DNA from: Petrimonas sulfuriphila
GTDB lineage: Bacteria > Bacteroidota > Bacteroidia > Bacteroidales > Dysgonomonadaceae
Length of the DNA: 64,000 bases
Direction of reading: 5' to 3'
NCBI GenBank assembly: GCA_038561985.1
Contig: CP073276.1
Span: forward strand, 1,488,001 to 1,552,000
Part shown: positions 1 through 64,000 of the stretch, piece by piece
How positions within the stretch are numbered: position 1 is the first letter of the stretch
Layout of the letters: every line of letters begins with the position of its first letter
Program-made: the position numbers and the translations under genes
Notes under the pieces: generated by a model
The model's input: the letters and a program-made list of their open reading frames with translations, nothing else
Database searches by the model: none
What the model was told of the DNA's origin: nothing

Positions 1-1
1 G

Positions 2-334
2 GCAACCGTCGCCGCTTTGCAGAACACCCGGGAGTGGCACGACGAGATGAACCGTATTTATGCCGAACGCCGTTTGTGGGCGGAGAAAATTATGGATCTG
101 CTGAACTGCAAGTACGATAAAAGCCAGGTTGGCCTTTTTGTTTGGGGAAAATTGCCGGAATCTGTGGTGTCGAGCAAAGACTTTATCGATGATATCCTGT
201 ACAACGCCCGCGTTTTTATTACCCCCGGTGTAATCTTCGGAAGCAATGGCGAAGGGTATATCCGGATTTCTCTCGGCGCATCCGTTGAAAAAATGGAGGA
301 AGCCTACAATCGAATTTTAACATACAACACATGA
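2..334 (+). CDS. PLP-dependent aminotransferase, C-terminal fragment (5' end outside window)
   Basis: The reading frame is open to the left edge, so only about the last 110 residues of a class I/II (fold type I) aminotransferase are seen. The end carries the small-domain pattern of the LL-diaminopimelate/aspartate aminotransferase group: GLFVWGKLP, then FITPGVIFGSNGEGYIRIS, where the Arg in YIRIS is the usual substrate-carboxylate-binding position. The stop overlaps the next start (ATGA at 331-334), placing it in one transcript with DAHP synthase/chorismate mutase and prephenate dehydrogenase. By context it probably transaminates prephenate or aromatic keto acids. Exact substrate cannot be told from the fragment. 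Confidence 0.8.
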   Translation, partial: ATVAALQNTREWHDEMNRIYAERRLWAEKIMDLLNCKYDKSQVGLFVWGKLPESVVSSKDFIDDILYNARVFITPGVIFGSNGEGYIRISLGASVEKMEEAYNRILTYNT

Positions 335-1416
335 CAAAGAAAAATATGGAATTTGAATCAATTTTATTACCCGGGGTCGAGGACAAGCGTCCGATCATTA
401 TTTCCGGCCCATGTAGCGCGGAAACAGAAGAGCAGGTCATGGAGACGGCAAAAAAACTTGCTGAAAAAGGGGTGAAGATCTTCAGGGCGGGTGTGTGGAA
501 GCCACGCACAAAGCCCGGTGGATTTGAAGGGGTCGGTACCCCGGCATTAAAATGGCTCCAGCAGGTACGCAAAGAGACCGGTATGTATGTGGCGACCGAA
601 GTGGCCACGGAAAAGCACGTGTATGAATCCCTGAAGTACAACATGGATATGTTGTGGATCGGTGCCCGCACTACAGCAAATCCTTTTGCCGTACAGGAAA
701 TAGCAGATACATTAAGGGGTGTGGATATCCCGGTTCTGATAAAAAATCCGGTGAATCCCGACCTGGAGCTATGGATCGGTGCCATTGAACGTTTATACAA
801 CGCAGGCATTAAGAAGATCGGGGTCATTCACCGCGGGTTCAGTACCAACGACAAGACCGTTTATCGCAACATTCCTCAATGGCACATTCCCATCGAATTG
901 AAACGACGTTACCCTAACCTTCCCGTCATTTGTGATCCAAGCCATATCGGTGGAAAACGCTCCATGATTAAAACGATTTCCCAACAGGCCATGGACCTGA
1001 ATTACTACGGGTTGATCATCGAGTCTCACCGTAACCCCGATGATGCCTGGAGCGACAGTTCCCAGCAAATCTCTCCCGAAACGCTGGCTGAAATTCTGAA
1101 TGAACTGGTTATTCGCGACAAGGTGCAATCGACGGAGGATTTATCCGACCTGCGCCGGCAAATAGATGACCTGGACAATGAAATCCTGCAACTCTTATCG
1201 AAACGTATGCGCATATCCCGCGAAATAGGTCTCTACAAGCTGGAGCACGATATGCCCGTACTCCAGACCGGACGCTACGATCATATCCGCAAGGACCGCG
1301 TGGAGCAAGCCGAGAAAATGGAGATGGCGGGTGAATTTGCCTTGAAAATCCTGGAAGCTATTCACACGGAATCTGTTCGTCAGCAGTTTGAAGTAATGGA
1401 AAGAGCAAAAAAATGA
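331..1416 (+). CDS. Bifunctional 3-deoxy-7-phosphoheptulonate synthase / chorismate mutase (type II)
   Basis: A 361-residue fusion for the first step of the shikimate pathway (PEP + erythrose-4-phosphate to DAHP) and for chorismate to prephenate. Residues about 20-265 are an AroA(G)/KDO8P-type DAHP synthase: GPCSAE near residue 26, KPRTKPGGFEG near 57, and DPSHIGGKR, which carries metal/phosphate-binding residues. From about residue 270 a helical AroQ-class chorismate mutase follows (DLRRQIDDLDNEILQLLSKR). This domain order is standard in Bacteroidota. It overlaps the upstream aminotransferase by 4 bp and the downstream tyrA by 4 bp, so the three are translationally coupled. The fused mutase often acts as an allosteric sensor in this family; that is family knowledge, not seen here. 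Confidence 0.95.
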   Translation: MTKKNMEFESILLPGVEDKRPIIISGPCSAETEEQVMETAKKLAEKGVKIFRAGVWKPRTKPGGFEGVGTPALKWLQQVRKETGMYVATEVATEKHVYESLKYNMDMLWIGARTTANPFAVQEIADTLRGVDIPVLIKNPVNPDLELWIGAIERLYNAGIKKIGVIHRGFSTNDKTVYRNIPQWHIPIELKRRYPNLPVICDPSHIGGKRSMIKTISQQAMDLNYYGLIIESHRNPDDAWSDSSQQISPETLAEILNELVIRDKVQSTEDLSDLRRQIDDLDNEILQLLSKRMRISREIGLYKLEHDMPVLQTGRYDHIRKDRVEQAEKMEMAGEFALKILEAIHTESVRQQFEVMERAKK

Positions 1417-2186
1417 AAATACTCATCTTAGGAGCCGGCAAAATGGGATCGTTCTTTGCCGATGTGCTCAGTTTCGATCACGAAGTAGCCGTATTGGATA
1501 CCGATCCCCAAAAACTGCGGTTCATATACAACACGCTCCGGATGACAAAGCCGGAGGAGGTGCGGGATTTTGCCCCCGAACTGGTGATCAATGCCGCTAC
1601 GCTGAAATACACCGTCGAGGCGTTTCACAGTGTGCTGCCGTATTTGCCGCAAACGTGTATCCTGAGTGATATTGCATCGGTAAAAACCGGATTGGAGGAA
1701 TTTTACCGGGAACGTACCCGCCCGTATGTCTCCACTCACCCGATGTTTGGACCTACGTTTGCCAGCCTGAGCGACCTCAGCACACAAAGTGCCATTATCA
1801 TATCGGAGTCGTCGCACCTGGGAAAGGTTTTTTTTCGCGATCTGTACCGCCGGCTCAAGCTAAACGTGTTTGAATACACTTTTCGGGAGCACGACGAAAC
1901 CATCGCTTACTCGCTTTCCATCCCGTTTGCATCCACATTGGTGTTTGCATCGGTAATGAAGCATCAGGATGCGCCGGGAACCACGTTCAAAAAGCATATG
2001 AACATAGCACAGGGGCTGCTTTCGGAAGATGATTTTCTCCTTACGGAGATCTTGTTCAACCCTTATACTCCCGATCAATTGGTAAAAATCAGGGAGAAGC
2101 TGAAAGAACTATTGGCTATTATCGAAGTTAGGGACAGCGAAGCCATGAAGGTGTTTTTGACGCAGGTAAGAAAGAATATTGAGTAG
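1413..2186 (+). CDS. tyrA: Prephenate dehydrogenase
   Basis: A 257-residue cytosolic NAD(P)-dependent enzyme converting prephenate to 4-hydroxyphenylpyruvate for tyrosine synthesis. The N-terminus is a Rossmann fold (GAGKMGSFFADVL at residues 7-19), followed by the TyrA-type segments SDIASVK and STHPMFGPTFASL. The start overlaps the stop of the chorismate mutase gene (ATGA), so product transfer and co-expression with prephenate synthesis are expected. It is a stand-alone dehydrogenase without a mutase or ACT domain. It converges with the cyclophilin gene after a 5-bp gap. Confidence 0.92.
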   Translation: MKILILGAGKMGSFFADVLSFDHEVAVLDTDPQKLRFIYNTLRMTKPEEVRDFAPELVINAATLKYTVEAFHSVLPYLPQTCILSDIASVKTGLEEFYRERTRPYVSTHPMFGPTFASLSDLSTQSAIIISESSHLGKVFFRDLYRRLKLNVFEYTFREHDETIAYSLSIPFASTLVFASVMKHQDAPGTTFKKHMNIAQGLLSEDDFLLTEILFNPYTPDQLVKIREKLKELLAIIEVRDSEAMKVFLTQVRKNIE

Positions 2187-2191
2187 AGTGG

Positions 2192-3004
2192 CTATTTAGA
2201 CTCCACATAAATCCTCACAATCTTCGCATCTGATCTAGGGCGGTTATTGCTGTCGACAGGCAGGGCGGCAATCTTGTCAATAACCTCCAGCCCTTCGGTG
2301 ACTTCGCCAAAAACGGTGTATTCACCGTCCAGATGACGTGCTCCGCCAATCGTGGAATAGGTTTCTTTGAGTTCTTCAGGAAGAAAAAACTTGCCGGGAG
2401 CGGCTTCATACAACGAATCCACCACGTGGAGGACCGAATCCAGCATAGCGTTAAAGGCACTGGCATCAGTGGCTTTTAATTTAGCCAGGTCGTCTTTATG
2501 CGGTAAGTAATGGTCGCGGATAATCTTGTTTTTGATGGGCACGTTTACCGCCATTTCCATGGAATCCAGCCGTCCCGGTGAATATACCTTCCCGTGCACG
2601 ATATAGAACTGGGAGGCGTCTGATTTTTTCTGCGGGTTTTCGTTATCTCCCCTTCTCGGAGCAGCCAGAGCTCCTTTTTTATGAAAATGATTGTCCCTGA
2701 ACTCGGGCATAATATCCATATCGGTACGTCCGCCGCCGATCTGTGCTCCGGCAGGAGCATTCTTCGAATCCTGTGCTCCTCCCTGAATCATAAATTCCCT
2801 AACTACCCGGTGAAACAACGTTCCGTTAAAGTATCCCTGCTTCACCAATTTCAAAAAATGGTTGCTGTGGTTGGGGGTGTCGTCGTACAAAACGGCTTTC
2901 ATTGTACCGTAATTGGTTTCGATAATGATAACCGGGTATTCCGTTTGAGCATTGGCGAGCAATGAAAATGCGAGCAGAACGGTGGAAAGGATATTTTTTT
3001 TCAT
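2192..3004 (-). CDS. Cyclophilin-type peptidyl-prolyl cis-trans isomerase, exported
   Basis: A 270-residue protein with a signal peptide (residues 1-19, ending LLANA), so it is periplasmic or envelope-located. Family blocks are clear: FHRVVREFMIQGG, SDASQFYIVHGK and GEYTVFGEVTEGLEVIDKI. Compared with the minimal ~165-residue cyclophilin there is an insertion of roughly 80 residues (about 130-215) between the active-site blocks, a feature often seen in Bacteroidota homologues. It lies 61 bp downstream of the LptF/G permease on the same strand. A folding role for envelope proteins is likely. Confidence 0.9.
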   Translation of the reverse strand: MKKNILSTVLLAFSLLANAQTEYPVIIIETNYGTMKAVLYDDTPNHSNHFLKLVKQGYFNGTLFHRVVREFMIQGGAQDSKNAPAGAQIGGGRTDMDIMPEFRDNHFHKKGALAAPRRGDNENPQKKSDASQFYIVHGKVYSPGRLDSMEMAVNVPIKNKIIRDHYLPHKDDLAKLKATDASAFNAMLDSVLHVVDSLYEAAPGKFFLPEELKETYSTIGGARHLDGEYTVFGEVTEGLEVIDKIAALPVDSNNRPRSDAKIVRIYVESK

Positions 3005-3065
3005 GTCTCAACTGATTTCTTGAATTACAGATCGCAGGCATATCTGCTGCAGCAGATCGTAAATC

Positions 3066-4160
3066 CTAATTTGGTGCTTTCTTATAAAGGAAGAACGCGA
3101 TGCCGATAAAAACAATATTGGGTACCCAGGCCGCCACAAAAGGACTCATGCTTCCTTTTACGGCGAAGGAAGAGCTGATGGTCATGAACAGAATATATGC
3201 CATACTCAAAGCCAGTCCGATTCCAATGTTCAGCCCCATGCCCCCCTTCACCTTCCGTGCTGAGAGGGAAGCTCCGATAATGGTCAGGATAAAAGCAGAA
3301 AATATAGAAGCGTAGCGCGAATGGTATTCTATCTGAAACGCCTGAATGTTGCCCAATCCCCTTCTCTTCTGGCTTCTGACGTGGCGGAGCAATTGCGGGG
3401 TAGTCATCATCTGCTGGTCTGTTTTGGCCACGATAAAATCGTTGGGGACGATTTGTATAATGGTATCAGTGGTGGTTCCGTGGGTGATTTTCTCTTCCAG
3501 CCCGTCGAAATCCCTTATCTGGTAATTGCTAATTGTCCAGTGATATAACGAGTCGTACTTGATGGATTGGGCGGTCAGCCGGGAGACCAGCTTCAGGCTG
3601 TCGAAATGATCAATGGAAAAATTATAGCCCGTTTTAGACTCCATATCAAAATTACCGAAATAGACAATCGTCCCTTCGGCTACCTTAAACTGTATGTCCC
3701 TGTCACCTGTTTTCCGTTTTCGCGGGTCGATGTATTTTTGTTCAAAATCAATACGCGTTTTGTTGGCGGGGGGGATAATAAAGCTGCCCATCACGAAGGA
3801 AAAAACAGCAATAACGGCTGCCGAAACCATGTAGGGTTTGAGCAACCGTTTAAAACTGACTCCATTGGATAAAAGAGCAATTATCTCTGAACTTGAAGCC
3901 ATTTTGGAGGTGAAAAAGATTACTGCCAGAAAGATAAAAAGCGGACTGAAAAGATTGGCGTAGTACGGAACGAAATTAATGTAATAATTAAAAATTATTT
4001 CTTTCAGTGGAGCGCTGTTGCTCATAAACTTATCAATCTTTTCATTGATATCGAACACTACCGAGATCGACAAGATAAGCGTAATCATGAAGATGTATGT
4101 CCCCAGGAATTTCCTGATGATATACTTGTCTATACGTAACAGGTTGAGTTTGTTTTTCAT
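3066..4160 (-). CDS. LptF/LptG-family permease
   Basis: A 364-residue inner-membrane protein of the YjgP/YjgQ family, the transmembrane half of the LptBFG lipopolysaccharide exporter. The N-terminus (MKNKLNLLRIDKYIIRKFL) leads into a first membrane helix near residues 15-35; two further hydrophobic segments follow before a periplasmic beta-jellyroll-like middle (about 130-260), and the C-terminus has about three more helices. An open frame runs 150 bp further upstream but lies inside tgt, so the ATG at 4160 is chosen, 25 bp after the tgt stop. Only one of the LptF/LptG pair is here; which of the two it is cannot be decided. An LptE-like protein is at 44782. Confidence 0.88.
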   Translation of the reverse strand: MKNKLNLLRIDKYIIRKFLGTYIFMITLILSISVVFDINEKIDKFMSNSAPLKEIIFNYYINFVPYYANLFSPLFIFLAVIFFTSKMASSSEIIALLSNGVSFKRLLKPYMVSAAVIAVFSFVMGSFIIPPANKTRIDFEQKYIDPRKRKTGDRDIQFKVAEGTIVYFGNFDMESKTGYNFSIDHFDSLKLVSRLTAQSIKYDSLYHWTISNYQIRDFDGLEEKITHGTTTDTIIQIVPNDFIVAKTDQQMMTTPQLLRHVRSQKRRGLGNIQAFQIEYHSRYASIFSAFILTIIGASLSARKVKGGMGLNIGIGLALSMAYILFMTISSSFAVKGSMSPFVAAWVPNIVFIGIAFFLYKKAPN

Positions 4161-4185
4161 ACTCAATAGGTATTCAGCCACAATC

Positions 4186-5316
4186 CTACAGACGCTGCAT
4201 GGTCCTTTCCACCATAGTTCGTTTCCAGGAAGGGAAATCGCCTTCAATAATATGTTTACGGGCTTCCTGCATGAGCCAGGTGTAAAACGCAAGGTTATGC
4301 ACCGATGCAATCTGTAACCCTAAAATTTCATTCGTGTTAATAAGGTGCCGCAGGTAAGCTTTGCTGTAGAGTGTGTCTACGTATGAAGCACCTGCCTCTT
4401 CGATGGGAGAAAAATCCTTTTTCCACCGTTCGTTCCGCATGTTCAGAATGCCGTTTTTGGTGAAAATCTGTCCGTTTCGGCCGTTTCGCGTAGGCATGAT
4501 ACAATCAAACATGTCTACACCTCGCTCTATACCCTCCAGAAGATTGGCCGGAGTACCTACTCCCATCAGATAGCGTGGTTTGTCCTTGGGCAGGATCTCG
4601 TTGACCAGTTCCACCATTTCGTACATTTTTTCCGTGGGTTCGCCCACGGCCAGTCCGCCAATGGCATTTCCATCCGCTTCAAACGAAGCAACATTTTCTG
4701 CTGCGCGGCGACGAAGGTCGGGATACACACATCCTTGCACGATAGGAAACAGCGTTTGCCTATAGCCGTATGGACATTCGGTTTCGTTGAACCTGTTCAT
4801 GCATCTTTTCAACCAGCGCTCTGTGAGCTCCAGCGACTTTTTCGCATAGTCGTAATCGGCATCGCCGGGTGTGCATTCGTCAAAAGCCATCATGATGTCT
4901 GCTCCGATTATACGCTGGATGTCTACCACCTTTTCCGGAGAGAAAAAGTGTTTTGAACCGTCGATATGCGAGCGAAATTCAGCCCCCTCTTCTGTCAACT
5001 TCCGGTTTTCGGCAAGCGAAAATACCTGAAACCCACCGCTGTCTGTCAGGATGGGTCTCTCCCAACTGTTGAACTTATGCAGTCCTCCGGCCAGTTGCAT
5101 AATATCCAATCCTGGCCGCAGGTACAGATGGTACGTGTTCCCCAGAATAATTTGCGCTTTGATGTCGTCTTTCAATTCAGTTACCTGCACCGCCTTCACA
5201 CTTCCCACAGTGCCTACGGGCATAAATACGGGTGTTTCAATCTGCCCGTGGTCTGTTGTAATCAATCCTGTCCGTGCTTGCGAGGAGGAATCGGTATGTT
5301 GCAGTTCAAATTTCAA
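4186..5316 (-). CDS. tgt: Queuine/preQ1 tRNA-guanine ribosyltransferase
   Basis: A 376-residue (beta/alpha)8 enzyme that swaps guanine-34 of GUN-anticodon tRNAs for the queuosine precursor. Visible motifs are GNTYHLYLRPG, TDSGGFQVFSL (general acid/base Asp), GGLAVGEP and GVDMFDCIMPTRNGR, whose first Asp region holds the covalent nucleophile. The start is a TTG at 5316 giving LKFELQHTD as in relatives; a TTG at 5340 would add eight residues. Oddity: the C-terminal zinc site of the family (three Cys and one His) reads SPIEEAGASYVDTLYSKAYL, with Ala, Ser and Asp at the expected Cys positions. The enzyme is otherwise full length, so it is probably active without this zinc. Confidence 0.93.
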   Translation of the reverse strand: MKFELQHTDSSSQARTGLITTDHGQIETPVFMPVGTVGSVKAVQVTELKDDIKAQIILGNTYHLYLRPGLDIMQLAGGLHKFNSWERPILTDSGGFQVFSLAENRKLTEEGAEFRSHIDGSKHFFSPEKVVDIQRIIGADIMMAFDECTPGDADYDYAKKSLELTERWLKRCMNRFNETECPYGYRQTLFPIVQGCVYPDLRRRAAENVASFEADGNAIGGLAVGEPTEKMYEMVELVNEILPKDKPRYLMGVGTPANLLEGIERGVDMFDCIMPTRNGRNGQIFTKNGILNMRNERWKKDFSPIEEAGASYVDTLYSKAYLRHLINTNEILGLQIASVHNLAFYTWLMQEARKHIIEGDFPSWKRTMVERTMQRL

Positions 5317-5415
5317 AACGATACAATTCTTTTGGTCCAACCGGGTTTTGTGTGAAAACCGTGCTTACTACTGCCGGACGCTGACAGCGAATAAGTCCTT
5401 AATCACAGAATACCC

Positions 5416-5449
5416 CTGGTCTCTTTTTATTACTGGTCTCTTTTTATTA
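5416..5449. repeat. Perfect 17-bp tandem duplication
   Basis: The unit ctggtctctttttatta occurs twice head to tail (5416-5432 and 5433-5449) upstream of tgt. No third copy was seen nearby. It looks like a recent slippage duplication in the tgt 5' region. Confidence 0.95.
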
Positions 5450-5571
5450 ATTGAACGCAAAGATAAGAATTCTGCTCTCACAATCTTAGCAGTTGTGGAT
5501 TAAAAATAGTTAGAGAGCATTTTGGATGAGTCTTCATCCGATGGCAAGATCTAAATTTTTCTGCCTTATTC

Positions 5572-5601
5572 TTGCAAATTCGGGCAAAAATGTTATCTTT
5601 G
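5572..5601 (+). promoter_or_regulatory. Candidate Bacteroidota promoter for the GT/GT operon
   Basis: A TTGC at 5572-5575 is followed after 18 bp by TATCTTTG at 5594-5601, matching the phylum's -7 consensus TAnnTTTG with an imperfect -33 box. Transcription would start near 5608, leaving a ~185-nt leader before the ATG at 5793. Confidence 0.6.
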
Positions 5602-5792
5602 TAACCACCTGGACCGAATCTTTCTTCTGCAGCGCGTTTTTATTTACAACAACAAAACCTGATGGAAATCTATTCTCCATTTAGAAATTAGTACCGGGTT
5701 GTCAAAAGATAGACATCCTGGTAATTGCTTCTTCGATTCTCCGTAAATGAGCAAATTCAATCAATCGTAACAATTAATAAAACAACAAAAAG

Positions 5793-8024
5793 ATGAAAAT
5801 TGCATACATTGGAACATACCCGCCCAGACAATGCGGAATAGGTACATTCACAGAGAACCTGTGTAAATCCATAGCTTTGAATGTGCGGCAGAATACAAAA
5901 ACTCACGCCAGCGTAATAGCTATTAACGATTCTAGCTCGTTGCAGGAATATGATTATCCGCCTGAAGTTAAGTTTGTTGTCCGTCAGAACTACCGTGAAG
6001 ACTATATCAATGCAGCGGAACAGATCAACTTAAGCAATTCCCGGGCTTGTATCCTTAATCACGAATTTGGAATCTTTGGAGGGGAGTCGGGGTTGTATAT
6101 CCTTTCCCTTACTGACCGGTTGAAAATTCCACTTACCGTAGTTTTTCATACTGTCCTGAAAGAACCCTCTTTTCTGCAAAAAAACATCATCCGGAAAATC
6201 AATGAAACAGCTGCCAAAATAGTGGTGATGAGCAATAAGGCGGTAGAGTTGCTGATCGGTATTTACGATATACCTCCACACAAAATTGAAGTTATTGAAC
6301 ATGGTGTCCCTGACTATCAGGATGTTTCGCACGATGCGATTAAAAAAGAGTACAATTTGAGCGACAGGAACGTGTTGCTTACGTTTGGTTTTTTAGGACG
6401 GAACAAAGGGATAGAGACCGTGATTGACGCGTTGCCCGCAGTAGTGCAAAAACATCCGTCATTGCTTTACATTGTTCTGGGAGCCACCCATCCCAACATC
6501 TTGAAGTATTCGGGCGAAGAGTACCGGAATTACTTAAACAAATTGGTGAGGGATCGTAAATTGCAGGATAACGTGATTTTTCTTAAATCCTTCGTTACGG
6601 AAGATGTTCTTTTTGAATACCTGAGGGCATGTGATATATACATAACTCCGTACAACAACAAAGAACAGATTACCAGCGGGACACTGGCTTACGCCGTAGG
6701 AGCTGGGGCTGCTGTATTGTCTACTCCATACTGGCATGCCGAGGAATTGTTGGCGGATGGGCGCGGACGCTTGTTTGATTTCAAAAAGCCGGAACAGTTG
6801 TCGGATATTTTGAACGAGTTGCTTGATCATCCCGAAAAGATGAACGCGTTGAGGGAGAAAGCGTATAATTACGGAATACAATTACGCTGGCCAACGATCG
6901 GGAAACGTTATCTCAAACTGCTTAACGCAGTGAAAGATACTCCCTTGGTGGCAAAGAAACCCCGAAAATCCTTCATCGAAGTTGAGCTTTTACCAGAATT
7001 TACCTTAGACCACGTGAAAAGGCTGACCGACGATACAGGCATCGTACAACATGCCCGTTATGGTATTCCTAATCTAAAAGAGGGCTATTGCCTGGACGAC
7101 AACGCCCGTGCACTATTGATGTCGCTGATGGCTTACGGACAAAACAAAGATCCGTTCGCGTTGGATTGTATGCGTATTTATCTCAGCTATATACAATACA
7201 TGCAGACAGAGCAGGGTACATTCCGTAACTTCCTCAGTTTTAGGCGGGATTTTCTGGATAAAGAGGGTAGCGAAGATTCTTTCGGAAGAACGATCTGGGC
7301 GCTCGGATATCTTCTGTACGCTTCTCCAAACATCGCTTACAGGGAGTTTGGCAAAGAATTGTTTGACAATTCGCGAAAGCACTTTTCTAGACTCGAACAT
7401 TTGCGTGGTATTGCAGATACCGTCATAGGAATTAGCTATTATCTGAGGAGCTTCCCGGGCGATGAATCCCTGCTGCAATTGATGAAAGAATTGGCCACCA
7501 AGCTTGCCGATTCTTATTTCGAGAACCGGGACGGGCAATGGCAATGGTTTGAGCCGGCTCTTACCTATGACAATGCCGTGTTACCGTTAAGCCTTTTCCA
7601 TGCGACAGAGATTTCTGATGATGATGTTTTTAAGGAGATTGCCGTGAAAACAGCTGCGTTTTTAGAGGAAGCCACGTTGAGTAAAGGATATCTTTCGCCC
7701 ATAGGGAGTTACGGCTGGTACACGAAAGGTGGGGAACGGGCGAGGTTCGATCAGCAAGCCATCGATGTTATGGCAAATGTACAGTTGTATTTTCAGGCAT
7801 TTAACGTTACCAGGAACCCGGATTATATTCAAAAAATGTTTCAATCTTTCCTGTGGTTTTTGGGTGAAAACGACTTACGTGTGCCGCTTTATGATTACGA
7901 AACGGGAGGATGTTGCGACGGGCTCAAAAAAGATGGCGTGAATAGGAATCAAGGTGCAGAGAGCACGTTAGCCTATCTTATTTCTCACCTGACCGTTCTT
8001 AAGGCATGGGAGTGCGAATCATGA
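5793..8024 (+). CDS. GT4 glycosyltransferase fused to a C-terminal helical-toroid-like domain
   Basis: A 743-residue cytosolic protein. Residues 1 to about 385 are a GT-B fold family 4 glycosyltransferase: N-terminal IAYIGTYPPRQCGIGTF, VVFHTVLKEPS, EHGVPD, then the donor-binding LTFGFLGRNKGIETVIDAL. In the usual E-x7-E donor motif the first Glu is present (NNKEQITSGTLAYA) but the second position is Ala. Residues about 390-743 form an alpha-helical domain with repeated aromatic/acidic segments (GYCLDDNARALL, DSFGRTIWALGYLL, GQWQWFEP), resembling alpha/alpha-barrel sugar-binding or hydrolase domains; I cannot name its family. It overlaps the next glycosyltransferase by 4 bp (ATGA) and faces a GH130 gene. 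Function is likely synthesis of an intracellular oligosaccharide, possibly mannose-containing; this is inference. Confidence 0.75.
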   Translation: MKIAYIGTYPPRQCGIGTFTENLCKSIALNVRQNTKTHASVIAINDSSSLQEYDYPPEVKFVVRQNYREDYINAAEQINLSNSRACILNHEFGIFGGESGLYILSLTDRLKIPLTVVFHTVLKEPSFLQKNIIRKINETAAKIVVMSNKAVELLIGIYDIPPHKIEVIEHGVPDYQDVSHDAIKKEYNLSDRNVLLTFGFLGRNKGIETVIDALPAVVQKHPSLLYIVLGATHPNILKYSGEEYRNYLNKLVRDRKLQDNVIFLKSFVTEDVLFEYLRACDIYITPYNNKEQITSGTLAYAVGAGAAVLSTPYWHAEELLADGRGRLFDFKKPEQLSDILNELLDHPEKMNALREKAYNYGIQLRWPTIGKRYLKLLNAVKDTPLVAKKPRKSFIEVELLPEFTLDHVKRLTDDTGIVQHARYGIPNLKEGYCLDDNARALLMSLMAYGQNKDPFALDCMRIYLSYIQYMQTEQGTFRNFLSFRRDFLDKEGSEDSFGRTIWALGYLLYASPNIAYREFGKELFDNSRKHFSRLEHLRGIADTVIGISYYLRSFPGDESLLQLMKELATKLADSYFENRDGQWQWFEPALTYDNAVLPLSLFHATEISDDDVFKEIAVKTAAFLEEATLSKGYLSPIGSYGWYTKGGERARFDQQAIDVMANVQLYFQAFNVTRNPDYIQKMFQSFLWFLGENDLRVPLYDYETGGCCDGLKKDGVNRNQGAESTLAYLISHLTVLKAWECES

Positions 8025-9049
8025 AAATAGCCGTTCTTGCCCCTATTGCCTGGAGGACACCTCCTCGCAAATATGGACCCTGGGAGCTGGTCGCTTCAAC
8101 CATTACCGAAGAACTGGTGAGAAGAGGATTCGATGTGACGCTTTTCGCAACCGGTGATTCCATTACCGGAGGGAAATTGTCGTATGCCTGCTCTCAAGGC
8201 TACGAGGAAGACAAAAATGTCGATCCGAAAGTAGCTGAATGCCTGCACATCAGCTCCCTGATGGAGCGGGCCGGTGAGTTTGATATCATTCACAATCACT
8301 TTGATTTTCTCCCCCTGACCTATTCAAGGTTGATTGAAACTCCAATGATAACCACCGTACACGGTTTTTCATCACCCAAGATTGTTCCCGTATACCAACG
8401 GTACAACGACATAAATCACTATGTATCCATCAGCTACTCCAATAGAAATGAACACCTGAGCTATATTGCCAATGTGTATAATGGAATCAATCCCCGAGAT
8501 TTTACGTTCTGTCCTGCTGTGGGAGATTATCTGCTGTATTTCGGCCGCATTCATCCCGACAAGGGTACGCGAGAAGCGATAGACATTGCTCTAAAAGCAA
8601 AAATGAAACTGATCATTGCAGGGTACATCCAGGATAACGATTACTACAAAAGGGAGGTGCATCCTTTTGTTGACGGCCGGCAGATAGCCTATGTGGGAAA
8701 TGCCGATCCCGTTCAACGGGATAAATTATTGGGCCAAGCCTATGCGTTGCTTCATCCGATTAACTTTGAAGAACCTTTTGGGTTAAGCGTTGCCGAAAGT
8801 ATGTTCTGCGGTACACCGGTTATCGCTTTTAATAAAGGATCGATGGAGGAACTGATCGAGCACGGGAAAAGTGGTTTTCTGGTCCGCAATGTGGATGAAG
8901 CCCTGGCGGTCTTACCCCGGATTGCGGGATTAGACCGAAGCAGCTGCCGGCAACATGCCCAGTCAAGATTCTCGATAGAAAGATCCACCGACGATTACCT
9001 GGAAGTGTACAAGAAGGTGCTATCGTTGCAGCGGGGTTGCACCTCTTAA
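8021..9049 (+). CDS. GT4 family glycosyltransferase
   Basis: A 342-residue retaining glycosyltransferase with GT-B fold. The acceptor domain begins MKIAVLAPIAWRTPP with the YGPWELV segment typical of a bacterial GT4 subgroup, and the donor domain has YFGRIHPDKGT and the complete E-x7-E motif in FEEPFGLSVAESMFCGTPV. The ATG at 8021 overlaps the upstream stop (ATGA); an ATG at 8006 would add five residues and is less likely. No membrane helix or signal peptide. It is cotranscribed with the GT4/toroid fusion and ends in a 4-bp overlap with the convergent GH130 gene. Sugar donor unknown. Confidence 0.85.
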   Translation: MKIAVLAPIAWRTPPRKYGPWELVASTITEELVRRGFDVTLFATGDSITGGKLSYACSQGYEEDKNVDPKVAECLHISSLMERAGEFDIIHNHFDFLPLTYSRLIETPMITTVHGFSSPKIVPVYQRYNDINHYVSISYSNRNEHLSYIANVYNGINPRDFTFCPAVGDYLLYFGRIHPDKGTREAIDIALKAKMKLIIAGYIQDNDYYKREVHPFVDGRQIAYVGNADPVQRDKLLGQAYALLHPINFEEPFGLSVAESMFCGTPVIAFNKGSMEELIEHGKSGFLVRNVDEALAVLPRIAGLDRSSCRQHAQSRFSIERSTDDYLEVYKKVLSLQRGCTS

Positions 9050-10512
9050 TTATTCAAAATCTTATTTAATAATTTACGGACATTAACCGTCATGAACCCC
9101 GAGCCGGTATCTGACAATCCGTAGGGAACAATAAGCTCATCATTATGGATGATGGACCCGCAGGAATAAACTACGTTGGGTACATATCCCTCTCTTTCTT
9201 CGTCGTTAGGGACAAGAAGGGGGTCCCTGAGCCTTCCGATTTCTTTTGTGGGGTCATCCAAATCGAGCAGAGTCGCTCCTAGGGAATACTGACGCATCGG
9301 CCCTACGCCATGCGTAATTACCAGCCAGCCTTCGGAGGTTTCAATCGGGGCGCCGCAGTTCCCGATCTGAATAAACTCCCAGGAGTATTTCGGTTCCTGT
9401 ATTTTGACAGGTGCCGGCCACACGTTTATGTTGTCTGAGAAGGCGATATAGCTGCTTATTCCGTCGATTCTGGACAACATGGCGTATTTGCCCTTGATTT
9501 TTCGGGGGAACAGCGCCAGGTTTTTATTCTGTGTCCCGTCGCCGTGAAGTGGTTTTATTTCAAACGTATAAAAATCTTTGGTCACGATTAGTTTCTGTAA
9601 AGCCGCATAGCCATCGTAGGCACTGTACGTGGCATAATAGGTTGTTTCACCGTCATCATCGGTAAACTTCACAAAGCGGGCATCCTCAATACCTTTCCGC
9701 TCGGTATAGGACGTGGGAAAAATTACGCGTTCCGATATGTGCGTATCGCGCGAGAAATGTATGGTGTAGTGCGAATCCGCCAACCAAATTATTTGCTTGA
9801 CGGAACGCTGTACCTCCTCTTCCAGGTTGCTGTTGTTTGCCAGATATTCATATACCGATTTCAATAACTCTCCATAGATAAACTTGTCTGTCAAGGAATC
9901 CATTACCGGTTTTATGACGAGTTCATCAACTCCCATCTCATGAAGCTTAGCGTGAAAGCTTTTTTTATCGTAGATGTGTCTTTTTGTTACTTCGGCACTG
10001 TCAACATGGTATCCCGCTTTTTCAAACTCCAGTTCTCCCCGGTGATTTATCACCCCTGTTTGGAACACAATACTTGATATGTGTCCTTCGCCGGTTGCGC
10101 GAAAACTGACTATAATTCGTTTTGATCCTTCACTCAGGCCGGTTTGATCTGGAGATTCAACAATTGAGGGATTGAAAAAAGCCGCAGAGCTGATAGAATA
10201 TTCCATGGAAAAATAGGAGCCGATCAGCAATTTCTTCACCATGCTGATCTGCTCGGGTTCAGTGAGTGTGTTAGTGACAATTTCCATCGCTTTGCTATAG
10301 TGCTTTATGAATTTGTGTGTCAGGTTACGGTGCCGTTTTGAGAACTCTCTCAACGTGTACATCAATGTTTTGTCCGCATCGCTTTCATCCATTTCCAATA
10401 CCTTTGTTATCAAAGCGCTTGTCCGCTCCTCACCCAAATCCAGAAAACGGATGATTACTTGTTTGTAATTGGAATAAAACTTATTGGGTAAGCGGTTGAT
10501 AATAATTTTCAT
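9046..10512 (-). CDS. GH130-type mannoside phosphorylase/hydrolase, long form
   Basis: A 488-residue cytosolic protein. The C-terminal about 350 residues form the five-bladed propeller of GH130: GIEDARF near residues 272-278 (family pattern G-x-E-D-x-R), LSRIDGISSYIAFSDN, and TSEGWLVITHGVG. An extra helical N-terminal region of about 150 residues makes it longer than characterised phosphorylases of 330-390 residues. GH130 enzymes act on beta-linked mannosides, most by phosphorolysis giving mannose 1-phosphate. Whether this one is a phosphorylase or hydrolase cannot be read from the sequence. It converges with two GT4 genes (4-bp overlap), suggesting turnover of the glycan they make. It has its own strong promoter at 10570-10601. 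Confidence 0.85.
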   Translation of the reverse strand: MKIIINRLPNKFYSNYKQVIIRFLDLGEERTSALITKVLEMDESDADKTLMYTLREFSKRHRNLTHKFIKHYSKAMEIVTNTLTEPEQISMVKKLLIGSYFSMEYSISSAAFFNPSIVESPDQTGLSEGSKRIIVSFRATGEGHISSIVFQTGVINHRGELEFEKAGYHVDSAEVTKRHIYDKKSFHAKLHEMGVDELVIKPVMDSLTDKFIYGELLKSVYEYLANNSNLEEEVQRSVKQIIWLADSHYTIHFSRDTHISERVIFPTSYTERKGIEDARFVKFTDDDGETTYYATYSAYDGYAALQKLIVTKDFYTFEIKPLHGDGTQNKNLALFPRKIKGKYAMLSRIDGISSYIAFSDNINVWPAPVKIQEPKYSWEFIQIGNCGAPIETSEGWLVITHGVGPMRQYSLGATLLDLDDPTKEIGRLRDPLLVPNDEEREGYVPNVVYSCGSIIHNDELIVPYGLSDTGSGFMTVNVRKLLNKILNN

Positions 10513-10569
10513 ACGATGTAGTATTTAAAAGAATTGGCAGGGGTTATTCTTCGGAATAGGACCCTGAAA

Positions 10570-10601
10570 CAAACTTACATCAATAAAAAGACATATTCAA
10601 A
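10570..10601 (-). promoter_or_regulatory. Promoter of the GH130 gene
   Basis: On the minus strand TTTG (10601-10598) is followed after 20 bp by TAAGTTTG (10577-10570), a near-perfect Bacteroidota -33/-7 pair. Transcription would start about 50 nt before the GH130 ATG. Confidence 0.75.
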
Positions 10602-10704
10602 TATCAACGCATAAAAATTCTCCAACCTTGTTAAGAAAAAGGGAGGATAATTGTCAAATTTCCGTTTTAGATGAAACGGTATGGTGCATCTGAAAATAAT
10701 ATGC

Positions 10705-10712
10705 TATTTTTG
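10705..10712 (+). promoter_or_regulatory. -7 box of the lipA-lipB promoter
   Basis: TATTTTTG fits TAnnTTTG. The in-frame GTG at 10712 lies inside this box, so lipA must start further down, at 10757/10760. No clear -33 TTTG was seen at the right distance. Confidence 0.6.
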
Positions 10713-10756
10713 TGGCACACTTTATTATTAATCACAGCAAAGAAAAATGTTACATC

Positions 10757-11599
10757 ATGATGCAAAGAAAACCCGACTGGCTTAAAATTGAGCTCCCTCA
10801 AGGGAAGCAATACCTCGATATAAAGGAAGTTATCGCAAGAAATAAACTCCACACCATTTGTGTGAGCGGCAAGTGTCCTAATCTGGCGGAATGCTGGGGA
10901 AACGGAACGGCAACATTTATGATTCTGGGAGAAATATGTACCCGTTCCTGTGGCTTCTGTGCTACGAAAACCGGCAAACCCTTACCGGTAGACTGGGATG
11001 AACTGGACAGGCTGGCCGACACAATTTCCAAAATGAACCTGAAACATTGTGTAATAACCAGTGTTGACAGAGATGACCTGAGGGATTATGGCGCGGAGTT
11101 CTGGGCGGAAACCATCAGGTACGTAAAGAAAAAGAATCCGGGAATTACCCTGGAAACACTGATTCCTGATTTTCTGGGAAAAGCAGAGCTTATTCATAAA
11201 GTAATCGATGCCGGCCCGGAGATAATCTCGCACAATATGGAAACTGTACGTAGGCTCACACCGCTGGTGCGTAGTCGCGCTAAATATGACATAAGCCTGA
11301 AAACCATTGAAACCGTGGCAAAAAGTAACAAAAGCAAACCAAAATCGGGAATGATGGTTGGTTTGGGAGAGACATCTGAGGAGGTAGTGCAAACTATGGA
11401 TGACCTGAGGGCTGTTGGATGCAAGGTGCTGACGATCGGGCAATACCTTCAGCCTACACGCAAGCATCTTCCGGTGAGTGAGTTTATATCCCCCGACCAG
11501 TTCAAGGAATACAAGAGGATAGGACTGGAAAAAGGATTCGAGTTTGTGGAAAGTGGCCCGTTGGTGCGTTCTTCCTACCGGGCAGAAAGGCACGTATAA
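10757..11599 (+). CDS. lipA: Lipoyl synthase
   Basis: A 280-residue radical SAM enzyme that inserts two sulfurs into protein-bound octanoyl groups of 2-oxoacid dehydrogenases and the glycine cleavage H protein. Both iron-sulfur sites are visible: the auxiliary cluster motif CVSGKCPNLAEC (C-x4-C-x5-C) and the radical SAM motif CTRSCGFC (C-x3-C-x2-C). The C-terminal RSSY carries the Ser that ligates the auxiliary cluster. The frame opens at 10712, but that codon overlaps the promoter, so the tandem ATG ATG at 10757/10760 is preferred. lipB follows 19 bp after the stop. Confidence 0.95.
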   Translation: MMQRKPDWLKIELPQGKQYLDIKEVIARNKLHTICVSGKCPNLAECWGNGTATFMILGEICTRSCGFCATKTGKPLPVDWDELDRLADTISKMNLKHCVITSVDRDDLRDYGAEFWAETIRYVKKKNPGITLETLIPDFLGKAELIHKVIDAGPEIISHNMETVRRLTPLVRSRAKYDISLKTIETVAKSNKSKPKSGMMVGLGETSEEVVQTMDDLRAVGCKVLTIGQYLQPTRKHLPVSEFISPDQFKEYKRIGLEKGFEFVESGPLVRSSYRAERHV

Positions 11600-11618
11600 A
11601 CGTTGGACTTTTCTACGT

Positions 11619-12335
11619 ATGGACAACAAAAAAGTAAGCTTTCAAAATCTTGGCCGCATTCGTTACAAAAAGGCCTGGGATTTGCAGGAAGAACTGTTTC
11701 AATCGGTGGTGGATGCAAAGGTTCATCACACCCTGCCCAAACCGCAATACCTGCTTTTTTGCGAACACGAGCCGGTGTATACCCTGGGAAAGAGTGGCAA
11801 CAGGCAGAATCTTCTTATTGCCGAACAGGTGTGTAGAAGCAAAAATATCGATTATTACCCCATCGACCGGGGTGGAGACATTACTTACCACGGTCCGGGA
11901 CAACTGGTAGCGTACCCCATCATAGATATGGAAGAGTTTCATGTCGGGGTAAAGGCATATGTTCATAAACTGGAGGAGGTGGTCATTCAAACTCTTCGGC
12001 CGTACGGAATTGCTGCGGAGAAGGACGAGAAAGCCATGGGGGTCTGGATCGATGCGCAACGTCCTGCCAAAGCCCGTAAGATCTGTGCCATTGGTGTGCG
12101 CACCAGCCGGTTTGTAACCATGCACGGCCTGGCGCTCAATGTAAACACCGATCTGACGTACTTCAACTACATCAATCCTTGCGGGTTTACCGACAGAGGA
12201 GTAACTTCCATGCAGAAGGAACTGGGTAGGGAAGTGGATTTTGAGGAAGTTTCGTACAGAATGAAAGCAGCATTCTCGGATGTGTTTGGAATGAAGGTGG
12301 TTGAGGAACTATGTAGTCCTACGCCGTCTTTTTGA
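11619..12335 (+). CDS. lipB: Lipoyl(octanoyl) transferase
   Basis: A 238-residue cytosolic acyltransferase moving octanoate from acyl carrier protein to lipoyl domains. Family blocks are RGGDITYHGPGQLVAYP, RKICAIGVRTSRFVTMHG (with the catalytic Lys) and YINPCGF (with the catalytic Cys). The open frame extends upstream into lipA, but MDNKKVSFQNLG at 11619 is the sensible start. It forms a two-gene lipoate biosynthesis operon with lipA. Confidence 0.94.
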   Translation: MDNKKVSFQNLGRIRYKKAWDLQEELFQSVVDAKVHHTLPKPQYLLFCEHEPVYTLGKSGNRQNLLIAEQVCRSKNIDYYPIDRGGDITYHGPGQLVAYPIIDMEEFHVGVKAYVHKLEEVVIQTLRPYGIAAEKDEKAMGVWIDAQRPAKARKICAIGVRTSRFVTMHGLALNVNTDLTYFNYINPCGFTDRGVTSMQKELGREVDFEEVSYRMKAAFSDVFGMKVVEELCSPTPSF

Positions 12336-12383
12336 TGGCTAGTCACTCTGCGGGATATGCCCGCCTGGTGGCGAGTATCGGGT

Positions 12384-12418
12384 AAAAAAACGGCATGATG
12401 TTCGAAAACATCATGCCG
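12384..12418 (-). terminator. Rho-independent terminator of the Ig-like lipoprotein gene
   Basis: Arms cggcatgatgt (12391-12401) and acatcatgccg (12408-12418) form an 11-12 bp stem with a tight loop. Read on the minus strand it is followed by seven T (12390-12384). Confidence 0.9.
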
Positions 12419-12449
12419 AAAACATATGTAGATCTGTTTAATTATAGCA

Positions 12450-12773
12450 TCAGCTTTTTTTCACTACTTTTACGGTAATGGTGCCTTTTACTTTGTTCTT
12501 GTCCGTAACCGCAATCGTGGTTTGACCTTCCTTCACTCCCGTAACTTTCACATCACTGTTAGTTACCGTGGCAGTGGCAATGGTTTTGTCAGCTTCTACA
12601 ACTGTAAATGGAGCGGTGCCGCCGCTTACCTTGACGGTTGCATCCTCAGTAACTTTCACTTCAACCGTTGAAGGAGTTAATGTCAGTTTTGGATCGGGCT
12701 GATCTTTTTTGTCACAAGCCACAAAAAAGAGCGATACAAGAAGTATGCTCATTATAGAACTTAGTCTTTTCAT
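12450..12773 (-). CDS. Small lipoprotein with one bacterial Ig-like domain
   Basis: A 107-residue protein with a lipoprotein signal (lipobox LFFVAC, Cys at residue 20) followed by a short acidic linker and a single all-beta domain of about 75 residues. The pattern of alternating beta strands with LTPSTVEVKV, then GGTAPFTV and VTGVKEGQTTIAVTDK matches the Big2-like fold. It is monocistronic, with its own terminator, between lipB and the bat operon. Function unknown; a surface or periplasmic anchor/adhesion role is possible. Unlike multi-domain relatives it has only the one Ig domain. Confidence 0.75.
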   Translation of the reverse strand: MKRLSSIMSILLVSLFFVACDKKDQPDPKLTLTPSTVEVKVTEDATVKVSGGTAPFTVVEADKTIATATVTNSDVKVTGVKEGQTTIAVTDKNKVKGTITVKVVKKS

Positions 12774-13260
12774 ACTTAAAACATTTAAAATTTGAAATTA
12801 ATTTAATGATTGTTCAAAAACGGCCAAAATTTTAGGCTGCCAAAAATTCGAATTTATTTCGGTCGTTTTAAAAATAGATGCGGAAAACTGAAAAACGCTG
12901 CATGGAAATGCTGTATTTAACCATGATTAACGTTGAAATGTGATTATGGAAAAGGAGTTTTAGCCTATAAAGTTGGGAGTACGCTCCTATTTGGCAAACA
13001 GATAACCCGTTTGAAAAAGATAAACAAGGGACGAAAAAGAGAGAACCCTCAATTTCAAAGCATAACCTTAAACATTTTTAACTGCGAAATCAACCGTAAC
13101 GATTTAACATTTCCTATTTTTGTGTTTCGAAAGCCGAAAGGCTTGTTTGGGGTTAACGGATGTTCTGAAAATAGGACCTTACTTGTTCTGCTTTTGGCTG
13201 ACAGCTACACTATATTTTCAGACATTTCCTTCAGTACCGTAAATTTAAATAGATTACAAT
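12774..13260. other. Intergenic region upstream of the bat operon
   Basis: About 490 bp between a divergent lipoprotein gene and moxR. It is AT-rich on its left. A 114-codon open frame (12933-13277) runs through it into moxR but lacks any recognisable feature and overlaps the moxR start, so I regard it as noncoding. A possible -7 box lies at 13115-13122. Confidence 0.55.
13115..13122 (+). promoter_or_regulatory. Candidate -7 box for the bat operon
   Basis: TATTTTTG matches TAnnTTTG, about 138 bp before the moxR ATG. No good -33 partner was found, so this is tentative. Confidence 0.4.
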
Positions 13261-14256
13261 ATGAGTCAAGTAGTTGATATCAAGGAGTTAAACGAGAGAA
13301 TTGAGCAGAAAAGCGCCTTTACCCAAACCCTGTTTACCGGAATGGATAAAGTGATTGTGGGACAGAAGCATTTGGTAGAGTCGCTTTTAATCGGACTGTT
13401 GTCCGACGGACATATCCTGCTTGAAGGGGTACCCGGGCTGGCAAAGACATTGGCCATAAAATCCCTGGCCCAACTGATCGAGGCAAAGTACAACCGTGTC
13501 CAGTTTACGCCCGACCTGTTGCCCGCCGACGTTGTTGGAACCATGATATACAGTCCCCGCAACGAAGAGTTTCAGGTCAAACACGGTCCGGTTTTTGCGA
13601 ATTTTGTGTTGGCAGACGAAATAAACCGTGCGCCTGCCAAGGTGCAGAGTGCGCTGCTTGAAGCCATGCAGGAACGTCAGGTCACTATCGGTGAAAAAAC
13701 CTATAAGTTGCCCAATCCTTTTCTGGTGATGGCTACGCAAAACCCGATTGAGCAAGAAGGGACCTATCCGTTGCCCGAAGCTCAAGTCGACCGTTTCATG
13801 CTGAAGGTGGTTATCGGTTATCCAACCCAGGAAGAAGAGAAACGCATCATCCGTCAGAATATTTTTGAGCCGGTAGCCATCGACAAGCCGGTAGTTTCTA
13901 CCGAAGAGATTTTGGAAGCACGTAAAGTGGTGCGCGATGTCTATATCGATGAAAAGATCGAACGTTACATAATCGATATTGTGTTCGCTACCCGTTTCCC
14001 CGACCAGTTCGGCTTAAAGGGCATGAAAGAGATGATCGGATTCGGTGCATCGCCGCGTGCGTCCATCAACCTGGCGCTGGCTGCCCGCACATTTGCCTTC
14101 ATCAAGCGCCGCGGTTATGTGATCCCCGAAGATATCCGTGCCGTTTGCCACGATGTCCTCCGACACCGCATCGGACTCACTTACGAGGCAGAGGCTAACA
14201 ACCTGACATCGGAAGAAATTGTCAGCGAAATCTTGAACAAGGTAGAGGTACCCTAA
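13261..14256 (+). CDS. MoxR-family AAA+ ATPase, first gene of the aerotolerance operon
   Basis: A 331-residue cytosolic ATPase. Walker A is EGVPGLAKT, Walker B/sensor regions include LADEINRAPAKVQSALLEAM, and ATQNPIEQEGTYPLPEAQ is the MoxR hallmark. MoxR proteins act as chaperone-like partners of von Willebrand factor A (VWA) proteins, inserting metal or assembling complexes. Here it is followed by DUF58, batA and batB, the VWA partners. Length and motifs are those of a full, intact family member. Confidence 0.93.
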   Translation: MSQVVDIKELNERIEQKSAFTQTLFTGMDKVIVGQKHLVESLLIGLLSDGHILLEGVPGLAKTLAIKSLAQLIEAKYNRVQFTPDLLPADVVGTMIYSPRNEEFQVKHGPVFANFVLADEINRAPAKVQSALLEAMQERQVTIGEKTYKLPNPFLVMATQNPIEQEGTYPLPEAQVDRFMLKVVIGYPTQEEEKRIIRQNIFEPVAIDKPVVSTEEILEARKVVRDVYIDEKIERYIIDIVFATRFPDQFGLKGMKEMIGFGASPRASINLALAARTFAFIKRRGYVIPEDIRAVCHDVLRHRIGLTYEAEANNLTSEEIVSEILNKVEVP

Positions 14257-14338
14257 TAATAACGGCCGGGAGGCCTGAAGAATGGGAGAGAGGACGATGT
14301 TGACAGGCGGCGCTTGCGTCTCAAAAAAATGAGAGTAA

Positions 14339-15208
14339 ATGGAAACCAGCGAATTACTAAAGAAAGTACGGCATATTGAAATAAAAGCACGGGGGTTGTC
14401 GCGGAATATTTTTGCGGGGCAATACCACTCAGCCTTTAAAGGACGCGGTATGGCATTTTCCGAAGTTCGCGAGTATCAATACGGTGACGATATGCGTGAC
14501 ATTGACTGGAACGTTACTGCCCGGTACAACCGTCCGTACGTGAAAATTTTCGAAGAAGAACGTGAGCTTACCGTGATGCTGCTTATTGATGTGTCGGAAA
14601 GCCTGGGTTTTGGATCGTCGGAGAAGATCAAGCGTGATACGGTAGCCGAGATCGCAGCAACGTTGGCGTTTTCAGCCATCCAGAACAACGATAAGATTGG
14701 TGTAATCTTTTTTACCGACAAGGTGGAAAAATTTATCCCGCCCAAGAAAGGAAGAAAACACATCCTTTTTATTATCCGTGAGATTCTGGGCTTTGAGCCA
14801 GAAAGTGCTGGAACCGACATCAACCTGGCGTTGCGTTACATGACCAATGCCATAAAGAAACGTTGTACCACATTTTTAATCTCCGATTTTATTGACACGG
14901 GCGACTACAAGCCTGCGCTGCGTATTGCCAACCGCAAACACGACATAGTCGCTATCCAGGTATACGATAAACTCAGCACACGGTTGCCGTCACTGGGGTT
15001 GATGAAGGTGAAAGATCCCGAATCCGGGGGCGAAATGTGGATAGATACGTCATCCGGAAACGTAAGGGACCATTATGCGAAATGGTGGCTGGACCGTCAG
15101 GCTGAGATGATGCTCACATTCAAGCAGAGCAGCGTGGATAACGTCTCCGTTTCAACGGAAGACGACTATGCGAAAGCATTATTGCTGTTGTTTCAAAGAA
15201 GGAGATAG
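14339..15208 (+). CDS. DUF58 protein of the aerotolerance operon
   Basis: A 289-residue cytosolic protein. The DUF58 signature lies at residues about 30-75 (REYQYGDDMRDIDWNVTARY) and is followed by a VWA-like fold with LLIDVSESLGFG, a DxSxS-type metal-binding loop. It sits between moxR and the membrane components, as in the Bacteroides fragilis operon. It probably cooperates with MoxR. Gap from moxR is 82 bp and contains only weak hairpins. Confidence 0.9.
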   Translation: METSELLKKVRHIEIKARGLSRNIFAGQYHSAFKGRGMAFSEVREYQYGDDMRDIDWNVTARYNRPYVKIFEEERELTVMLLIDVSESLGFGSSEKIKRDTVAEIAATLAFSAIQNNDKIGVIFFTDKVEKFIPPKKGRKHILFIIREILGFEPESAGTDINLALRYMTNAIKKRCTTFLISDFIDTGDYKPALRIANRKHDIVAIQVYDKLSTRLPSLGLMKVKDPESGGEMWIDTSSGNVRDHYAKWWLDRQAEMMLTFKQSSVDNVSVSTEDDYAKALLLLFQRRR

Positions 15209-15217
15209 GGGAAGAAG

Positions 15218-16279
15218 TTGGAATTTAGAAGAAATCAAGAAGTGGGAAAAAAGGTTCTGCATATATTACTGCCGTTATTTTTGCTGATAAGCATTACGCA
15301 CCGTTCTTTTGCGCAACGCGCTTCGGTGCAGGCAAGTGTTCAGCCCGCCGAAATTCAGATCGGTGAGCAGGCGCTTATCAACTTGAAGGTTATCGCCCCG
15401 AAGGACAAGACTATCCAGTTTCCTGTTTATCAGAAAGAAATCATTCCCGGACTGGAAGTGTTAACCATGCTCCCGCCCGATACCGTTATTGAGAACAATG
15501 TGGCCACCATGAATTTCAAATACGTGGTGACGTCGTTCGACTCCACGTTGTATTACGTCCCCCATATGCCCGTTTTCGACGGGACCGACACCATCTATTC
15601 CAACTCTTTCGGACTGAAGGTGACATCGCCTGTGCTGAAGGATTCCACAATAGCATACCTGGAAAAAATGAATACGGGACAAACCGATTCCATCGATTTC
15701 AAGCAACTTCAGCTTAACGACATAAAGCCGGTTCAAAAGCCGGCATTCGTATGGACGGATTATCTCTGGATACTCTGGATAGTGCTGGGTCTCATTTTGC
15801 TTCTGCTGCTGATTGGCCTGGTCATTGTCCTTGTACTCCGGAAAAAGAATAAAGGCTATTTCTTTATCCCGCCGCAAGTGTTGCCGCCGCATGTCCGTGC
15901 CCTTCAGGAGCTGGATAAACTCAAAGCCGGGAAAATCTGGCAACAGGGCCGGGAAAAAGAATTTTATACGAGGATCACCGATATCCTGCGGGTGTATATG
16001 TTTGAACGCTACAGGATAAATGCCATGGAGATGACTTCAGGCGAAATTCTCGTGGAAATAAGAAAAAGGTCGGAAGAAGATTCCGTTTACAACAACCTGG
16101 TTCAGATTCTTTCGGTAGCAGATATGGTGAAGTTCGCGAAGCATAAACCCTATATGGATGAGAACGACTTAAGTTTGATGAATGCCTATTTCTTTGTCAA
16201 CCAAACGCGCGAACCCGATCCGCTTCCCGATAAAAAAGAGCAGGAAAAGCTAAAGGAAGAGATTGATAAAGAAAAATAG
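15218..16279 (+). CDS. Exported/membrane protein of the bat operon, BatD-like N-terminus
   Basis: A protein of up to 353 residues with an N-terminal signal (…LLPLFLLISITHRSFAQ), an extracytoplasmic beta-rich region of about 150 residues similar in style to the start of BatD (VQPAEIQIGEQALINLKV), a single membrane helix at about residues 183-208, and a cytoplasmic tail ending in charged residues. The frame can start at TTG 15218 or GTG 15242; neither is ATG, and the GTG gives a more compact signal peptide. Downstream of DUF58 and upstream of batA. Precise role unknown; likely part of the same envelope complex. Confidence 0.75.
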   Translation: MEFRRNQEVGKKVLHILLPLFLLISITHRSFAQRASVQASVQPAEIQIGEQALINLKVIAPKDKTIQFPVYQKEIIPGLEVLTMLPPDTVIENNVATMNFKYVVTSFDSTLYYVPHMPVFDGTDTIYSNSFGLKVTSPVLKDSTIAYLEKMNTGQTDSIDFKQLQLNDIKPVQKPAFVWTDYLWILWIVLGLILLLLLIGLVIVLVLRKKNKGYFFIPPQVLPPHVRALQELDKLKAGKIWQQGREKEFYTRITDILRVYMFERYRINAMEMTSGEILVEIRKRSEEDSVYNNLVQILSVADMVKFAKHKPYMDENDLSLMNAYFFVNQTREPDPLPDKKEQEKLKEEIDKEK

Positions 16280-16323
16280 ACAAAAAAGACGAAAAGTCTG
16301 AAACATAAAGGCCTTACAAGAAT

Positions 16324-17307
16324 ATGCAATTTGCCAACCCTACATATCTTTATTTGCTGCTGATACTGGCTCCGCTGATCGCGTGGTACATCGTGCGCAT
16401 GTCTAAAACACAGGCGTCCTTCAAACTGGCTTCCACCCATGCCTTCAACAGTAAGAACAGGGGAGTTAAAACGTACCTGCGCCACCTGCCGTTCGCGCTA
16501 AGGATGATGGCAGTTGCGCTGATAATAGTGGTCGTGGCACGCCCGCAGGCGGTGGATAGCTGGGAAGAGTCTGAAACGCAGGGAATTGATATAGTGCTGG
16601 CTCTTGACGTGTCGGGGTCGATGCTGGCGCAGGATTTGCTACCCAACCGGCTGGAAGCCGCTAAAAAAGTGGCTGCCGAATTTATCACCGACCGGAAGAA
16701 TGATAACATCGGATTGGTGATTTTTGCCGGGGAAAGCTTTACGCAATGTCCCATGACCACCGATCACAAGGTCCTGCTGAACCTGTTGAACGGTATCGAT
16801 TTCGGGCTTATCGAAGACGGAACGGCTATCGGGCTGGGGCTTGCAAATGCGGTGAACCGGTTGAAAGACAGTGGATCCAAATCGAAAGTGGTGATCTTGC
16901 TGACTGACGGCTCAAACAATCGTGGGCAGATAGCTCCGCTCACAGCGGCCGACCTGGCAAAATCTTACGGCATCCGCGTATATACCATCGGCGCTGGAAC
17001 AAAAGGAATGGCACCAACACCGGTACAAACGCCTTTTGGAATGCGGTTACAGAATATGCCGGTGGATATCGATGAAAAAACGCTGACAGAAATTGCATCC
17101 CTGACCGGAGGAAAATATTTCCGGGCGGAGGACAACGAAAGTCTAAGTAACATATACAACGAGATTGACGAACTGGAAAAATACCTCATCAGCGTGCAGA
17201 ATGTTACCCGAAAGCAGGAATTGTTCTTGCCTTTTGCACTGCTTGCCCTGGGACTGATTCTAATGGAATTGATCCTCAGAAGGACCTGGTTGAGGAATAT
17301 ACCGTAA
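16324..17307 (+). CDS. batA: VWA-domain membrane protein BatA
   Basis: A 327-residue inner-membrane protein. It starts with the BatA/BatB pattern FANPTYLYLLLILAPLIAWY (first membrane helix), has a second helix near residue 60, then a VWA domain with an intact MIDAS loop (LALDVSGSML, DxSxS) and a C-terminal helix. Together with BatB it forms the VWA pair of the aerotolerance operon, which in B. fragilis supports survival in oxygen. Neighbours are the BatD-like membrane protein and batB, 30 bp downstream. Confidence 0.92.
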   Translation: MQFANPTYLYLLLILAPLIAWYIVRMSKTQASFKLASTHAFNSKNRGVKTYLRHLPFALRMMAVALIIVVVARPQAVDSWEESETQGIDIVLALDVSGSMLAQDLLPNRLEAAKKVAAEFITDRKNDNIGLVIFAGESFTQCPMTTDHKVLLNLLNGIDFGLIEDGTAIGLGLANAVNRLKDSGSKSKVVILLTDGSNNRGQIAPLTAADLAKSYGIRVYTIGAGTKGMAPTPVQTPFGMRLQNMPVDIDEKTLTEIASLTGGKYFRAEDNESLSNIYNEIDELEKYLISVQNVTRKQELFLPFALLALGLILMELILRRTWLRNIP

Positions 17308-17337
17308 AAGTGATGCGTTAAGAGAATAAAAAAAGAA

Positions 17338-18360
17338 ATGTTTAGATTCGAAAATCCGGAATACCTGTACTTGTTTATCGCCATGCCTTTTTTGGTGGCG
17401 CTTTACATTTACCTGAACATTAGAAAGCGAAACGATGTGAAGAAACTTGGCGTGCTTTCTACTGTAAAAAAAATGATGCCCGAATTGTCTCTCAAGCGCT
17501 CCTACTTGAAGTTCTGGCTGATTTTTGCAGCGCTTTGCACGGGAATTATTATGATTGCCCGTCCACAATTTGGAACTAAGGTGGAAAACGTTGAAAAGGA
17601 GGGGATTGAGCTGGTAATTGCCATAGACGTTTCCAATTCCATGCTGGCGCGCGATGTTTCTCCCGACAGGTTGTCACGGGCAAAACAGATCTTGTCGAGG
17701 ATCATCGATGTTCGCAAAAACGATAAGGTAGCCCTTATTGTCTTTGCAGGAGAGGCATATGTCCAGATGCCACTGACTTCCGATACGCAGTCGGCAAAGC
17801 TGTTTCTAAATACCATTGATCCAAGTCTGGTGCCCGTTCAGGGGACGGCTATTGCCGAGGCTATAACGTTAGGAGTAAGTTCTTTTTCGGGCGACCGGGA
17901 CGTGGATAAAGCCATGATTCTTATCACCGACGGTGAAGACCACGAAGGAAACGCCAACGAAGTTGCCAGGCAAGCCTCCGATGCCGGGATTATGATAAAT
18001 GTTATTGGGATAGGGTCGGTGGAAGGAACGCCTGTGCCTGAATCGGAATACAGCAACAATTACAGGACAGACAGCGGAGGACAGGTGGTTGTCTCGCGGC
18101 TGAACGAACAAATGGCTCAGGAGATTGCTCAAAACGGAAAAGGACTGTATGTGCAGGCCGATAATTCCAATACCGCCGTACGGGCTCTGGAGACGGAATT
18201 GAATGAACTGGAGACCAAAAAAACAACCAGCCTTTCTTATTCGGAATATGACGAGAAATTTCCGTTCTTTGCCTGGATATTATTGATTATCTTGATTGTC
18301 GAATTCCTGATATACGACAAGAAAAATCCGCTGTTTAAAAATATTCGCTTATTCAGATGA
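17338..18360 (+). CDS. batB: VWA-domain membrane protein BatB
   Basis: A 340-residue paralogue of BatA: FENPEYLYLFIAMPFLVALY at the start, a second helix near residue 60, a VWA domain with the MIDAS loop IAIDVSNSMLARDVSPDRL, and a C-terminal membrane helix (FFAWILLIILIVEFLIY). The Asn inside DVSNSM keeps the DxSxS metal ligands. Its stop overlaps the batC start (ATGA at 18357-18360), indicating coupling. Confidence 0.92.
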   Translation: MFRFENPEYLYLFIAMPFLVALYIYLNIRKRNDVKKLGVLSTVKKMMPELSLKRSYLKFWLIFAALCTGIIMIARPQFGTKVENVEKEGIELVIAIDVSNSMLARDVSPDRLSRAKQILSRIIDVRKNDKVALIVFAGEAYVQMPLTSDTQSAKLFLNTIDPSLVPVQGTAIAEAITLGVSSFSGDRDVDKAMILITDGEDHEGNANEVARQASDAGIMINVIGIGSVEGTPVPESEYSNNYRTDSGGQVVVSRLNEQMAQEIAQNGKGLYVQADNSNTAVRALETELNELETKKTTSLSYSEYDEKFPFFAWILLIILIVEFLIYDKKNPLFKNIRLFR

Positions 18361-19061
18361 GGTTAAACATATTGAAATACAGTTTGTTGTTGATAATGAT
18401 GGCTTTGACTCTGCCGCTATCGGCTCAGAAAGAGGTGCGAAAGAATGTACGCAAGGGTAATAAAGCGTACCAGCAGCAAAAATTCTCGGAGGCGTTTACG
18501 TTTTACAACGATGCCCTGGCAGAGAACCCGTCGTCGCCCGAAGCCAATTACAATGCAGGCAATACGCTGTACCGCCAAAAAGAATGGGACAAATCCATGG
18601 AGAGCTATCAACAATACCTGGCGTTGGAAAAGGAAAATCCGAAAAAAATGTCGGCTGCCTGGCACAATATCGGAAATTCATTGCTGCAAAAGAAAGAACT
18701 GGAAAAATCGATGGAGGCTTACAAGATGGCTCTTCGGATGAATCCCGAAGACGAGGAAACACGGTATAACCTGGCGGTAGTTCAAAAAATGATACAGGAT
18801 CAACAGCAAGACCAACAACAGGAGCAGCAGCAACAGCAAAATCAGGACCAACAGCAACAGGAGCCGCAAAACAACCAGGATCAACCGAAAAAGCCGGAAG
18901 AGCAGCAAGAACCCGAACAAATGTCGCGCGACAATGCCCGTCAGCTATTGCAGGCTATTGAGCAGGACGAAAAAGAAACGCAGGAAAAAGTAAATAAAAT
19001 AAAGGCGGAGGAACGAAAACAAAAGGCTGACGAAAACAGGCGAAGAAACAGGGACTGGTAA
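18357..19061 (+). CDS. batC: TPR protein BatC with Gln-rich tail
   Basis: A 234-residue exported protein: signal peptide 1-23 (ending LSAQ), about three tetratricopeptide repeats between residues 30 and 145 (for example PEANYNAGNTLYRQKEWDKS), then a low-complexity segment at 147-188 in which most residues are Gln with Asp, Glu, Asn and Pro, and a charged Lys/Glu/Arg helix at the end. The TPRs suggest a scaffold for BatA/BatB. The Gln tract is encoded by repetitive CAR codons (about 18795-18920) prone to length change. Confidence 0.88.
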   Translation: MRLNILKYSLLLIMMALTLPLSAQKEVRKNVRKGNKAYQQQKFSEAFTFYNDALAENPSSPEANYNAGNTLYRQKEWDKSMESYQQYLALEKENPKKMSAAWHNIGNSLLQKKELEKSMEAYKMALRMNPEDEETRYNLAVVQKMIQDQQQDQQQEQQQQQNQDQQQQEPQNNQDQPKKPEEQQEPEQMSRDNARQLLQAIEQDEKETQEKVNKIKAEERKQKADENRRRNRDW

Positions 19062-19104
19062 AACGGATAAAATTACAAATGACGATTTTAGATTTACAAT
19101 TTTA

Positions 19105-20952
19105 ATGAAATATTTTTTAGAAAAATATAGAGTTACATTCCTTTCTCTGGTCTTACTCTTGACCGGAATAACAACCCTTCAGGCGCAGGTGACTTTTCGG
19201 GCATCGGCCCCCAACGGAGTGGTGAAGGGGGAGCAGTTTCGTTTGAGTTACACGCTCAACCAGGAAGGGAAAGACCTTCGTTTGCCAGATTTGAAAGGGT
19301 TTGATGTCCTTTTCGGGCCATCTACATCGCGGAGTTTCAGCCAGAGTACGGTTAACGGGAAAACGACTTCCGAAAGTTCGGTAACGTATACGTATATCCT
19401 TGTGGCTCCTGAAGAAGGTACTTTTACGATCGAGCCAGCCTCCATTACCGTGAACGGGAGCAGTTACCGGTCTAATTCACTGACCGTAAAGGTACTTCCT
19501 CCCGATAAGACAGCCGAGAATCGTCAGGGTGGAAATCCAGGTAGTGCAGGTTCAGGCTCATCATCTGCAGCGCCTGCCGCAACCGTAAGTGCCAACGATG
19601 CCTTTATCCGTGCTATTGTATCGAAAGACAACGTATACGAGCAAGAGGGGTTTACTGTCACTTTTCGGCTTTATACTACGCTGAATATTACCGATTTGGG
19701 CAAGATAGAGTTCCCCGAGTTTGAGGGGTTTATGGCTGAGGAGGTGGCGATAGCGTCAAACCAGCAACTCCAGATGGAGCGGTATAACGGACGAAACTAT
19801 TATACGGCTGATTTAAAGAAAACACTTTTGTTCCCTCAACGATCCGGTAAAATTACCATTCCGTCGGGACGGTTGGAGATGGTGTTCTCCGTTCCTTCCG
19901 GTAAAAAAGTTTCCACCTTCTTTGGAACCCAGGAAGTGATGGCGGATGTGAGAAAATCATTGGTCACTAATCCGTTAACGGTAAATGTAAAGCAGTTGCC
20001 TGAAGGAAAACCGGTGAACTTTTCCAACGCTGTGGGAACGTTTAGCTTCACTTCCTCCATCAACACGCAACAAACTCGGGCAAACGAACCGATTACCGTT
20101 TCGGTCGAAATATCGGGAACAGGAAACATGAAACTTATTCAGAACCCTGAAGTTAAATTTCCCACTAATTTTGAGATTTACGATCCGACCGTGACCAATA
20201 ATTTTCAGGTCACCACCAACGGATTGACCGGCTCCCGGAAAATAGAATATCTTGCTATCCCCCGCTACGAAGGGAATTACGATATTCCGCCCATTGAGTT
20301 TTCCTATTTCGACCTGAATACCCATTCCTATAAAACCCTGAAATCATCCGGATATAATTTACAAGTTGCCAAAGGTGACCCCGGAAAAGCGTCGGCAAGC
20401 AGCTACGTGAACCAGCAGAACGTCCGCGTGGAGCAGGATATTCGTTTCTTGAAAACCGGGGAACCGCAATATCAATACAAGAACAGTTTCTTTGCCGGAT
20501 CCACTGGATATTGGTTATGGTACCTGATCCCCCTAGTTGCACTGATTGTTTTTTATCTCTTTAACCGGAAAATGGCCAGGGAAAATGCCGATGTGGCGCG
20601 GATGAGAACCAGAAAAGCGAACAAGATGGCTATCCGAAGGTTGAAGGTTGCGGAAAAATTCCTGAAGGAGCATAACAAAGAAAAATTTTACGACGAAGTA
20701 CTGCGTGCCCTTTGGGGATATTTCAGCGATAAGTTGTCTATGCCCGTGGCAAACTTAACCAAGGATAATATAGAAAAAGAGCTGTCCGACTACGGAATGG
20801 ACAATGAGTTAACCGGTAAGTTTATGCAGATACTTAATACTTGCGAGTTTGCGCGTTACGCACCGGCAGAGAGTGATGCGGCTATGGATAAGTTGTACAA
20901 CGAAACGGTTGATGCTATCGGTAAAATGGAAAGCAAACTAAAAAGAAAGTGA
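19105..20952 (+). CDS. batD: BatD family protein
   Basis: A 615-residue exported, membrane-anchored protein. Signal peptide 1-28 (ending TTLQAQ), then several beta-sandwich domains (VTFRASAPNGVVKGEQF; the second near residue 170 after a Gly/Ser/Ala linker), one membrane helix near residues 470-490 (GYWLWYLIPLVALIVFYLF), and a cytoplasmic helical tail of about 120 residues. Architecture and position match BatD. It probably carries the large periplasmic part of the bat complex. Confidence 0.9.
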   Translation: MKYFLEKYRVTFLSLVLLLTGITTLQAQVTFRASAPNGVVKGEQFRLSYTLNQEGKDLRLPDLKGFDVLFGPSTSRSFSQSTVNGKTTSESSVTYTYILVAPEEGTFTIEPASITVNGSSYRSNSLTVKVLPPDKTAENRQGGNPGSAGSGSSSAAPAATVSANDAFIRAIVSKDNVYEQEGFTVTFRLYTTLNITDLGKIEFPEFEGFMAEEVAIASNQQLQMERYNGRNYYTADLKKTLLFPQRSGKITIPSGRLEMVFSVPSGKKVSTFFGTQEVMADVRKSLVTNPLTVNVKQLPEGKPVNFSNAVGTFSFTSSINTQQTRANEPITVSVEISGTGNMKLIQNPEVKFPTNFEIYDPTVTNNFQVTTNGLTGSRKIEYLAIPRYEGNYDIPPIEFSYFDLNTHSYKTLKSSGYNLQVAKGDPGKASASSYVNQQNVRVEQDIRFLKTGEPQYQYKNSFFAGSTGYWLWYLIPLVALIVFYLFNRKMARENADVARMRTRKANKMAIRRLKVAEKFLKEHNKEKFYDEVLRALWGYFSDKLSMPVANLTKDNIEKELSDYGMDNELTGKFMQILNTCEFARYAPAESDAAMDKLYNETVDAIGKMESKLKRK

Positions 20953-20953
20953 T

Positions 20954-21718
20954 ATGCAAACAATCAAAAATACATTGATCCTGGTTCTGCTTCTTTTTGC
21001 GACCGTATCTTCTGCACAGAGTTCTGTGGAAATGGCTTCCGAAGCGTATAGGAGTGAAGATTACAAAAGAAGTATCCAACTGTACGAACAGGTGGTGGCC
21101 CAGCAATTATCGGAGGGGAAAGAGTCGGCAGAAATTTACTACAACTTGGGGAACGCCTATTTCAGGAATGGAGAAGCAGCAAAAGCAATCCTTAACTACG
21201 AACGTGCTTTGCTCCTTAATCCGGGCGATAGTGACATTCGCCACAACCTCCGGTTTGCCCGTACGCGTATCGAAGACAAGATCGATACTTCAGAAAGCTT
21301 TTTCCTGACAAATTGGATCTACAGCTTTAAAAACCTGTTCAACTCCAATACGTGGGCAACCATAGCCATAGCCCTCTTTATCGCTTTTCTCTCCTGCATC
21401 GCGACGTTTCTTTTTGTAAGAAAAGTGTGGATTAAAAAAACGGCTTTTTACACCGGTATTATTATTTTTGCCCTGCTTCTTTTGTCCAACGTGTTTGCGT
21501 TCAGTCAGAAAAACAACCGCATTCACCGCAACACTGGTATCGTGATGGCTGCGTCTGCATCTATCATGGCTTCGCCCGATGCCAACAGCCAGGAACTTTT
21601 CCGTCTGCACGAAGGGACTAAGGTGAAGCTTAATAAGACCGATGGGAACTGGATTGAAATAGAAATTGCCAACGGTAGTGTGGGCTGGACATCGAAAGAG
21701 AATGTGGAGGTAATATGA
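20954..21718 (+). CDS. batE: BatE: TPR and SH3-like protein
   Basis: A 254-residue protein with a signal peptide (1-22), two TPR units (about 45-120, including YYNLGNAYFRNGEAAKAI), two membrane helices near residues 130-180, and a C-terminal bacterial SH3-like domain (from about 190: IVMAASASIMASPD, then NWIEIEIANGSVGWTSKE). It starts one base after the batD stop region and overlaps the PAP2 gene by 4 bp, so it is the last classical bat gene in a longer transcript. Confidence 0.88.
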   Translation: MQTIKNTLILVLLLFATVSSAQSSVEMASEAYRSEDYKRSIQLYEQVVAQQLSEGKESAEIYYNLGNAYFRNGEAAKAILNYERALLLNPGDSDIRHNLRFARTRIEDKIDTSESFFLTNWIYSFKNLFNSNTWATIAIALFIAFLSCIATFLFVRKVWIKKTAFYTGIIIFALLLLSNVFAFSQKNNRIHRNTGIVMAASASIMASPDANSQELFRLHEGTKVKLNKTDGNWIEIEIANGSVGWTSKENVEVI

Positions 21719-22416
21719 AAGAAGCGGTTGAAAACTTTTTGCCGGTTGAACGGGACCTTTTTTTTGCTTTGAACGGTAGCGATTCGATCTTTCTGGATAA
21801 TCTCTTCTGGACTTTCACCGGCAGATACGTTTGGGTGCCGTTGCTGTTGTTTCTCGTGGTCGTGTTTTTCTACAAATCGCCGCGCCGGGAAGGTATCCTG
21901 GCGACTGTTTTTCTTATTTTGCTGTTTGCCTTGTGCGACCAGGTTTCTTCGGGGTTGTTCAAACCCCTTTTTGAACGATTCCGCCCAACGCATCATCCTG
22001 ATTTCAAGGAGTTGGTCGATACCGTTAATAACTATCGGGGCGGAAGATTTGGATTTATATCCGGACATGCCACTAACAGCTTTGGGCTGGCTGTCTTCTT
22101 TTCGCTTGTTTTCAGAAACCGATGGGTTACCCTACCTGTTTTTGCATGGGCGATCCTGAACAGCTATTCGCGAATCTACCTGGGCGTACATTTTGTTTCA
22201 GATATTGTAGCCGGAGCTATCACCGGATCGTTGCTCGCCTGGATGCTTTATGAACTTTATGCATGGATAAGGATCCGCTACTTTCATGTTCCGGCTCCGG
22301 AAGGCCGATTATCGGTTTACCCGGCTGAAAGAGGCAGGATAGCAGGCGTGGTATTTGCAGTCTATATACTTTTAATACTATTTTTTAGCCCTTTTTTAGC
22401 AACTTTACCACATTGA
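21715..22416 (+). CDS. PAP2-family membrane phosphatase
   Basis: A 233-residue integral membrane protein with five to six helices. All three PAP2 motifs are present: KPLFERFRP (K-x6-RP), ISGHA (SGH) and SRIYLGVHFVSD (S-R-x5-H-x3-D). Substrates in this family include undecaprenyl pyrophosphate, phosphatidate and lipid A phosphates; which applies here is not shown. Its start overlaps batE (ATGA), so it belongs to the same operon although it is not one of the described bat genes. Confidence 0.88.
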   Translation: MKEAVENFLPVERDLFFALNGSDSIFLDNLFWTFTGRYVWVPLLLFLVVVFFYKSPRREGILATVFLILLFALCDQVSSGLFKPLFERFRPTHHPDFKELVDTVNNYRGGRFGFISGHATNSFGLAVFFSLVFRNRWVTLPVFAWAILNSYSRIYLGVHFVSDIVAGAITGSLLAWMLYELYAWIRIRYFHVPAPEGRLSVYPAERGRIAGVVFAVYILLILFFSPFLATLPH

Positions 22417-22442
22417 AGTTTGTTTAGAGGATACAAAGTAAC

Positions 22443-22468
22443 ATTTTCGTCATTTTTTTGACGAAAAT
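22443..22468. promoter_or_regulatory. Perfect inverted repeat upstream of the HTH gene
   Basis: Arms attttcgtca (22443-22452) and tgacgaaaat (22459-22468) are exactly complementary around a T6 loop. No T-run follows on either strand, so it is not a classical terminator. It lies just before a weak promoter-like pair (TTGG 22471, TAAGTTTA 22494-22501) of the HTH gene and could be an operator. Confidence 0.5.
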
Positions 22469-22549
22469 AATTGGCGTTATCTGAAATATTGTGTAAGTTT
22501 AGGGCATAATTCACTAACGAGATTTATCAATCATAAAAATTAAGCAACC

Positions 22550-22846
22550 ATGGCAAGAACTCTCACTTTTAACGAATTAAGAGCATTGAAGGACAAACTC
22601 CCTGACGGTAGTATCCACCGGATAGCTGAAGAATTGGGCCTAAAACCCGAAACGGTAAGAAACTATTTTGGTGGATACAATTACAAAGAAGGCAAAAGTA
22701 TCGGTGTTCATATCGAGCCCGGCCCCGACGGAGGTATAGTTGTTTTAGATGACTCTACTATATTCGATAAAGCGTTGTCCATATTGGGACTTGAAGATTA
22801 TCCTGTTTATCAGGAAGAACCTGTTGAGGAAGAGGATAATATCTGA
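22550..22846 (+). CDS. Small helix-turn-helix DNA-binding protein
   Basis: A 98-residue cytosolic protein. A HTH is readable at residues 17-45 (DGSIHRIAEELGLKPETVRNYF), where IAEELGLKPETV forms the turn and recognition helix, followed by a Gly/Pro-rich beta segment and an acidic C-terminus (EEPVEEEDNI). Such single-domain proteins are conserved in Bacteroidales and usually annotated only as DNA-binding. It is monocistronic with its own terminator at 22866-22905. Targets unknown; a palindrome 80 bp upstream may be an autoregulatory site. Confidence 0.75.
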   Translation: MARTLTFNELRALKDKLPDGSIHRIAEELGLKPETVRNYFGGYNYKEGKSIGVHIEPGPDGGIVVLDDSTIFDKALSILGLEDYPVYQEEPVEEEDNI

Positions 22847-22865
22847 TCCATCCTGAGAGATGAAG

Positions 22866-22905
22866 CCCAATATTTGATAGATTACAGGCAAATATTGGGT
22901 TTTTT
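22866..22905 (+). terminator. Rho-independent terminator of the HTH gene
   Basis: Arms cccaatatttg (22866-22876) and caaatattggg (22889-22899) give an 11-bp stem with a 12-nt loop, followed directly by six T (22900-22905). Confidence 0.9.
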
Positions 22906-22941
22906 CTTTTGATAGCTATAAACCATTTTAACGATAAGAAC

Positions 22942-24096
22942 ATGGAAAAAGACGATAGAAAACCAGGCAGTCCCGAACAAAAACTGGTGACCGTTGCGAT
23001 TCACTCCTACGAGAAAGCGGTCATCCTCAAATCGATCCTCGAGTCGGAAGGAATTCCTGCCGTTATTCACGGTGTGAGTATCATTCAACCTACGGTTCCC
23101 GGGAACGTGCGGGTGAGGATAAACGAAAGTGATCTGCCCAGGGCGCTTACCATCATTGAGCAGGTTGATTTTACCTCCAACGTTGAGTCGGAGGATGACC
23201 TCGAAAAAGTGAAGGTTAAAAACGAAGTGTTGATACCGGTAGATTTTTCGAACTATACGTTGAAAACCTGTGAATTCGGATTTAATCTTGCTTTCGACAT
23301 CGGCTGCGACGTAAAATTGGTCCATTCTTTCTTCACCCCTTATTATCCGATGGCCATACCTTTTGGAGATTCTTTCTCAGTCCAGACATCCGATAAGGAT
23401 CTTTATAAAGACATTAGAAACAAGATGGAGTCGGAAATGAACACGTTGGTCAAAAATATCAGTGAGAGGATTGCCAACAACGAATTTCCCGATGTCAAGT
23501 TTTCATACCTGCTGATGGAAGGCCTTCCCGAAGAAGAGATCATCTCCTATTCCAAAAAACAACGTCCGCGGGCTATCGTGATGGGTACCCGGGGAAGCAA
23601 CGCAAAGGACCTTGACCTGATCGGCAGTGTTACCGCAGAAGTGATTGACGGCTGTAAGACACCGATCTTTGCCATTCCCGAGAACTCCAAGGATCAGGAT
23701 ATTTCTCAAATGAAGAACATCCTTTTCCTGACCAACTTCAGGGAGCGTGAATTTAAGGCTTTCGATATCATGATGGCTTTCATAAAGCCTTATCCTGTGA
23801 AAGTGTATTTAGCACATATGGCCAGGAAAGAGGATATGTGGGACGAAATCAAGTTGTCGGGAACCCAAAAGTACCTGGAGGAACAATATCCCGATCTGGA
23901 TATTGATTATGAGGTGATTGACCGTGACAGGCAACTCGAAGTCGTACTCGAGGAGTTTGTGAAGGAACACAAGATAGACATGATCGCCATGTCGAGCTCG
24001 AGAAGAGGACTGTTTGCCCGTATCTTTAACCCGGGAATCGCACGAAGGATGCTTTTCCATTCCGACACACCGTTATTGGTGATCAAAGGATTATAA
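22942..24096 (+). CDS. Universal stress protein with N-terminal DUF2007-like domain
   Basis: A 384-residue cytosolic protein. Residues about 8-75 resemble DUF2007 (LVTVAIHSYEKAVILKSILESEGIPA), a putative signal-transducing domain. Two UspA domains follow: about 95-250 (ILIPVDFSNYTL-type start, ending in VMGTRGSNAKDLDLIGSV with a G-x2-G-x9-G-S-like nucleotide-binding loop) and about 260-384 (ILFLTNFRE … MSSSRRGLFARIF). The frame opens 33 bp earlier inside the preceding terminator, so the ATG at 22942 is chosen. Ligand and role unknown. Confidence 0.85.
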   Translation: MEKDDRKPGSPEQKLVTVAIHSYEKAVILKSILESEGIPAVIHGVSIIQPTVPGNVRVRINESDLPRALTIIEQVDFTSNVESEDDLEKVKVKNEVLIPVDFSNYTLKTCEFGFNLAFDIGCDVKLVHSFFTPYYPMAIPFGDSFSVQTSDKDLYKDIRNKMESEMNTLVKNISERIANNEFPDVKFSYLLMEGLPEEEIISYSKKQRPRAIVMGTRGSNAKDLDLIGSVTAEVIDGCKTPIFAIPENSKDQDISQMKNILFLTNFREREFKAFDIMMAFIKPYPVKVYLAHMARKEDMWDEIKLSGTQKYLEEQYPDLDIDYEVIDRDRQLEVVLEEFVKEHKIDMIAMSSSRRGLFARIFNPGIARRMLFHSDTPLLVIKGL

Positions 24097-24106
24097 AAAA
24101 GCGAAG

Positions 24107-24154
24107 AGAGGCCGTCCCGCAGAAGTAATTTCCTTTTTGAGACGGCCTCTTTTT
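24107..24154 (+). terminator. Rho-independent terminator after the universal stress gene
   Basis: Arms agaggccgtc (24107-24116) and gacggcctct (24141-24150) form a 10-bp GC-rich stem, then a T-run to 24154. On the minus strand an A/T run (24095-24100) also follows, so it may stop tRNA-Cys transcription from the other side. Confidence 0.85.
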
Positions 24155-24156
24155 AG

Positions 24157-24227
24157 AGGTACCTGGCGGAGTCGAACCGCCGTAGACGGTTTTGCAGACC
24201 GCTACCTAGCCACTCGGTCAAGGTACC
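24157..24227 (-). tRNA. tRNA-Cys (anticodon GCA)
   Basis: On the minus strand a 71-nt cloverleaf begins GGTACCT and ends AGGTACC plus discriminator U. The D-arm has GAGTGGCTAGGT, the anticodon stem GCGGT/ACCGT encloses loop CTGCAAA, giving anticodon GCA (24195-24193), and the T-arm is GGCGG-TTCGACT-CCGCC. CCA is not encoded. Confidence 0.96.
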
Positions 24228-24247
24228 GATTTTGCATAAAGCGAATG

Positions 24248-24278
24248 CAAAGATAATGTATTTATTTTTGTGAACAAA
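24248..24278 (-). promoter_or_regulatory. Promoter of tRNA-Cys
   Basis: Minus-strand TTTG (24278-24275), 19-bp spacer, TATCTTTG (24255-24248): a perfect -33/-7 pair. Predicted start is about 13 nt upstream of the mature tRNA 5' end. Confidence 0.85.
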
Positions 24279-24293
24279 ACTCTTCCCTACAAT

Positions 24294-25664
24294 TTATGAA
24301 AATAATGACCGAAATGCGTCGCTCACTTTCTTCACCTGCACAATTTCAATTTTTACTTTCGACTTGAAACCTTTCAGGTTGTTGGCCGGAACGATAATGC
24401 GTGAGAAGCCCAGTTTCTCGGCTTCGGTAATCCGCTGTTCGATGCGGTTTACCGGGCGGATTTCCCCCGATAGTCCAACTTCTCCGGTGAGGCAGGTATC
24501 TCTGTCGACAGCCATATCCAGACTCGACGAAAGGACCGAGGTGATTACCGCCAGATCCATCCCCGGGTCGTTCACACGCAACCCTCCGGCAATATTCAGG
24601 AAAACATCCTTTTGTGCCAGTTTAAACCCGGCCCGTTTCTCCAGAACCGCCAGCAGCATGTTCATCCGCCGGATGTCGAATCCCGTTGCCGAGCGCTGCG
24701 GATTCCCGCCGTAAGCTGCCGTGCTCACCAGGGCCTGTGTCTCGATAAGAAAAGGTCGGATGCCCTCGATTACCGCTGAGATGGCCACGCCGCTTAGTCC
24801 TTCGTGGTTCTGGGTAAGTAAAAGTTCGGACGGGTTATTCACTTCGCGAAGCCCCGATTGGTTCATCTCGTAGATACCCAGTTCTGATGTGCTGCCGAAC
24901 CGGTTCTTGATACTTCGTAATATGCGGTACATGTAGTGTTGGTCGCCTTCAAACTGCAACACAGTATCCACAATATGTTCCAGTACCTTGGGGCCGGCAA
25001 TGTTACCCTCTTTGGTGATGTGCCCGATAAGAACGACGGGTGTTCCCGATTGTTTGGCATACTTGAGGATGGATGCGGCACATTCGCGCACCTGAGAAAT
25101 ACTTCCGGGCGATGACTCCATGGCGTCGCTGTAAACGGTTTGGATGGAGTCGACAATTACGAGTTGCGGGGAGATGTTTTTAATATGTTTGAATATTTCG
25201 TCGAGATTGGTCTCGCAAACAATCAGGCAATTGTCGTTTTCAATACCGATGCGGTCGGCCCTCAGTTTCAATTGCCTCGCGCTCTCCTCACCGGAAACGT
25301 AGAGGGTTCTGATCTCTCCCAACTTCAGCATGGTTTGCAGTACGAGCGTGGATTTACCGATTCCCGGCTCTCCCCCAATCAGTACCAGGGATGCAGGTAC
25401 CAGTCCGCCACCCAGTACACGGTTTAATTCCTCGTCGTTCATGTCGATTCTAGGCTCTTGTTCCGCCCTTATCTCGCGAAGCGGTAAAGGTTGGCTCTTC
25501 ACGCTTTCGAACGAACGTGTATCGGTAACTCTTGAAGGAGCATCTTTTCGCACCAGCTCCTCCACCAGCGATCCCCATTCGCCACAGGCAGGGCATTTCC
25601 CCATCCATTTGGGCGATTCGTTGCCGCAGTTGGTACAAAAGTAGGTTGATTTTAGTTTGGCCAT
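24294..25664 (-). CDS. radA: DNA repair protein RadA
   Basis: A 456-residue RecA-like recombination factor that promotes branch migration. An N-terminal four-Cys zinc finger (CTNCG … CPACGEW) is followed by the ATPase core with Walker A GGEPGIGKST, the RadA hallmark KNRFG, and a C-terminal Lon-protease-like domain (GLRVNDPGMDLAV … TGEVGLSGEIRPV). All domains are complete. It is divergent from tex with two separate promoters in the 84-bp gap. Confidence 0.95.
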   Translation of the reverse strand: MAKLKSTYFCTNCGNESPKWMGKCPACGEWGSLVEELVRKDAPSRVTDTRSFESVKSQPLPLREIRAEQEPRIDMNDEELNRVLGGGLVPASLVLIGGEPGIGKSTLVLQTMLKLGEIRTLYVSGEESARQLKLRADRIGIENDNCLIVCETNLDEIFKHIKNISPQLVIVDSIQTVYSDAMESSPGSISQVRECAASILKYAKQSGTPVVLIGHITKEGNIAGPKVLEHIVDTVLQFEGDQHYMYRILRSIKNRFGSTSELGIYEMNQSGLREVNNPSELLLTQNHEGLSGVAISAVIEGIRPFLIETQALVSTAAYGGNPQRSATGFDIRRMNMLLAVLEKRAGFKLAQKDVFLNIAGGLRVNDPGMDLAVITSVLSSSLDMAVDRDTCLTGEVGLSGEIRPVNRIEQRITEAEKLGFSRIIVPANNLKGFKSKVKIEIVQVKKVSDAFRSLFS

Positions 25665-25680
25665 GCGTTGAGTTTGTTTA

Positions 25681-25688
25681 CAAAGATA
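25681..25688 (-). promoter_or_regulatory. -7 box of radA
   Basis: Minus-strand TATCTTTG ends 16 nt before the radA ATG, predicting a very short leader. The -33 box is not clear. Confidence 0.6.
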
Positions 25689-25718
25689 GCGATATTTTTA
25701 CCCTTCTGAACATTTTTG

Positions 25719-25726
25719 TATTTTTG
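25719..25726 (+). promoter_or_regulatory. -7 box of tex
   Basis: TATTTTTG fits TAnnTTTG 22 bp before the ATG at 25749. The open frame upstream of that ATG runs through this box, which argues for the later start. Confidence 0.65.
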
Positions 25727-25748
25727 TATCCTAAAAAACAAATTCGAA

Positions 25749-27878
25749 ATGAACAGTCCCGTCATCCCTTCACTTATTTCCAACGCTTTAAACATCCGCC
25801 TCAATAATGTGGAAAATACCATTAAACTGTTGGAAGGCGGTGCTACCATCCCTTTTATCAGCCGATACCGGAAAGAAGCAACCGGATCGTTGGATGAAGT
25901 ACAGGTTTCAGAAATTAAATCACTGAATGATAAATTCATTGAGCTCGAAAAACGGAAGAAAACCGTTCTGTCGTCCATCGAAGAACAGGAAAGACTGACA
26001 CCGGAACTGCAAGAGAGGATCGAAAATTGCTGGGATGCCGTTGCGTTGGAGGATATTTACCTGCCTTACAAACCCAAACGGCAGACGCGCGCGGAGATGG
26101 CCAGGAAAAGGGGATTGGAGCCTTTGGCGAAATGGCTGATGCTGCAACAGTATGGGCCGGTTGAAGCGAAAGCCGGGCAGTTTGCTGGAGAAGAACTGGA
26201 TGATGCCGTTTCGGCGTTAAAAGGGGCGTGCGACATTATTGCCGAATGGGTAAACGAAGATGAAAAAGCCCGTCAGCTCATACGAAACATTTTTGCCCGT
26301 GAAGCGGTCATAACCGCCAAAGTGGTGAAAGGCAAAGAACAGGAAGGCGAAAAGTACAGGGATTATTTTGACTTTTCTACTCTTCTTTCCCGGTGTCCCT
26401 CGCATCGTCTTCTTGCCATCCGCCGGGGAGAATCGGAAGGGTTTCTTCGGGTATCCATCTCTCCCGACGATGAAAAATGCTTGGATAAGCTGGTGCCCCG
26501 ATACGCCAAGAACGATAGTGAGGCTGCGGATTACGTTGAAAAAGCGGTGGAGGATGCCTATAAACGCTTGCTCAAACCTTCCATTGAGACTGAGTTTGCC
26601 AACCTCTCCAAGGAAAAAGCCGACGAGGCCGCTATAGCTGTTTTTGCCGAGAATCTGCGTCAGCTTCTGCTTTCACCTCCACTGGGGCAGAAGCGGATAC
26701 TGGCAGTCGACCCGGGATACCGGACGGGATGCAAGCTTGTTTGTCTGGACGAGCAAGGCAATTTACTGCACAACGAAACCATTTATCCGCATCCGCCGCA
26801 AAATGAATTTTCGAAGTCGGCGGGTAAGGTTTCCAAGCTGGTTTCCACTTACCGTATCGATGCGATTGCCATCGGCAACGGTACGGCAAGCCGGGAGACC
26901 GAGCGCTTCATTGCGAACCTGAGGTACGACCGGGAGGTGAAGGTTTTTGTAGTGAGTGAGAACGGTGCCTCCGTATATTCGGCCTCAAAGACGGCACGTG
27001 AAGAGTTCCCGGAGTATGATGTTACAGTGCGCGGGGCAATCTCTATCGGCAGGAGGTTAAGTGATCCGCTCGCGGAACTGGTGAAAATTGATCCGAAATC
27101 CATAGGGGTGGGGCAGTATCAGCACGATGTGGACCAGGCAAAACTGAAACGTTCCCTGGATCAAACCGTGGAAAGTTGCGTGAACCTTGTGGGGGTAAAC
27201 CTTAACACGGCGAGCAAACATTTGCTGATGTATGTTTCGGGTCTAGGTGAGTCCCTGGCACAGAATATCGTGAATTACCGGGCCGAGAACGGTCCTTTCC
27301 GCGCACGCGCAGGATTAAGGAAAGTACCCCGTCTGGGTGAAAAAGCTTTCGAGCAATGTGCCGGTTTCCTTCGGATTCCCGACGCTGAAAACCCGCTCGA
27401 TAACTCTGCCGTCCATCCGGAAAGTTATCCGGTGGTTGAAAGGATGGCCAAGGACCTTAAATGTTCCGTCAAGGAGGTGATCAGTAATAAAGCGCTTGTC
27501 GGTACTATCGATATCAACCGCTACAAAACAGATACCATCGGTACCGAAACGCTGACCGATATCCTCCAGGAGCTGGAAAAGCCCGGCCGCGATCCACGCA
27601 CGAAAGTGCAGGTGTTGGAGTTTGACCCCTCTATCCGTACCATCGCAGATGTGAAAGAAGGAATGGTGGTAAATGGAATCATTACCAATATCACTAACTT
27701 CGGTTGTTTCGTGGATTTCGGCATCAAGGAGAACGGCTTGGTCCATATCTCGGAACTGGCCGGCCGCTTCGTATCAAACCCCACCGATGTTGTTTCGTTG
27801 CACCAGCACGTGAAAGTAAAAGTGTTGTCGGTAGATTTGGAACGGAAGCGGATCCAGTTGAGCATGAAGGATGCATGA
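25749..27878 (+). CDS. Tex-family RNA-binding transcription accessory protein
   Basis: A 709-residue cytosolic nucleic-acid-binding protein. Domains in order: N-terminal helical Tex region (about 1-320) with PFISRYRKEATGSLDE; YqgF/RNase H-like domain starting ILAVDPGYRTGCKL; helix-hairpin-helix region (LGESLAQNIVNYRAENGPF); and a C-terminal S1 domain from about 635 (GMVVNGIITNITNFGCFVDFG … VDLERKRIQLSMKDA). Tex homologues affect transcription and ribosome-associated processes. ATG at 25749 is chosen because the upstream frame crosses the promoter. Complete and ordinary. Confidence 0.93.
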   Translation: MNSPVIPSLISNALNIRLNNVENTIKLLEGGATIPFISRYRKEATGSLDEVQVSEIKSLNDKFIELEKRKKTVLSSIEEQERLTPELQERIENCWDAVALEDIYLPYKPKRQTRAEMARKRGLEPLAKWLMLQQYGPVEAKAGQFAGEELDDAVSALKGACDIIAEWVNEDEKARQLIRNIFAREAVITAKVVKGKEQEGEKYRDYFDFSTLLSRCPSHRLLAIRRGESEGFLRVSISPDDEKCLDKLVPRYAKNDSEAADYVEKAVEDAYKRLLKPSIETEFANLSKEKADEAAIAVFAENLRQLLLSPPLGQKRILAVDPGYRTGCKLVCLDEQGNLLHNETIYPHPPQNEFSKSAGKVSKLVSTYRIDAIAIGNGTASRETERFIANLRYDREVKVFVVSENGASVYSASKTAREEFPEYDVTVRGAISIGRRLSDPLAELVKIDPKSIGVGQYQHDVDQAKLKRSLDQTVESCVNLVGVNLNTASKHLLMYVSGLGESLAQNIVNYRAENGPFRARAGLRKVPRLGEKAFEQCAGFLRIPDAENPLDNSAVHPESYPVVERMAKDLKCSVKEVISNKALVGTIDINRYKTDTIGTETLTDILQELEKPGRDPRTKVQVLEFDPSIRTIADVKEGMVVNGIITNITNFGCFVDFGIKENGLVHISELAGRFVSNPTDVVSLHQHVKVKVLSVDLERKRIQLSMKDA

Positions 27879-27960
27879 AGCGTAACTTTTATCTGTTCCC
27901 CAGAACCGAAACGGCCTTTTAAGCGTTTACTGTTTTAATTCACCCAAAAAATGGAAACGT

Positions 27961-28617
27961 ATGTCGGAAAAGTCCACCCCCATCGATTATAACCGTTTGT
28001 TTGAAGGGATCCGCGGTTTTAAAGCGAATGAATTTATTCCGCACCAGCGATTTTTTGAAGAACTGGGTCAGCAACAAAATCCACATACGCTGTTTATCGG
28101 ATGTTCCGATTCGCGGGTTGTTCCGCATCTGGTAACCCAGACCTTTCCCGGCGAATTGTTTGTTGTAAGGAACATTGCCAATCTAGTCCCTTACTACAAA
28201 AAATATTCCGATACCTTCCTGGCCACCTCTGCGGTTATAGAATATGCGGTTAATCAGATGAATGTCAGTAATATTGTGGTGTGTGGACACTCCAACTGCG
28301 GGGGCTGTGCGGCCTTATATCAGGATAAAGAGCTCAAAAACCTTCCACATACAAAAAAATGGCTCGAACTGGCATCGCCGGTGAAAAAGATCGTGGAGGA
28401 AAAAATCGCCAAAAACAAGATCAGCCTTGAAGAGCGCAGTTCATTTACCGAAAAAATGAATGTGGTGGAGCAGGTCAATCACCTGATGAAATATCCTTAT
28501 ATCCGAAAACGGGTAAGGGAGGGGCGTTTAATCGTCATGGGCTGGTACTACCACATAGACAAGGGGGAGATTTACAATTACGACAAGAAACGACGGAGAT
28601 TTATCCGGGTTGAGTAA
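27961..28617 (+). CDS. Beta-class carbonic anhydrase
   Basis: A 218-residue cytosolic zinc enzyme interconverting CO2 and bicarbonate. The zinc ligands are visible: CSDSR (Cys48, Asp50 and Arg52 pair) and the CGHSNCGGC segment supplying His and the second Cys. In an anaerobic fermenter it likely supplies bicarbonate for carboxylation. Monocistronic; it starts 82 bp after tex and converges with rnhB. Confidence 0.93.
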   Translation: MSEKSTPIDYNRLFEGIRGFKANEFIPHQRFFEELGQQQNPHTLFIGCSDSRVVPHLVTQTFPGELFVVRNIANLVPYYKKYSDTFLATSAVIEYAVNQMNVSNIVVCGHSNCGGCAALYQDKELKNLPHTKKWLELASPVKKIVEEKIAKNKISLEERSSFTEKMNVVEQVNHLMKYPYIRKRVREGRLIVMGWYYHIDKGEIYNYDKKRRRFIRVE

Positions 28618-28629
28618 TGAATCTTTTGT

Positions 28630-29244
28630 TTACCACTCGAATTTCAGTTGTTTTTCAATCAAGTGAAAAGTCTGCCGGTGGTGGATCGTTATCCCGTGCT
28701 GTTTAATCGCTTCGCGATGCGCACGTGTAGGGTATCCTTTGTTGTGCATCCATCCGTAAACGGGAAATTGATTGTGTAGGTTTTGCATATACTCATCCCG
28801 GTATGTTTTTGCCAGCACCGATGCTGCCGCAATCGACAAGTACTTTCCGTCACCCTTTATCACACATGTGTGTGGAATCTGTTGGAACGGATGAAACCGG
28901 TTCCCGTCTATCAGGATATGTTCAGGCGTCACGGTCAGCCTGCTTAGGGCTTTGTGCATGGCTTTAACCGATGCCCAGAGGATATTTAACTCGTCAATTT
29001 CATCCGGGGTGCACATTTCAACGGCGTAGCACATCGCACTCTGCTCAATGATAGGTCGGAGACGGTTCCGTTCCCTTTCCGATAATTGCTTGGAATCGTT
29101 GAGCTCTTCACACCGGAATCCGGGCTTGAGGACAACTGCAGCTGCGAAGACAGGGCCGGCAAGGCATCCGCGTCCCGCTTCGTCGCAACCGGCTTCGATG
29201 CAACCGGGGTGAAGGCAGCTCTCCAACGGTTTGTGTTGCTTCAT
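28630..29244 (-). CDS. rnhB: Ribonuclease HII
   Basis: A 204-residue nuclease removing RNA from RNA/DNA hybrids and single misincorporated ribonucleotides. Catalytic acids lie in AGCDEAGRGCLAGP (Asp-Glu pair) and in HILIDGNRF, with a later Asp in SVLAKTYRDEYM. The first ATG overlaps the stop of the upstream metallophosphoesterase gene by 4 bp, so it is the last gene of the dnaA-led minus-strand cluster. Confidence 0.94.
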   Translation of the reverse strand: MKQHKPLESCLHPGCIEAGCDEAGRGCLAGPVFAAAVVLKPGFRCEELNDSKQLSERERNRLRPIIEQSAMCYAVEMCTPDEIDELNILWASVKAMHKALSRLTVTPEHILIDGNRFHPFQQIPHTCVIKGDGKYLSIAAASVLAKTYRDEYMQNLHNQFPVYGWMHNKGYPTRAHREAIKQHGITIHHRQTFHLIEKQLKFEW

Positions 29245-30494
29245 TTAAGATTAATTTTCAGTTTGTTGTCTGCCGGGGGGAAATCGAGCTGAAAAGAATT
29301 TATGTCGAAATTCTCATCATCCATTACTTCAGCAAATTGTTGGATTGAGCGGAGCATGCCCTCATCAAGAACTTCATCGCCCTTCAGGTGCAATACATTT
29401 AAGCCAGTGAGCAGTTCGACCAACGCTTCCCGGGCATCATCCGCGAAAGGTATTCCCGTTTGTTGAAGTCGTGCCCGGACGCCTCGACGAATGATCGATT
29501 CCGTTGTTTTGCGGTATTTATCCTGCAAACCGGCTGTCCCGGGAACAGATTCGATAAAGCGGGTATCGATGGAGAGAGACGTGGAGTCGAGTGTTATCAG
29601 TCGATAAGGGAACGGATACTGTGACAGGCTTCCGGTTTCTACATCGTACAAGATGTTTTCTGCAGAACCCGTGAACTGTGTAATATCGTTGGAGTGGAAG
29701 TGTCCGGTAAATACGATTTTCAAGCCGGCAGCGGCAAGGATTCCTGCGGCAGACTCCCAGTTTTCCAGTATATGGCCCGGAAAAAACGTGGCCTGATAAG
29801 GCATGTGTTCTACAATGCCGTGATGCATCATACCCAGGACAGTAACGTTTTTTGCTTTTGCCTGGCGAAGGATATCAAGTGCCCAATTCATCGTTGAGGG
29901 GAGAATCCGCCCACCCGAAACTGACGTGGTTTTATGTTCTGCATATCGATTGGTATCGAAACAAAGCAACCACGTGTTTTCGTTAATTTCCGCCAGATAA
30001 CTTAATGAGGCAGTGTCGAGTTTTAGCGCGCCGTTATAGCCGAAGGGCCCATAAATTTCAGGAAACTCTTTGGCCGAAATGCTTTGAGCTGGAGCAGGGA
30101 CCTCACCGATATATGCCCTCGAGTCGGGGATGTTGATGTCGTGGTTCCCGGGGATGACCTGGATTCGCATTCCACGCTGTTGTAAAGGATAGAGCTTTTT
30201 GGTAAAGTCGATATGGCTTTGTTTCTCGCCATGGTTAGTTATGTCTCCTGTGATGAGTAATATATCTGTTCCCGCAGCTTCTATCTCCGCGAGAGTTTTG
30301 TCGAGAACGGCGTGTAAATCGGAAAGGTTTCTGCCCGTGGCTGTTTCATACTTTTCCAGAGCTGCTCCCGGTTGAGCTATCTCTGGGCTCAAGTAATGTA
30401 TGTCGCTGAGGATGGCGATTCTCACCGGTTTCGAAACGACATTTGTCGATGGGAAAAAGAATAAGAGCAGCAAAAAAAAGGTGTATTTCTTCAT
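29241..30494 (-). CDS. Exported calcineurin-like metallophosphoesterase
   Basis: A 417-residue protein with a signal peptide (1-21). Metal-binding motifs of the superfamily are in order: AILSDIHYLS (D-x-H), LLITGDITNHGEKQ (GD), VIPGNHDIN (GNH[DE]), MMHHGI and VFTGHFHSND (GHxH). The last 110 residues form a helical extension. Substrate is unknown; a periplasmic nucleotide or phospholipid phosphodiesterase is possible. It is 9 bp downstream of a secreted endonuclease gene and overlaps rnhB, so together they might act on nucleic acid or nucleotides. Confidence 0.85.
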   Translation of the reverse strand: MKKYTFFLLLLFFFPSTNVVSKPVRIAILSDIHYLSPEIAQPGAALEKYETATGRNLSDLHAVLDKTLAEIEAAGTDILLITGDITNHGEKQSHIDFTKKLYPLQQRGMRIQVIPGNHDINIPDSRAYIGEVPAPAQSISAKEFPEIYGPFGYNGALKLDTASLSYLAEINENTWLLCFDTNRYAEHKTTSVSGGRILPSTMNWALDILRQAKAKNVTVLGMMHHGIVEHMPYQATFFPGHILENWESAAGILAAAGLKIVFTGHFHSNDITQFTGSAENILYDVETGSLSQYPFPYRLITLDSTSLSIDTRFIESVPGTAGLQDKYRKTTESIIRRGVRARLQQTGIPFADDAREALVELLTGLNVLHLKGDEVLDEGMLRSIQQFAEVMDDENFDINSFQLDFPPADNKLKINLK

Positions 30495-30503
30495 GGCAAT
30501 ATT

Positions 30504-31367
30504 CTACTTCAGATTAAAAGGTTGATTCTTCTTATTTCCCCACACATGCTCTGCCAGTTCGGGATGGTCGATAAACGGATTTCGGTTTTTCTGGATGCCA
30601 AAGACGGCTTGGTTGCGATCCCGTTCCTTGGTGCTGACCGGATCTTCGCGATGCCACCGCAGAAACATTTCAAGTGCCCAGTTTTTAATGGCCGGATAGG
30701 TGTTTCCTCCAACCTGTGGCGATTCCCAGCTGGCAACGTTGCTCTCATAAGCCGTAACCATATAGAAATAGGTTCGGGCAAAATCGCCCTTGTACTCATC
30801 TATTGGCTCAAAAACGGTTTGAGTGAAATTACCGGATGTATTTTGTCCGATTCTCGAACCGTTTGCCGACTTCCAAGAAAAAATACCAACTTCACCCAGC
30901 GGCAAATTTCCCCGCCGGTTGTTCACGTATCCGTCGGTTGGGTAAATGTGGAAAAGGTCGGAATACATGGGTGATGCTCCCTTAAACCAGCTTTGAGGAA
31001 TGGTGTGTTCGCGGTTATAGCAATCACCTTCGCTGCGGTAAGTGCCACATTTCTTATGATGAAACGAGAAGGAGTAAATTATTTCCCCGCCGGGATTATC
31101 GGAATACATATCCCAGACAGAACCGTCGGCCTTAACGTCGGTTTTTTCAAAAGCCGACCAGATTTCAGCGTACGAAACGATATCTGGATTGCCGATTATA
31201 CCGAAAAGTGCTGTTTTTAGTTCCGCCCCTTTTTTCCCCGTAGCCGTGCTGTAATATTCCCGGTAAGTGTTTGTAGACAGGTTTGTACCGGAGTCCGACG
31301 GCTTTTGTTTGCATGCCAGACAGAGGGCAAACAGAGACAGATACAGAAGAAAACGAAAAAGTCTCAT
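30504..31367 (-). CDS. Endonuclease I-family lipoprotein nuclease
   Basis: A 287-residue protein with a lipoprotein signal (lipobox LCLAC, Cys at residue 19) and an endonuclease I (EndA/NucM-type) domain. The beta-beta-alpha metal active site reads CYNREHTIPQSWF, followed by DLFHIYPTDGYVNNRRGN. It is expected at the outer membrane or in the periplasm, degrading DNA for nutrition or limiting uptake. Located 29 bp downstream of dnaA on the same strand, an unusual partner for a replication initiator. Confidence 0.88.
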   Translation of the reverse strand: MRLFRFLLYLSLFALCLACKQKPSDSGTNLSTNTYREYYSTATGKKGAELKTALFGIIGNPDIVSYAEIWSAFEKTDVKADGSVWDMYSDNPGGEIIYSFSFHHKKCGTYRSEGDCYNREHTIPQSWFKGASPMYSDLFHIYPTDGYVNNRRGNLPLGEVGIFSWKSANGSRIGQNTSGNFTQTVFEPIDEYKGDFARTYFYMVTAYESNVASWESPQVGGNTYPAIKNWALEMFLRWHREDPVSTKERDRNQAVFGIQKNRNPFIDHPELAEHVWGNKKNQPFNLK

Positions 31368-31396
31368 TGTATGCTGTGGGTGAGATACCCGTAATG

Positions 31397-32797
31397 TTAA
31401 GATTGCAGCAGACGCTCTATTTCCTCAATGTCGGCGCGAAAACCTTTGTCTACTTCAGACAGGTCCCTGATGGTGTTGCAAGCGTGTAGGACAGTAGCGT
31501 GATTTCGGTTTCCCACCTGAATTCCGATCTGAGAAAGCGACAGTTCGGTGTGTTTCTTGATGAAAAACATGGTTACCTGACGCGCCTGTACAATTTCTCT
31601 TTTTCGGGAGGCTGATTGAATCAAATCTCTCTTTACATTGTAGAAATCACTGACCGTTTCCTGGATCTTTTGCACGGTAATCTTTTTCTTCTCGAAACGG
31701 ATATTTTGCTCCATAACGCGGCGTGCCAGAGTAATGTCAATTTCACGGTTGTTGATGATGGAGTGAGCCATTAGCGAAACAATGATGCCTTCCAGGTCGC
31801 GCACATTTTCCGTCACGTTTTCAGCAATAAATTCGATTACCTGATCGGAGATAGTCAGTCCGTCGGTTAAGATCTTATGCTTCAGTATTTTTTTGCGAAG
31901 TTCTTTGTCCGGACGCTCCAGTTTGGTGGAAAGCCCCCAACGGAAACGAGTTAATAAACGTTCTTCCATTCCCTGCATTTCGGTGGGCGAACAATCCGAT
32001 GTCATGACCAGTTGCTTGTTGTTCTGATGCAAATGGTTGAAGATGTGAAAAAAAGTGTTTTGGGTTTTTTCCAATCCGGATAATTCCTGAATATCATCAA
32101 TAATGAGGACATCAATGCTTTGGTAAAAGTTGATGAAATCGTTTATCGTGTTGAAACGCCGGGCATCGGTGTATTGTACCTTAAACAGGTGTGCCGTAAT
32201 ATAAAGAACTTTCTTGTCCGGATATAGTTCAAGCACTTTCGATCCAACAGCGTGACAAAGGTGCGTTTTTCCAACTCCCGATTTTCCGTACACGAAAAGC
32301 GGATTAAAAGCGGTTTTTGCCGGATTTAAACCCACGGCTTCGGCTGCGGTGCGCGCCAGGCGGTTGCTTTCGCCTTCGAAGAAGTTGTTAAACGTGTATT
32401 TGGAATTTATCTGGGAATCGAACTCAGCCGGTTCAACCCTGTCAAAAGGACTAGGTACCTTTACAGAAACCGGATTTTGATTTTTCTTGTCTGAAACAGT
32501 GAATTTGGGCTCCCCGCGCATCTCCACCATAGTATTGCTTTCCGCCTCCACCAGGATGCGGTAGTTGAGAATAGTTCCTTCTCCTATTTTGCGGTAGAGG
32601 GTCTGCTGGATAAGATCAATGTATTTGTCCTCAAGATATTCGTAAAAAAACTGACTGGGTACTTGAATGGTGAGAACATTGTCTTCATATTTCAACGGGA
32701 CAATTGGACTAAACCACGTGTTGAATGCAGCTTCGGGGATAATATCACGAATCACATCAAGACAGTTCTTCCATAAAATTTTGTAGTCAGTGTTCAT
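31397..32797 (-). CDS. dnaA: Chromosomal replication initiator DnaA
   Basis: A 466-residue initiator. Domain I (about 1-90) begins ILWKNCLDVIRDIIPEAAFNTWF; a linker follows; the AAA+ domain III has Walker A FVYGKSGVGKTHL near residue 170 and Walker B IDVLIIDDIQELSG; domain IV ends with the signature GNRNHATVLHACNTI for DnaA-box recognition. It heads a minus-strand cluster with endonuclease I, a metallophosphoesterase and rnhB. No cluster of DnaA boxes was seen upstream, so oriC is probably elsewhere. Confidence 0.96.
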   Translation of the reverse strand: MNTDYKILWKNCLDVIRDIIPEAAFNTWFSPIVPLKYEDNVLTIQVPSQFFYEYLEDKYIDLIQQTLYRKIGEGTILNYRILVEAESNTMVEMRGEPKFTVSDKKNQNPVSVKVPSPFDRVEPAEFDSQINSKYTFNNFFEGESNRLARTAAEAVGLNPAKTAFNPLFVYGKSGVGKTHLCHAVGSKVLELYPDKKVLYITAHLFKVQYTDARRFNTINDFINFYQSIDVLIIDDIQELSGLEKTQNTFFHIFNHLHQNNKQLVMTSDCSPTEMQGMEERLLTRFRWGLSTKLERPDKELRKKILKHKILTDGLTISDQVIEFIAENVTENVRDLEGIIVSLMAHSIINNREIDITLARRVMEQNIRFEKKKITVQKIQETVSDFYNVKRDLIQSASRKREIVQARQVTMFFIKKHTELSLSQIGIQVGNRNHATVLHACNTIRDLSEVDKGFRADIEEIERLLQS

Positions 32798-33180
32798 TCG
32801 AATAAATTAACGATTTTCCTCTCTTCTATTGGTTGTGTTTAATTAATTTGGGGAATACAAATTTTCAAAAAAAAATCGAGAAAAAAAAATCCTGTTCCCT
32901 TTGTTTTTCCTGAAATAAAAACACTCGCTTAATTATCAATTGGATAGGCGTATGCTGCTGTTTATAAGCGGGTTGGGCCTGAATTCATTGTCGTAATCAA
33001 TTGATATATAGAACTCTGTGATAAGTGTATAGTCTTTACCCGTTTGTACAAAATAAGCATGTGTTTTATGTCTTAAACTCAATTACCCAAAGGGTTTATC
33101 ATACGACGAAAAACAGGGCTGATATTTAGAATCATTCTATATAAAGTTTGATCGGCAAATTTATTCCATATTTAGGAAAC
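32798..33180. other. Intergenic region upstream of dnaA
   Basis: About 380 bp, AT-rich, with two A9 tracts (around 32864 and 32880) and the word atcaattg twice (around 32934 and 32997). No ORF, no tRNA, and no TTATCCACA-type box. The dnaA promoter must lie here but no good TAnnTTTG was recognised for it. Confidence 0.5.
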
Positions 33181-34083
33181 TTAGAACAGGCGCACCCTTA
33201 TGCTCAAATATCGTTCGGGATTTTCACGAATATCTTCCAGCAGTTTTGTTGCAGTTTGTATGGTGTTTGTCAAACTATCGTGTAACTGGGTGTCGTTAGT
33301 TAATTTCCCCAATGAATTGTCGGTGCTAGTCAGTTTTGATGACAGTATCTTCAGGTTTTCTACCGTATTGTCGATAGCGTTGAACGTCTTTTGGAGTTCC
33401 AGCGAATTAAGTTCTGCCGTAACCTCTTTTAAATCGTTGGAAACGGCTGTGAGGTTTTGGGTTACTGTTGGTAAATCTTTTCGGATCGATGCCATTACAG
33501 CGTTCACGCTTTTGCTGGATTCATCCAGTTGGGCAACTGTAGATCCGATACCTGCTATCGATTGTTCCCACATTGGATTAGACATCAGTTTGTTCAGTGT
33601 CAGGACTACAGAGTCTATGTGTGTCAGAATGGAGTCAGCCTTGGGGGCAACGTTGGCAACGCTGTTCATCATCCCTTGTTTCTGCCGGCCGTGCAGCGTG
33701 TCTCCGGGAGAAAGAAGCTTTGAAGCCTCTTTATTTGCAACCAGGCTTACCGTAGAGGCTCCCAGTAGATCCGATCCAAATTCGAAATAACTCCCCTGCG
33801 GAATCCGATAATCGCCTTCGAGGTTGATGTCCACAGCGAACTGGATCGGGTCTGTACTGTGCATTTTGATGGCGTTGACCAGTCCGATCTGGTATCCGTT
33901 TACATAAACCGGTGATGAGGGGTAAAGTCCGGTAACATCATCGAACATGACAACGTAGGTGTTTTGCTTTTTCAAAATATTTGTTCCCTTCAGAAAGTTC
34001 ACTCCAAAATAAAGGAGAACCAGGGCTATAAGAAAGGAAACTCCGATGATGAAATTTCTGCTGAACTTGCCTTGAGCTTGCAT
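33181..34083 (-). CDS. MCE/MlaD-family protein
   Basis: A 300-residue periplasmic protein anchored by one N-terminal helix (residues 10-30, FIIGVSFLIALVLLYFGVNF). The MCE domain (about 38-120) includes FDDVTGLYPSSPVYVNGYQIG. The rest is a predicted coiled coil/helical tail with many Ser/Thr/Asn/Leu repeats (140-290). MCE proteins bind phospholipid in Mla-type transport between membranes. No MlaE or MlaF partner lies in this window; it is instead paired with an N-acetylmuramoyl-alanine amidase gene 9 bp upstream. Confidence 0.88.
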   Translation of the reverse strand: MQAQGKFSRNFIIGVSFLIALVLLYFGVNFLKGTNILKKQNTYVVMFDDVTGLYPSSPVYVNGYQIGLVNAIKMHSTDPIQFAVDINLEGDYRIPQGSYFEFGSDLLGASTVSLVANKEASKLLSPGDTLHGRQKQGMMNSVANVAPKADSILTHIDSVVLTLNKLMSNPMWEQSIAGIGSTVAQLDESSKSVNAVMASIRKDLPTVTQNLTAVSNDLKEVTAELNSLELQKTFNAIDNTVENLKILSSKLTSTDNSLGKLTNDTQLHDSLTNTIQTATKLLEDIRENPERYLSIRVRLF

Positions 34084-34092
34084 AAATTATTC

Positions 34093-35187
34093 TTATTTTA
34101 CTCTTTTGCCGTCCCTGAATTCAACAATGAAAGCGTCTTTGAATTTTCTTTGAACGGTTTTGAGTGTTTTGTTTGCTTCATTAAGATCGGATGACCGGCC
34201 GTACGTGTATTTATATGTTTTGCCGTCTAAATAAAAATCTACCGGATTCAACCCTTTCAGTTGCGAAGAATTATCGGCCAGTTTTCGGGGAGCTGTAAGG
34301 AACTGTATCCTGTATTCGCTTGTTCCGGTTACATCCATCCCGGTAGAGGGAGGGTTGGCTGCAATTGTCTTTCGTTGTTCCGGATTGGTAAATACATGAC
34401 TTTTTTTGTCGTATTCGTGTTTGTATTCCTTAAAAGCCAAATAAACGGAGTTTGCCAATGATCTTTGTCCGCTTTCGGTTTTCATATACTTTTCGTCGGA
34501 AGGATTTGAAATGTACCCCAGCTCCACAAGGATACTCGGCATAGCCACTTCCCGGAGCACCAGAAAACCGGCCTGCCTGACATCCCGGTTAGTCCTTTTC
34601 GAGTTGTTTACCAGCCTGTTTTGTACCAACGATGCAAAGTAAACGCTTTGCTGAAGGTACTGGTCGGTCATAAACTCAAACATGATGTATGACTCTGGCT
34701 CGTTAGGGTCAAATCCCTGGTACTTGGTGGAATAATCATCTTCATAGAGAATTACCGAGTTTTCCGCTTTGGCAACATCCAGGTTGTCCTTGCTCCGGTG
34801 CAGCCCCAACACAAATGTCTCCACGCCTTGCGGAGACCTTTTTCTCCTGTCAAGCGCATTACAGTGTAGCGAAATATACAGGTCGGCCTTAGCTTTGTTG
34901 GCTATCTCGGCCCTTTTGTTTAACTCTACGAACCTATCGGTATCTCTTGTATATAAAACTTTTACGTCCGGATGGTTATTCTTGATGAGTTCGCCTAGCT
35001 TTTTCCCGACAACAAGAACGATGTCCTTTTCTTTTGAGCTTGATCCGATCGCACCTGGATCGCGGCCTCCGTGGCCGGGGTCAATAACAACCGTGAATCC
35101 GTTTTTTTGAGCGAAAGCACTTTCTGCCGGAATCAGAAATAAAACTCCTAAACCGTAAATAATAAGTTTTTTCAGTCGTAACAGCAT
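34093..35187 (-). CDS. N-acetylmuramoyl-L-alanine amidase (Amidase_3) with SPOR-like tail
   Basis: A 364-residue exported zinc amidase. Signal peptide 1-26; catalytic domain about 30-255 with IDPGHGGRDPGAIG (first zinc His), LYISLHCNA (second His) and PSILVELGYISNPSDEKY (catalytic Glu). The last ~75 residues (EYRIQFLTAPRKLADNS … KTVQRKFKDAFIVEFRDGK) resemble a SPOR peptidoglycan-binding domain. It cleaves peptide stems from glycan during cell separation. The promoter -7 box lies at 35211-35218. Confidence 0.92.
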   Translation of the reverse strand: MLLRLKKLIIYGLGVLFLIPAESAFAQKNGFTVVIDPGHGGRDPGAIGSSSKEKDIVLVVGKKLGELIKNNHPDVKVLYTRDTDRFVELNKRAEIANKAKADLYISLHCNALDRRKRSPQGVETFVLGLHRSKDNLDVAKAENSVILYEDDYSTKYQGFDPNEPESYIMFEFMTDQYLQQSVYFASLVQNRLVNNSKRTNRDVRQAGFLVLREVAMPSILVELGYISNPSDEKYMKTESGQRSLANSVYLAFKEYKHEYDKKSHVFTNPEQRKTIAANPPSTGMDVTGTSEYRIQFLTAPRKLADNSSQLKGLNPVDFYLDGKTYKYTYGRSSDLNEANKTLKTVQRKFKDAFIVEFRDGKRVK

Positions 35188-35210
35188 CTTTCTGTCAGTT
35201 TTATTTCATA

Positions 35211-35218
35211 CAAAAATA
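35211..35218 (-). promoter_or_regulatory. -7 box for the amidase-MCE gene pair
   Basis: Minus-strand TATTTTTG matches TAnnTTTG, 24 nt before the amidase ATG. No clear -33 TTTG at 19-20 bp. Confidence 0.55.
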
Positions 35219-35270
35219 GATAATTATTTTGTACTAAAGCGCAGTAAGCCGTGATTACACTATTTTTAAC

Positions 35271-35298
35271 AAAAAAAAGCCACACCAACGGTGCAGCC
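35271..35298 (-). terminator. Rho-independent terminator of the TlpA-like gene
   Basis: Arms agccacacc (35278-35286) and ggtgcagcc (35290-35298) pair on the minus strand, with two G-U pairs, around a 3-nt loop, followed by eight T (35278-35271). Confidence 0.75.
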
Positions 35299-35325
35299 CT
35301 TTTAAACAGGTGAAATAACGGGATT

Positions 35326-36441
35326 TTATTCTCCCAACAATTCATTCAGTTTATTGTGAAGTTCTGCTCCACGCAGGTCTTTGGCAATAATGATCCCCTC
35401 CTTGTCCAAAAGGACGGTGTGCGGAATACCGCGGAAAGCGTACAGCTCTACCACCGGGGTATCCCAGAACTTAAGTTCAGACATCTGGGGCCAGGTCATG
35501 TTCAACTCTTTTATGCCGCTCAGCCACCTTTCTCTTTCCCGGTCAAGAGAAACTCCCACAACTTCAAAACCTTTGTTTTTGTAATTGTTGTAAGCTGCAA
35601 CCACATTGGGCATTTCGTCGCGGCAAGGGCCGCACCAGGCTGCCCAGAAGTCGATCAGGACAACCTTTCCTTTTCCTGCGTAATCCGATAATGAAATGTC
35701 GTTTCCTTCCGGATCTTTCATTGTAAAATCGAGAAATTTTTGGCCGATAGCTACTCTTTCGGCATTTTCAAGACGTTTAACGATGCGTTGAATACTTTCT
35801 TGCGATTTATAAGCTTCATCCGTTAACGCAAGGATTTCGCGCTGGGTTTCCGGTTCAAACATCTCTGCGGAAGTCATAAAGAGGAATTTACCCAGCGGAT
35901 TGGCTATGTTGGCTTTGATGAAATCAGCTGTTTTGCTAGATATATCGCCGGATAACTTTTCGTATTGCGCGGTAAGTGCGGCATCCAGTGAGTCTGTCAT
36001 TGCACCCGTCGATGCAGCTTCCTGGTATTGTTGAGAGAGTGCGCGAATTTCTTTCGTTATATTTTCCTGTTCTGTCCTGAACGTATTGTAGGCGTCGTTT
36101 AGCTGTGAACCTGAAACCGTAACGGTGGAATCGAACTGCACGCGGATGGTTCCCGGCTCTAAAATGGCAAGCACCCTTGATGGTTTCTGAGGGTTAACCG
36201 TTTCGTCCAGAGCGATAAAGCGTAATACGGTTGAGTCGGCAGATCCTTCGAATTTGAACGAGCCGTTTGTTACAACGGCAGTGTCAACCGACACCATCTC
36301 GTTGGTTGTCATTTCCTGAATATATACGTTTTTGCCTTCATAGGCAGGATCAGTAACGGTTCCGTCAATTTTATAAGTTTTGTTGTTTTGACAAGAGATC
36401 AAAACGAAAGCTGTGATTAATAGGAGTGAAAATTTTTTCAT
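35326..36441 (-). CDS. TlpA-like thiol-disulfide lipoprotein with DUF4369 domain
   Basis: A 371-residue envelope protein. Lipobox VLISC puts the lipidated Cys at residue 17. A DUF4369-like beta domain (about 23-115, KIDGTVTDPAYEGKNVYIQ) and a helical linker precede a thioredoxin-fold AhpC/TSA domain from about 235 with active-site WCGPC in DFWAAWCGPCRDE. It is expected to reduce or exchange disulfides of envelope proteins. This domain combination is common in Bacteroidota. Monocistronic, with promoter and terminator identified. Confidence 0.9.
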   Translation of the reverse strand: MKKFSLLLITAFVLISCQNNKTYKIDGTVTDPAYEGKNVYIQEMTTNEMVSVDTAVVTNGSFKFEGSADSTVLRFIALDETVNPQKPSRVLAILEPGTIRVQFDSTVTVSGSQLNDAYNTFRTEQENITKEIRALSQQYQEAASTGAMTDSLDAALTAQYEKLSGDISSKTADFIKANIANPLGKFLFMTSAEMFEPETQREILALTDEAYKSQESIQRIVKRLENAERVAIGQKFLDFTMKDPEGNDISLSDYAGKGKVVLIDFWAAWCGPCRDEMPNVVAAYNNYKNKGFEVVGVSLDRERERWLSGIKELNMTWPQMSELKFWDTPVVELYAFRGIPHTVLLDKEGIIIAKDLRGAELHNKLNELLGE

Positions 36442-36470
36442 ACGATTTTTCTTTTATTCTTTAAACGGTG

Positions 36471-36478
36471 CAAATATA
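36471..36478 (-). promoter_or_regulatory. -7 box of the TlpA-like gene
   Basis: Minus-strand TATATTTG matches TAnnTTTG, 30 nt before the ATG. Confidence 0.6.
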
Positions 36479-36740
36479 CATAAAAAAAGAGAGTTAGCCC
36501 ATTCTTTGCTGTTTTTTTGTTGCCCTGATAATAAATGAATGATAAAGCCGTTTTAAAATAAAAGAGACAGAAATGGCTAATCCTGATTTTATCCGACGAT
36601 TCTCCTTGTCCCACGAATCCGATGCAAAAGTTCCGGACCGTTTAAGCATATGTATTGTTCTTCAATATGCAAGATCGCTGCGTATAGAGAAAAAACTGCC
36701 TACCCATTTAGGTTTGTTCATCATCAATTGATTTTTTTAT

Positions 36741-36748
36741 TATCTTTG
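36741..36748 (+). promoter_or_regulatory. -7 box of rpe
   Basis: TATCTTTG lies only 9 nt before the ATG at 36758, predicting a start point near 36755. A TTTG at 36713-36716 is 24 bp upstream, longer than usual. This favours translation from the ATG at 36770. Confidence 0.65.
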
Positions 36749-36769
36749 ACACTCAAAATGGATAACGAT

Positions 36770-37420
36770 ATGAATCATCTGGTTGCGCCGTCATTGCTCT
36801 CGGCGAATTTCCTAAATCTTGAAAAAGATATCGAAATGCTGAATCGGAGTGAAGCCGATTGGATACACCTTGATATCATGGATGGTGTTTTTGTTCCCAA
36901 TATTTCTTTTGGGTTCCCGGTTCTGGACCTGTTGAAAGAAAGGACGAGCAAGTCTCTGGATGTGCACTTGATGATTGTTCAACCCGAGAAATTCGTAGAC
37001 GAAATTGCCGCTGCGGGTACGGAATACATGAATGTCCATTACGAGGCATGTACACATTTGCATCGTGTGGTTAGCGAGATCAAGAAGCGCGGAATGAAAG
37101 CCGGGGTTACTCTTAATCCGCACACTCCGGTTTTGTTGCTCGAAGACATTATCCGAGATTTAGATATGGTTTTACTCATGTCGGTTAATCCTGGTTTTGG
37201 CGGTCAAAAATTCATCGAACATTCGCTGGAGAAAGTTAAGGTGTTGAAAGAACTGATTCTTCGGAAAAATGCCCGGGCACTTATCGAGGTTGACGGAGGA
37301 GTGAATCTTGAAACCGGAAAAAGACTTGTAGAGGCTGGAGCAGATGTACTGGTTGCCGGAAATTTTGTTTTCTCTTCTCAAGATCCCATACATACTATTC
37401 ATCAACTGAAGTCGTTATAA
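36770..37420 (+). CDS. rpe: Ribulose-phosphate 3-epimerase
   Basis: A 216-residue TIM-barrel enzyme of the pentose phosphate pathway interconverting ribulose 5-phosphate and xylulose 5-phosphate. Motifs: APSLLSANFLNLEKD, HLDIMDGVFVPNISFG (metal His/Asp), MSVNPGFGGQKF (phosphate loop) and EVDGGVNLETG. The frame opens far upstream at 36650, but the promoter at 36741-36748 lies within that extension; ATG 36770 gives the family N-terminus and a ~15-nt leader, while ATG 36758 would be almost leaderless. Confidence 0.93.
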   Translation: MNHLVAPSLLSANFLNLEKDIEMLNRSEADWIHLDIMDGVFVPNISFGFPVLDLLKERTSKSLDVHLMIVQPEKFVDEIAAAGTEYMNVHYEACTHLHRVVSEIKKRGMKAGVTLNPHTPVLLLEDIIRDLDMVLLMSVNPGFGGQKFIEHSLEKVKVLKELILRKNARALIEVDGGVNLETGKRLVEAGADVLVAGNFVFSSQDPIHTIHQLKSL

Positions 37421-37456
37421 TTCTCTGGAAGACACTCCCTCATAAACGTAACAGTT

Positions 37457-39418
37457 ATGAGCGATCTTGTAGCTAAAATACCCTTTCTCCGGTTATTGCT
37501 TCCGGCAGTAGCCTCTATATCTGTATCGGCTTTTTTGATTGAACTGACTTATTCCTGGATAATTTGCACGGCAGGTGCAGGAGCAATGGCTGTCTCTTTT
37601 TTTGTTTCGGAAAGAAAACAGTTCACCTGTCGCTGGCTTTTTGGAGCAGGGTTGTTTATTTTTGTTTTCGGCTTGTTTTCCTTTTTATTCCGGCAAAAAA
37701 TTAAGGAATCCCAATGGCGTTTTGCAGACAAACCGACGGTCTGTATAGGTACAGTTGTTGATGTTCCGCGGGAAAAACCGCGGTCATTTGCCTGTAATGT
37801 GAAAATCAGCTATCCGGTAAGCCATAAAATCGTGGCTTACCTGCAAAAGGAGGATAGAGTGAGGAACATTACCCCCGGGGATGAAATAGTTTTCGTTGCC
37901 CAGATCCGGACTTTTAAGAACTTCGGAAATCCCGATGACTTCGACTACGTCCGATTTATGCGAAACAACGGTTTTTCAGGCACCACCTATTTGTCTTCAT
38001 CTAATTGGCATCCCACCGGAAAAGAGCATGCCTCGTTGTATGTTTCGGCGCAGAAAGTTCGAAAAAAGGCATTGGAGTTTTACCGTATGTTTGAGTTGGA
38101 TAACGACGCTTATTCATTTATTTCCGCTCTTACACTAGGTTACAAGCACGATTTGACAAACGAACTACAGGAGGCTTTTCGTGCGTCAGGAACAGCTCAT
38201 GTCTTGGCCGTTAGTGGGTTGCATGTGGGGGTTATTTACGGTATCTTCGCATTCCTTTTTTCTTTTTTAGGAAAAACGGGCGGGAGGTTCGTGATAAAAC
38301 AAATTATGACTATTGCCGCTTTGTGGCTTTACGCTTTTCTTACAGGGCTTCCCCCATCGGTTCTCCGGGCAACTTTGATGCTCACGATTGCTTCTGTGGG
38401 ATGGATGGGGGGAAGAAGAGGTTTTACGCTAAACGCGTTGGCTGCAGCCGCTTTTTTTATTCTTGCTTTCAATCCGATGAGCCTTTTCAACGTTGGGTTT
38501 CAAATGAGCTTCATAGCTGTTCTGGCTATCTTATCCTTTAGTCCGGTACTGGATAGCCTGTATCAGCCTAAGAACAAGATAATAAAAAAAAGCTGGGGTT
38601 TATTTTCTGTTTCCATATCCGCTCAAGCAGGTATTTTCCCCATTGCTTTGCATTATTTCGGTACTTTCCCAACCTTTTTCTTTATCGCCAATATGTTGAT
38701 AGTGCCGTTAATAGGTGTGATTATCTATGCTTGTATTCCGGTGATTCTCCTTACAGGATTGAAACCCTTCCAGTTTGTAATTGTCGACTGGCTTTATCCG
38801 GTTTTTGGATGGATTTTGAAAGGGTTAATCTTCGTTGTATTGAAGGTCGTCTGCTTTATCGAAACCCTTCCATACGCACAATTGTCAGATAAGCCTATTT
38901 CTACACTACAGATGATGATGTTGCTCTTTATCGTTGTTACTGTTTTTAAATTTTTCACACATAAGAGAGTTGCTAGCCTGATTGCTGGTTTAACTTGCTC
39001 CCTGTTCTTTATCTTGACATTCACGTACGCTGAACTATCCCGGAAGCCTGTTCAATTAGCCGTATTTAATAAACCCGGCTTTAGCGATATCGGTCTTTAT
39101 GTGGATGAAAAGCGGGTTGACTTCGACATAAAAGAAAACGGTTTTATTCCGCATCCATCAAAGTCGATACTGCGTTTGTCCGAAAGTATTTATTCGCATG
39201 CGGAAACATCCCGGCCGTTTGAAATTGACGTTATAGTCCTGTCGCATGACCCAGCCCTCTCGATAATGCAGCTGACGAACATTTTCCGTACAGGACAAAT
39301 CGTGCTGGACAGTTCAATTCCTTTGTACGACAGAATCCGGTTAATGAGTGATTGTGAAAAGCTGGGGATTTCCTGTCACGATGTGGGAGAAGATGGGGCG
39401 TATCTCATAAATTTGTAG
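37457..39418 (+). CDS. ComEC/Rec2-family membrane protein
   Basis: A 653-residue polytopic protein. An N-terminal membrane region is followed by a DUF4131-type soluble domain (about 90-190, GDEIVFVAQIRTFKNFGNP) and the competence domain (from about 220: FISALTLGYKHDL, GTAHVLAVSGLHVGVIY, LPPSVLRATLML), with about ten helices. The C-terminal ~120 residues are soluble, but the metallo-beta-lactamase H-x-H-x-D-H motif of longer ComEC proteins is not seen. It would form the inner-membrane channel for single-stranded DNA uptake; competence itself is not shown by the sequence. Confidence 0.85.
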   Translation: MSDLVAKIPFLRLLLPAVASISVSAFLIELTYSWIICTAGAGAMAVSFFVSERKQFTCRWLFGAGLFIFVFGLFSFLFRQKIKESQWRFADKPTVCIGTVVDVPREKPRSFACNVKISYPVSHKIVAYLQKEDRVRNITPGDEIVFVAQIRTFKNFGNPDDFDYVRFMRNNGFSGTTYLSSSNWHPTGKEHASLYVSAQKVRKKALEFYRMFELDNDAYSFISALTLGYKHDLTNELQEAFRASGTAHVLAVSGLHVGVIYGIFAFLFSFLGKTGGRFVIKQIMTIAALWLYAFLTGLPPSVLRATLMLTIASVGWMGGRRGFTLNALAAAAFFILAFNPMSLFNVGFQMSFIAVLAILSFSPVLDSLYQPKNKIIKKSWGLFSVSISAQAGIFPIALHYFGTFPTFFFIANMLIVPLIGVIIYACIPVILLTGLKPFQFVIVDWLYPVFGWILKGLIFVVLKVVCFIETLPYAQLSDKPISTLQMMMLLFIVVTVFKFFTHKRVASLIAGLTCSLFFILTFTYAELSRKPVQLAVFNKPGFSDIGLYVDEKRVDFDIKENGFIPHPSKSILRLSESIYSHAETSRPFEIDVIVLSHDPALSIMQLTNIFRTGQIVLDSSIPLYDRIRLMSDCEKLGISCHDVGEDGAYLINL

Positions 39419-39442
39419 TAATTTTGAACTTTTCTATAAAAA

Positions 39443-40495
39443 ATGAACTATTTCGAACCCTTATCGGAGATTATTGACAAGTCATCCGTACAACAGGTGC
39501 AAGAGCTGATCGAAAACAGCAGCCAGATATTGATTACCACACACCTCTCTCCCGATGGCGATGCATTGGGGGCCTCCCTAGGGCTGTATCATTTTCTGAA
39601 GTTGAAAAAGAAAGATGTCAAGCTGATGGTTCCCAATTCGTTTCCTTATTTTTTGAAATGGATGACCGGATCCGGTGAAATTCTTGTTTACGAATATAAT
39701 CCGAAAGCAGCACAGGTTATTTTCGATCACGCTGATCTGATTTTCAGTCTCGATTACAACATACCCAAACGAGTAGGGAATATGGCATCTCTTTTGGAAA
39801 AATCCAGTGCCCGTAAAGTGCTTGTTGATCATCATCTTTTTCCCGGGGATAATTACGATGTGGTTATCTCTTATCCTGGAATTTCATCGACTAGTGAGCT
39901 GATTTTCCGTTTGCTGTACCAGGCAGACCGGTACGAAGAAATCGACAAAACGGTTGCAGAGTGTATTTATTGTGGGATGATGACCGATACCGGTGGTTTT
40001 ACGTTTAACTCCAATAATCCGGAAATTTATCTGATAATCAGTTTATTGCTTAGGAAAGGGATTGATAAGGACCGGATTTATTCACTGGTTTATAACAACC
40101 TTACGGAAGACCGGTTCCGGTTGTTGGGCTTCACCCTGTCGCAGCGAATGAAAGTTTATCCCGAACTTCACACGGCACTCATATGGCTATCGCTTGAAGA
40201 CCAGAAACAATTCAGCTACAACAAAGGAGATACCGAAGGATTCGTGAACTATCCGCTCAGCATTAAGGATATTATTTTTTCCGCATTTATTCGCGAAGAC
40301 GAGGAGATGGTGAAGCTCTCGTTCCGCTCTCAAAGCACGTTTCCCACCAACGAATTTGCGGCTCAATTTTTTCACGGCGGAGGGCATTTAAATGCCTCTG
40401 GTGGAGAGTTCTATGGCACGTTGAAAGAGGCTATTTCCCGGTTTGAAGACGGTATAGGATTGTATGCTGAAAAGTTGAGAAATACGCCGAAATAA
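39443..40495 (+). CDS. DHH/DHHA1 phosphoesterase, NrnA-like
   Basis: A 350-residue cytosolic enzyme of the nanoRNase/pAp-phosphatase group. Motifs: THLSPDGDALGASLGL (first Asp pair), LVDHHLFPGD (DHH-type), GMMTDTGGFTF, and the DHHA1 signature FHGGGHLNASGGEF near residue 312. It probably degrades 2-5 nt RNAs and 3'-phosphoadenosine 5'-phosphate. Located 24 bp after comEC on the same strand, which suggests cotranscription. Confidence 0.9.
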   Translation: MNYFEPLSEIIDKSSVQQVQELIENSSQILITTHLSPDGDALGASLGLYHFLKLKKKDVKLMVPNSFPYFLKWMTGSGEILVYEYNPKAAQVIFDHADLIFSLDYNIPKRVGNMASLLEKSSARKVLVDHHLFPGDNYDVVISYPGISSTSELIFRLLYQADRYEEIDKTVAECIYCGMMTDTGGFTFNSNNPEIYLIISLLLRKGIDKDRIYSLVYNNLTEDRFRLLGFTLSQRMKVYPELHTALIWLSLEDQKQFSYNKGDTEGFVNYPLSIKDIIFSAFIREDEEMVKLSFRSQSTFPTNEFAAQFFHGGGHLNASGGEFYGTLKEAISRFEDGIGLYAEKLRNTPK

Positions 40496-40569
40496 GATGT
40501 ATCTCTCGTTTTTTCGGATTGTTATAGTTTATTTTGTGTGAAATAACATTTTTTTTAAAGGGGATTGCT

Positions 40570-40577
40570 TACATTTG
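40570..40577 (+). promoter_or_regulatory. -7 box of the DUF4827-glmM genes
   Basis: TACATTTG matches TAnnTTTG, 32 bp before the lipoprotein ATG. The -33 region is A/T-rich but lacks a clear TTTG. Confidence 0.55.
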
Positions 40578-40609
40578 TAGCCAATTTCTAATTTTTCGTA
40601 ATTCAAAAA

Positions 40610-41188
40610 ATGAAAAAAACACATTACATAATATTCTGTTTACTGGGGCTTGCACTAGTCAGTACTTCTTGCAACAAAAGAAAAACGTATGCGGAGATCC
40701 TGAAGGATGAAACCCGTGCCATCGAAAAATTTATCCTGGAAAATAAACTGGTTGTACTGGATGAATTTCCCACAAGTTTGGTCTTCAAAACCAACGAGTT
40801 TTACCGTGATCCGGCTACAGGAGTTTATTTCAATATCATCGAGCCGGGAGATACTGCCAGCAAAGTAAAAGAAGGTGAGGAGGTTTATGTCAGGTTTATC
40901 GGATTGCGATACTTCACCTCTTCGAACGACACCACCGAATACTCTAATCTCGATCCGATACGTAGCCCGTTTCCTGAATCGCTCACATACAGGGGGCCTG
41001 TAACGGTAATGAACCGATCCCTGTATTCCGGAACAACACCTGGATGGGCTGTCCCGCTTACTTATGTGGGGCACGCCGGAAGAGTAAAAATGATTATCCC
41101 TTTCAATATGGGTTCACAAAGTGACCAGCAGTCCTATTCAACAACCTATTACGATAACGTTCAATACCGATTTGAATCGCAATTATAA
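40610..41188 (+). CDS. DUF4827-type lipoprotein, possible FKBP-like fold
   Basis: A 192-residue protein with lipobox LVSTSC (Cys at residue 21), so membrane-anchored in the envelope. The rest carries the sequence GEEVYVRFIGLRYF and YVGHAGRVKMIIPFNMGSQ, in the style of FKBP-related DUF4827/GldI-like proteins of Bacteroidota. No classic FKBP active-site set is evident, so isomerase activity is uncertain. It lies 6 bp upstream of the phosphohexomutase gene. Confidence 0.7.
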   Translation: MKKTHYIIFCLLGLALVSTSCNKRKTYAEILKDETRAIEKFILENKLVVLDEFPTSLVFKTNEFYRDPATGVYFNIIEPGDTASKVKEGEEVYVRFIGLRYFTSSNDTTEYSNLDPIRSPFPESLTYRGPVTVMNRSLYSGTTPGWAVPLTYVGHAGRVKMIIPFNMGSQSDQQSYSTTYYDNVQYRFESQL

Positions 41189-41194
41189 CGTATT

Positions 41195-42577
41195 ATGACA
41201 CTTATTAAATCCATATCCGGTATCAGAGGCACAATTGGAGGACGGGTGGGTGATAACCTTACTCCGGTTGATATCGTGAAATTTGCATCGGCCTATGCCC
41301 TGTTTATCAAAAAAATTACCGGAGATGCGAAGCCGAAAATAGTGGTTGGCAGAGATGCGCGGATGTCGGGTAATATGGTACATAGCCTTATTACCGGAAC
41401 CTTGATGGGTATGGGTTGTGATGTGGTGGATGTGGGTATGGCAACAACGCCCACCACAGAAATAGCCGTTGTGAAAGAATCGGCATCAGGAGGAATTATA
41501 ATTACTGCTAGTCACAATCCTAAACAATGGAATGCGCTTAAATTGCTGAACAGCCGGGGCGAATTTCTGAATGCCGACCAAGGCAAAGAAATACTGGAGA
41601 TGGCTGAGGCAGAAAGCTTCGAATATGCTTCTGTGGATGAATTGGGAAAAGTTAGTCACAAACAATACCTGCACGCTCATATTCAGAGTATTCTTCAATT
41701 GGACCTGGTGGATTTAGATGCCATAAAGGCTGCCCGCTTCAGGGTGGCTGTGGATGCGGTCAACTCTGTTGGCGGAAACGCCGTCCCGGAGTTGTTGTAT
41801 GCCTTGGGAGTGAAGGAGGTTTTTAAATTGCATTGTGCCATTCACGGTAACTTTTCGCATAACCCGGAACCGTTGCCGCAAAACCTGACGGAGCTTTCGT
41901 CGCTGATGAAAAGCTCCCGGGCTGATGTGGGTTTTGCCGTTGATCCGGATGTAGACCGGTTGGTCATTTACGCCGAAAACGGAGAGCCGTTCGGCGAAGA
42001 GTATACGTTAGTAGCTGTTTCAGATTATATATTGCAACATACCCCCGGAAATACAGTTTCTAACCTTAGTTCTACCCGGGCTTTGCGGGACATTACCCAA
42101 CGACGGGGCGGTGATTATTTTGCTGCTGCAGTAGGCGAAGTGAATGTGGTGGCAAAGATGAAAGAAGTAGGGGCTGTAATTGGTGGCGAAGGTAACGGCG
42201 GAGTTATTTATCCGGCCTCGCATTACGGGCGTGATGCATTAGTAGGCATCGCTTTGTTTTTGACGCAACTGGCGAAATCAGGAAAAAAGGTGAGCGAGCT
42301 CAGGGCGGAGTACCCCGGTTATTTTATGTCGAAACAAAAAATTGAACTTACTCCCGATATCGACACCGATGCCATCCTGCAAAAAGTGAAAGAGCGTTTC
42401 AACGGGGAACAGGTGACGGATATCGATGGTGTTAAAATTGATTTTCCCGATAAATGGGTGCATTTACGTAAATCGAACACAGAACCTATTATTCGGATTT
42501 ATTCGGAAGCAAAAACTCAGGAAGAAGCGGAAGAGGTTGGGAAACAGATTATTGATATTATCAAAGAACTCAAATAA
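41195..42577 (+). CDS. glmM: Phosphohexomutase, probably phosphoglucosamine mutase
   Basis: A 460-residue alpha-D-phosphohexomutase. Catalytic phosphoserine loop GGIIITASHNPKQWNALK near residue 100, metal loop DPDVDRLV near 250, sugar loop GGEGNGGVIYP near 330 and phosphate loop RKSNTEPIIRIYSE at the C-terminus are all intact. The sugar loop GEGNGG differs from the GEQSGH of classical bacterial GlmM and resembles the archaeal/PMM-PGM type, so phosphomannomutase or phosphoglucomutase activity is possible. In Bacteroidales this type is normally annotated GlmM, supplying glucosamine 1-phosphate for cell wall synthesis. Confidence 0.8.
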   Translation: MTLIKSISGIRGTIGGRVGDNLTPVDIVKFASAYALFIKKITGDAKPKIVVGRDARMSGNMVHSLITGTLMGMGCDVVDVGMATTPTTEIAVVKESASGGIIITASHNPKQWNALKLLNSRGEFLNADQGKEILEMAEAESFEYASVDELGKVSHKQYLHAHIQSILQLDLVDLDAIKAARFRVAVDAVNSVGGNAVPELLYALGVKEVFKLHCAIHGNFSHNPEPLPQNLTELSSLMKSSRADVGFAVDPDVDRLVIYAENGEPFGEEYTLVAVSDYILQHTPGNTVSNLSSTRALRDITQRRGGDYFAAAVGEVNVVAKMKEVGAVIGGEGNGGVIYPASHYGRDALVGIALFLTQLAKSGKKVSELRAEYPGYFMSKQKIELTPDIDTDAILQKVKERFNGEQVTDIDGVKIDFPDKWVHLRKSNTEPIIRIYSEAKTQEEAEEVGKQIIDIIKELK

Positions 42578-42593
42578 AAGAAAGGTTAATTTC

Positions 42594-42644
42594 AACAATT
42601 ACCGTATATTAAGACACCTTCTGTTTTAGTTGCGGTAATTTTTT
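42594..42644 (+). terminator. Probable terminator after the phosphohexomutase gene
   Basis: Arms aattaccg (42597-42604) and cggtaatt (42633-42640) with a 28-nt loop, followed by T through 42644. Outer caac/gttg pairs extend it. Confidence 0.6.
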
Positions 42645-42669
42645 GTTGAAAAACAGACGATTGTATAGC

Positions 42670-43503
42670 ATGAAAGAACGCTTGATCAGTGATGATGACA
42701 TAAGAAAGTTTCACCCGGTCTTCCGGGGGAAAAATGGAGATAGGAACATTAAATGGGGAATGAAATTATCGGGGCTCAACAACGCCTGCGAGGTCTACGA
42801 TAAATCCAAACACCTGACGGGCGTGGCTTTCTGCACCGATTTGCTAGACAAGTTGGGACTTAAGCGTACCGTTGTTAACGATCAGGTTCTGGAACCCTTT
42901 AAGGATAAGCCATTTATTGTGGTGGCCAATCATCCCAACGGGCATGTCGACGGGATTGCGCTTATTGAAACCGTTGCATCGAGAGTGAAAAACTTTAAGG
43001 TAATGGTTAACTTTATTTTGGGGCTGGTGGATACGATGGAGGAAAACTTCATAAAAGTGAGTCCATATAAACATACAGACAAGATGAAGCATATTTCGCT
43101 TTCGGGGATAAAAGAGTGTATCGACCATATCTGGAAAGGAAACTCTATGGGGTTTTTCCCTGCAGGATCGGTCTCCAGGCTAAAGTTCCGCAACGGTAGA
43201 TTTATGATTCACGACCGTCACTGGCAGCCGTCGGTCATAAAGCTCATACAAAAGGCCAAAGTTCCTGTGATTCCGCTATACATCGATTGTAGGAACAGGT
43301 ATCTGTTCTACGCTACCCGGTTTCTCAACTGGCAATTGCAGAGCCTGGTTCTATGTCATGAACTGTATAACAAGAAAGGGAAAGAAATGACATTGACATT
43401 TGGTGAACCGGTTATGCCCGACGTGATCAGATCGATCAGCGATGCCGATGAGTTAGGTGATTTTTTACGCGATAAAACCTATGCATTAGCAAAAAAGAGG
43501 TAA
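42670..43503 (+). CDS. Lysophospholipid acyltransferase-like protein
   Basis: A 277-residue PlsC-superfamily protein. The acyltransferase block reads VVANHPNGHVDGIAL (HPxGxxDG variant with five residues between catalytic His and Asp), followed by FFPAGSVSRLKFRNGRF in place of the FPEGxxS block and VPVIPLYI. Acceptor may be a lysophospholipid, lipid A precursor or ornithine-type lipid; not decidable. The ATG at 42670 is preferred to an upstream start inside the preceding terminator. The sigma-54 activator gene follows 16 bp later. Confidence 0.8.
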   Translation: MKERLISDDDIRKFHPVFRGKNGDRNIKWGMKLSGLNNACEVYDKSKHLTGVAFCTDLLDKLGLKRTVVNDQVLEPFKDKPFIVVANHPNGHVDGIALIETVASRVKNFKVMVNFILGLVDTMEENFIKVSPYKHTDKMKHISLSGIKECIDHIWKGNSMGFFPAGSVSRLKFRNGRFMIHDRHWQPSVIKLIQKAKVPVIPLYIDCRNRYLFYATRFLNWQLQSLVLCHELYNKKGKEMTLTFGEPVMPDVIRSISDADELGDFLRDKTYALAKKR

Positions 43504-43519
43504 ATTTGTGAGTAAGAAC

Positions 43520-44785
43520 ATGGCCAAACAAAATATACAACAAGTTAAACAACGTTTCGGCATTATTGGTGTTTCTTCCGAATTGGATAGGGCCATCGAT
43601 ATAGCTTTACAGGTTGCACCTACCGACCTGTCGGTGCTTATTACGGGTGAGAGTGGTGTTGGGAAGGAAAACTTCCCGCAGATTATTCATCAGTACAGTC
43701 GTCGTAAGCACGGACCCTATTTTGCCATTAACTGCGGGTCTATCCCCGAAGGGACGATCGATTCCGAACTTTTTGGACACGAGAAAGGATCGTTTACAGG
43801 TGCAACGGCAACCCGCAAAGGATATTTTGAAGTAGCCAACGGGGGGACACTTTTCCTCGATGAAGTAGGGGAGTTGCCGTTGTCCACGCAGGCTCGTTTA
43901 TTACGGGTGCTGGAAACCGGAGAGTTTATAAAAGTAGGTTCTTCACAGGTGGAAAAGAGTGATGTCCGGGTAGTTGCAGCTACCAACCTGAATATTGCGC
44001 AGGCTATTGAAAGAGGAAAATTCAGGGAAGATTTGTTTTACCGATTAAATTCGGTTCCAATCCGCATCTCTCCACTTCGTGACAGAAAAGAAGATATCGC
44101 GTTGTTGTTCCGGAAATTTGCCGGGGATTGCGCTGAGAAATATATGATGCCATCCATCACACTGACCGAGGATGCCCGGGAAATACTTACAAATTTTCGT
44201 TGGCCAGGTAACGTCCGGCAGCTGAAGAATGTAACAGAGCAAATATCGGTGATTGAACATGAACGCGTGATTACCTCCGAGATTTTGCAGAAATACCTGC
44301 CCAAAGCTGATGCTGCATTGCCTGTGTTGGCTTCACAATCAAGAGATTCGGATCAGAAAATCTTTTCGTCGGAACGGGAGATTTTATACCAGGTCCTTTT
44401 CGATATGAAAAAAGACATCAACGATTTGAAAAATGTGGTGAAAACTATTCTGGAAGATGCGGCAGCATCGGTTCCCCAGGATGAGAATCCCATTTTCCAT
44501 TCGTCTACAGCCCCTCAAGACAAGGCCTCGGTGACACTACCGTTGAAATATGAAGAACTGATGCCTAAAAAAAACCACCTGACAGAGGTACATGATCGGT
44601 CCGATTTTCAGGAGGCGACCGAAGTTGAAATTGCAAATTTATCACTCGAGGATGCTGAAAAGGAGATGATCGCGTTGGCCCTGGAGAAACATAACGGGAA
44701 GCGTAAATTGGCCGCCAGCGAGTTGGGCATTTCGGAACGCACATTGTACAGAAAGATTAAGGAGTACAATTTAGAGAAGTTATGA
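43520..44785 (+). CDS. Sigma-54-dependent transcriptional activator without receiver domain
   Basis: A 421-residue regulator. The AAA+ domain starts almost at the N-terminus: Walker A GESGVGKE, sigma-54 contact loop GSFTGAT (usual GAFTGA), Walker B GGTLFLDEVGELP and the R-finger segment WPGNVRQLKNV. After a variable linker (about 270-380) a Fis-type HTH ends the protein (KRKLAASELGISERTLYRKI). There is no response-regulator or sensor domain, so its input is unclear; control may come from partner proteins. A GTG at 43508 is an alternative start. It overlaps the LptE-like gene by 4 bp. Confidence 0.88.
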   Translation: MAKQNIQQVKQRFGIIGVSSELDRAIDIALQVAPTDLSVLITGESGVGKENFPQIIHQYSRRKHGPYFAINCGSIPEGTIDSELFGHEKGSFTGATATRKGYFEVANGGTLFLDEVGELPLSTQARLLRVLETGEFIKVGSSQVEKSDVRVVAATNLNIAQAIERGKFREDLFYRLNSVPIRISPLRDRKEDIALLFRKFAGDCAEKYMMPSITLTEDAREILTNFRWPGNVRQLKNVTEQISVIEHERVITSEILQKYLPKADAALPVLASQSRDSDQKIFSSEREILYQVLFDMKKDINDLKNVVKTILEDAAASVPQDENPIFHSSTAPQDKASVTLPLKYEELMPKKNHLTEVHDRSDFQEATEVEIANLSLEDAEKEMIALALEKHNGKRKLAASELGISERTLYRKIKEYNLEKL

Positions 44786-45285
44786 GAAGAATAAGAAATA
44801 CAGTAGTGCTGTTTATCCTGTTGACCTCCTGTTCCATTTCTTACAAGTTCAGTGGGGCCTCCATCGATTATACCCTGACCAAAACCCTACAACTGGGCAC
44901 TTTCGTCAATCAGGCACCGTTGGTTTATCCGCCGTTGGAGTCGCGCTTCAACGAAGCATTGAAAGATATGTTTACCCGGAATACCCGGTTGCAGTTTGTG
45001 AATCAGAACGGTGATATGGAGATAGAAGGTGAAATTGTGGGTTACGAACTGACGCCCCTTGCCGTGCAGGAAGATGCGTTTGCTGCTGAAACCCGCTTAA
45101 CGATGAATGTTCGTATGCGTTTTCGCAACAATAAAATCCCGGGACAGGATAAGGAGGAAACTATTTCTGCCAACCGTACCTTCTCCAGTAATGTTAACCT
45201 TACAGACGTACAGGACCAACTGATTAAAGAACTTACGGATGAAATTGTAGATCAGATTTTCAACACGACTATGGCAAACTGGTGA
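44782..45285 (+). CDS. LptE-like outer-membrane lipoprotein
   Basis: A 167-residue lipoprotein (lipobox LLTSC, Cys at residue 17) with the Bacteroidota LptE pattern: SISYKFSGASIDYTLTKTLQ, FNEALKDMF, and GEIVGYELTPLAVQ. LptE plugs the LptD channel that delivers LPS to the outer leaflet. Its start overlaps the sigma-54 activator gene (ATGA) and the next gene begins one base after its stop region, so the three are coupled. An LptF/G-type permease is at 3066. Confidence 0.85.
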   Translation: MRRIRNTVVLFILLTSCSISYKFSGASIDYTLTKTLQLGTFVNQAPLVYPPLESRFNEALKDMFTRNTRLQFVNQNGDMEIEGEIVGYELTPLAVQEDAFAAETRLTMNVRMRFRNNKIPGQDKEETISANRTFSSNVNLTDVQDQLIKELTDEIVDQIFNTTMANW

Positions 45286-45286
45286 G

Positions 45287-46024
45287 ATGGATAAATCGAA
45301 TTTTTTTAGTTTTATCACGGATAACGGGAAGTTGGATGAAAGAAGCCTGAGCGAGTTGGAGAACTTGGTTGAAGAGTATCCCTATTTTCAAACTGCCCAT
45401 TTGCTGTTGGCCAAGAACCGGTATTTAACCTGCCGGGAAGAATTTGAAAAGAACCTGGCAAAAACTGCCGTTTTCTGTGCCGATAGAAGCCGGTTCTTTT
45501 ATCTTGTCAACAACGATAAATATGCCCGTTTTTTTCCGAAAGAAACGGCATTGAACCCTGTCGACAGGACTCAGGCTTTGTTGAACTCTTACCTGGATAC
45601 TTTTTCCGAAGAACCCCCGGAAATCCCGGAAATTGAAGCAAGCATCGTTTCCACGGATTATTTCACTTATCTGCAGAACCTGGAGAAAGAACCGGACGGA
45701 GAAATTGCAGAAGCCAGACAAAACGAATTTAAGCATCAGGACATTATTGATAGTTTTTTGGAAAAAGCTGCAGCTAATGAGATTACAATCACTTCGTTGG
45801 AAAGAGAACCGGCCAAAACTCAAGAGGTAGATGCAGAGCCGTGCAACGATGGATTTTTAACGGAAACGCTTGCGAAAATTTACATTAAACAGAAAAAATA
45901 TGAACAGGCATTGACAATTATTCGGCAATTAAGTTTGAATTTTCCAAAAAAAAGTGTTTACTTTGCCGACCAAATTCGATTTTTGGAACTTTTGATACTC
46001 AACGAGAAAAATAAAAAAGAATAA
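45287..46024 (+). CDS. TPR-like protein of unknown function
   Basis: A 245-residue soluble protein. The N-terminal ~90 residues (LSELENLVEEYPYFQTAHLLLAK) and the C-terminal ~60 residues (TETLAKIYIKQKKYEQALTI) look like tetratricopeptide units, joined by an acidic, variable linker. No signal peptide. Conserved in Bacteroidales between lptE and secG. A scaffold role is plausible but unproven. Confidence 0.7.
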   Translation: MDKSNFFSFITDNGKLDERSLSELENLVEEYPYFQTAHLLLAKNRYLTCREEFEKNLAKTAVFCADRSRFFYLVNNDKYARFFPKETALNPVDRTQALLNSYLDTFSEEPPEIPEIEASIVSTDYFTYLQNLEKEPDGEIAEARQNEFKHQDIIDSFLEKAAANEITITSLEREPAKTQEVDAEPCNDGFLTETLAKIYIKQKKYEQALTIIRQLSLNFPKKSVYFADQIRFLELLILNEKNKKE

Positions 46025-46026
46025 AC

Positions 46027-46380
46027 ATGTATATTTTTATTACCATCCTTATTTTAATTGCTGCCATCCTGATGATCCTCATCGTGTTGGTGCAAAACTC
46101 CAAAGGCGGTGGACTGGCAGCAGGCTTTTCATCATCGAACCAAATAATGGGTGTACGCAAAACTACCGACTTTCTGGAAAAAGCAACTTGGACCTTGGCT
46201 GCTACTATCCTTGTTTTAAGTATACTAACGGCAAAGTTTACCACTTCAAGATCAACGGTTCCCCAATCTCAGGTTGAAGTTCAACAGCCGGCGCCGCTCA
46301 ATCCGACCACAGCGCCCGACGTTACTCCGGTGATGCCCATACAACCTGACCAGCAACAGGCTACCCCACCCACAGAATAA
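46027..46380 (+). CDS. secG: Preprotein translocase subunit SecG
   Basis: A 117-residue inner-membrane protein with two helices (residues 1-22 and about 52-72) and the SecG loop VLVQNSKGGGLAAGFSSSNQ. The C-terminal tail (about 80-117) is rich in Pro, Gln and Thr and is longer than in proteobacterial SecG. Last gene of the lptE-TPR-secG run; a terminator-like hairpin follows at 46405. Confidence 0.92.
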   Translation: MYIFITILILIAAILMILIVLVQNSKGGGLAAGFSSSNQIMGVRKTTDFLEKATWTLAATILVLSILTAKFTTSRSTVPQSQVEVQQPAPLNPTTAPDVTPVMPIQPDQQQATPPTE

Positions 46381-46404
46381 TCGTTTCGATTCGAACAATA
46401 CAGG

Positions 46405-46435
46405 AAAGAGAGAAGCTTCACGGTTTCTCTTTTTT
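46405..46435 (+). terminator. Probable terminator after secG
   Basis: Arms agagaagc (46409-46416) and ggtttctct (46422-46430) with one wobble, then a T-run to 46435. It isolates the following fermentation operon from upstream transcription. Confidence 0.6.
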
Positions 46436-46480
46436 CGTATGCGGACCTTCTAAAAGTAAAAAAGTTATTTTCATTTAAAC

Positions 46481-46511
46481 TTTGTGGATATGTTTTAAAG
46501 CATTAATTTTG
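46481..46511 (+). promoter_or_regulatory. Promoter of the glutamate fermentation operon
   Basis: TTTG (46481-46484), 19-bp spacer, TAATTTTG (46504-46511): near-consensus Bacteroidota promoter. The predicted start is about 20 nt before the glmS ATG, so there is no room for a cobalamin riboswitch in the leader. Confidence 0.8.
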
Positions 46512-46538
46512 CATTGTACTATTAATGAAAAATACTGT

Positions 46539-46949
46539 ATGAATGAAAAAACTATTGTAACCGGAGTGATTGGCGCTGATGTACATGCCGTAGGCAATAA
46601 GATTCTCGCTTTTGCTCTGGAACAGGCTGGATTCAAAGTGGTTAACCTGGGTGTTATGGTTGCACAGGAAGAATACATCGAAGCCGCACTGGAAACTAAC
46701 GCCGATGCTATTCTGGTATCTTCGCTTTACGGACATGGCGAAATTGATTGCCAGGGCTTGCGCGAAAAATGCGACGAAGCCGGGCTCAAAGAGATTCCGC
46801 TTTTGGCAGGTGGAAACCTGGTGGTAGGAAAACAAAACTTCGAAGAGGTAGAAAAGCGTTTCCTGGCTATGGGATTTACCCGGGTTTATCCACCGGGTAC
46901 GGCCGTGGAAAAGAGTATTGCCGATTTAAAAGAAATTCTCAATATCTGA
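46539..46949 (+). CDS. glmS: Methylaspartate mutase (glutamate mutase) S subunit
   Basis: A 136-residue cobalamin-binding subunit of B12-dependent glutamate mutase, which rearranges L-glutamate to (2S,3S)-3-methylaspartate. The base-off/His-on motif D-x-H-x-x-G is residues 14-19 (DVHAVG), with the usual [10 protein letters not shown] and GGNLVVGK loops. The open frame extends 57 bp upstream through the promoter, so ATG 46539 is the start. First gene of a nine-gene run to 55290. In some annotations named mutS; not the mismatch repair protein. Confidence 0.96.
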
Positions 46950-47014
46950 TTCGACGTTTCGTAACTATTTCCTCGCAGCTACCCAATTACTATTGAATAA
47001 CGCGCAGCATCACC

Positions 47015-48418
47015 ATGAACATTCTCACTGCAGATATCGGCAGCACCTATACCAAACTGACAGCAATTGATACCGCCAAGAAGGAGATTGTTGCAACCTC
47101 CTCAGCCTTTACCACCATCGATACCAATGTGGAGGAGGGTTTTACGGCTGCTTATAATAAATTGAAGCGACAGGCCGGAGCGTTCCGCTACGACGAACTG
47201 CTTTGTTGCAGCAGTGCTGCCGGAGGGTTGAAAATGGTTTCGCTGGGGCTGGTTCCCGAACTTACCGCTAAGGCGGCAAAACTTGCCGCAGCCAGTGCGG
47301 GAGCCAAAGTGGTCAAAACATATGCTTTTGAAATATCGCAGGCGGAACAGGCAGAAATTTTTGATATCCGTCCCGACCTGGTGTTGCTCTGCGGCGGAAC
47401 CGATGGCGGAAATAAGGAAGTTATTCTTGCCAATGCGCGCCGGTTGTGTCAGGTCGGGTGTCCGTTCACCGTGGTTGTAGCCGGTAACAAATGCGCATCG
47501 TTTGAGCTGGAAGAGATTTTCAGGGCATCGGGTAAACCGTTTGTGATAACCGAAAATGTTATGCCTGAGTTCAACCGGTTAAACATTGAACCTGCGCGGA
47601 GAAAAATAAAAGAATTGTTTATCAGCCGCATCATTGAAGCCAAAGGGCTTAGCCGCATTCAGGAAATGTGCAAAACCGATATAATCCCCACGCCGTTAGC
47701 GGTGTTAAATGCTTGTGAACTGCTGAGCAAAGGGACTAAAAACATGCCAGGATTAGGGGATTTGCTAGCTGTGGATATAGGAGGGGCGACCACGGACGTT
47801 TACTCCATCTCCGATGGCAGGCCCACCCTCGAAAACGTTACCGTGAAAGGACTTCCGGAACCCATTAGCAAACGTACCGTTGAGGGCGATCTGGGGATGC
47901 GCTACAGCCTTCCGTCGTTGGTGGACGAACTGGACTTGGATGCTTTTTCGAAGGAGTTAAGCATCGACAGGTCGGAGGTGATTGGCTGGGTAAGCACCTG
48001 CACGCAGCATCCCGGTTTGTTGGCGGAAGCTGAGTCCCGGGAACAAAAGATCGAGGAGCTGATAGCGCGTAATGCCGTGAAAATAGCCGTGGAAAGGCAC
48101 GCTGGTACCTATCAGCCAGTGTACACTCCTTTCGGACAGGTGTATACCCTTACAGGAAAAGACCTTGCCGCAGTACCGTTTGTTATCGGTATCGGAGGGG
48201 TTGTTATCAATGCCCGTCGGCCTCACGCCATTCTGGAAGGCGCTAAGCGGCAACCGGACGATCACGTGTTTGCCAAACCCGAACAGCCCGGTTATTTAAT
48301 CGATAAAAAATATATTTTTGCGTCTATGGGATTGCTTGGCTCAGCTTATCCCGATCTGGCGTTAGAATTGATGAAAAAAGAAACAATAAATCTGACTCAT
48401 TATGGAAATTTCCAATAA
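47015..48418 (+). CDS. glmL: Glutamate mutase accessory/reactivase-like ATPase GlmL
   Basis: A 467-residue ASKHA-fold (actin/hexokinase/Hsp70-like) ATPase. Phosphate loops [16 protein letters not shown] at the N-terminus and [16 protein letters not shown] near residue 250, plus the adenosine loop [11 protein letters not shown] near 395, are clear. The gene (mutL/glmL) always lies between the S and E subunit genes in glutamate mutase operons and is thought to reactivate or load the B12 enzyme. Its stop overlaps glmE by 17 bp. Not the mismatch repair MutL. Confidence 0.92.
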
Positions 48419-49853
48419 AAAACTTTCAACTGATGCTTTTTTTGCCGAACGTAAAGAAGTTCTCGGACACTGGCACACCGGAAAAGGTGTCGATTTCGAC
48501 GAAGCCGTGGCCTATCAACGGTCTATCCCCCGGGAGAAACGTTTTGGCTTAAAGCTGGCCCAAGCTGCCGAACAAAACGTAACCCTTATCCAGCCGCGTG
48601 CAGGAGTGGCGCTTTATGAGGAACATATTGAACTGCTCCGGTTTCTTGAGTCTGAAGGCGAAGCCGACCTGCTGCCCACCACCGTGGATAGCTACACACG
48701 CTTAAACCGTTACAACGAAGCTGAAACGGGAATTGAAAAAAGCAAAGAAACCGGGCGTTCCATGTTGAACGGCTTCCCTATCGTGAACTACGGAGTTGAT
48801 ATATGTCGCAAGGTAACCTCATCACTCCAAAATCCGGTTCAGGTCCGCCACGGCACTCCCGATGCCCGGTTGCTCACGGAAATCAGTATTGCCGGCGGGT
48901 TCACCTCATACGAAGGCGGCGGAATTTCCTACAACATACCCTATTCAAAGAATCATTCGCTTGAAAAAACCATTGCACACTGGCAATATACCGACAGGCT
49001 GGTCGGGCTTTACGAGGAAGCCGGTGTGTCTATCAACCGCGAGCCGTTCGGGCCCCTTACGGGAACATTGATATCTCCTTGTATCTCCAACTCGGTGGCC
49101 ATCATCGAGTCGTTACTTGCCGCCACCCAGGGGGTGAAAGACATTACGGTAGGATACGGACAGTGCGGGAACCTTATTCAGGACGTCGCCGCTATCCGTT
49201 CGCTGAATATCCTCACACGCGAGTACCTCGATAAATTCGGGTTCAACGATGTGCGCGTCACCACCGTTTTCCATCAATGGATGGGCGGATTTCCACAGGA
49301 TGAGGCCAAGGCTTTCGGGGTAATCTCGTGGGGTGCTGCCGCTGCTGTGCTGGCAAAAGCGACCAAAGTGATCGTGAAGACGCCGCACGAAGCCATGGGC
49401 GTGCCCACCAAGGAAGCTAATGCCGCCGGATTGCGTGCCTCCAAACAGTTGGTATCGATGCTGAAAGACCAGGACTTCCGCTCTATTCCCGCAGTTGTAG
49501 CCGAAAGCGAGATCATCATGAAGGAGATGCGTTGCATCCTGGAAAAAGTGGAGGAACTGGGGAAAGGCGACTTTGCTGTGGGTACGGTGGCCGCATTCGA
49601 AGCCGGAGTGCTGGATGTCCCGTTTGCTCCAAGCCGGTACAATGCCGGAAAAGTGATGCCCGCCCGCGATAACGTGGGAGCGGTTCGTTTTCTCGAAACC
49701 GGTAATATGCCGTTTACGCAGGATCTGATCGATTTTCACCGTCAGAAACTCGAAGAACGCGCACGGTACGAAAAACGGGCCGTCAGCTTCCAGATGGTTA
49801 TCGACGACGTATATGCCATCGGCAAGGGGTTTCTCGTTGGAAGGCCGAAATAA
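48402..49853 (+). CDS. glmE: Methylaspartate mutase (glutamate mutase) E subunit
   Basis: A 483-residue catalytic TIM-barrel subunit that binds glutamate and, with GlmS and adenosylcobalamin, runs the radical carbon-skeleton rearrangement. Recognisable family segments include [14 protein letters not shown] (substrate-binding Arg), [30 protein letters not shown], and [14 protein letters not shown]. Full length compared with the clostridial enzyme. Overlap with glmL and 27-bp spacing to the ammonia-lyase gene support cotranscription. Confidence 0.95.
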
Positions 49854-49880
49854 AATGAATGTCTATCAATCTAACAGAAT

Positions 49881-51098
49881 ATGAAAATTACAAAACTTAT
49901 CTGCGCTCCCGGGAAAACAGGCTTCTTCTTCGATGACCAGAAAGCCATCAAGCAAGGAGCAAAAAACGACGGGGCATTTTATGAAGGCGCGCCCGTAACG
50001 CAAGGGTTCACCGCGGTGCGTCAGGCCGGAGAGTCCGTCTCGGTTATTTTTATCCTCGAAAACGGAGCTTTCGCCCACGGCGACTGCGCTGCCGTCCAGT
50101 ATTCGGGAGCCGGTGGCCGTGATCCGCTTTTTCTGGCCGAAAACTTCATTCCCATTATCGAAAAAGAAATTGCACCGCTTTATGTAGGCAAAGAAATCAC
50201 TACTTTCCGTGAAATGGCAGATCGCGTGGATAAAGCCAATTACCATACAGCTATCCGCTATGGGGTTACACAGGCCTGCCTGGACGCCGTGGCAAAAAGC
50301 AAGGGGAAACTAATGGCGCAGGTGATTGCCGATGAATACGGAACGGAAATATCGAAAACCCTTATTCCTGTTTTTTCACAGTCGGGAGACGACCGTTACC
50401 TCAATGCCGATAAAATGATTATGAAAGCTGCCGACGTCTTGCCTCATGCGCTTTTCAACCATGTAGAGACCAAAGTGGGACTGAAGGGAGAAAAAATCAA
50501 AGCGTATATCCAGTGGCTCCGGGAGCGAATCCTGAAGCTGAAGCCTTTCGACAGCTATAATCCGGTTATACACATAGACGTTTACGGAACATTGGGTATT
50601 GTCTTCGATAACAATTTCGAAGCCATTGCCCGTTATGTGGGCGAGCTGGCAGAAATAGCAAAACCGTTTCACCTGCGCGTCGAAGGCCCGGTGGATATGG
50701 GAGAGAAAGCGGCTCAGATCGACGCGCTCCGCATTATCCGCCAAACGATGGAAAAAATGGAAATTACGGCAGAGATTGTTGCCGACGAGTGGTGTAATAC
50801 GCTCCAGGATGTCATCGACTTCTCCGAAAACAAGGCTGGACACATGGCGCAAATCAAAACACCCGATCTGGGAGGAATCAACAACAGCATAGAGGCTGTG
50901 CTGTACTGCAAGCAACACCATATGGGCGCCTACCTGGGCGGAACCTGCAACGAGACCAACCGTTCCGCCGAAATTGGAGCACACATTGCCATGGCTACTT
51001 CCCCCGTTCAATACCTTGCCAAACCCGGTATGGGCGTGGATGAAGGGTATATGATCGTTTACAACGAAATGAGCCGGATACTGGCACTTAACCATTAA
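49881..51098 (+). CDS. Methylaspartate ammonia-lyase
   Basis: A 405-residue enolase-superfamily enzyme deaminating 3-methylaspartate to mesaconate. Metal ligands: Asp in HIDVYGTLG, Glu in RVEGPVDMG, Asp in VADEWCN; the catalytic Lys is in AQIKTPDLGGINN; the substrate-binding His is in the FNHVETKVG segment. Length is that of the Clostridium tetanomorphum enzyme. It follows glmE by 27 bp and precedes the AtuA-like gene by 30 bp. Confidence 0.95.
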   Translation: MKITKLICAPGKTGFFFDDQKAIKQGAKNDGAFYEGAPVTQGFTAVRQAGESVSVIFILENGAFAHGDCAAVQYSGAGGRDPLFLAENFIPIIEKEIAPLYVGKEITTFREMADRVDKANYHTAIRYGVTQACLDAVAKSKGKLMAQVIADEYGTEISKTLIPVFSQSGDDRYLNADKMIMKAADVLPHALFNHVETKVGLKGEKIKAYIQWLRERILKLKPFDSYNPVIHIDVYGTLGIVFDNNFEAIARYVGELAEIAKPFHLRVEGPVDMGEKAAQIDALRIIRQTMEKMEITAEIVADEWCNTLQDVIDFSENKAGHMAQIKTPDLGGINNSIEAVLYCKQHHMGAYLGGTCNETNRSAEIGAHIAMATSPVQYLAKPGMGVDEGYMIVYNEMSRILALNH

Positions 51099-51128
51099 TT
51101 CACCCAAAAATTACTAAAAGCTGAAAAA

Positions 51129-52487
51129 ATGAAAGAACTGAGAATACTTTCGCCCACAGCCATCCTCGGATACGGATTTCCGATGGAATCGTTTGAGGAA
51201 GGAATGAAACGCAAACCGCACGTTATTGCGGTAGATGCCGGGTCAACCGATCCGGGTCCCTATTACCTGGGTGCAGGGAAATCGTTTACCGACCGGAATT
51301 CGGTGAAACGCGACCTTGAGATTATGATACCTGTCGCACTGGAAGCCGGAATTCCGGTTATCGTAGGTACGGCCGGCGGTTCGGGTGCGCGTCCTCACGT
51401 GGAGTTTGCGGTGGATATCGTGAAGGAGATCGCCCGAGAGAAAAGGCTGTCGTTTAAACTCGCCATTATACAATCGGAGTTCGATAAGGAATTGGTAAAA
51501 GAGAACCTGCGCAAAGGGAACATTTCGCCGCTTTATCCGGCTCCCGAAATAACCGAAGCCGATGTGGACGAATCGGTGCATATCGTAGCCCAGATGGGCG
51601 AAGAGCCGTTCATTGAAGCCTTGGAGAACGGAGCCAATGTTATACTTGCCGGACGGAGCTACGACCCGTCGGTTTTTTCGGCGCTCGCCATTAAAAACGG
51701 TTTCAACAAAGGATTGGCCATTCATCTGGGTAAAATCTTGGAGTGCGCTGCCATTGCCGCCCTGCCCGGTAGCGGAAGTGACTGTATGTTCGGCTATTTG
51801 CACGAAGACAATTTTGTTCTCGAACCGCTCTCGCCCCTGCGTAAATGCACCACGCTCTCGGTAGCTGCACACACGCTGTACGAAAAAACCAATCCCTATG
51901 TTCTACCCGGGCCGGGGGGAGCCATCAATTTGCACGAATCAAAATTCGAGCAGATAGACGACAATAAAGTACGCGTAAGCGGAAGCCGTTTTGTACCGAC
52001 CGAGGAGTATTTCGTGAAACTGGAAGGGGTTAAGCGTGTGGGATACAGAACCATTTCGTGCGCCGGAGTGAAGGACCCGATCATGATTACGAAAATAGAC
52101 AGCATTACCCAAAGCGTAAAAGAACGTGTGCAAAACAATTTTGAAACGTACGGAATTACCGACTTCTTCCTCGATTTCAAGATTTACGGGCGAAACGGTG
52201 TGATGGGCATGTTCCCCGATGCGCCACAACGTACCGGCGACGAGCTCCTGATCATCATCGAAGCTGTCGCACCCACACAAGAGCAAGCCGATACCATTTG
52301 CGGGTTCGCACGCAGTACTATGCTGCACTTTGGTTACGAAGGCCGGATAGCCACTGCCGGAAACCTGGCATTTCCGTTTTCTCCGTCCGATTGCAAGATG
52401 GGTGAGGTGTACGAGTTCAATGTGTACCATTTGATGAAAGTGGAGGATCCCAAAAAACTTTTCCCGATAGAATATATTCACTTCTAA
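51129..52487 (+). CDS. AtuA-like (DUF1446) protein
   Basis: A 452-residue cytosolic protein of the acyclic terpene utilisation AtuA-like family. Features: VIAVDAGSTDPGPYYLG near residue 35, IVGTAGGSGARPHVEFAVD near 75, NVILAGRSYDPSVF near 175, and GPGGAINLHESKFEQ near 258. The biochemical activity of this family is unsettled; in Pseudomonas atu loci it accompanies acyl-CoA carboxylation, often with a small partner protein. Here it sits inside a glutamate fermentation operon, between methylaspartate ammonia-lyase and a DUF4387 gene. A role with mesaconate, citramalate or its CoA derivative is inference. Confidence 0.82.
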   Translation: MKELRILSPTAILGYGFPMESFEEGMKRKPHVIAVDAGSTDPGPYYLGAGKSFTDRNSVKRDLEIMIPVALEAGIPVIVGTAGGSGARPHVEFAVDIVKEIAREKRLSFKLAIIQSEFDKELVKENLRKGNISPLYPAPEITEADVDESVHIVAQMGEEPFIEALENGANVILAGRSYDPSVFSALAIKNGFNKGLAIHLGKILECAAIAALPGSGSDCMFGYLHEDNFVLEPLSPLRKCTTLSVAAHTLYEKTNPYVLPGPGGAINLHESKFEQIDDNKVRVSGSRFVPTEEYFVKLEGVKRVGYRTISCAGVKDPIMITKIDSITQSVKERVQNNFETYGITDFFLDFKIYGRNGVMGMFPDAPQRTGDELLIIIEAVAPTQEQADTICGFARSTMLHFGYEGRIATAGNLAFPFSPSDCKMGEVYEFNVYHLMKVEDPKKLFPIEYIHF

Positions 52488-52498
52488 TAGATTGAAAA

Positions 52499-52572
52499 AG
52501 ATTGATTAAGATTTAAAACGGTCAGCCAACTATCAATCTCAGTCAATCTCAGTCAACCTCATTCGATCTCAA
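52499..52572 (+). repeat. Intercistronic 10-bp repeats forming an imperfect hairpin
   Basis: Four degenerate 10-bp units run from 52533 to 52572 (tcaatctcag twice, then tcaacctcat and tcgatctcaa). Within them 52535-52549 pairs with 52499-52513 over 15 positions with one mismatch and one G-U, around a 21-nt loop. No T-run follows. It separates the AtuA-like and DUF4387 genes and may act on mRNA processing or stability. Confidence 0.6.
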
Positions 52573-52588
52573 TTAAACTTCAAACGAA

Positions 52589-52906
52589 ATGAAATACAAC
52601 CTAACCGACGTAGCTTCCGTTATCCGGAGCAAAAATTCAGGGCCTTACGAACTCACGTTCGACATTATTTTCAAGGAGATGGACATGTATCAGCAAGTTA
52701 AATCGGCAAAAGTGTTTACCGCGCAAATGTTTGCTCTTCTTTACCACATTCCCGAATCGCAAATCATCAGCCTGGTACACTTCGATCCGGCCAAGGCGGT
52801 GAAAATTACGGTTGTGCGCCCCATCCCCTCCGGGGCATTGGGTGAGACCGATGTGTACGGAGCGCAACAGCATGCGCCGTTGATGAGGATGACATTCGAA
52901 TTATGA
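52589..52906 (+). CDS. DUF4387 protein
   Basis: A 105-residue cytosolic protein. It matches the DUF4387 pattern in VIRSKNSGPYELTFDIIF, YHIPESQIISLVHFDPAKAVK and TVVRPIPSGALGETDVYGAQQH. Proteins of this type are encoded next to AtuA-like proteins and are probably their partner subunit, comparable to the small C-terminal domain found fused in larger AtuA relatives. Function unknown. Overlaps the P-loop gene by 4 bp (ATGA). Confidence 0.82.
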   Translation: MKYNLTDVASVIRSKNSGPYELTFDIIFKEMDMYQQVKSAKVFTAQMFALLYHIPESQIISLVHFDPAKAVKITVVRPIPSGALGETDVYGAQQHAPLMRMTFEL

Positions 52907-53862
52907 GGGCACTGATTCAGGAATACATGGTGTCGTCGCAATATTTTGCGCCGCGCGGAAAAGAACGGTTGATGTTTCTGGGCGAACAGATTGCTCAACG
53001 GCACCTTTCCTACAACGATCGGCTGATAGGCATCGTGGGTGATGCCGGCTCTGGAAAATCATCGCTGATCAAGGGAATGTTTCCCGGCTTGGAACTAGCG
53101 AACGACGATGACGTTATCCATTCCCGGAAAATAATGCAGGTGCGCTCGCTTTCCGACGATTGGCATGATTCCACTACCTTTCATATCGATATGCGTTTCC
53201 AAACCGCTTTTACCCAGATGTTTGAAATCGTGGCGTGGGTACAAGACCTGTTGGCTCACCGGCGCAGGGTTATCGTGGAACATTTTAATCTTCTCTATCC
53301 CGCACTGGGTAGAAATGCCGATATTATCCTGGGGATTGGGGAGGAGATTATTGTATCGCGCCCTAGTGTTTTTGGGCCGCTTCCCGAAAGTATTTACCAA
53401 ATTGTGCATACTTCGCTCAAATTCCGCAAGATGGCCCATACAGCCGAAGACGTAACCATGCAGACATTGGAAGAGGACTACGGAATTACTGAAAATCGTT
53501 ATTTCTCATCCGACGTTCGCAATGGCTTTGTCCTGAAATTCAAGGAGAAGCCCGAAATCAACCTCGACGAACTGGAGCAGAGAGTAAAAGAACGCCTGGC
53601 CAGGCACCTCGAGGTGTCCTATTTTGACGAAGGGCACATTCGTTTGGGAGACAAGGTTATCCCGTGCGACGGTTCCCGATTCCATGTGAGAAATACATCG
53701 GAGATTACCGATTTTTCGCTGGCCAGGCATTTCATCTTTGATGCAAAGACCAATACCCACTGCCTGGTTGGATTGATTGACAAGTACACCGAGAACCTCG
53801 ACAACCGCAATACGCAGTATTTCCTTACCCGGAAATGTAGTGGCGACAATAACGAACAATAG
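52903..53862 (+). CDS. P-loop NTPase with C-terminal tRNA-synthetase SAD-like domain
   Basis: A 319-residue cytosolic protein. Residues about 35-200 are a P-loop domain: Walker A GDAGSGKSS at 46-54, a hydrophobic strand RRVIVEHFNLLYP near 122, reminiscent of uridine/nucleoside kinases. Residues about 215-319 contain GHIRLGDKVIPCDG and HVRNTSEI (244-268), which resemble the second additional domain of alanyl-/threonyl-tRNA synthetases. The synthetase zinc motif C-x3-H is here C255-x5-H261, and the preceding H-x3-H is absent, so editing activity is doubtful. It lies between DUF4387 and the fumarase-type hydratase genes of the glutamate operon. Activity unknown. Confidence 0.75.
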   Translation: MRALIQEYMVSSQYFAPRGKERLMFLGEQIAQRHLSYNDRLIGIVGDAGSGKSSLIKGMFPGLELANDDDVIHSRKIMQVRSLSDDWHDSTTFHIDMRFQTAFTQMFEIVAWVQDLLAHRRRVIVEHFNLLYPALGRNADIILGIGEEIIVSRPSVFGPLPESIYQIVHTSLKFRKMAHTAEDVTMQTLEEDYGITENRYFSSDVRNGFVLKFKEKPEINLDELEQRVKERLARHLEVSYFDEGHIRLGDKVIPCDGSRFHVRNTSEITDFSLARHFIFDAKTNTHCLVGLIDKYTENLDNRNTQYFLTRKCSGDNNEQ

Positions 53863-53863
53863 C

Positions 53864-54709
53864 ATGACAAGAAACATATCCGCATCCGCTATCACCCGTC
53901 TGGTAGAGCAACTTTGCATTGAAGCTTGCTGTGTTCTTGCTGGAGATATAAACAACAAGCTTAAAAGCTGCTTGCAAACCGAAACATCACCGCTCGGGAA
54001 AGAAATTCTGGGCACGCTTATTGAAAATGCCCGTGTTGCCCGGGAAGAGAGCAGCCCGATGTGCCAGGACACGGGAATGACCGTCGTTTTTGTACGCATG
54101 GGGCAAAACGTGCAGGTTACGGGTGGATTCATCGAAGATGCCATTAACCAGGGTGTACGGCAGGGATACGAAAAAGGATACCTGCGCAAATCGGTCGTGA
54201 AAGACCCGCTCCACCGAGAAAACACCCGGGACAATACACCGGCCGTTATTCATTACGAAATCGTCCCCGGTAATGTTTTTCATATAACTGTTTCTCCCAA
54301 AGGGTTTGGCAGCGAAAACAAAAGTGCATTAAAAATGCTCACACCCAGCGAAGGCGTTGAAGGCGTGAAGCGATTTGTACTGGAGACTGTTTCGGCTGCC
54401 GGAGGGAATCCCTGCCCGCCCATTATCGTGGGTGTGGGCATTGGCGGGACGATGGAACGGGCGGCTTATTTAAGCAAGAAAGCGTTGCTGCGGCCGCTGG
54501 ATACACAAAACCCCGATTCCGCACTTGCCGCTTTGGAAGCAGAATTGCTTTCAGAAATCAATAAGATGGGAATAGGCCCTGCCGGTTTCGGAGGAACCAC
54601 AACCGCACTCGGGGTAAATATACTGACCTATGCTACCCATATCGCCGGGCTTCCGGTTTCGGTAAATATCGGCTGCCACGCCACCCGGCATGCGGAGGGA
54701 AGTTTGTGA
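53864..54709 (+). CDS. Class I fumarase/tartrate dehydratase-type hydratase, alpha subunit (probable mesaconase)
   Basis: A 281-residue iron-sulfur subunit. Three Cys for the [4Fe-4S] cluster are visible: [31 protein letters not shown] and [12 protein letters not shown]. Class I two-subunit enzymes hydrate fumarate, tartrate or mesaconate; as the operon makes mesaconate, hydration to (S)-citramalate is the likely job (inference). ATG 53864, two bases after the P-loop stop, is chosen over an upstream frame that lies in that gene. The stop overlaps a possible GTG start of the beta subunit. Confidence 0.88.
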
Positions 54710-54732
54710 ACAGAAGCCAACAAAAACGTATT

Positions 54733-55290
54733 ATGGATAAAAAAATTCTTTGTGCCCCCTTTTCCGACGAAACCATCCGTTCGTTGAAAACGGGCGATAT
54801 GGTCTACATTTCGGGAACTGTTTATACAGCCCGCGATGAGGCGCACAGACGATTGTGCGAGATGATCCGCCGGGGCGAGCCGATGCCTTTTGATATTGAA
54901 GGGCAGGCCGTTTACTATGCCGGCCCGGCTCCTGCCAAACCGGGCAAGCCCATAGGATCGGTAGGCCCCACTACCGGTGGGCGGATGGACGCTTATTCGC
55001 CCTCCCTCATTGCCCGCGGCCTCAAGGTGATGATCGGTAAAGGAACACGCAGTGCCCAAGTGGTAGATGCCATGAAACAATACACGGGCGTTTATTTTGC
55101 TGCAATCGGTGGTGCCGCCGCCCTTATGGCAAAATGCGTGGAAAGTGCAGAGGTTATCGCTTTTGAAGAGTTGGGCACGGAGGCTGTTCGCCGCTTAACT
55201 GTGAAAGAACTTCCCGTGGTTGTTGCGATAGACTGTCGGGGAAACGATGTGTATAAACTGGCCCGGGAGATGTACGAGCAATCAATTTAA
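54733..55290 (+). CDS. Class I fumarase/tartrate dehydratase-type hydratase, beta subunit
   Basis: A 185-residue swivelling-domain subunit pairing with the alpha subunit. Family blocks: SLKTGDMVYISGTVYTARDEAHRRL, GPAPAKPGKPIGSVGPTT, and MIGKGTRSAQVVDAM. The frame may also start at GTG 54706, overlapping the alpha stop; ATG 54733 gives the usual N-terminus. Last gene of the methylaspartate operon. Citramalate lyase, which would finish the route to acetate and pyruvate, is not in the window. Confidence 0.88.
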   Translation: MDKKILCAPFSDETIRSLKTGDMVYISGTVYTARDEAHRRLCEMIRRGEPMPFDIEGQAVYYAGPAPAKPGKPIGSVGPTTGGRMDAYSPSLIARGLKVMIGKGTRSAQVVDAMKQYTGVYFAAIGGAAALMAKCVESAEVIAFEELGTEAVRRLTVKELPVVVAIDCRGNDVYKLAREMYEQSI

Positions 55291-55315
55291 AATACCGGGA
55301 ATAAAATAAGTTGCG

Positions 55316-55323
55316 TATATTTG
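55316..55323 (+). promoter_or_regulatory. -7 box of the YggS-type gene
   Basis: TATATTTG fits TAnnTTTG, 40 bp before the ATG at 55364, so this gene is probably separate from the fermentation operon. Confidence 0.6.
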
Positions 55324-55363
55324 TTCTTCGGAGAGATCCGAACAGTAAATCCGAAACTTATAT

Positions 55364-56095
55364 ATGGACATCAATAACAATATAACCGCTGTAGTTAAAC
55401 GGATTGAAAACGCTTGCCTGAGTTGCGCCAGAGATCCAAAAGAAGTGAAGTTGCTGTTGGCAACAAAGACTGTAATTCCGGATAAGATAAAAATAGCCTT
55501 TGAAGCCGGACAAACATTAATCGGTGAAAACAAAGTGCAGGAGATAAAATCGAAATTCAATGAATTAGCCGGTTTTCCGCATCAAAAACACTTTATCGGA
55601 CACCTGCAAACCAACAAAATCAAGGACATTCTCAACCACAATGTTACCTGCATTCAGTCGTTAGACCGGTTGGATTTGGCAGAAAAATTGCACCAACGGT
55701 TAACTTTTGAGAAAAAGGAAATAGATGTCCTTATTCAGGTAAACACTTCTGCCGAAGAAAGTAAATTCGGAATCAATCCTGAAGACACCGTTGAGTTTAT
55801 TAAACAAGTTTCTCTATTCGAAAATATTCACATCAAGGGATTAATGACCATTGGTTTGTTCAGCGCCGAAACCGAAAAGGTAAGAAAATGCTTCAGGCTA
55901 TTGAAGCAGTTACAGCAGGAAACCATTCTTCAGAATATCCCGAACGTGAAAATGAATGAACTGTCCATGGGAATGAGCGGAGACTTGGAAACCGCCATTG
56001 AGGAGGGAGCGACCATCGTGAGGGTGGGCACCGCCATTTTCGGCCACAGAACTTATTCCGATAGCTATTATTGGAATGAAAATAAACGGAATTAA
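55364..56095 (+). CDS. YggS/PLPBP-family pyridoxal phosphate protein
   Basis: A 243-residue single-domain alanine-racemase-like TIM barrel that binds PLP and maintains B6 and amino acid homeostasis. The PLP Lys lies in LLLATKTVIP near residue 33; LIGENKVQEI, HFIGHLQTNK, IQSLDRL, KGLMTIGLFS and ELSMGMSGDLETAIEEGATIVRVGTAIFG are all family blocks. The HLQTNK segment and MTIG have small differences from most homologues. It follows 73 bp after the fumarase beta gene. Confidence 0.9.
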   Translation: MDINNNITAVVKRIENACLSCARDPKEVKLLLATKTVIPDKIKIAFEAGQTLIGENKVQEIKSKFNELAGFPHQKHFIGHLQTNKIKDILNHNVTCIQSLDRLDLAEKLHQRLTFEKKEIDVLIQVNTSAEESKFGINPEDTVEFIKQVSLFENIHIKGLMTIGLFSAETEKVRKCFRLLKQLQQETILQNIPNVKMNELSMGMSGDLETAIEEGATIVRVGTAIFGHRTYSDSYYWNENKRN

Positions 56096-56108
56096 AACCA
56101 AAAACTCT

Positions 56109-56765
56109 ATGAGAAAGATATGCCTCTTTTTGTTGATCATTCTTCCGGTAATGATGCCGGCTCAGGTGATTACTTACGACACAATCCGCGTTTCACCGGA
56201 TGACGAGCGGAATATTTACAAGACACAGCGTCAGCAACAAACCGCCCAAAGCTCCATAGCCCGACAGCCGGTACTTTTGGATCGGGAATCGGCTCCGGGG
56301 TTCCGGTTCGATAAAAGCAAACTCCGTTACGGGGCCAATATCGGACTGTCTTTCAGCCGGAATTATTCGGCTTTTAATTTCGGGCCACAGGTTGGGTATC
56401 AGCTGAGCAGCCGGTTCATGGCAGGGGTAGGGATAAAGTACTACTACAATAAAGTGCGGGCATTTCAATTCAACGAAGAGTACCTATACAAGAATAATCT
56501 GCTCGGCGCTAATCTGTTCGGATATTTTTATCCGGCTAGGTTTCTGGCTCTGTTTGTCCAGCCTGAAATAAATCGTTTGTGGGCGAACCTGACCGACGAA
56601 ATGACGGGTGAAGTGACTAAAAGCAGCGGTTTTGTGCCTTCATTGCTGGTAGGAGGAGGCCTGAGGTTAGGGCATTCCCACATTACGCTGAACTACGATC
56701 TGGCACAACACACCAACTCTCCCTATCCGAGGGGCTGGTTCCTGGGATTTTCAACCTTTTTTTAA
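56109..56765 (+). CDS. Outer-membrane beta-barrel-like protein of unknown function
   Basis: A 218-residue exported protein. Signal peptide 1-18 (ending MMPAQ), a polar linker rich in Gln and Arg (25-60), then amphipathic beta strands with alternating aromatics (LRYGANIGLSFSRNYSAFNF, VGYQLSSRFMAGVGIKYYY) and a C-terminal Phe (FLGFSTFF), as in small eight-stranded barrels. Frame opens 33 bp earlier inside the previous gene; ATG 56109 gives the signal peptide. It ends in a 4-bp overlap with the convergent DUF721 gene. Confidence 0.7.
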   Translation: MRKICLFLLIILPVMMPAQVITYDTIRVSPDDERNIYKTQRQQQTAQSSIARQPVLLDRESAPGFRFDKSKLRYGANIGLSFSRNYSAFNFGPQVGYQLSSRFMAGVGIKYYYNKVRAFQFNEEYLYKNNLLGANLFGYFYPARFLALFVQPEINRLWANLTDEMTGEVTKSSGFVPSLLVGGGLRLGHSHITLNYDLAQHTNSPYPRGWFLGFSTFF

Positions 56766-57055
56766 CGAAAAACAATATCCTTCACAATCTCCATTCCGGC
56801 GTGCTCGTTCAACTTGTCAATCAGGTTTCGTTTGTTCATAATCAATTCGGCACGCAACACCGATGAGGAAAGCTGGACGTGTAGGACGTTCCGCCGGAAA
56901 TAGACGTTTTTGGTGTAGTGGGAAACCCCTTCGCCCAGCAATTCCCTCCATGCCGAGACGGCACGGTGTTCAGCCACCGATGTCTTCAATTCCGGGTTCT
57001 CATCGAAGAATTCCGAAAGGATGGTTGCTATAGGTTGGGCGTTTTTTTTAAGCAT
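56762..57055 (-). CDS. DUF721-family protein
   Basis: A 97-residue small basic protein of the DciA-like/DUF721 group: AVSAWRELLGEGVSHYT and FRRNVLHVQLSSSVLRAELIMNK fit the family. In many bacteria DUF721 genes sit next to recF, and DciA is the ancestral helicase loader, so a replication role is plausible. Start overlaps the recF stop by 8 bp. Confidence 0.82.
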   Translation of the reverse strand: MLKKNAQPIATILSEFFDENPELKTSVAEHRAVSAWRELLGEGVSHYTKNVYFRRNVLHVQLSSSVLRAELIMNKRNLIDKLNEHAGMEIVKDIVFR

Positions 57056-58154
57056 AAACTGTTATTTCCCCGTCTTTCACCGAATAGATGTGGTGGCTGT
57101 TGTTGATCCGTTCCAGTATTTTATCGAACGATCCCCGGTTGGTATCGGAGATAAAAATCTGGCCAAATTCATTGCTCGAAACCAGTTTGACAATTTCTTC
57201 CACCCGGTAGGCATCCAGCCTGTCGAAGATATCGTCCAGCAGCAAAATGGGTGTCCGTTTCCCGGTTTTAAGCAGGTAATGAAATTGTGCCAGCTTCATC
57301 GATACGAAGTAGGTTTTGTTTTGCCCTTGCGAACCCACTTTCTTTATGGGAAATCCGTCGAGCAACATCTCCAGTTCATCGCGGTGAATACCGGTGGTGG
57401 TGTGTCCCACCGCGATGTCGCGACGGCGGGTTTGTCGCAGCGCTTCCCTGAAATTGTTTTCGCGAAGTTGCGAAACGTAGTCGAAAGTCGCCTTTTCGTT
57501 GGATAAACTTATTCGTTTGTAAAACTCGTCAAAAACGGGAATAAACTCTTTTACAAACGCTTGTCGTTTTTCAAAAATGAGCTCCCCTTCTCCCGCCATC
57601 TGGTCTTCCCAAAGCTCCAGCAAGGTGAAATCGATTTCGTTGTCGTCCATTTTCAATGTTGCGTTGCGTTGTTGCAAGGCATTGTTGTACCGGATCAAGG
57701 CGTGCATATACGCTTTGTCGAACTGAGAAATAGCCATGTCCATAAATTTCCGTCGTTCTTCGCTACCCCCCTGGATTATCTCGATATCGGCAGGAGAAAT
57801 CATCACCAGTGGAATAAATCCAATGTGGTCGGAGAGTTTTTCGTACTCCTTTTTGTTTCTCTTGAACTGTTTTTTCTGCCGCCGGCGCAATCCGCAATAG
57901 ATTTCTTCCTCACCATCCTGTCCCTCCAGCTCGTACCTTCCCTGAAGCATGCAAACATCGGCGTCGTGTTTGATGATCTGACTATCGACTGGGTTGGTGT
58001 AACTCCGGCAGAACGACAGGTAGTAAACGGCATCCAGCAAATTGGTTTTACCCATGCCGTTATTTCCCACAAAACAGTTTATTTTGGGCGATAACTCCAG
58101 CTCAACCTGAGCCAGGTTTTTGTAATTTATAATGGATAAATGCTTTAATGTCAT
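57048..58154 (-). CDS. recF: DNA replication and repair protein RecF
   Basis: A 368-residue SMC-like ATPase that helps load RecA at gapped DNA. Walker A FVGNNGMGKTNLLDA near residue 31, ABC signature region VGSQGQNKTYFVSMKLAQF near 275, Walker B PILLLDDIFDRLD near 305. In the operon it follows cdaA by 5 bp and overlaps DUF721, rather than lying with dnaA-dnaN as in many phyla. Confidence 0.95.
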   Translation of the reverse strand: MTLKHLSIINYKNLAQVELELSPKINCFVGNNGMGKTNLLDAVYYLSFCRSYTNPVDSQIIKHDADVCMLQGRYELEGQDGEEEIYCGLRRRQKKQFKRNKKEYEKLSDHIGFIPLVMISPADIEIIQGGSEERRKFMDMAISQFDKAYMHALIRYNNALQQRNATLKMDDNEIDFTLLELWEDQMAGEGELIFEKRQAFVKEFIPVFDEFYKRISLSNEKATFDYVSQLRENNFREALRQTRRRDIAVGHTTTGIHRDELEMLLDGFPIKKVGSQGQNKTYFVSMKLAQFHYLLKTGKRTPILLLDDIFDRLDAYRVEEIVKLVSSNEFGQIFISDTNRGSFDKILERINNSHHIYSVKDGEITVYA

Positions 58155-58159
58155 TGTGA

Positions 58160-58921
58160 TTATTCCGCCAGGATCAGTTGTTGCAGCTCTTCGGGATTAA
58201 CGTTGATTTTCAACCGCCCTTCCTCGGCAAATGTTATTTTTCCGGTTTCTTCCGAAACGACAATCACTTTGGCATCGGTTTCCTGCGTGATCCCTAATCC
58301 GGCACGATGCCGTAACCCCATGTGTTTGGGTATGTTCGGGTTCTGCGATATGGGAAGAATACAGCCTGCAGCTTTTATTTTTTTCCCCACAACGATCATG
58401 GCTCCATCGTGCAAGGGACTGTTCTTGAAGAAAATATTTTCAATCAGCCGGGAGGAGATATCAGCGTTGATGATTTCGCCCGTCTGCTCGTATAAGCTGA
58501 GTTGTAGGTCGCCCTGAACGACGATGAGCGCGCCAATCCTGGCTTTCGACATGTTCATGCAGGCCAGTACGATCGAAGTAATGTGCGATGTATCTTTTTG
58601 CTGCTTGTCGACCGGGATAAAGAGTTTCGATACAAACTTCCACCCTTTCTTCGATCCCAGAGACATAAGGAACCTACGTATTTCATCCTGAAAAAGAATG
58701 ACCAGCAATATCAAGCCGATATTCACGAACTGGTCAAGAATAGAGCCTAGAAGCACCATATCGAATACCTGTGATACAAGTACCCAGATAATCATAAAGA
58801 CAACGATACCGATGAAAAGCGGGCGCATCCCCGATATTTTCACCATTTTAAACAGGTAGTACAACAGGGCTGCTACCAGTAAAATGTCAATAAAATCTTT
58901 TATTCCAAAGTGTTCGAGCAT
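58160..58921 (-). CDS. cdaA: Diadenylate cyclase CdaA
   Basis: A 253-residue membrane enzyme making cyclic di-AMP from two ATP. Three N-terminal helices (about 12-80) precede the DisA_N catalytic domain with the hallmark DGA (FKNSPLHDGAMIVV) and RHR (GLRHRAGLGI) motifs. No CdaR-like partner gene is adjacent. It lies 6 bp after folP and 5 bp before recF. Confidence 0.93.
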   Translation of the reverse strand: MLEHFGIKDFIDILLVAALLYYLFKMVKISGMRPLFIGIVVFMIIWVLVSQVFDMVLLGSILDQFVNIGLILLVILFQDEIRRFLMSLGSKKGWKFVSKLFIPVDKQQKDTSHITSIVLACMNMSKARIGALIVVQGDLQLSLYEQTGEIINADISSRLIENIFFKNSPLHDGAMIVVGKKIKAAGCILPISQNPNIPKHMGLRHRAGLGITQETDAKVIVVSEETGKITFAEEGRLKINVNPEELQQLILAE

Positions 58922-58927
58922 ACAACG

Positions 58928-59761
58928 TTATTTGCTTATTTTTTCCACAATCTTTACACATTCCACGGCTTCTTTCACGTCGTGAACGCGTAAGATGTTT
59001 GCTCCCGACAACAAGGCAAATGTATTTAAAGCCGATGTACCGTTCAGGCTTTCCTGTGGGGTACACTCCAGCAGCTTGTAAATCATCGATTTCCGAGAGA
59101 TGCCAACCAGAATTGGTACATCAAAGATATTGAAATATTTTAAATAAGCCATCAATTGGTAGTTTTGATCAGTCGTTTTACTGAATCCAAACCCCGGGTC
59201 AATGATGATGTCGTTTACGCCCAACAGGTTCAATTTCGATATTTTCTCGGAAAAATAGTACAGGATATCCTGAATAAAATTGTCGTAATGGGTGTGTTGT
59301 TGCATGGTTTGCGGTGTACCACGCATATGCATCAGGATATAAGGAACATTGAGCCGGGCAACTGTTTCGAACATGTTATCATCGATCTGCCCGCCCGAAA
59401 TATCGTTGATGATGTTTACCCCGTATTTTTCCACGGCAGGCCCGGCTACTTCGGAATAAAACGTATCGATGGAAAGGATAGTATTGGGAAATTCTTTTCG
59501 AACGAGCCGAAGTGTCGGCTCTAAGCGTTTCAGCTCTTCCTTTGCCGGTATTAAAGTGGAAGTCGGTGTTGTGGATTGACCGCCAATATCGACAATTTTC
59601 CCACCTTCCTCCAGAATTTGGCGGACGCGGCTGACAATCTCTTCTTCAGATTGTTTACGACTGCCCGAATAAAAGGAATCGGGAGTAACATTTAAAATTC
59701 CCATCACCAGCGGAGTGGAGAAATCGAGCAATTCGCCGTTTATGTTAATGGATTTTATCAT
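58928..59761 (-). CDS. folP: Dihydropteroate synthase
   Basis: A 277-residue TIM barrel joining p-aminobenzoate to dihydropterin pyrophosphate in folate synthesis. Motifs: MGILNVTPDSFYSGS, DIGGQSTTP, LSIDTFYSEVA, NDISGG, YILMHMRGTP, IIDPGFGFSKT, and VGISRKSMIY. Full length. Second gene of the nadB-led operon, 21 bp after nadB. Confidence 0.95.
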   Translation of the reverse strand: MIKSININGELLDFSTPLVMGILNVTPDSFYSGSRKQSEEEIVSRVRQILEEGGKIVDIGGQSTTPTSTLIPAKEELKRLEPTLRLVRKEFPNTILSIDTFYSEVAGPAVEKYGVNIINDISGGQIDDNMFETVARLNVPYILMHMRGTPQTMQQHTHYDNFIQDILYYFSEKISKLNLLGVNDIIIDPGFGFSKTTDQNYQLMAYLKYFNIFDVPILVGISRKSMIYKLLECTPQESLNGTSALNTFALLSGANILRVHDVKEAVECVKIVEKISK

Positions 59762-59782
59762 ACCTTGTGTTGTGTATTACGG

Positions 59783-61363
59783 CTATAACGTTGAGTCCGG
59801 ATCCTTGTCCGGATAGTCAATGGTATAGTGCAGGCCGCGGCTTTCTTTGCGTGCCATGGCTTGCTTAATGACCATATAGCCTACCTTGATGATATTGCGG
59901 AGTTCACAAATCTCGCGCGAGACAACCGACCGCTGAAAAAGGTTCTCGGTTTCCCGAAAAAGAATGTTCAGCCTGTCCATTGCCCGCTGCAGGCGAATAT
60001 CGGAACGGACAATCCCCACGTAGGACGACATGATCTGCCCCACCTCCTTGTAACTCTGTGTGATCAGCACCATCTCTTCGGTGGAGGTGGTCCCTTCGGC
60101 ATTCCAATCGGGAATATCTTCCTGAAAGGAAAACTTTTTGAATAGGGGTACAGAGTGCTTGGCAGCCGAATCGGCAAAAACCACTGCTTCGATGAGTGAG
60201 TTAGATGCCAGCCGGTTGGCTCCGTGCAAGCCTGTACAGGCACATTCGCCGTTGGCGTAAAGGCGGTTTATGCTTGTTTCTCCGTCAATACTTACGAAAA
60301 TTCCACCGCACAAATAATGGGCAGCCGGGGCTACCGGAATCATCTCTTTAGTAATATCGATACCGTAGGTAAGGCATTTCTCGTAAATGGTGGGAAAATG
60401 TTTTTTGGTCTCTTCAGCGTCCTTGTGCGTTACATCCAGAAAAACATGATCGTCACCCCGGTTTTTCATCTCCGTATCGATGGCACGGGCAACAATATCG
60501 CGCGGCGCAAGAGAAAGCCGTTCGTCGTACTTCTGCATAAACTCTTTACCGTCTTTTGTCTTTAATACCCCGCCGTATCCCCGCATGGCTTCGGTAATGA
60601 GAAACGACGGACGCACGCCGGGATGATACAACGCCGTGGGATGAAACTGTACGAACTCCATCCCCTTTATTTCGCCTTTGGCGCGTGCTACCATGGCTAT
60701 GCCATCGCCGGTTGCGACAAGTGGATTGGTTGTTGTTTGATAGATACAACCGATACCGCCGGTCGCCATCATGGTTATGCGCGAAAGAAACGTCAGCACT
60801 TCCCGGGTCTGTAAATCCAGAATGTAGGCACCGTAACATTCTATTCCCGGGGTATGCCGGGTGACAACCTGGCCCAGGTGGTGCTGGGTAAGGATTTCGA
60901 TGGTGAAATGATTGTCATAGACATCAATATTGGGGTGATTCCGGATGGTTTCTATCAGACTTGTTTGTATTTCTGCACCTGTGCTGTCCTTGTAGTGTAG
61001 GATCCGAAATTCGGAATGTCCGCCCTCCCGGTGCAGGTCAAAATTTCCTTTTTCGTCTTTGTCAAAATTTACACCCCAGCTGATCAGTTCATTGATTTGT
61101 GCCGGGGCCTCTTGTACAACGCGTTCCACTACGCTGACATCACACAACCCTGCCCCCGCATCGAGCGTGTCTGTAATGTGTTTTTCAAAATTGTCCCAGG
61201 GATTTGTTACCGAAGCAATGCCGCCCTGTGCATAGTAAGTGTTGGCATCTTCTAGCGTTGTTTTAGCTATTATAGCCACTTTGCCGTGTTTGGCCACTTT
61301 CAGGGCGTAACTCATCCCCGCAATGCCCGATCCGATAATTAGAAAATCGTATTTATGCGTCAT
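59783..61363 (-). CDS. nadB: L-aspartate oxidase
   Basis: A 526-residue flavoprotein converting aspartate to iminoaspartate for NAD synthesis; in anaerobes fumarate serves as electron acceptor. FAD-binding GSGIAGMSYALKVAKHG at the N-terminus, active-site blocks HREGGHSEFRILHYKD and MEFVQFHPTALYHPG, and ANGECACTGLHGANRLASNSL. First gene of a five-gene minus-strand operon with a recognised promoter box. nadA and nadC are not in the window. Confidence 0.94.
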   Translation of the reverse strand: MTHKYDFLIIGSGIAGMSYALKVAKHGKVAIIAKTTLEDANTYYAQGGIASVTNPWDNFEKHITDTLDAGAGLCDVSVVERVVQEAPAQINELISWGVNFDKDEKGNFDLHREGGHSEFRILHYKDSTGAEIQTSLIETIRNHPNIDVYDNHFTIEILTQHHLGQVVTRHTPGIECYGAYILDLQTREVLTFLSRITMMATGGIGCIYQTTTNPLVATGDGIAMVARAKGEIKGMEFVQFHPTALYHPGVRPSFLITEAMRGYGGVLKTKDGKEFMQKYDERLSLAPRDIVARAIDTEMKNRGDDHVFLDVTHKDAEETKKHFPTIYEKCLTYGIDITKEMIPVAPAAHYLCGGIFVSIDGETSINRLYANGECACTGLHGANRLASNSLIEAVVFADSAAKHSVPLFKKFSFQEDIPDWNAEGTTSTEEMVLITQSYKEVGQIMSSYVGIVRSDIRLQRAMDRLNILFRETENLFQRSVVSREICELRNIIKVGYMVIKQAMARKESRGLHYTIDYPDKDPDSTL

Positions 61364-61388
61364 GCTCTTTTTCAGATTTTTTTCACCA

Positions 61389-61396
61389 CAAATTTA
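61389..61396 (-). promoter_or_regulatory. -7 box of the nadB operon
   Basis: Minus-strand TAAATTTG matches TAnnTTTG 25 nt before the nadB ATG. Confidence 0.6.
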
Positions 61397-61527
61397 GGTA
61401 TTAAAGTTTAGAATTTGTTTTATATCATCATTTAAATAATTGAACTTCCGTTACGGCATCAGTTAAATCTTGCGAATGACAATGTATTGTGACCTTATAA
61501 AATAATCATTAAAACTCTGTGGTTTAG

Positions 61528-61559
61528 TTTGATTGTTTAAGTAAAAAACGTTTACTTTG
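61528..61559 (+). promoter_or_regulatory. Candidate promoter of the DUF5686-type gene
   Basis: TTTG (61528-61531), 20-bp spacer, TTACTTTG (61552-61559), one mismatch from TAnnTTTG. The ATG follows at 61609. Confidence 0.55.
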
Positions 61560-61608
61560 TGTAGCGTATGTAACCCGATGGATAAACAATTTAAAACTTT
61601 CCAAACCA

Positions 61609-62874
61609 ATGAAAAATTATAGGATTATTAACTTATTGCTGTTGCTGCTCTTTAGTTTTCAGCTCTTTGGGGATGACGTGTTGCAGGCACAATCGTATAC
61701 GCTGCGGGGTAGGGTATTGGCAAGTGACACCCGCGATCCGCTTTCCAATGCGAGTGTAACTGTAGGAAGCCTGAATATATCGAGTGTCACCAACCAGGAT
61801 GGATACTTTACGCTCAGGGTTCCTGCATCGGCAAAAAACTCCAGACTGATTATACGGTATCTGGGGTATGAGAACCTGGAGGTTCCGGTGGTTACGCTCA
61901 TCGACAAGCCCAACAACCACATTATGTTAATACCTTCTTTCATTGAACTGGGGCCGCTTGAAGTAGTTTCTGGTGATGGAAGTGAGTTGATAAGGGAAGC
62001 GTTGAGCCGTATACCGCAAAACTATTCTACCGATCCCAATATGATGGTGGCGTTTTACCGGGAATCGATAAAGAAAAATGCAAACTATATTTCTTTGGTC
62101 GAAACCGTATTGGATGTGTATAAATCTTCGTATCGTTCGTACGAGAGTGACCAGGCAAAAATCTACATAGGCCGGAAAGCAACCGATATTTCGCCGCGCG
62201 ATACTGTTTTGTTGAAGTTTCAGGGCGGAATCAGTACAGCACTTATGTTGGATGTGGCGAAGAATCCCGAGATCGTTTTTGGTGAAAAAGGGGATGAATA
62301 TATTTTCACCATTGAAAGAATGATAAGCATCAACAACAAGCCGCACTATGAGATTAATTTCCTGCCGAAGAACGGTATAAAAGATATTCTGTTCCGGGGA
62401 AAGGTTTACCTGGATGTTGAATCCCTGGCTATTGTCAGAATAGAATTTAACATGAATGTGGAGGGCCGGAAAGATGCTTCCAATATTTTTATCCGGCGTA
62501 AACCTTCAAAGATGAAAGTGGATGTGGAAGAAGCCCGCTATATTGCCGATTTTATCGAAAATAACGGTAAATGGTTTTTCAATTACAGCAGCACTGAAGT
62601 CCGGTTCCGGGTAAGGTGGACTAACCGGTTCTTCGGGCTTTTTGCAACAAACTACACGATCGGTTCCGAGATGGCCATTACGGACAGGTATCAGGAAAGT
62701 GTCAATAAATTTCCGAGGGATGAACGAATCCGTTCTACCGATGTGATTGCGGAAAAGGTGGAACACTTCCAGGATCCTGAGTTCTGGGGCGAATACAACG
62801 TGATTGAACCCGACATAGAGATAAATAATGCCATAAAAAGATTGAGTGGGAGATTGATGCGCCGTGGAGAATAA
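61609..62874 (+). CDS. Exported protein with carboxypeptidase-regulatory-like domain, DUF5686-type
   Basis: A 421-residue secreted protein. Signal peptide about 1-27; a CarboxypepD_reg-like beta-sandwich (about 30-115: LRGRVLASDTRDPLSNASVTVG … YLGYENLEVPV) as in TonB-dependent receptors; then a region starting REALSRIPQNYSTDPNMMVAFYRES that fits the DUF5686-related group. It lacks the large C-terminal barrel of full DUF5686 proteins (usually above 700 residues), so it is a shorter form. Envelope function unknown. Confidence 0.72.
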   Translation: MKNYRIINLLLLLLFSFQLFGDDVLQAQSYTLRGRVLASDTRDPLSNASVTVGSLNISSVTNQDGYFTLRVPASAKNSRLIIRYLGYENLEVPVVTLIDKPNNHIMLIPSFIELGPLEVVSGDGSELIREALSRIPQNYSTDPNMMVAFYRESIKKNANYISLVETVLDVYKSSYRSYESDQAKIYIGRKATDISPRDTVLLKFQGGISTALMLDVAKNPEIVFGEKGDEYIFTIERMISINNKPHYEINFLPKNGIKDILFRGKVYLDVESLAIVRIEFNMNVEGRKDASNIFIRRKPSKMKVDVEEARYIADFIENNGKWFFNYSSTEVRFRVRWTNRFFGLFATNYTIGSEMAITDRYQESVNKFPRDERIRSTDVIAEKVEHFQDPEFWGEYNVIEPDIEINNAIKRLSGRLMRRGE

Positions 62875-62888
62875 ATAGTTGTAAAATA

Positions 62889-62919
62889 TTTGTAATCTGA
62901 AAATTTAGCTGTATCTTTG
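62889..62919 (+). promoter_or_regulatory. Promoter of rpsO
   Basis: TTTG (62889-62892), 19-bp spacer, TATCTTTG (62912-62919), a perfect match. The transcript would begin about 35 nt before the rpsO ATG. Confidence 0.85.
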
Positions 62920-62961
62920 CCTCCCAAAAACTTTTTAAATAAATTTTTACAAACAAGTTTT

Positions 62962-63231
62962 ATGTATTTAGATTCTGAAAAAAAGAAAGAAATCTTTGCC
63001 AAGCACGGAAAGTCTAACACTGATACTGGCTCGCCTGAAGCGCAGATAGCATTGTTTTCATACCGTATTTCGCATTTGACTGAGCATTTGAAGTCAAACA
63101 AAAAAGATTATAACACGGAACGTTCATTGAAAATTTTAGTGGGTAAACGTCGTCGTTTACTGGATTACCTGGTAGAAAAAGATATCAATAGGTACAGGGC
63201 TATCGTTAAAGAATTAGGCCTGAGAAAGTAA
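62962..63231 (+). CDS. rpsO: 30S ribosomal protein S15
   Basis: An 89-residue 16S rRNA-binding protein. The signature runs through [40 protein letters not shown] and [17 protein letters not shown]. Start at ATG 62962; the frame upstream overlaps the promoter. Monocistronic with its own terminator. Confidence 0.97.
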
Positions 63232-63253
63232 AATTTTCCGGAAAAACGAAAAA

Positions 63254-63290
63254 AAGGGAGTCGACGCTATTCAGCATTACTCTCTTTTTT
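63254..63290 (+). terminator. Rho-independent terminator of rpsO
   Basis: Arms aagggagt (63254-63261) and actctctt (63279-63286) with one G-U pair, an inner gct/agc pairing, and T through 63290. Confidence 0.8.
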
Positions 63291-63383
63291 GTTTTACATC
63301 CGTGCGGTCAGAAATCATACAGAATTCCAGCAGAAAAAATGGATGGCAAATTAAAAAATATGTTATAAAACATGTAAATATAT

Positions 63384-63415
63384 TTTGCAGGTATGAAAAA
63401 AGAGGCTTATCTTTG
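63384..63415 (+). promoter_or_regulatory. Promoter with no downstream ORF
   Basis: TTTG (63384-63387), 20-bp spacer, TATCTTTG (63408-63415), a perfect Bacteroidota promoter. Predicted start near 63422; no start codon ATG follows before the terminator at 63481. Confidence 0.7.
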
Positions 63416-63421
63416 TATCGA

Positions 63422-63511
63422 TAACCTAAAACAATCTTTTTTACCTTATTGACAATAACAGGATAAACCGAAGACAAAAGAGGTCATCTCGATCGAGGTG
63501 ACCTTTTTTTT
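63422..63511 (+). ncRNA. Candidate ~90-nt small RNA
   Basis: Defined by a perfect promoter (63384-63415) and a strong hairpin with eight T (63481-63511). The interval has no ATG and no conserved protein; the first ~60 nt are A-rich and weakly structured. No known RNA family was recognised. The hairpin could alternatively serve as terminator for the convergent acetyltransferase gene. Confidence 0.45.
63481..63511 (+). terminator. Strong hairpin terminator
   Basis: Arms aggtcatctc (63481-63490) and gaggtgacct (63495-63504) with one T-G pair around a gatc loop, followed by eight T on the plus strand (63504-63511). On the minus strand only a short cttttg follows, so it works best rightward. Confidence 0.85.
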
Positions 63512-64000
63512 ATTCCATCATAAAGCCAATCAATGGCTGTTTTTCAGGAAAAACAAGGCGGTAATCATTTGAAAATTCTGAAGTTTTATAACCAAGAAGT
63601 AGCTGGGTCAGCGCATCTATCTCTACATAGAAATGCGTTGTTTCTTTTTTGCTGCTTTTGGAGACACTCCCGTTTTTTATCACAAAAACAGCATTATTTT
63701 TCCCGATAATGGGGTCTGAAACTTTTACAGAAACTTTTATTTGGGGATATTTTTTTGCGAAAATTATCAACAGCTTTTCTGCATCTGTGATGCGCGACAT
63801 GGCCATCAGGCCTTTTTTGACTGGAAAATCAAACAATGCGGCTTCTTCCACAATTGCACGAAAATCATCCGGCGTTTTTTGCACTGTCATGTCGCGTTGA
63901 CGAAAAAAAGAATCGAATATCTCGTAAGCATTATGGAGGTTTTCCGATTCAACCATAATTTTTTGTAAGTCGGGAAGAGGGGCACCTGCATCAAATGTTT
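63510..64000 (-). CDS. Eis-like GNAT acetyltransferase, C-terminal part (5' end outside window)
   Basis: The frame is open to the right edge of the window, so about the last 163 residues are visible. The C-terminal ~100 residues (AALFDFPVKKGLMAMSRITDAEKLL … KIKVSVKVSDP-like strand, then HFYVEIDALTQLLLGYKTSEF) fit the sterol-carrier-protein-like tail domain of Eis-type N-acetyltransferases. The acetyl-CoA-binding domains are off the window. Substrate unknown. The ATG at 63954-63956 is internal, not the true start. Confidence 0.65.
   Translation of the reverse strand, partial: TFDAGAPLPDLQKIMVESENLHNAYEIFDSFFRQRDMTVQKTPDDFRAIVEEAALFDFPVKKGLMAMSRITDAEKLLIIFAKKYPQIKVSVKVSDPIIGKNNAVFVIKNGSVSKSSKKETTHFYVEIDALTQLLLGYKTSEFSNDYRLVFPEKQPLIGFMME

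Follow-up and report, generated by a model that had tools for sequence, protein, structure and literature searches.

The window (64,000 nucleotides of Petrimonas sulfuriphila contig CP073276.1) carries a nine-gene operon in the order glmS-glmL-glmE-mal-AtuA-DUF4387-P-loop/SAD-hydratase alpha-beta, with every gene on the + strand. Open reading frame positions and Pfam/NCBIfam cut-offs agree with the coordinates, strand and gene order given in a first-pass annotation of this DNA. The genes are:

46539..46949, +, glmS, glutamate (methylaspartate) mutase B12-binding subunit (NCBIfam TIGR01501, 198 bits, cut-off 136)
47015..48418, +, glmL (mutL), glutamate mutase accessory protein (NCBIfam NF040745, 613 bits, cut-off 475)
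48402..49853, +, glmE, glutamate mutase catalytic subunit (NCBIfam TIGR01503, 765 bits, cut-off 390)
49881..51098, +, mal, methylaspartate ammonia-lyase (NCBIfam TIGR01502, 566 bits, cut-off 286)
51129..52487, +, cmlA-type (Pfam AtuA/DUF1446), predicted citramalate lyase subunit A (PDB 9ERQ/9EVF chain A)
52589..52906, +, cmlB-type (Pfam DUF4387), predicted citramalate lyase subunit B (PDB 9ERQ/9EVF chain B)
52903..53862, +, P-loop/SAD protein: N-terminal TsaE-like ATPase, C-terminal SAD-like part (predicted model, Foldseek, weak family Pfam matches)
53864..54709, +, mesaconase/fumarase-type hydratase alpha (Pfam Fumerase, 395 bits, and NCBIfam NF004885, both above cut-off)
54733..55290, +, mesaconase/fumarase-type hydratase beta (Pfam Fumerase_C, 203 bits, and NCBIfam NF005310, both above cut-off)

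The spacer between AtuA and DUF4387 is 101 bases; the end of DUF4387 overlaps the start of the P-loop gene by 4 bases, and the P-loop gene and the hydratase lie a single base apart. For hydratase alpha the ORF lister places the start at TTG 53777, and hydratase beta has an alternative upstream GTG start at 54706. Orthologues of glmS, glmE, glmL and mal are all present by NCBIfam equivalog cut-offs: the earlier assignment of the first four genes to the methylaspartate pathway thus stands.

Both the AtuA and the DUF4387 protein score above Pfam cut-offs, and each matches one chain of PDB entries 9ERQ and 9EVF, deposited as 'Citramalate lyase, subunit A (cmlA)' (chain A) and 'Citramalate lyase, subunit B (cmlB)' (chain B). 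The AtuA protein aligns with chain A over residues 4-443 of 452 (525 bits, E=1.2e-156) and the DUF4387 protein with chain B over residues 1-104 (E=1.8e-29). The former shares 54% identity with ECs_0760 of E. coli Sakai, a protein whose alignment with 9ERQ_A runs end to end (970 bits), and it keeps all 111 positions that are invariant in 23 CmlA-clade relatives (E. coli among them). Against the lyase reading count the 54% level of identity and the weakness (80/41, 82/43) of the forks of the AtuA tree that unite the E. coli and window proteins apart from others. No paper on 9ERQ/9EVF was found among openly licensed literature. Because the two proteins match both CmlAB chains, the operon probably does encode a citramalate lyase, which would complete the pathway on paper; this reading draws on sequence homology, genomic neighborhood and the names given by the depositors. 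The first-pass annotation had stated that no citramalate lyase lies here; these matches speak against that.

Among the glmE loci surveyed, 58 had enough sequence to be informative. AtuA is present in 43 of these and is accompanied by DUF4387 in every case (43/43), while the P-loop gene is present in 48: the extra genes do go with glmE, as had been supposed, and their absence from other glmE operons, which would have refuted the first-pass reading, is not what was seen. Matches to citD, citE or citF occur in none of the 43 AtuA loci, whereas 8 of the 15 AtuA-free loci have them (Fisher p=3.4e-6), and no match to citC, citD, citE, citF, citX or CaiB/CitE was found in any of 50 AtuA loci. Conversely, DUF4387 was found nowhere in genomes with cit-type loci (0/14); the best CitF match in the window's own genome reaches 23 bits over 94 of 466 positions, below the 27-bit Pfam cut-off. 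Neighbor order was scored on tblastn-marked genes only, in the 50 glmE loci carrying AtuA. The nearest marked gene upstream of AtuA is mal in all 50 (gap 11-272 bases) and the nearest downstream is DUF4387 in 47, the three exceptions (L052, L055, L083) ending within 0.8 kb of mal. The mal-AtuA-DUF4387 arrangement is not a product of chance. In three alphaproteobacterial plasmid clusters a CaiB-type CoA-transferase and a CitE-type CoA ester lyase follow mal instead, a pattern that fits AtuA/DUF4387 being one of three interchangeable ends.

Published observations bear on the same question. In the portion of Kronen and Berg (PMC4682846) drawn on here, the fate of citramalate in E. coli O157:H7 is left unexplained and a DUF1446 gene after mal is noted: this is the gap that the pair would fill. 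The same authors did not find the cluster expressed in O157:H7 under any condition, and they report no citramalate lyase activity; since the cluster was never expressed, the missing activity is neutral with regard to the pair. In terpene degraders AtuA is assigned the acetate-releasing 3-hydroxy-3-isohexenylglutaryl-CoA lyase step, the source (PMC4847356, in excerpt) placing it among enzymes 'characterized or tentatively identified'; this cleavage is similar to the proposed splitting of citramalate and counts for the lyase reading. So does a joint rise in Prevotella intermedia without iron, 2.3-fold for mal and 2.2-2.5-fold for the AtuA entry of two adjacent loci, although the absence of the other cluster genes from the table of genes raised 2-fold counts against it (PMC10434189, Table 3).

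Two alternatives concern these enzymes. If AtuA/DUF4387 were here a lyase or isomerase of a neighboring metabolite (mesaconate, 3-methylmalate or a CoA ester) rather than of citramalate, then pairs in other settings would be readily understood. Such pairs do lie near genes for a tricarboxylate transporter, RraA, a citrate synthase-like protein or an aldehyde dehydrogenase, so the family is not confined to citramalate; remoter pairs (35-44% identity) are found in other contexts, and more than one substrate for the family is therefore probable. The class I hydratase is also missing from the stretch in 11 of the 43 AtuA loci, which counts for this alternative and against the pathway reading. However, the identity to an E. 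coli protein that aligns end to end with 9ERQ_A, the retention of every clade-invariant residue, the position after mal shared with relatives and the exclusion of cit genes make this explanation improbable. The second alternative is that the two-subunit hydratase is an ordinary fumarase placed here by chance, mesaconate being hydrated elsewhere. The window hydratase belongs to the class I fumarase family by Pfam and NCBIfam, its NCBIfam matches are generic fumarate hydratase/Fe-S hydro-lyase models, and class I fumarases accept both substrates according to the section of Kronen and Berg consulted (PMC4682846). Against a chance placement, class I hydratase genes lie within the glmE locus in 38 of the 58 informative loci and, on two plasmids, share a gene run with AtuA/DUF4387 in stretches without glmE. 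We thus consider an ordinary fumarase quite unlikely, and activity on mesaconate is predicted.

The P-loop/SAD protein is a different matter. Its predicted model (pLDDT 86.5, pTM 0.82) resembles TsaE in Foldseek searches (E 1.1e-5 to 5.3e-5, TM by target 0.53-0.60, rmsd 5.4-7.9); weak Pfam TsaE matches occur in 16 of 30 family members (E<=0.1), with the sequence alignment limited to 38 columns round a Walker A motif that is invariant in the family. The TsaE-like part is followed by some 150 C-terminal residues that are SAD-like, and the protein is therefore not single-domain like TsaE. Against AlaX-M the model gives E 4.2e-5 and probability 1.00, but TM by target of 0.42-0.46; hhalign to the E. 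coli AlaRS editing domain gives E=1.9e-4 and a probability of 48%. As to the first-pass label 'SAD-like', matches to tRNA_SAD at E<=0.1 are seen in 20 of 30 family members (best 1.3e-4), though not in the window protein. The metal-site motif of the AlaX/AlaRS editing (SAD) domain is HxxxH and CxxxH, and E. coli AlaRS carries HSATH and CGGTH at these positions. The P-loop/SAD family departs from it, with HTAED-type and CxGPRxH-type sequences, while the aligned positions are themselves conserved (H179, D or E183 and C255 in 30/30, H261 in 29/30). The product looks like a TsaE-like ATPase fused to an altered alanyl-tRNA-editing (SAD) domain.

The distribution of this gene separates it from the pair. 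Of 101 family genomes, 21 have the P-loop/SAD gene, and these are the very ones with a full glmE and with DUF4387, so that the gene tracks the methylaspartate pathway. It is found with either lyase type, citDEF-type genes included: in Peptoclostridium acidaminophilum a protein with 45% identity is encoded between citX and citC. It is absent from the 35-kb stretch of E. coli O157:H7 Sakai in which the AtuA/DUF4387 pair lies and from three alphaproteobacterial stretches, and is missing genome-wide from five strong-glmE Clostridia with mal-fumAB-citDEF and from 8 of a further 15 glmE genomes that had no copy at the glmE locus; the pathway can thus do without it. Occurrence with citDEF-type genes and absence from the Sakai stretch speak against the earlier view of the trio as one undescribed module, as does the match of AtuA/DUF4387 to deposited CmlAB. 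The P-loop/SAD protein is a separate accessory that follows the methylaspartate pathway and is not tied to the pair. The earlier suggestion that the extra proteins act on an intermediate, or repair or activate an enzyme, likewise falls for AtuA and DUF4387 given the CmlAB match; of the three, only the P-loop protein may still repair or activate an enzyme.

As a tentative first guess, somewhat short of an even chance, the P-loop/SAD protein would be an ATP-dependent helper or sensor serving one of the pathway's enzymes, such as the B12-dependent mutase or the iron-sulfur hydratase. The invariant Walker A and TsaE-like ATPase fold are consistent with this, as is an occurrence that tracks the pathway rather than the lyase type. 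Counting marked genes only, the P-loop/SAD gene has the hydratase as its downstream neighbor in 33 of 55 loci and DUF4387 as its upstream neighbor in 40 of 55; in one split cluster (G320) the gene stays with glmSLE-mal while AtuA-DUF4387-fumAB lies on another contig, and in L076 it sits beside glmSLE and a cobalamin adenosyltransferase gene. On the other hand, it has no constant partner gene, the mutase is already served by GlmL, the genomes and stretches listed above lack it, and no pathway gene was found within the 8-9 kb examined on either side in G303 or in the 18 kb examined in G312. Alternatively, the protein could be an ATPase-coupled trans-editing enzyme that clears mutase-made 3-methylaspartate from mischarged tRNA-Asp, guarding translation. 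This would account for the likeness of its C-terminal part to the AlaX/AlaRS editing domain, the family's tRNA_SAD matches and conserved metal-site positions, the likeness of its N-terminal half to TsaE (a tRNA-modification factor, the t6A synthase ATPase) and its following of methylaspartate-making genes whichever way the pathway ends. Yet editing catalysis is uncertain because Asp/Glu replaces His at one motif position and the C-x3-H spacing is widened to C-x5-H; the hhalign probability and TM to AlaX-M are low, certain glmE genomes lack the protein, and methylaspartate is not mentioned among the literature matches listed. We regard trans-editing as unlikely.

The operon very probably encodes the whole methylaspartate route from glutamate to pyruvate and acetate, with a CmlAB-type lyase and the P-loop/SAD protein as separate accessory. 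GlmSE with GlmL would convert glutamate to 3-methylaspartate, from which Mal would remove ammonia to give mesaconate; the two-subunit hydratase would yield (S)-citramalate, and AtuA/DUF4387 would split it into pyruvate and free acetate. We infer these activities from sequence. Since no gene for CoA, acyl carrier protein or the prosthetic group of citrate-lyase-like enzymes was found nearby, the pair would need none of these. Two of the three 'extra' genes are thus most likely a citramalate lyase of a kind with solved structure, and the operon is probably complete to acetate and pyruvate. This closes, on paper, the last step of glutamate fermentation for clusters of Bacteroidota, Spirochaetota, Synergistota and Clostridia without a citrate-lyase-like enzyme, and gives one pathway with three interchangeable ends. 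In combination with the step assigned to AtuA in terpene degradation, it suggests a role for AtuA proteins as lyases freeing acetate from 3-hydroxy-carboxylates. It also singles out one conserved protein, TsaE-like ATPase plus editing-domain-like part, whose occurrence follows methylaspartate production.

The window resembles the enterobacterial CmlAB cluster (PDB 9ERQ, 9EVF) in the sequence of both subunits, their adjacency and their place after mal. It differs in the divergence of subunit A noted above, and in having a two-subunit hydratase and the P-loop/SAD gene where the enterobacterial cluster has single-chain FumD, a transporter and cobA. With the clostridial cluster (outlined in part of PMC4682846; Peptoclostridium acidaminophilum is the example used here) it shares glmS-glmL-glmE-mal and, in some members, the P-loop/SAD gene; the citrate-lyase-like citramalate lyase there comprises CitDEF with CitC and CitX, none of which was found in the window's cluster. 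The alphaproteobacterial glmSLE-mal-CaiB-CitE-fumarase clusters have the same pathway start and a class I hydratase, but a CoA-transferase and CoA ester lyase in place of AtuA/DUF4387, in stretches without the P-loop/SAD gene. Terpene-degradation AtuA shares the Pfam AtuA domain and an assigned acetate-releasing cleavage (PMC4847356, from the portion cited); the Novosphingobium example examined is, however, a 607-residue chain with an AtuA_ferredoxin domain, to which DUF4387 shows no sequence match. TsaE and the AlaX/AlaRS editing domain resemble the two parts of the P-loop/SAD protein, which differs from both in joining these parts in one chain, in its altered metal-site motif and in an occurrence tied to methylaspartate genes.

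A run of nine + strand genes, all head to tail, spans 46539-55290 of the window, in a genome of one contig (3.83 Mb). The same-strand cluster described in the first-pass annotation is thus borne out, and the operon (glmS-glmL-glmE-mal-AtuA-DUF4387-P-loop gene-hydratase alpha-hydratase beta) looks like a complete methylaspartate pathway. GlmE of Petrimonas sp. IBARAKI is 99% identical to the window's, so the genome is probably that of a Petrimonas. Three genes of the operon are considered here:

51129-52487, + strand: AtuA-family gene, between mal and the hydratase (Pfam AtuA, 86 bits)
52589-52906, + strand: DUF4387 gene, between mal and the hydratase (Pfam DUF4387, 138 bits)
52903-53862, + strand: gene for the third (P-loop/SAD) protein, 319 residues, no Pfam family above cut-off

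The spacer between the AtuA and DUF4387 genes (52488-52588) contains, at 52489-52518 and 52533-52571, a pair of short, imperfect tandem arrays with a 10-base period, the units of which have TCAATCT in common, on opposite strands. Scans for promoters (9 found vs 10.6 expected) and terminators (16 vs 12.9) gave numbers near chance.

In a sequence search of solved structures the AtuA protein matches chain A (E=1.2e-156), and the DUF4387 protein chain B (E=1.8e-29), of 9ERQ/9EVF; the two chains carry the deposited names 'Citramalate lyase, subunit A (cmlA)' and 'Citramalate lyase, subunit B (cmlB)'. The earlier reading, that no citramalate lyase is present, does not survive these matches: judged by sequence, the supposedly missing enzyme is most likely the AtuA/DUF4387 pair, relatives of which have already been named and structurally solved by others (we found no paper on the 9ERQ/9EVF structure in the openly licensed literature searched). 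ECs_0760 of E. coli O157:H7 Sakai, located after mal and adjoining a DUF4387 gene (ECs_0759), aligns with 9ERQ_A across all 456 residues (970 bits). The window's AtuA shares 54% identity with the E. coli protein and retains all 111 positions that are invariant among 23 other clade members; a tree built from 30 AtuA proteins groups it within a well-supported set of 20 from methylaspartate clusters, with the E. coli, Klebsiella-plasmid and Neorhizobium proteins placed just outside via weak forks. The possibility that DUF4387 is a detached AtuA_ferredoxin domain is not supported by comparison of sequence profiles (hhalign probability 0.7% and 2.7%).

Kronen and Berg (2015; PMC4682846) pointed out that in Enterobacteriaceae and Dictyoglomus mal is followed by a DUF1446 gene. 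In O157:H7 they saw no citramalate lyase activity in cells grown with citrate, acetate or propionate, called the fate of citramalate unclear, and identified no condition under which the cluster was expressed; the negative lyase result therefore says nothing about AtuA/DUF4387.

Pairs also occur in other gene contexts. AtuA-DUF4387 genes on a Klebsiella pneumoniae plasmid (pHNLC3, L124) and a Neorhizobium galegae plasmid (L125), both typed conjugative, are 57-58% identical to the window's and are clustered with genes for class I fumarase and dehydrogenases, with no glmE in the stretch: perhaps these are mesaconate/citramalate routes fed by something besides glutamate. More distant pairs (35-44% identity) are found in Variovorax, Methylobacterium, Halomarina and Cupriavidus; that of an archaeal Halomarina plasmid (L128) has CoA-transferase and CoA ester lyase genes close by, and a Cupriavidus oxalaticus plasmid (L129) has two in one stretch, near citrate synthase-like and tricarboxylate transporter genes.

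To survey glmE loci, one genome per species was scanned and the best 80 of 572 loci were taken, so that relatives of the window are over-represented; genes were marked by tblastn with queries from the window, P. acidaminophilum, Ensifer and E. coli. Informative loci (58/80) were those reaching 4 kb or more beyond mal (beyond glmE if mal is absent; the 4-kb cut was our choice). Co-occurrence of the pair with glmE was confirmed: AtuA is found in 43 of the 58, and DUF4387 in all 43 of these. Genes citD/citE/citF occur in 0/43 AtuA loci vs 8/15 others (Fisher p=3.4e-6, for genomes that, here and in all locus and genome counts and Fisher tests, are not phylogenetically independent). Across the best 80 of 572, AtuA is marked in 50 loci, DUF4387 in 47 and cit genes in 14; the three AtuA loci without DUF4387 end less than 0.8 kb from mal. 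None of these 50 AtuA loci has a cit or CaiB/CitE match, and genome-wide search found DUF4387 in 0/14 cit-type genomes. Among the 16 loci of the 80 with neither AtuA nor cit genes, DUF4387 was found in two of the nine genomes searched genome-wide. The window's own genome, the sole one given a genome-wide CitF search, has no CitF above cut-off. On three alphaproteobacterial plasmids the place of AtuA/DUF4387 after mal is taken by genes for a CoA-transferase (CaiB-type) and a CoA ester lyase (CitE-type). It thus seems that the methylaspartate pathway can end in three interchangeable ways, an argument for a lyase role of AtuA/DUF4387 beyond homology.

The third protein behaves differently from the pair proposed as its partners. 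An unannotated protein encoded between citX and citC in P. acidaminophilum shares 45% identity with it over 301 residues, so the third protein is not specific to the AtuA pair; by tblastn it is absent from the E. coli Sakai AtuA/DUF4387 stretch and from three alphaproteobacterial stretches. A single three-protein module, as first suggested, is accordingly rejected. Among the 58 informative loci (from the best 80 of 572) the P-loop gene is present in 38/43 with AtuA, 5/8 with cit genes and 5/7 with neither. Of fifteen genomes in which the locus has no P-loop gene, a genome-wide search found one outside the locus in seven and none in eight, although several of the seven loci are cut by contig ends, so that the gene 'outside' may belong to the same cluster. 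Six loci (L064, L066, L067, L069, L072 and L073) have a single-chain FumD-like hydratase gene upstream of glmS on the opposite strand, and four of them have the P-loop gene (L072 and L073 do not). The gene appears to be in two pieces in Prevotella aurantiaca (L070, 14772-15697), and in Clostridioides mangenotii the P-loop gene and glmL each look split in the same way (L081, 7600-8477 and 1607-2973), through frameshifts, stops or sequencing errors.

Genome searches tie the protein to glmE, matches to which were counted only at E<1e-200. This cut left out 9/10 matches in the phylum Bacteroidota (one, G126, just above cut-off at 26.9 bits), 4/25 in the family Dysgonomonadaceae (G262 among them) and 2/16 in Clostridia (G525, and G349 with E=2.8e-126). 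Of 198 Bacteroidota genomes, none but the window's own matches the third protein, GlmE or DUF4387 strongly. Of the 101 genomes of the family, one and the same set of 21 carries all three; four genomes of the same genus have none. A 22nd family genome, G262, has no P-loop or DUF4387 match and, of glmE, only a 64-residue piece that looks genuine, at the end of a contig; this counts mildly against perfect overlap. Another, G269, has two full-length glmE genes on different contigs (C30, C32) and one P-loop match. Of 291 Clostridia, ten have a strong match to the third protein (E<1e-100). The 14 Clostridia with strong glmE include nine of the ten (Fisher p=5.4e-13); no more than seven candidates per genome were scored in the profile search, which makes absences there less certain. 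In the tenth, G393, no glmE was seen, and a 7.8-kb contig carries the P-loop gene next to DUF4387, AtuA and mal. The five strong-glmE Clostridia without the protein all carry mal-fumAB-citDEF. Weak P-loop matches were left out as chance (3/198 Bacteroidota, E 7.4e-4 to 9.1e-4; 14/291 Clostridia, E 1.8e-5 to 8.9e-4). G349 has a distant glmSLE set (L181; GlmE 39% identical) beside fumAB-like genes; some 6-7 kb further lie an AtuA gene (53% identical, truncated where the stretch ends) and more fumAB-like genes.

The P-loop gene has no fixed neighbour: in the best 80 of 572 glmE loci the next marked gene is DUF4387 (40/55) or mal (5/55) upstream and the hydratase (33/55) downstream. It accompanies glmSLE-mal in G320, where AtuA-DUF4387-fumAB is on another contig, and glmSLE plus a corrinoid adenosyltransferase gene in L076; from such split clusters we lean towards tying the protein to the methylaspartate-making half. 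No pathway gene lies within the 18 kb examined round the gene in G303 and G312, and in G302 the contig ends 1.1 kb from it. Neighbours away from the cluster (BipA, nitroreductase, AMP-binding/aminotransferase genes) gave no functional lead, nor did sequence matches of the Walker A region in the PDB.

The predicted structure is confident (pLDDT 86.5, pTM 0.82). The top Foldseek match is TsaE (best E 1.1e-5, TM by target 0.53-0.60, rmsd 5.4-7.9), and the trans-editing enzyme AlaX-M ranks fourth (E 4.2e-5, TM by target 0.42); later aminotransferase matches were set aside because of an rmsd of about 13-15. TsaE is detected in 16 and tRNA_SAD in 20 of 30 family members (E<=0.1; best 1.3e-4 for tRNA_SAD). 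In sequence, TsaE aligns over 38 columns only, round Walker A (E=6.8e-5), where rsgA, another P-loop protein, also scores (E=4.2e-4), so that kinship with TsaE would lie mainly in the modelled fold. When the C-terminal profile is aligned to the editing domain of E. coli AlaRS (E=1.9e-4, probability 48%; E 0.03-0.36 for five other E. coli proteins), HSATH pairs with HTAED and CGGTH with CxGPRxH. The Walker A residues, H94, D96, E126, H127, F128, H179, E182, C255 and R259 are invariant in 30/30 members. Despite the AlaRS alignment, editing of methylaspartyl-tRNA is improbable: the metal motif is altered, some glmE genomes lack the protein, and the literature matches listed gave no support for methylaspartate mischarging. 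An ATP-dependent helper or sensor is our first, tentative guess. The third protein is conserved and pathway-bound.

Of the pair's regulation, Table 3 of PMC10434189 offers a glimpse: on iron depletion of Prevotella intermedia, mal rises 2.3-fold and the AtuA entry (two adjacent loci) 2.2-2.5-fold; the remaining cluster genes are absent from that table, which limits joint regulation there to mal and AtuA. In a machine-learning paper (PMC8748837), the features linked to colorectal cancer include methylaspartate mutase E and a DUF1446 group; we draw nothing from this.

As to chemistry, the pair probably splits free citramalate, since AtuA loci (among the best 80 of 572) have no cit match. Citrate-lyase-like enzymes act via an acyl carrier protein bearing a special prosthetic group, and require CitC and CitX. 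In terpene degradation, LiuE is also proposed for the 3-hydroxy-3-isohexenylglutaryl-CoA lyase step. The AtuA of terpene degraders, listed for the same acetate-releasing step (PMC4847356), would likewise free acetate from a tertiary alcohol, as proposed for the window's pair; the AtuA family may share one chemistry.
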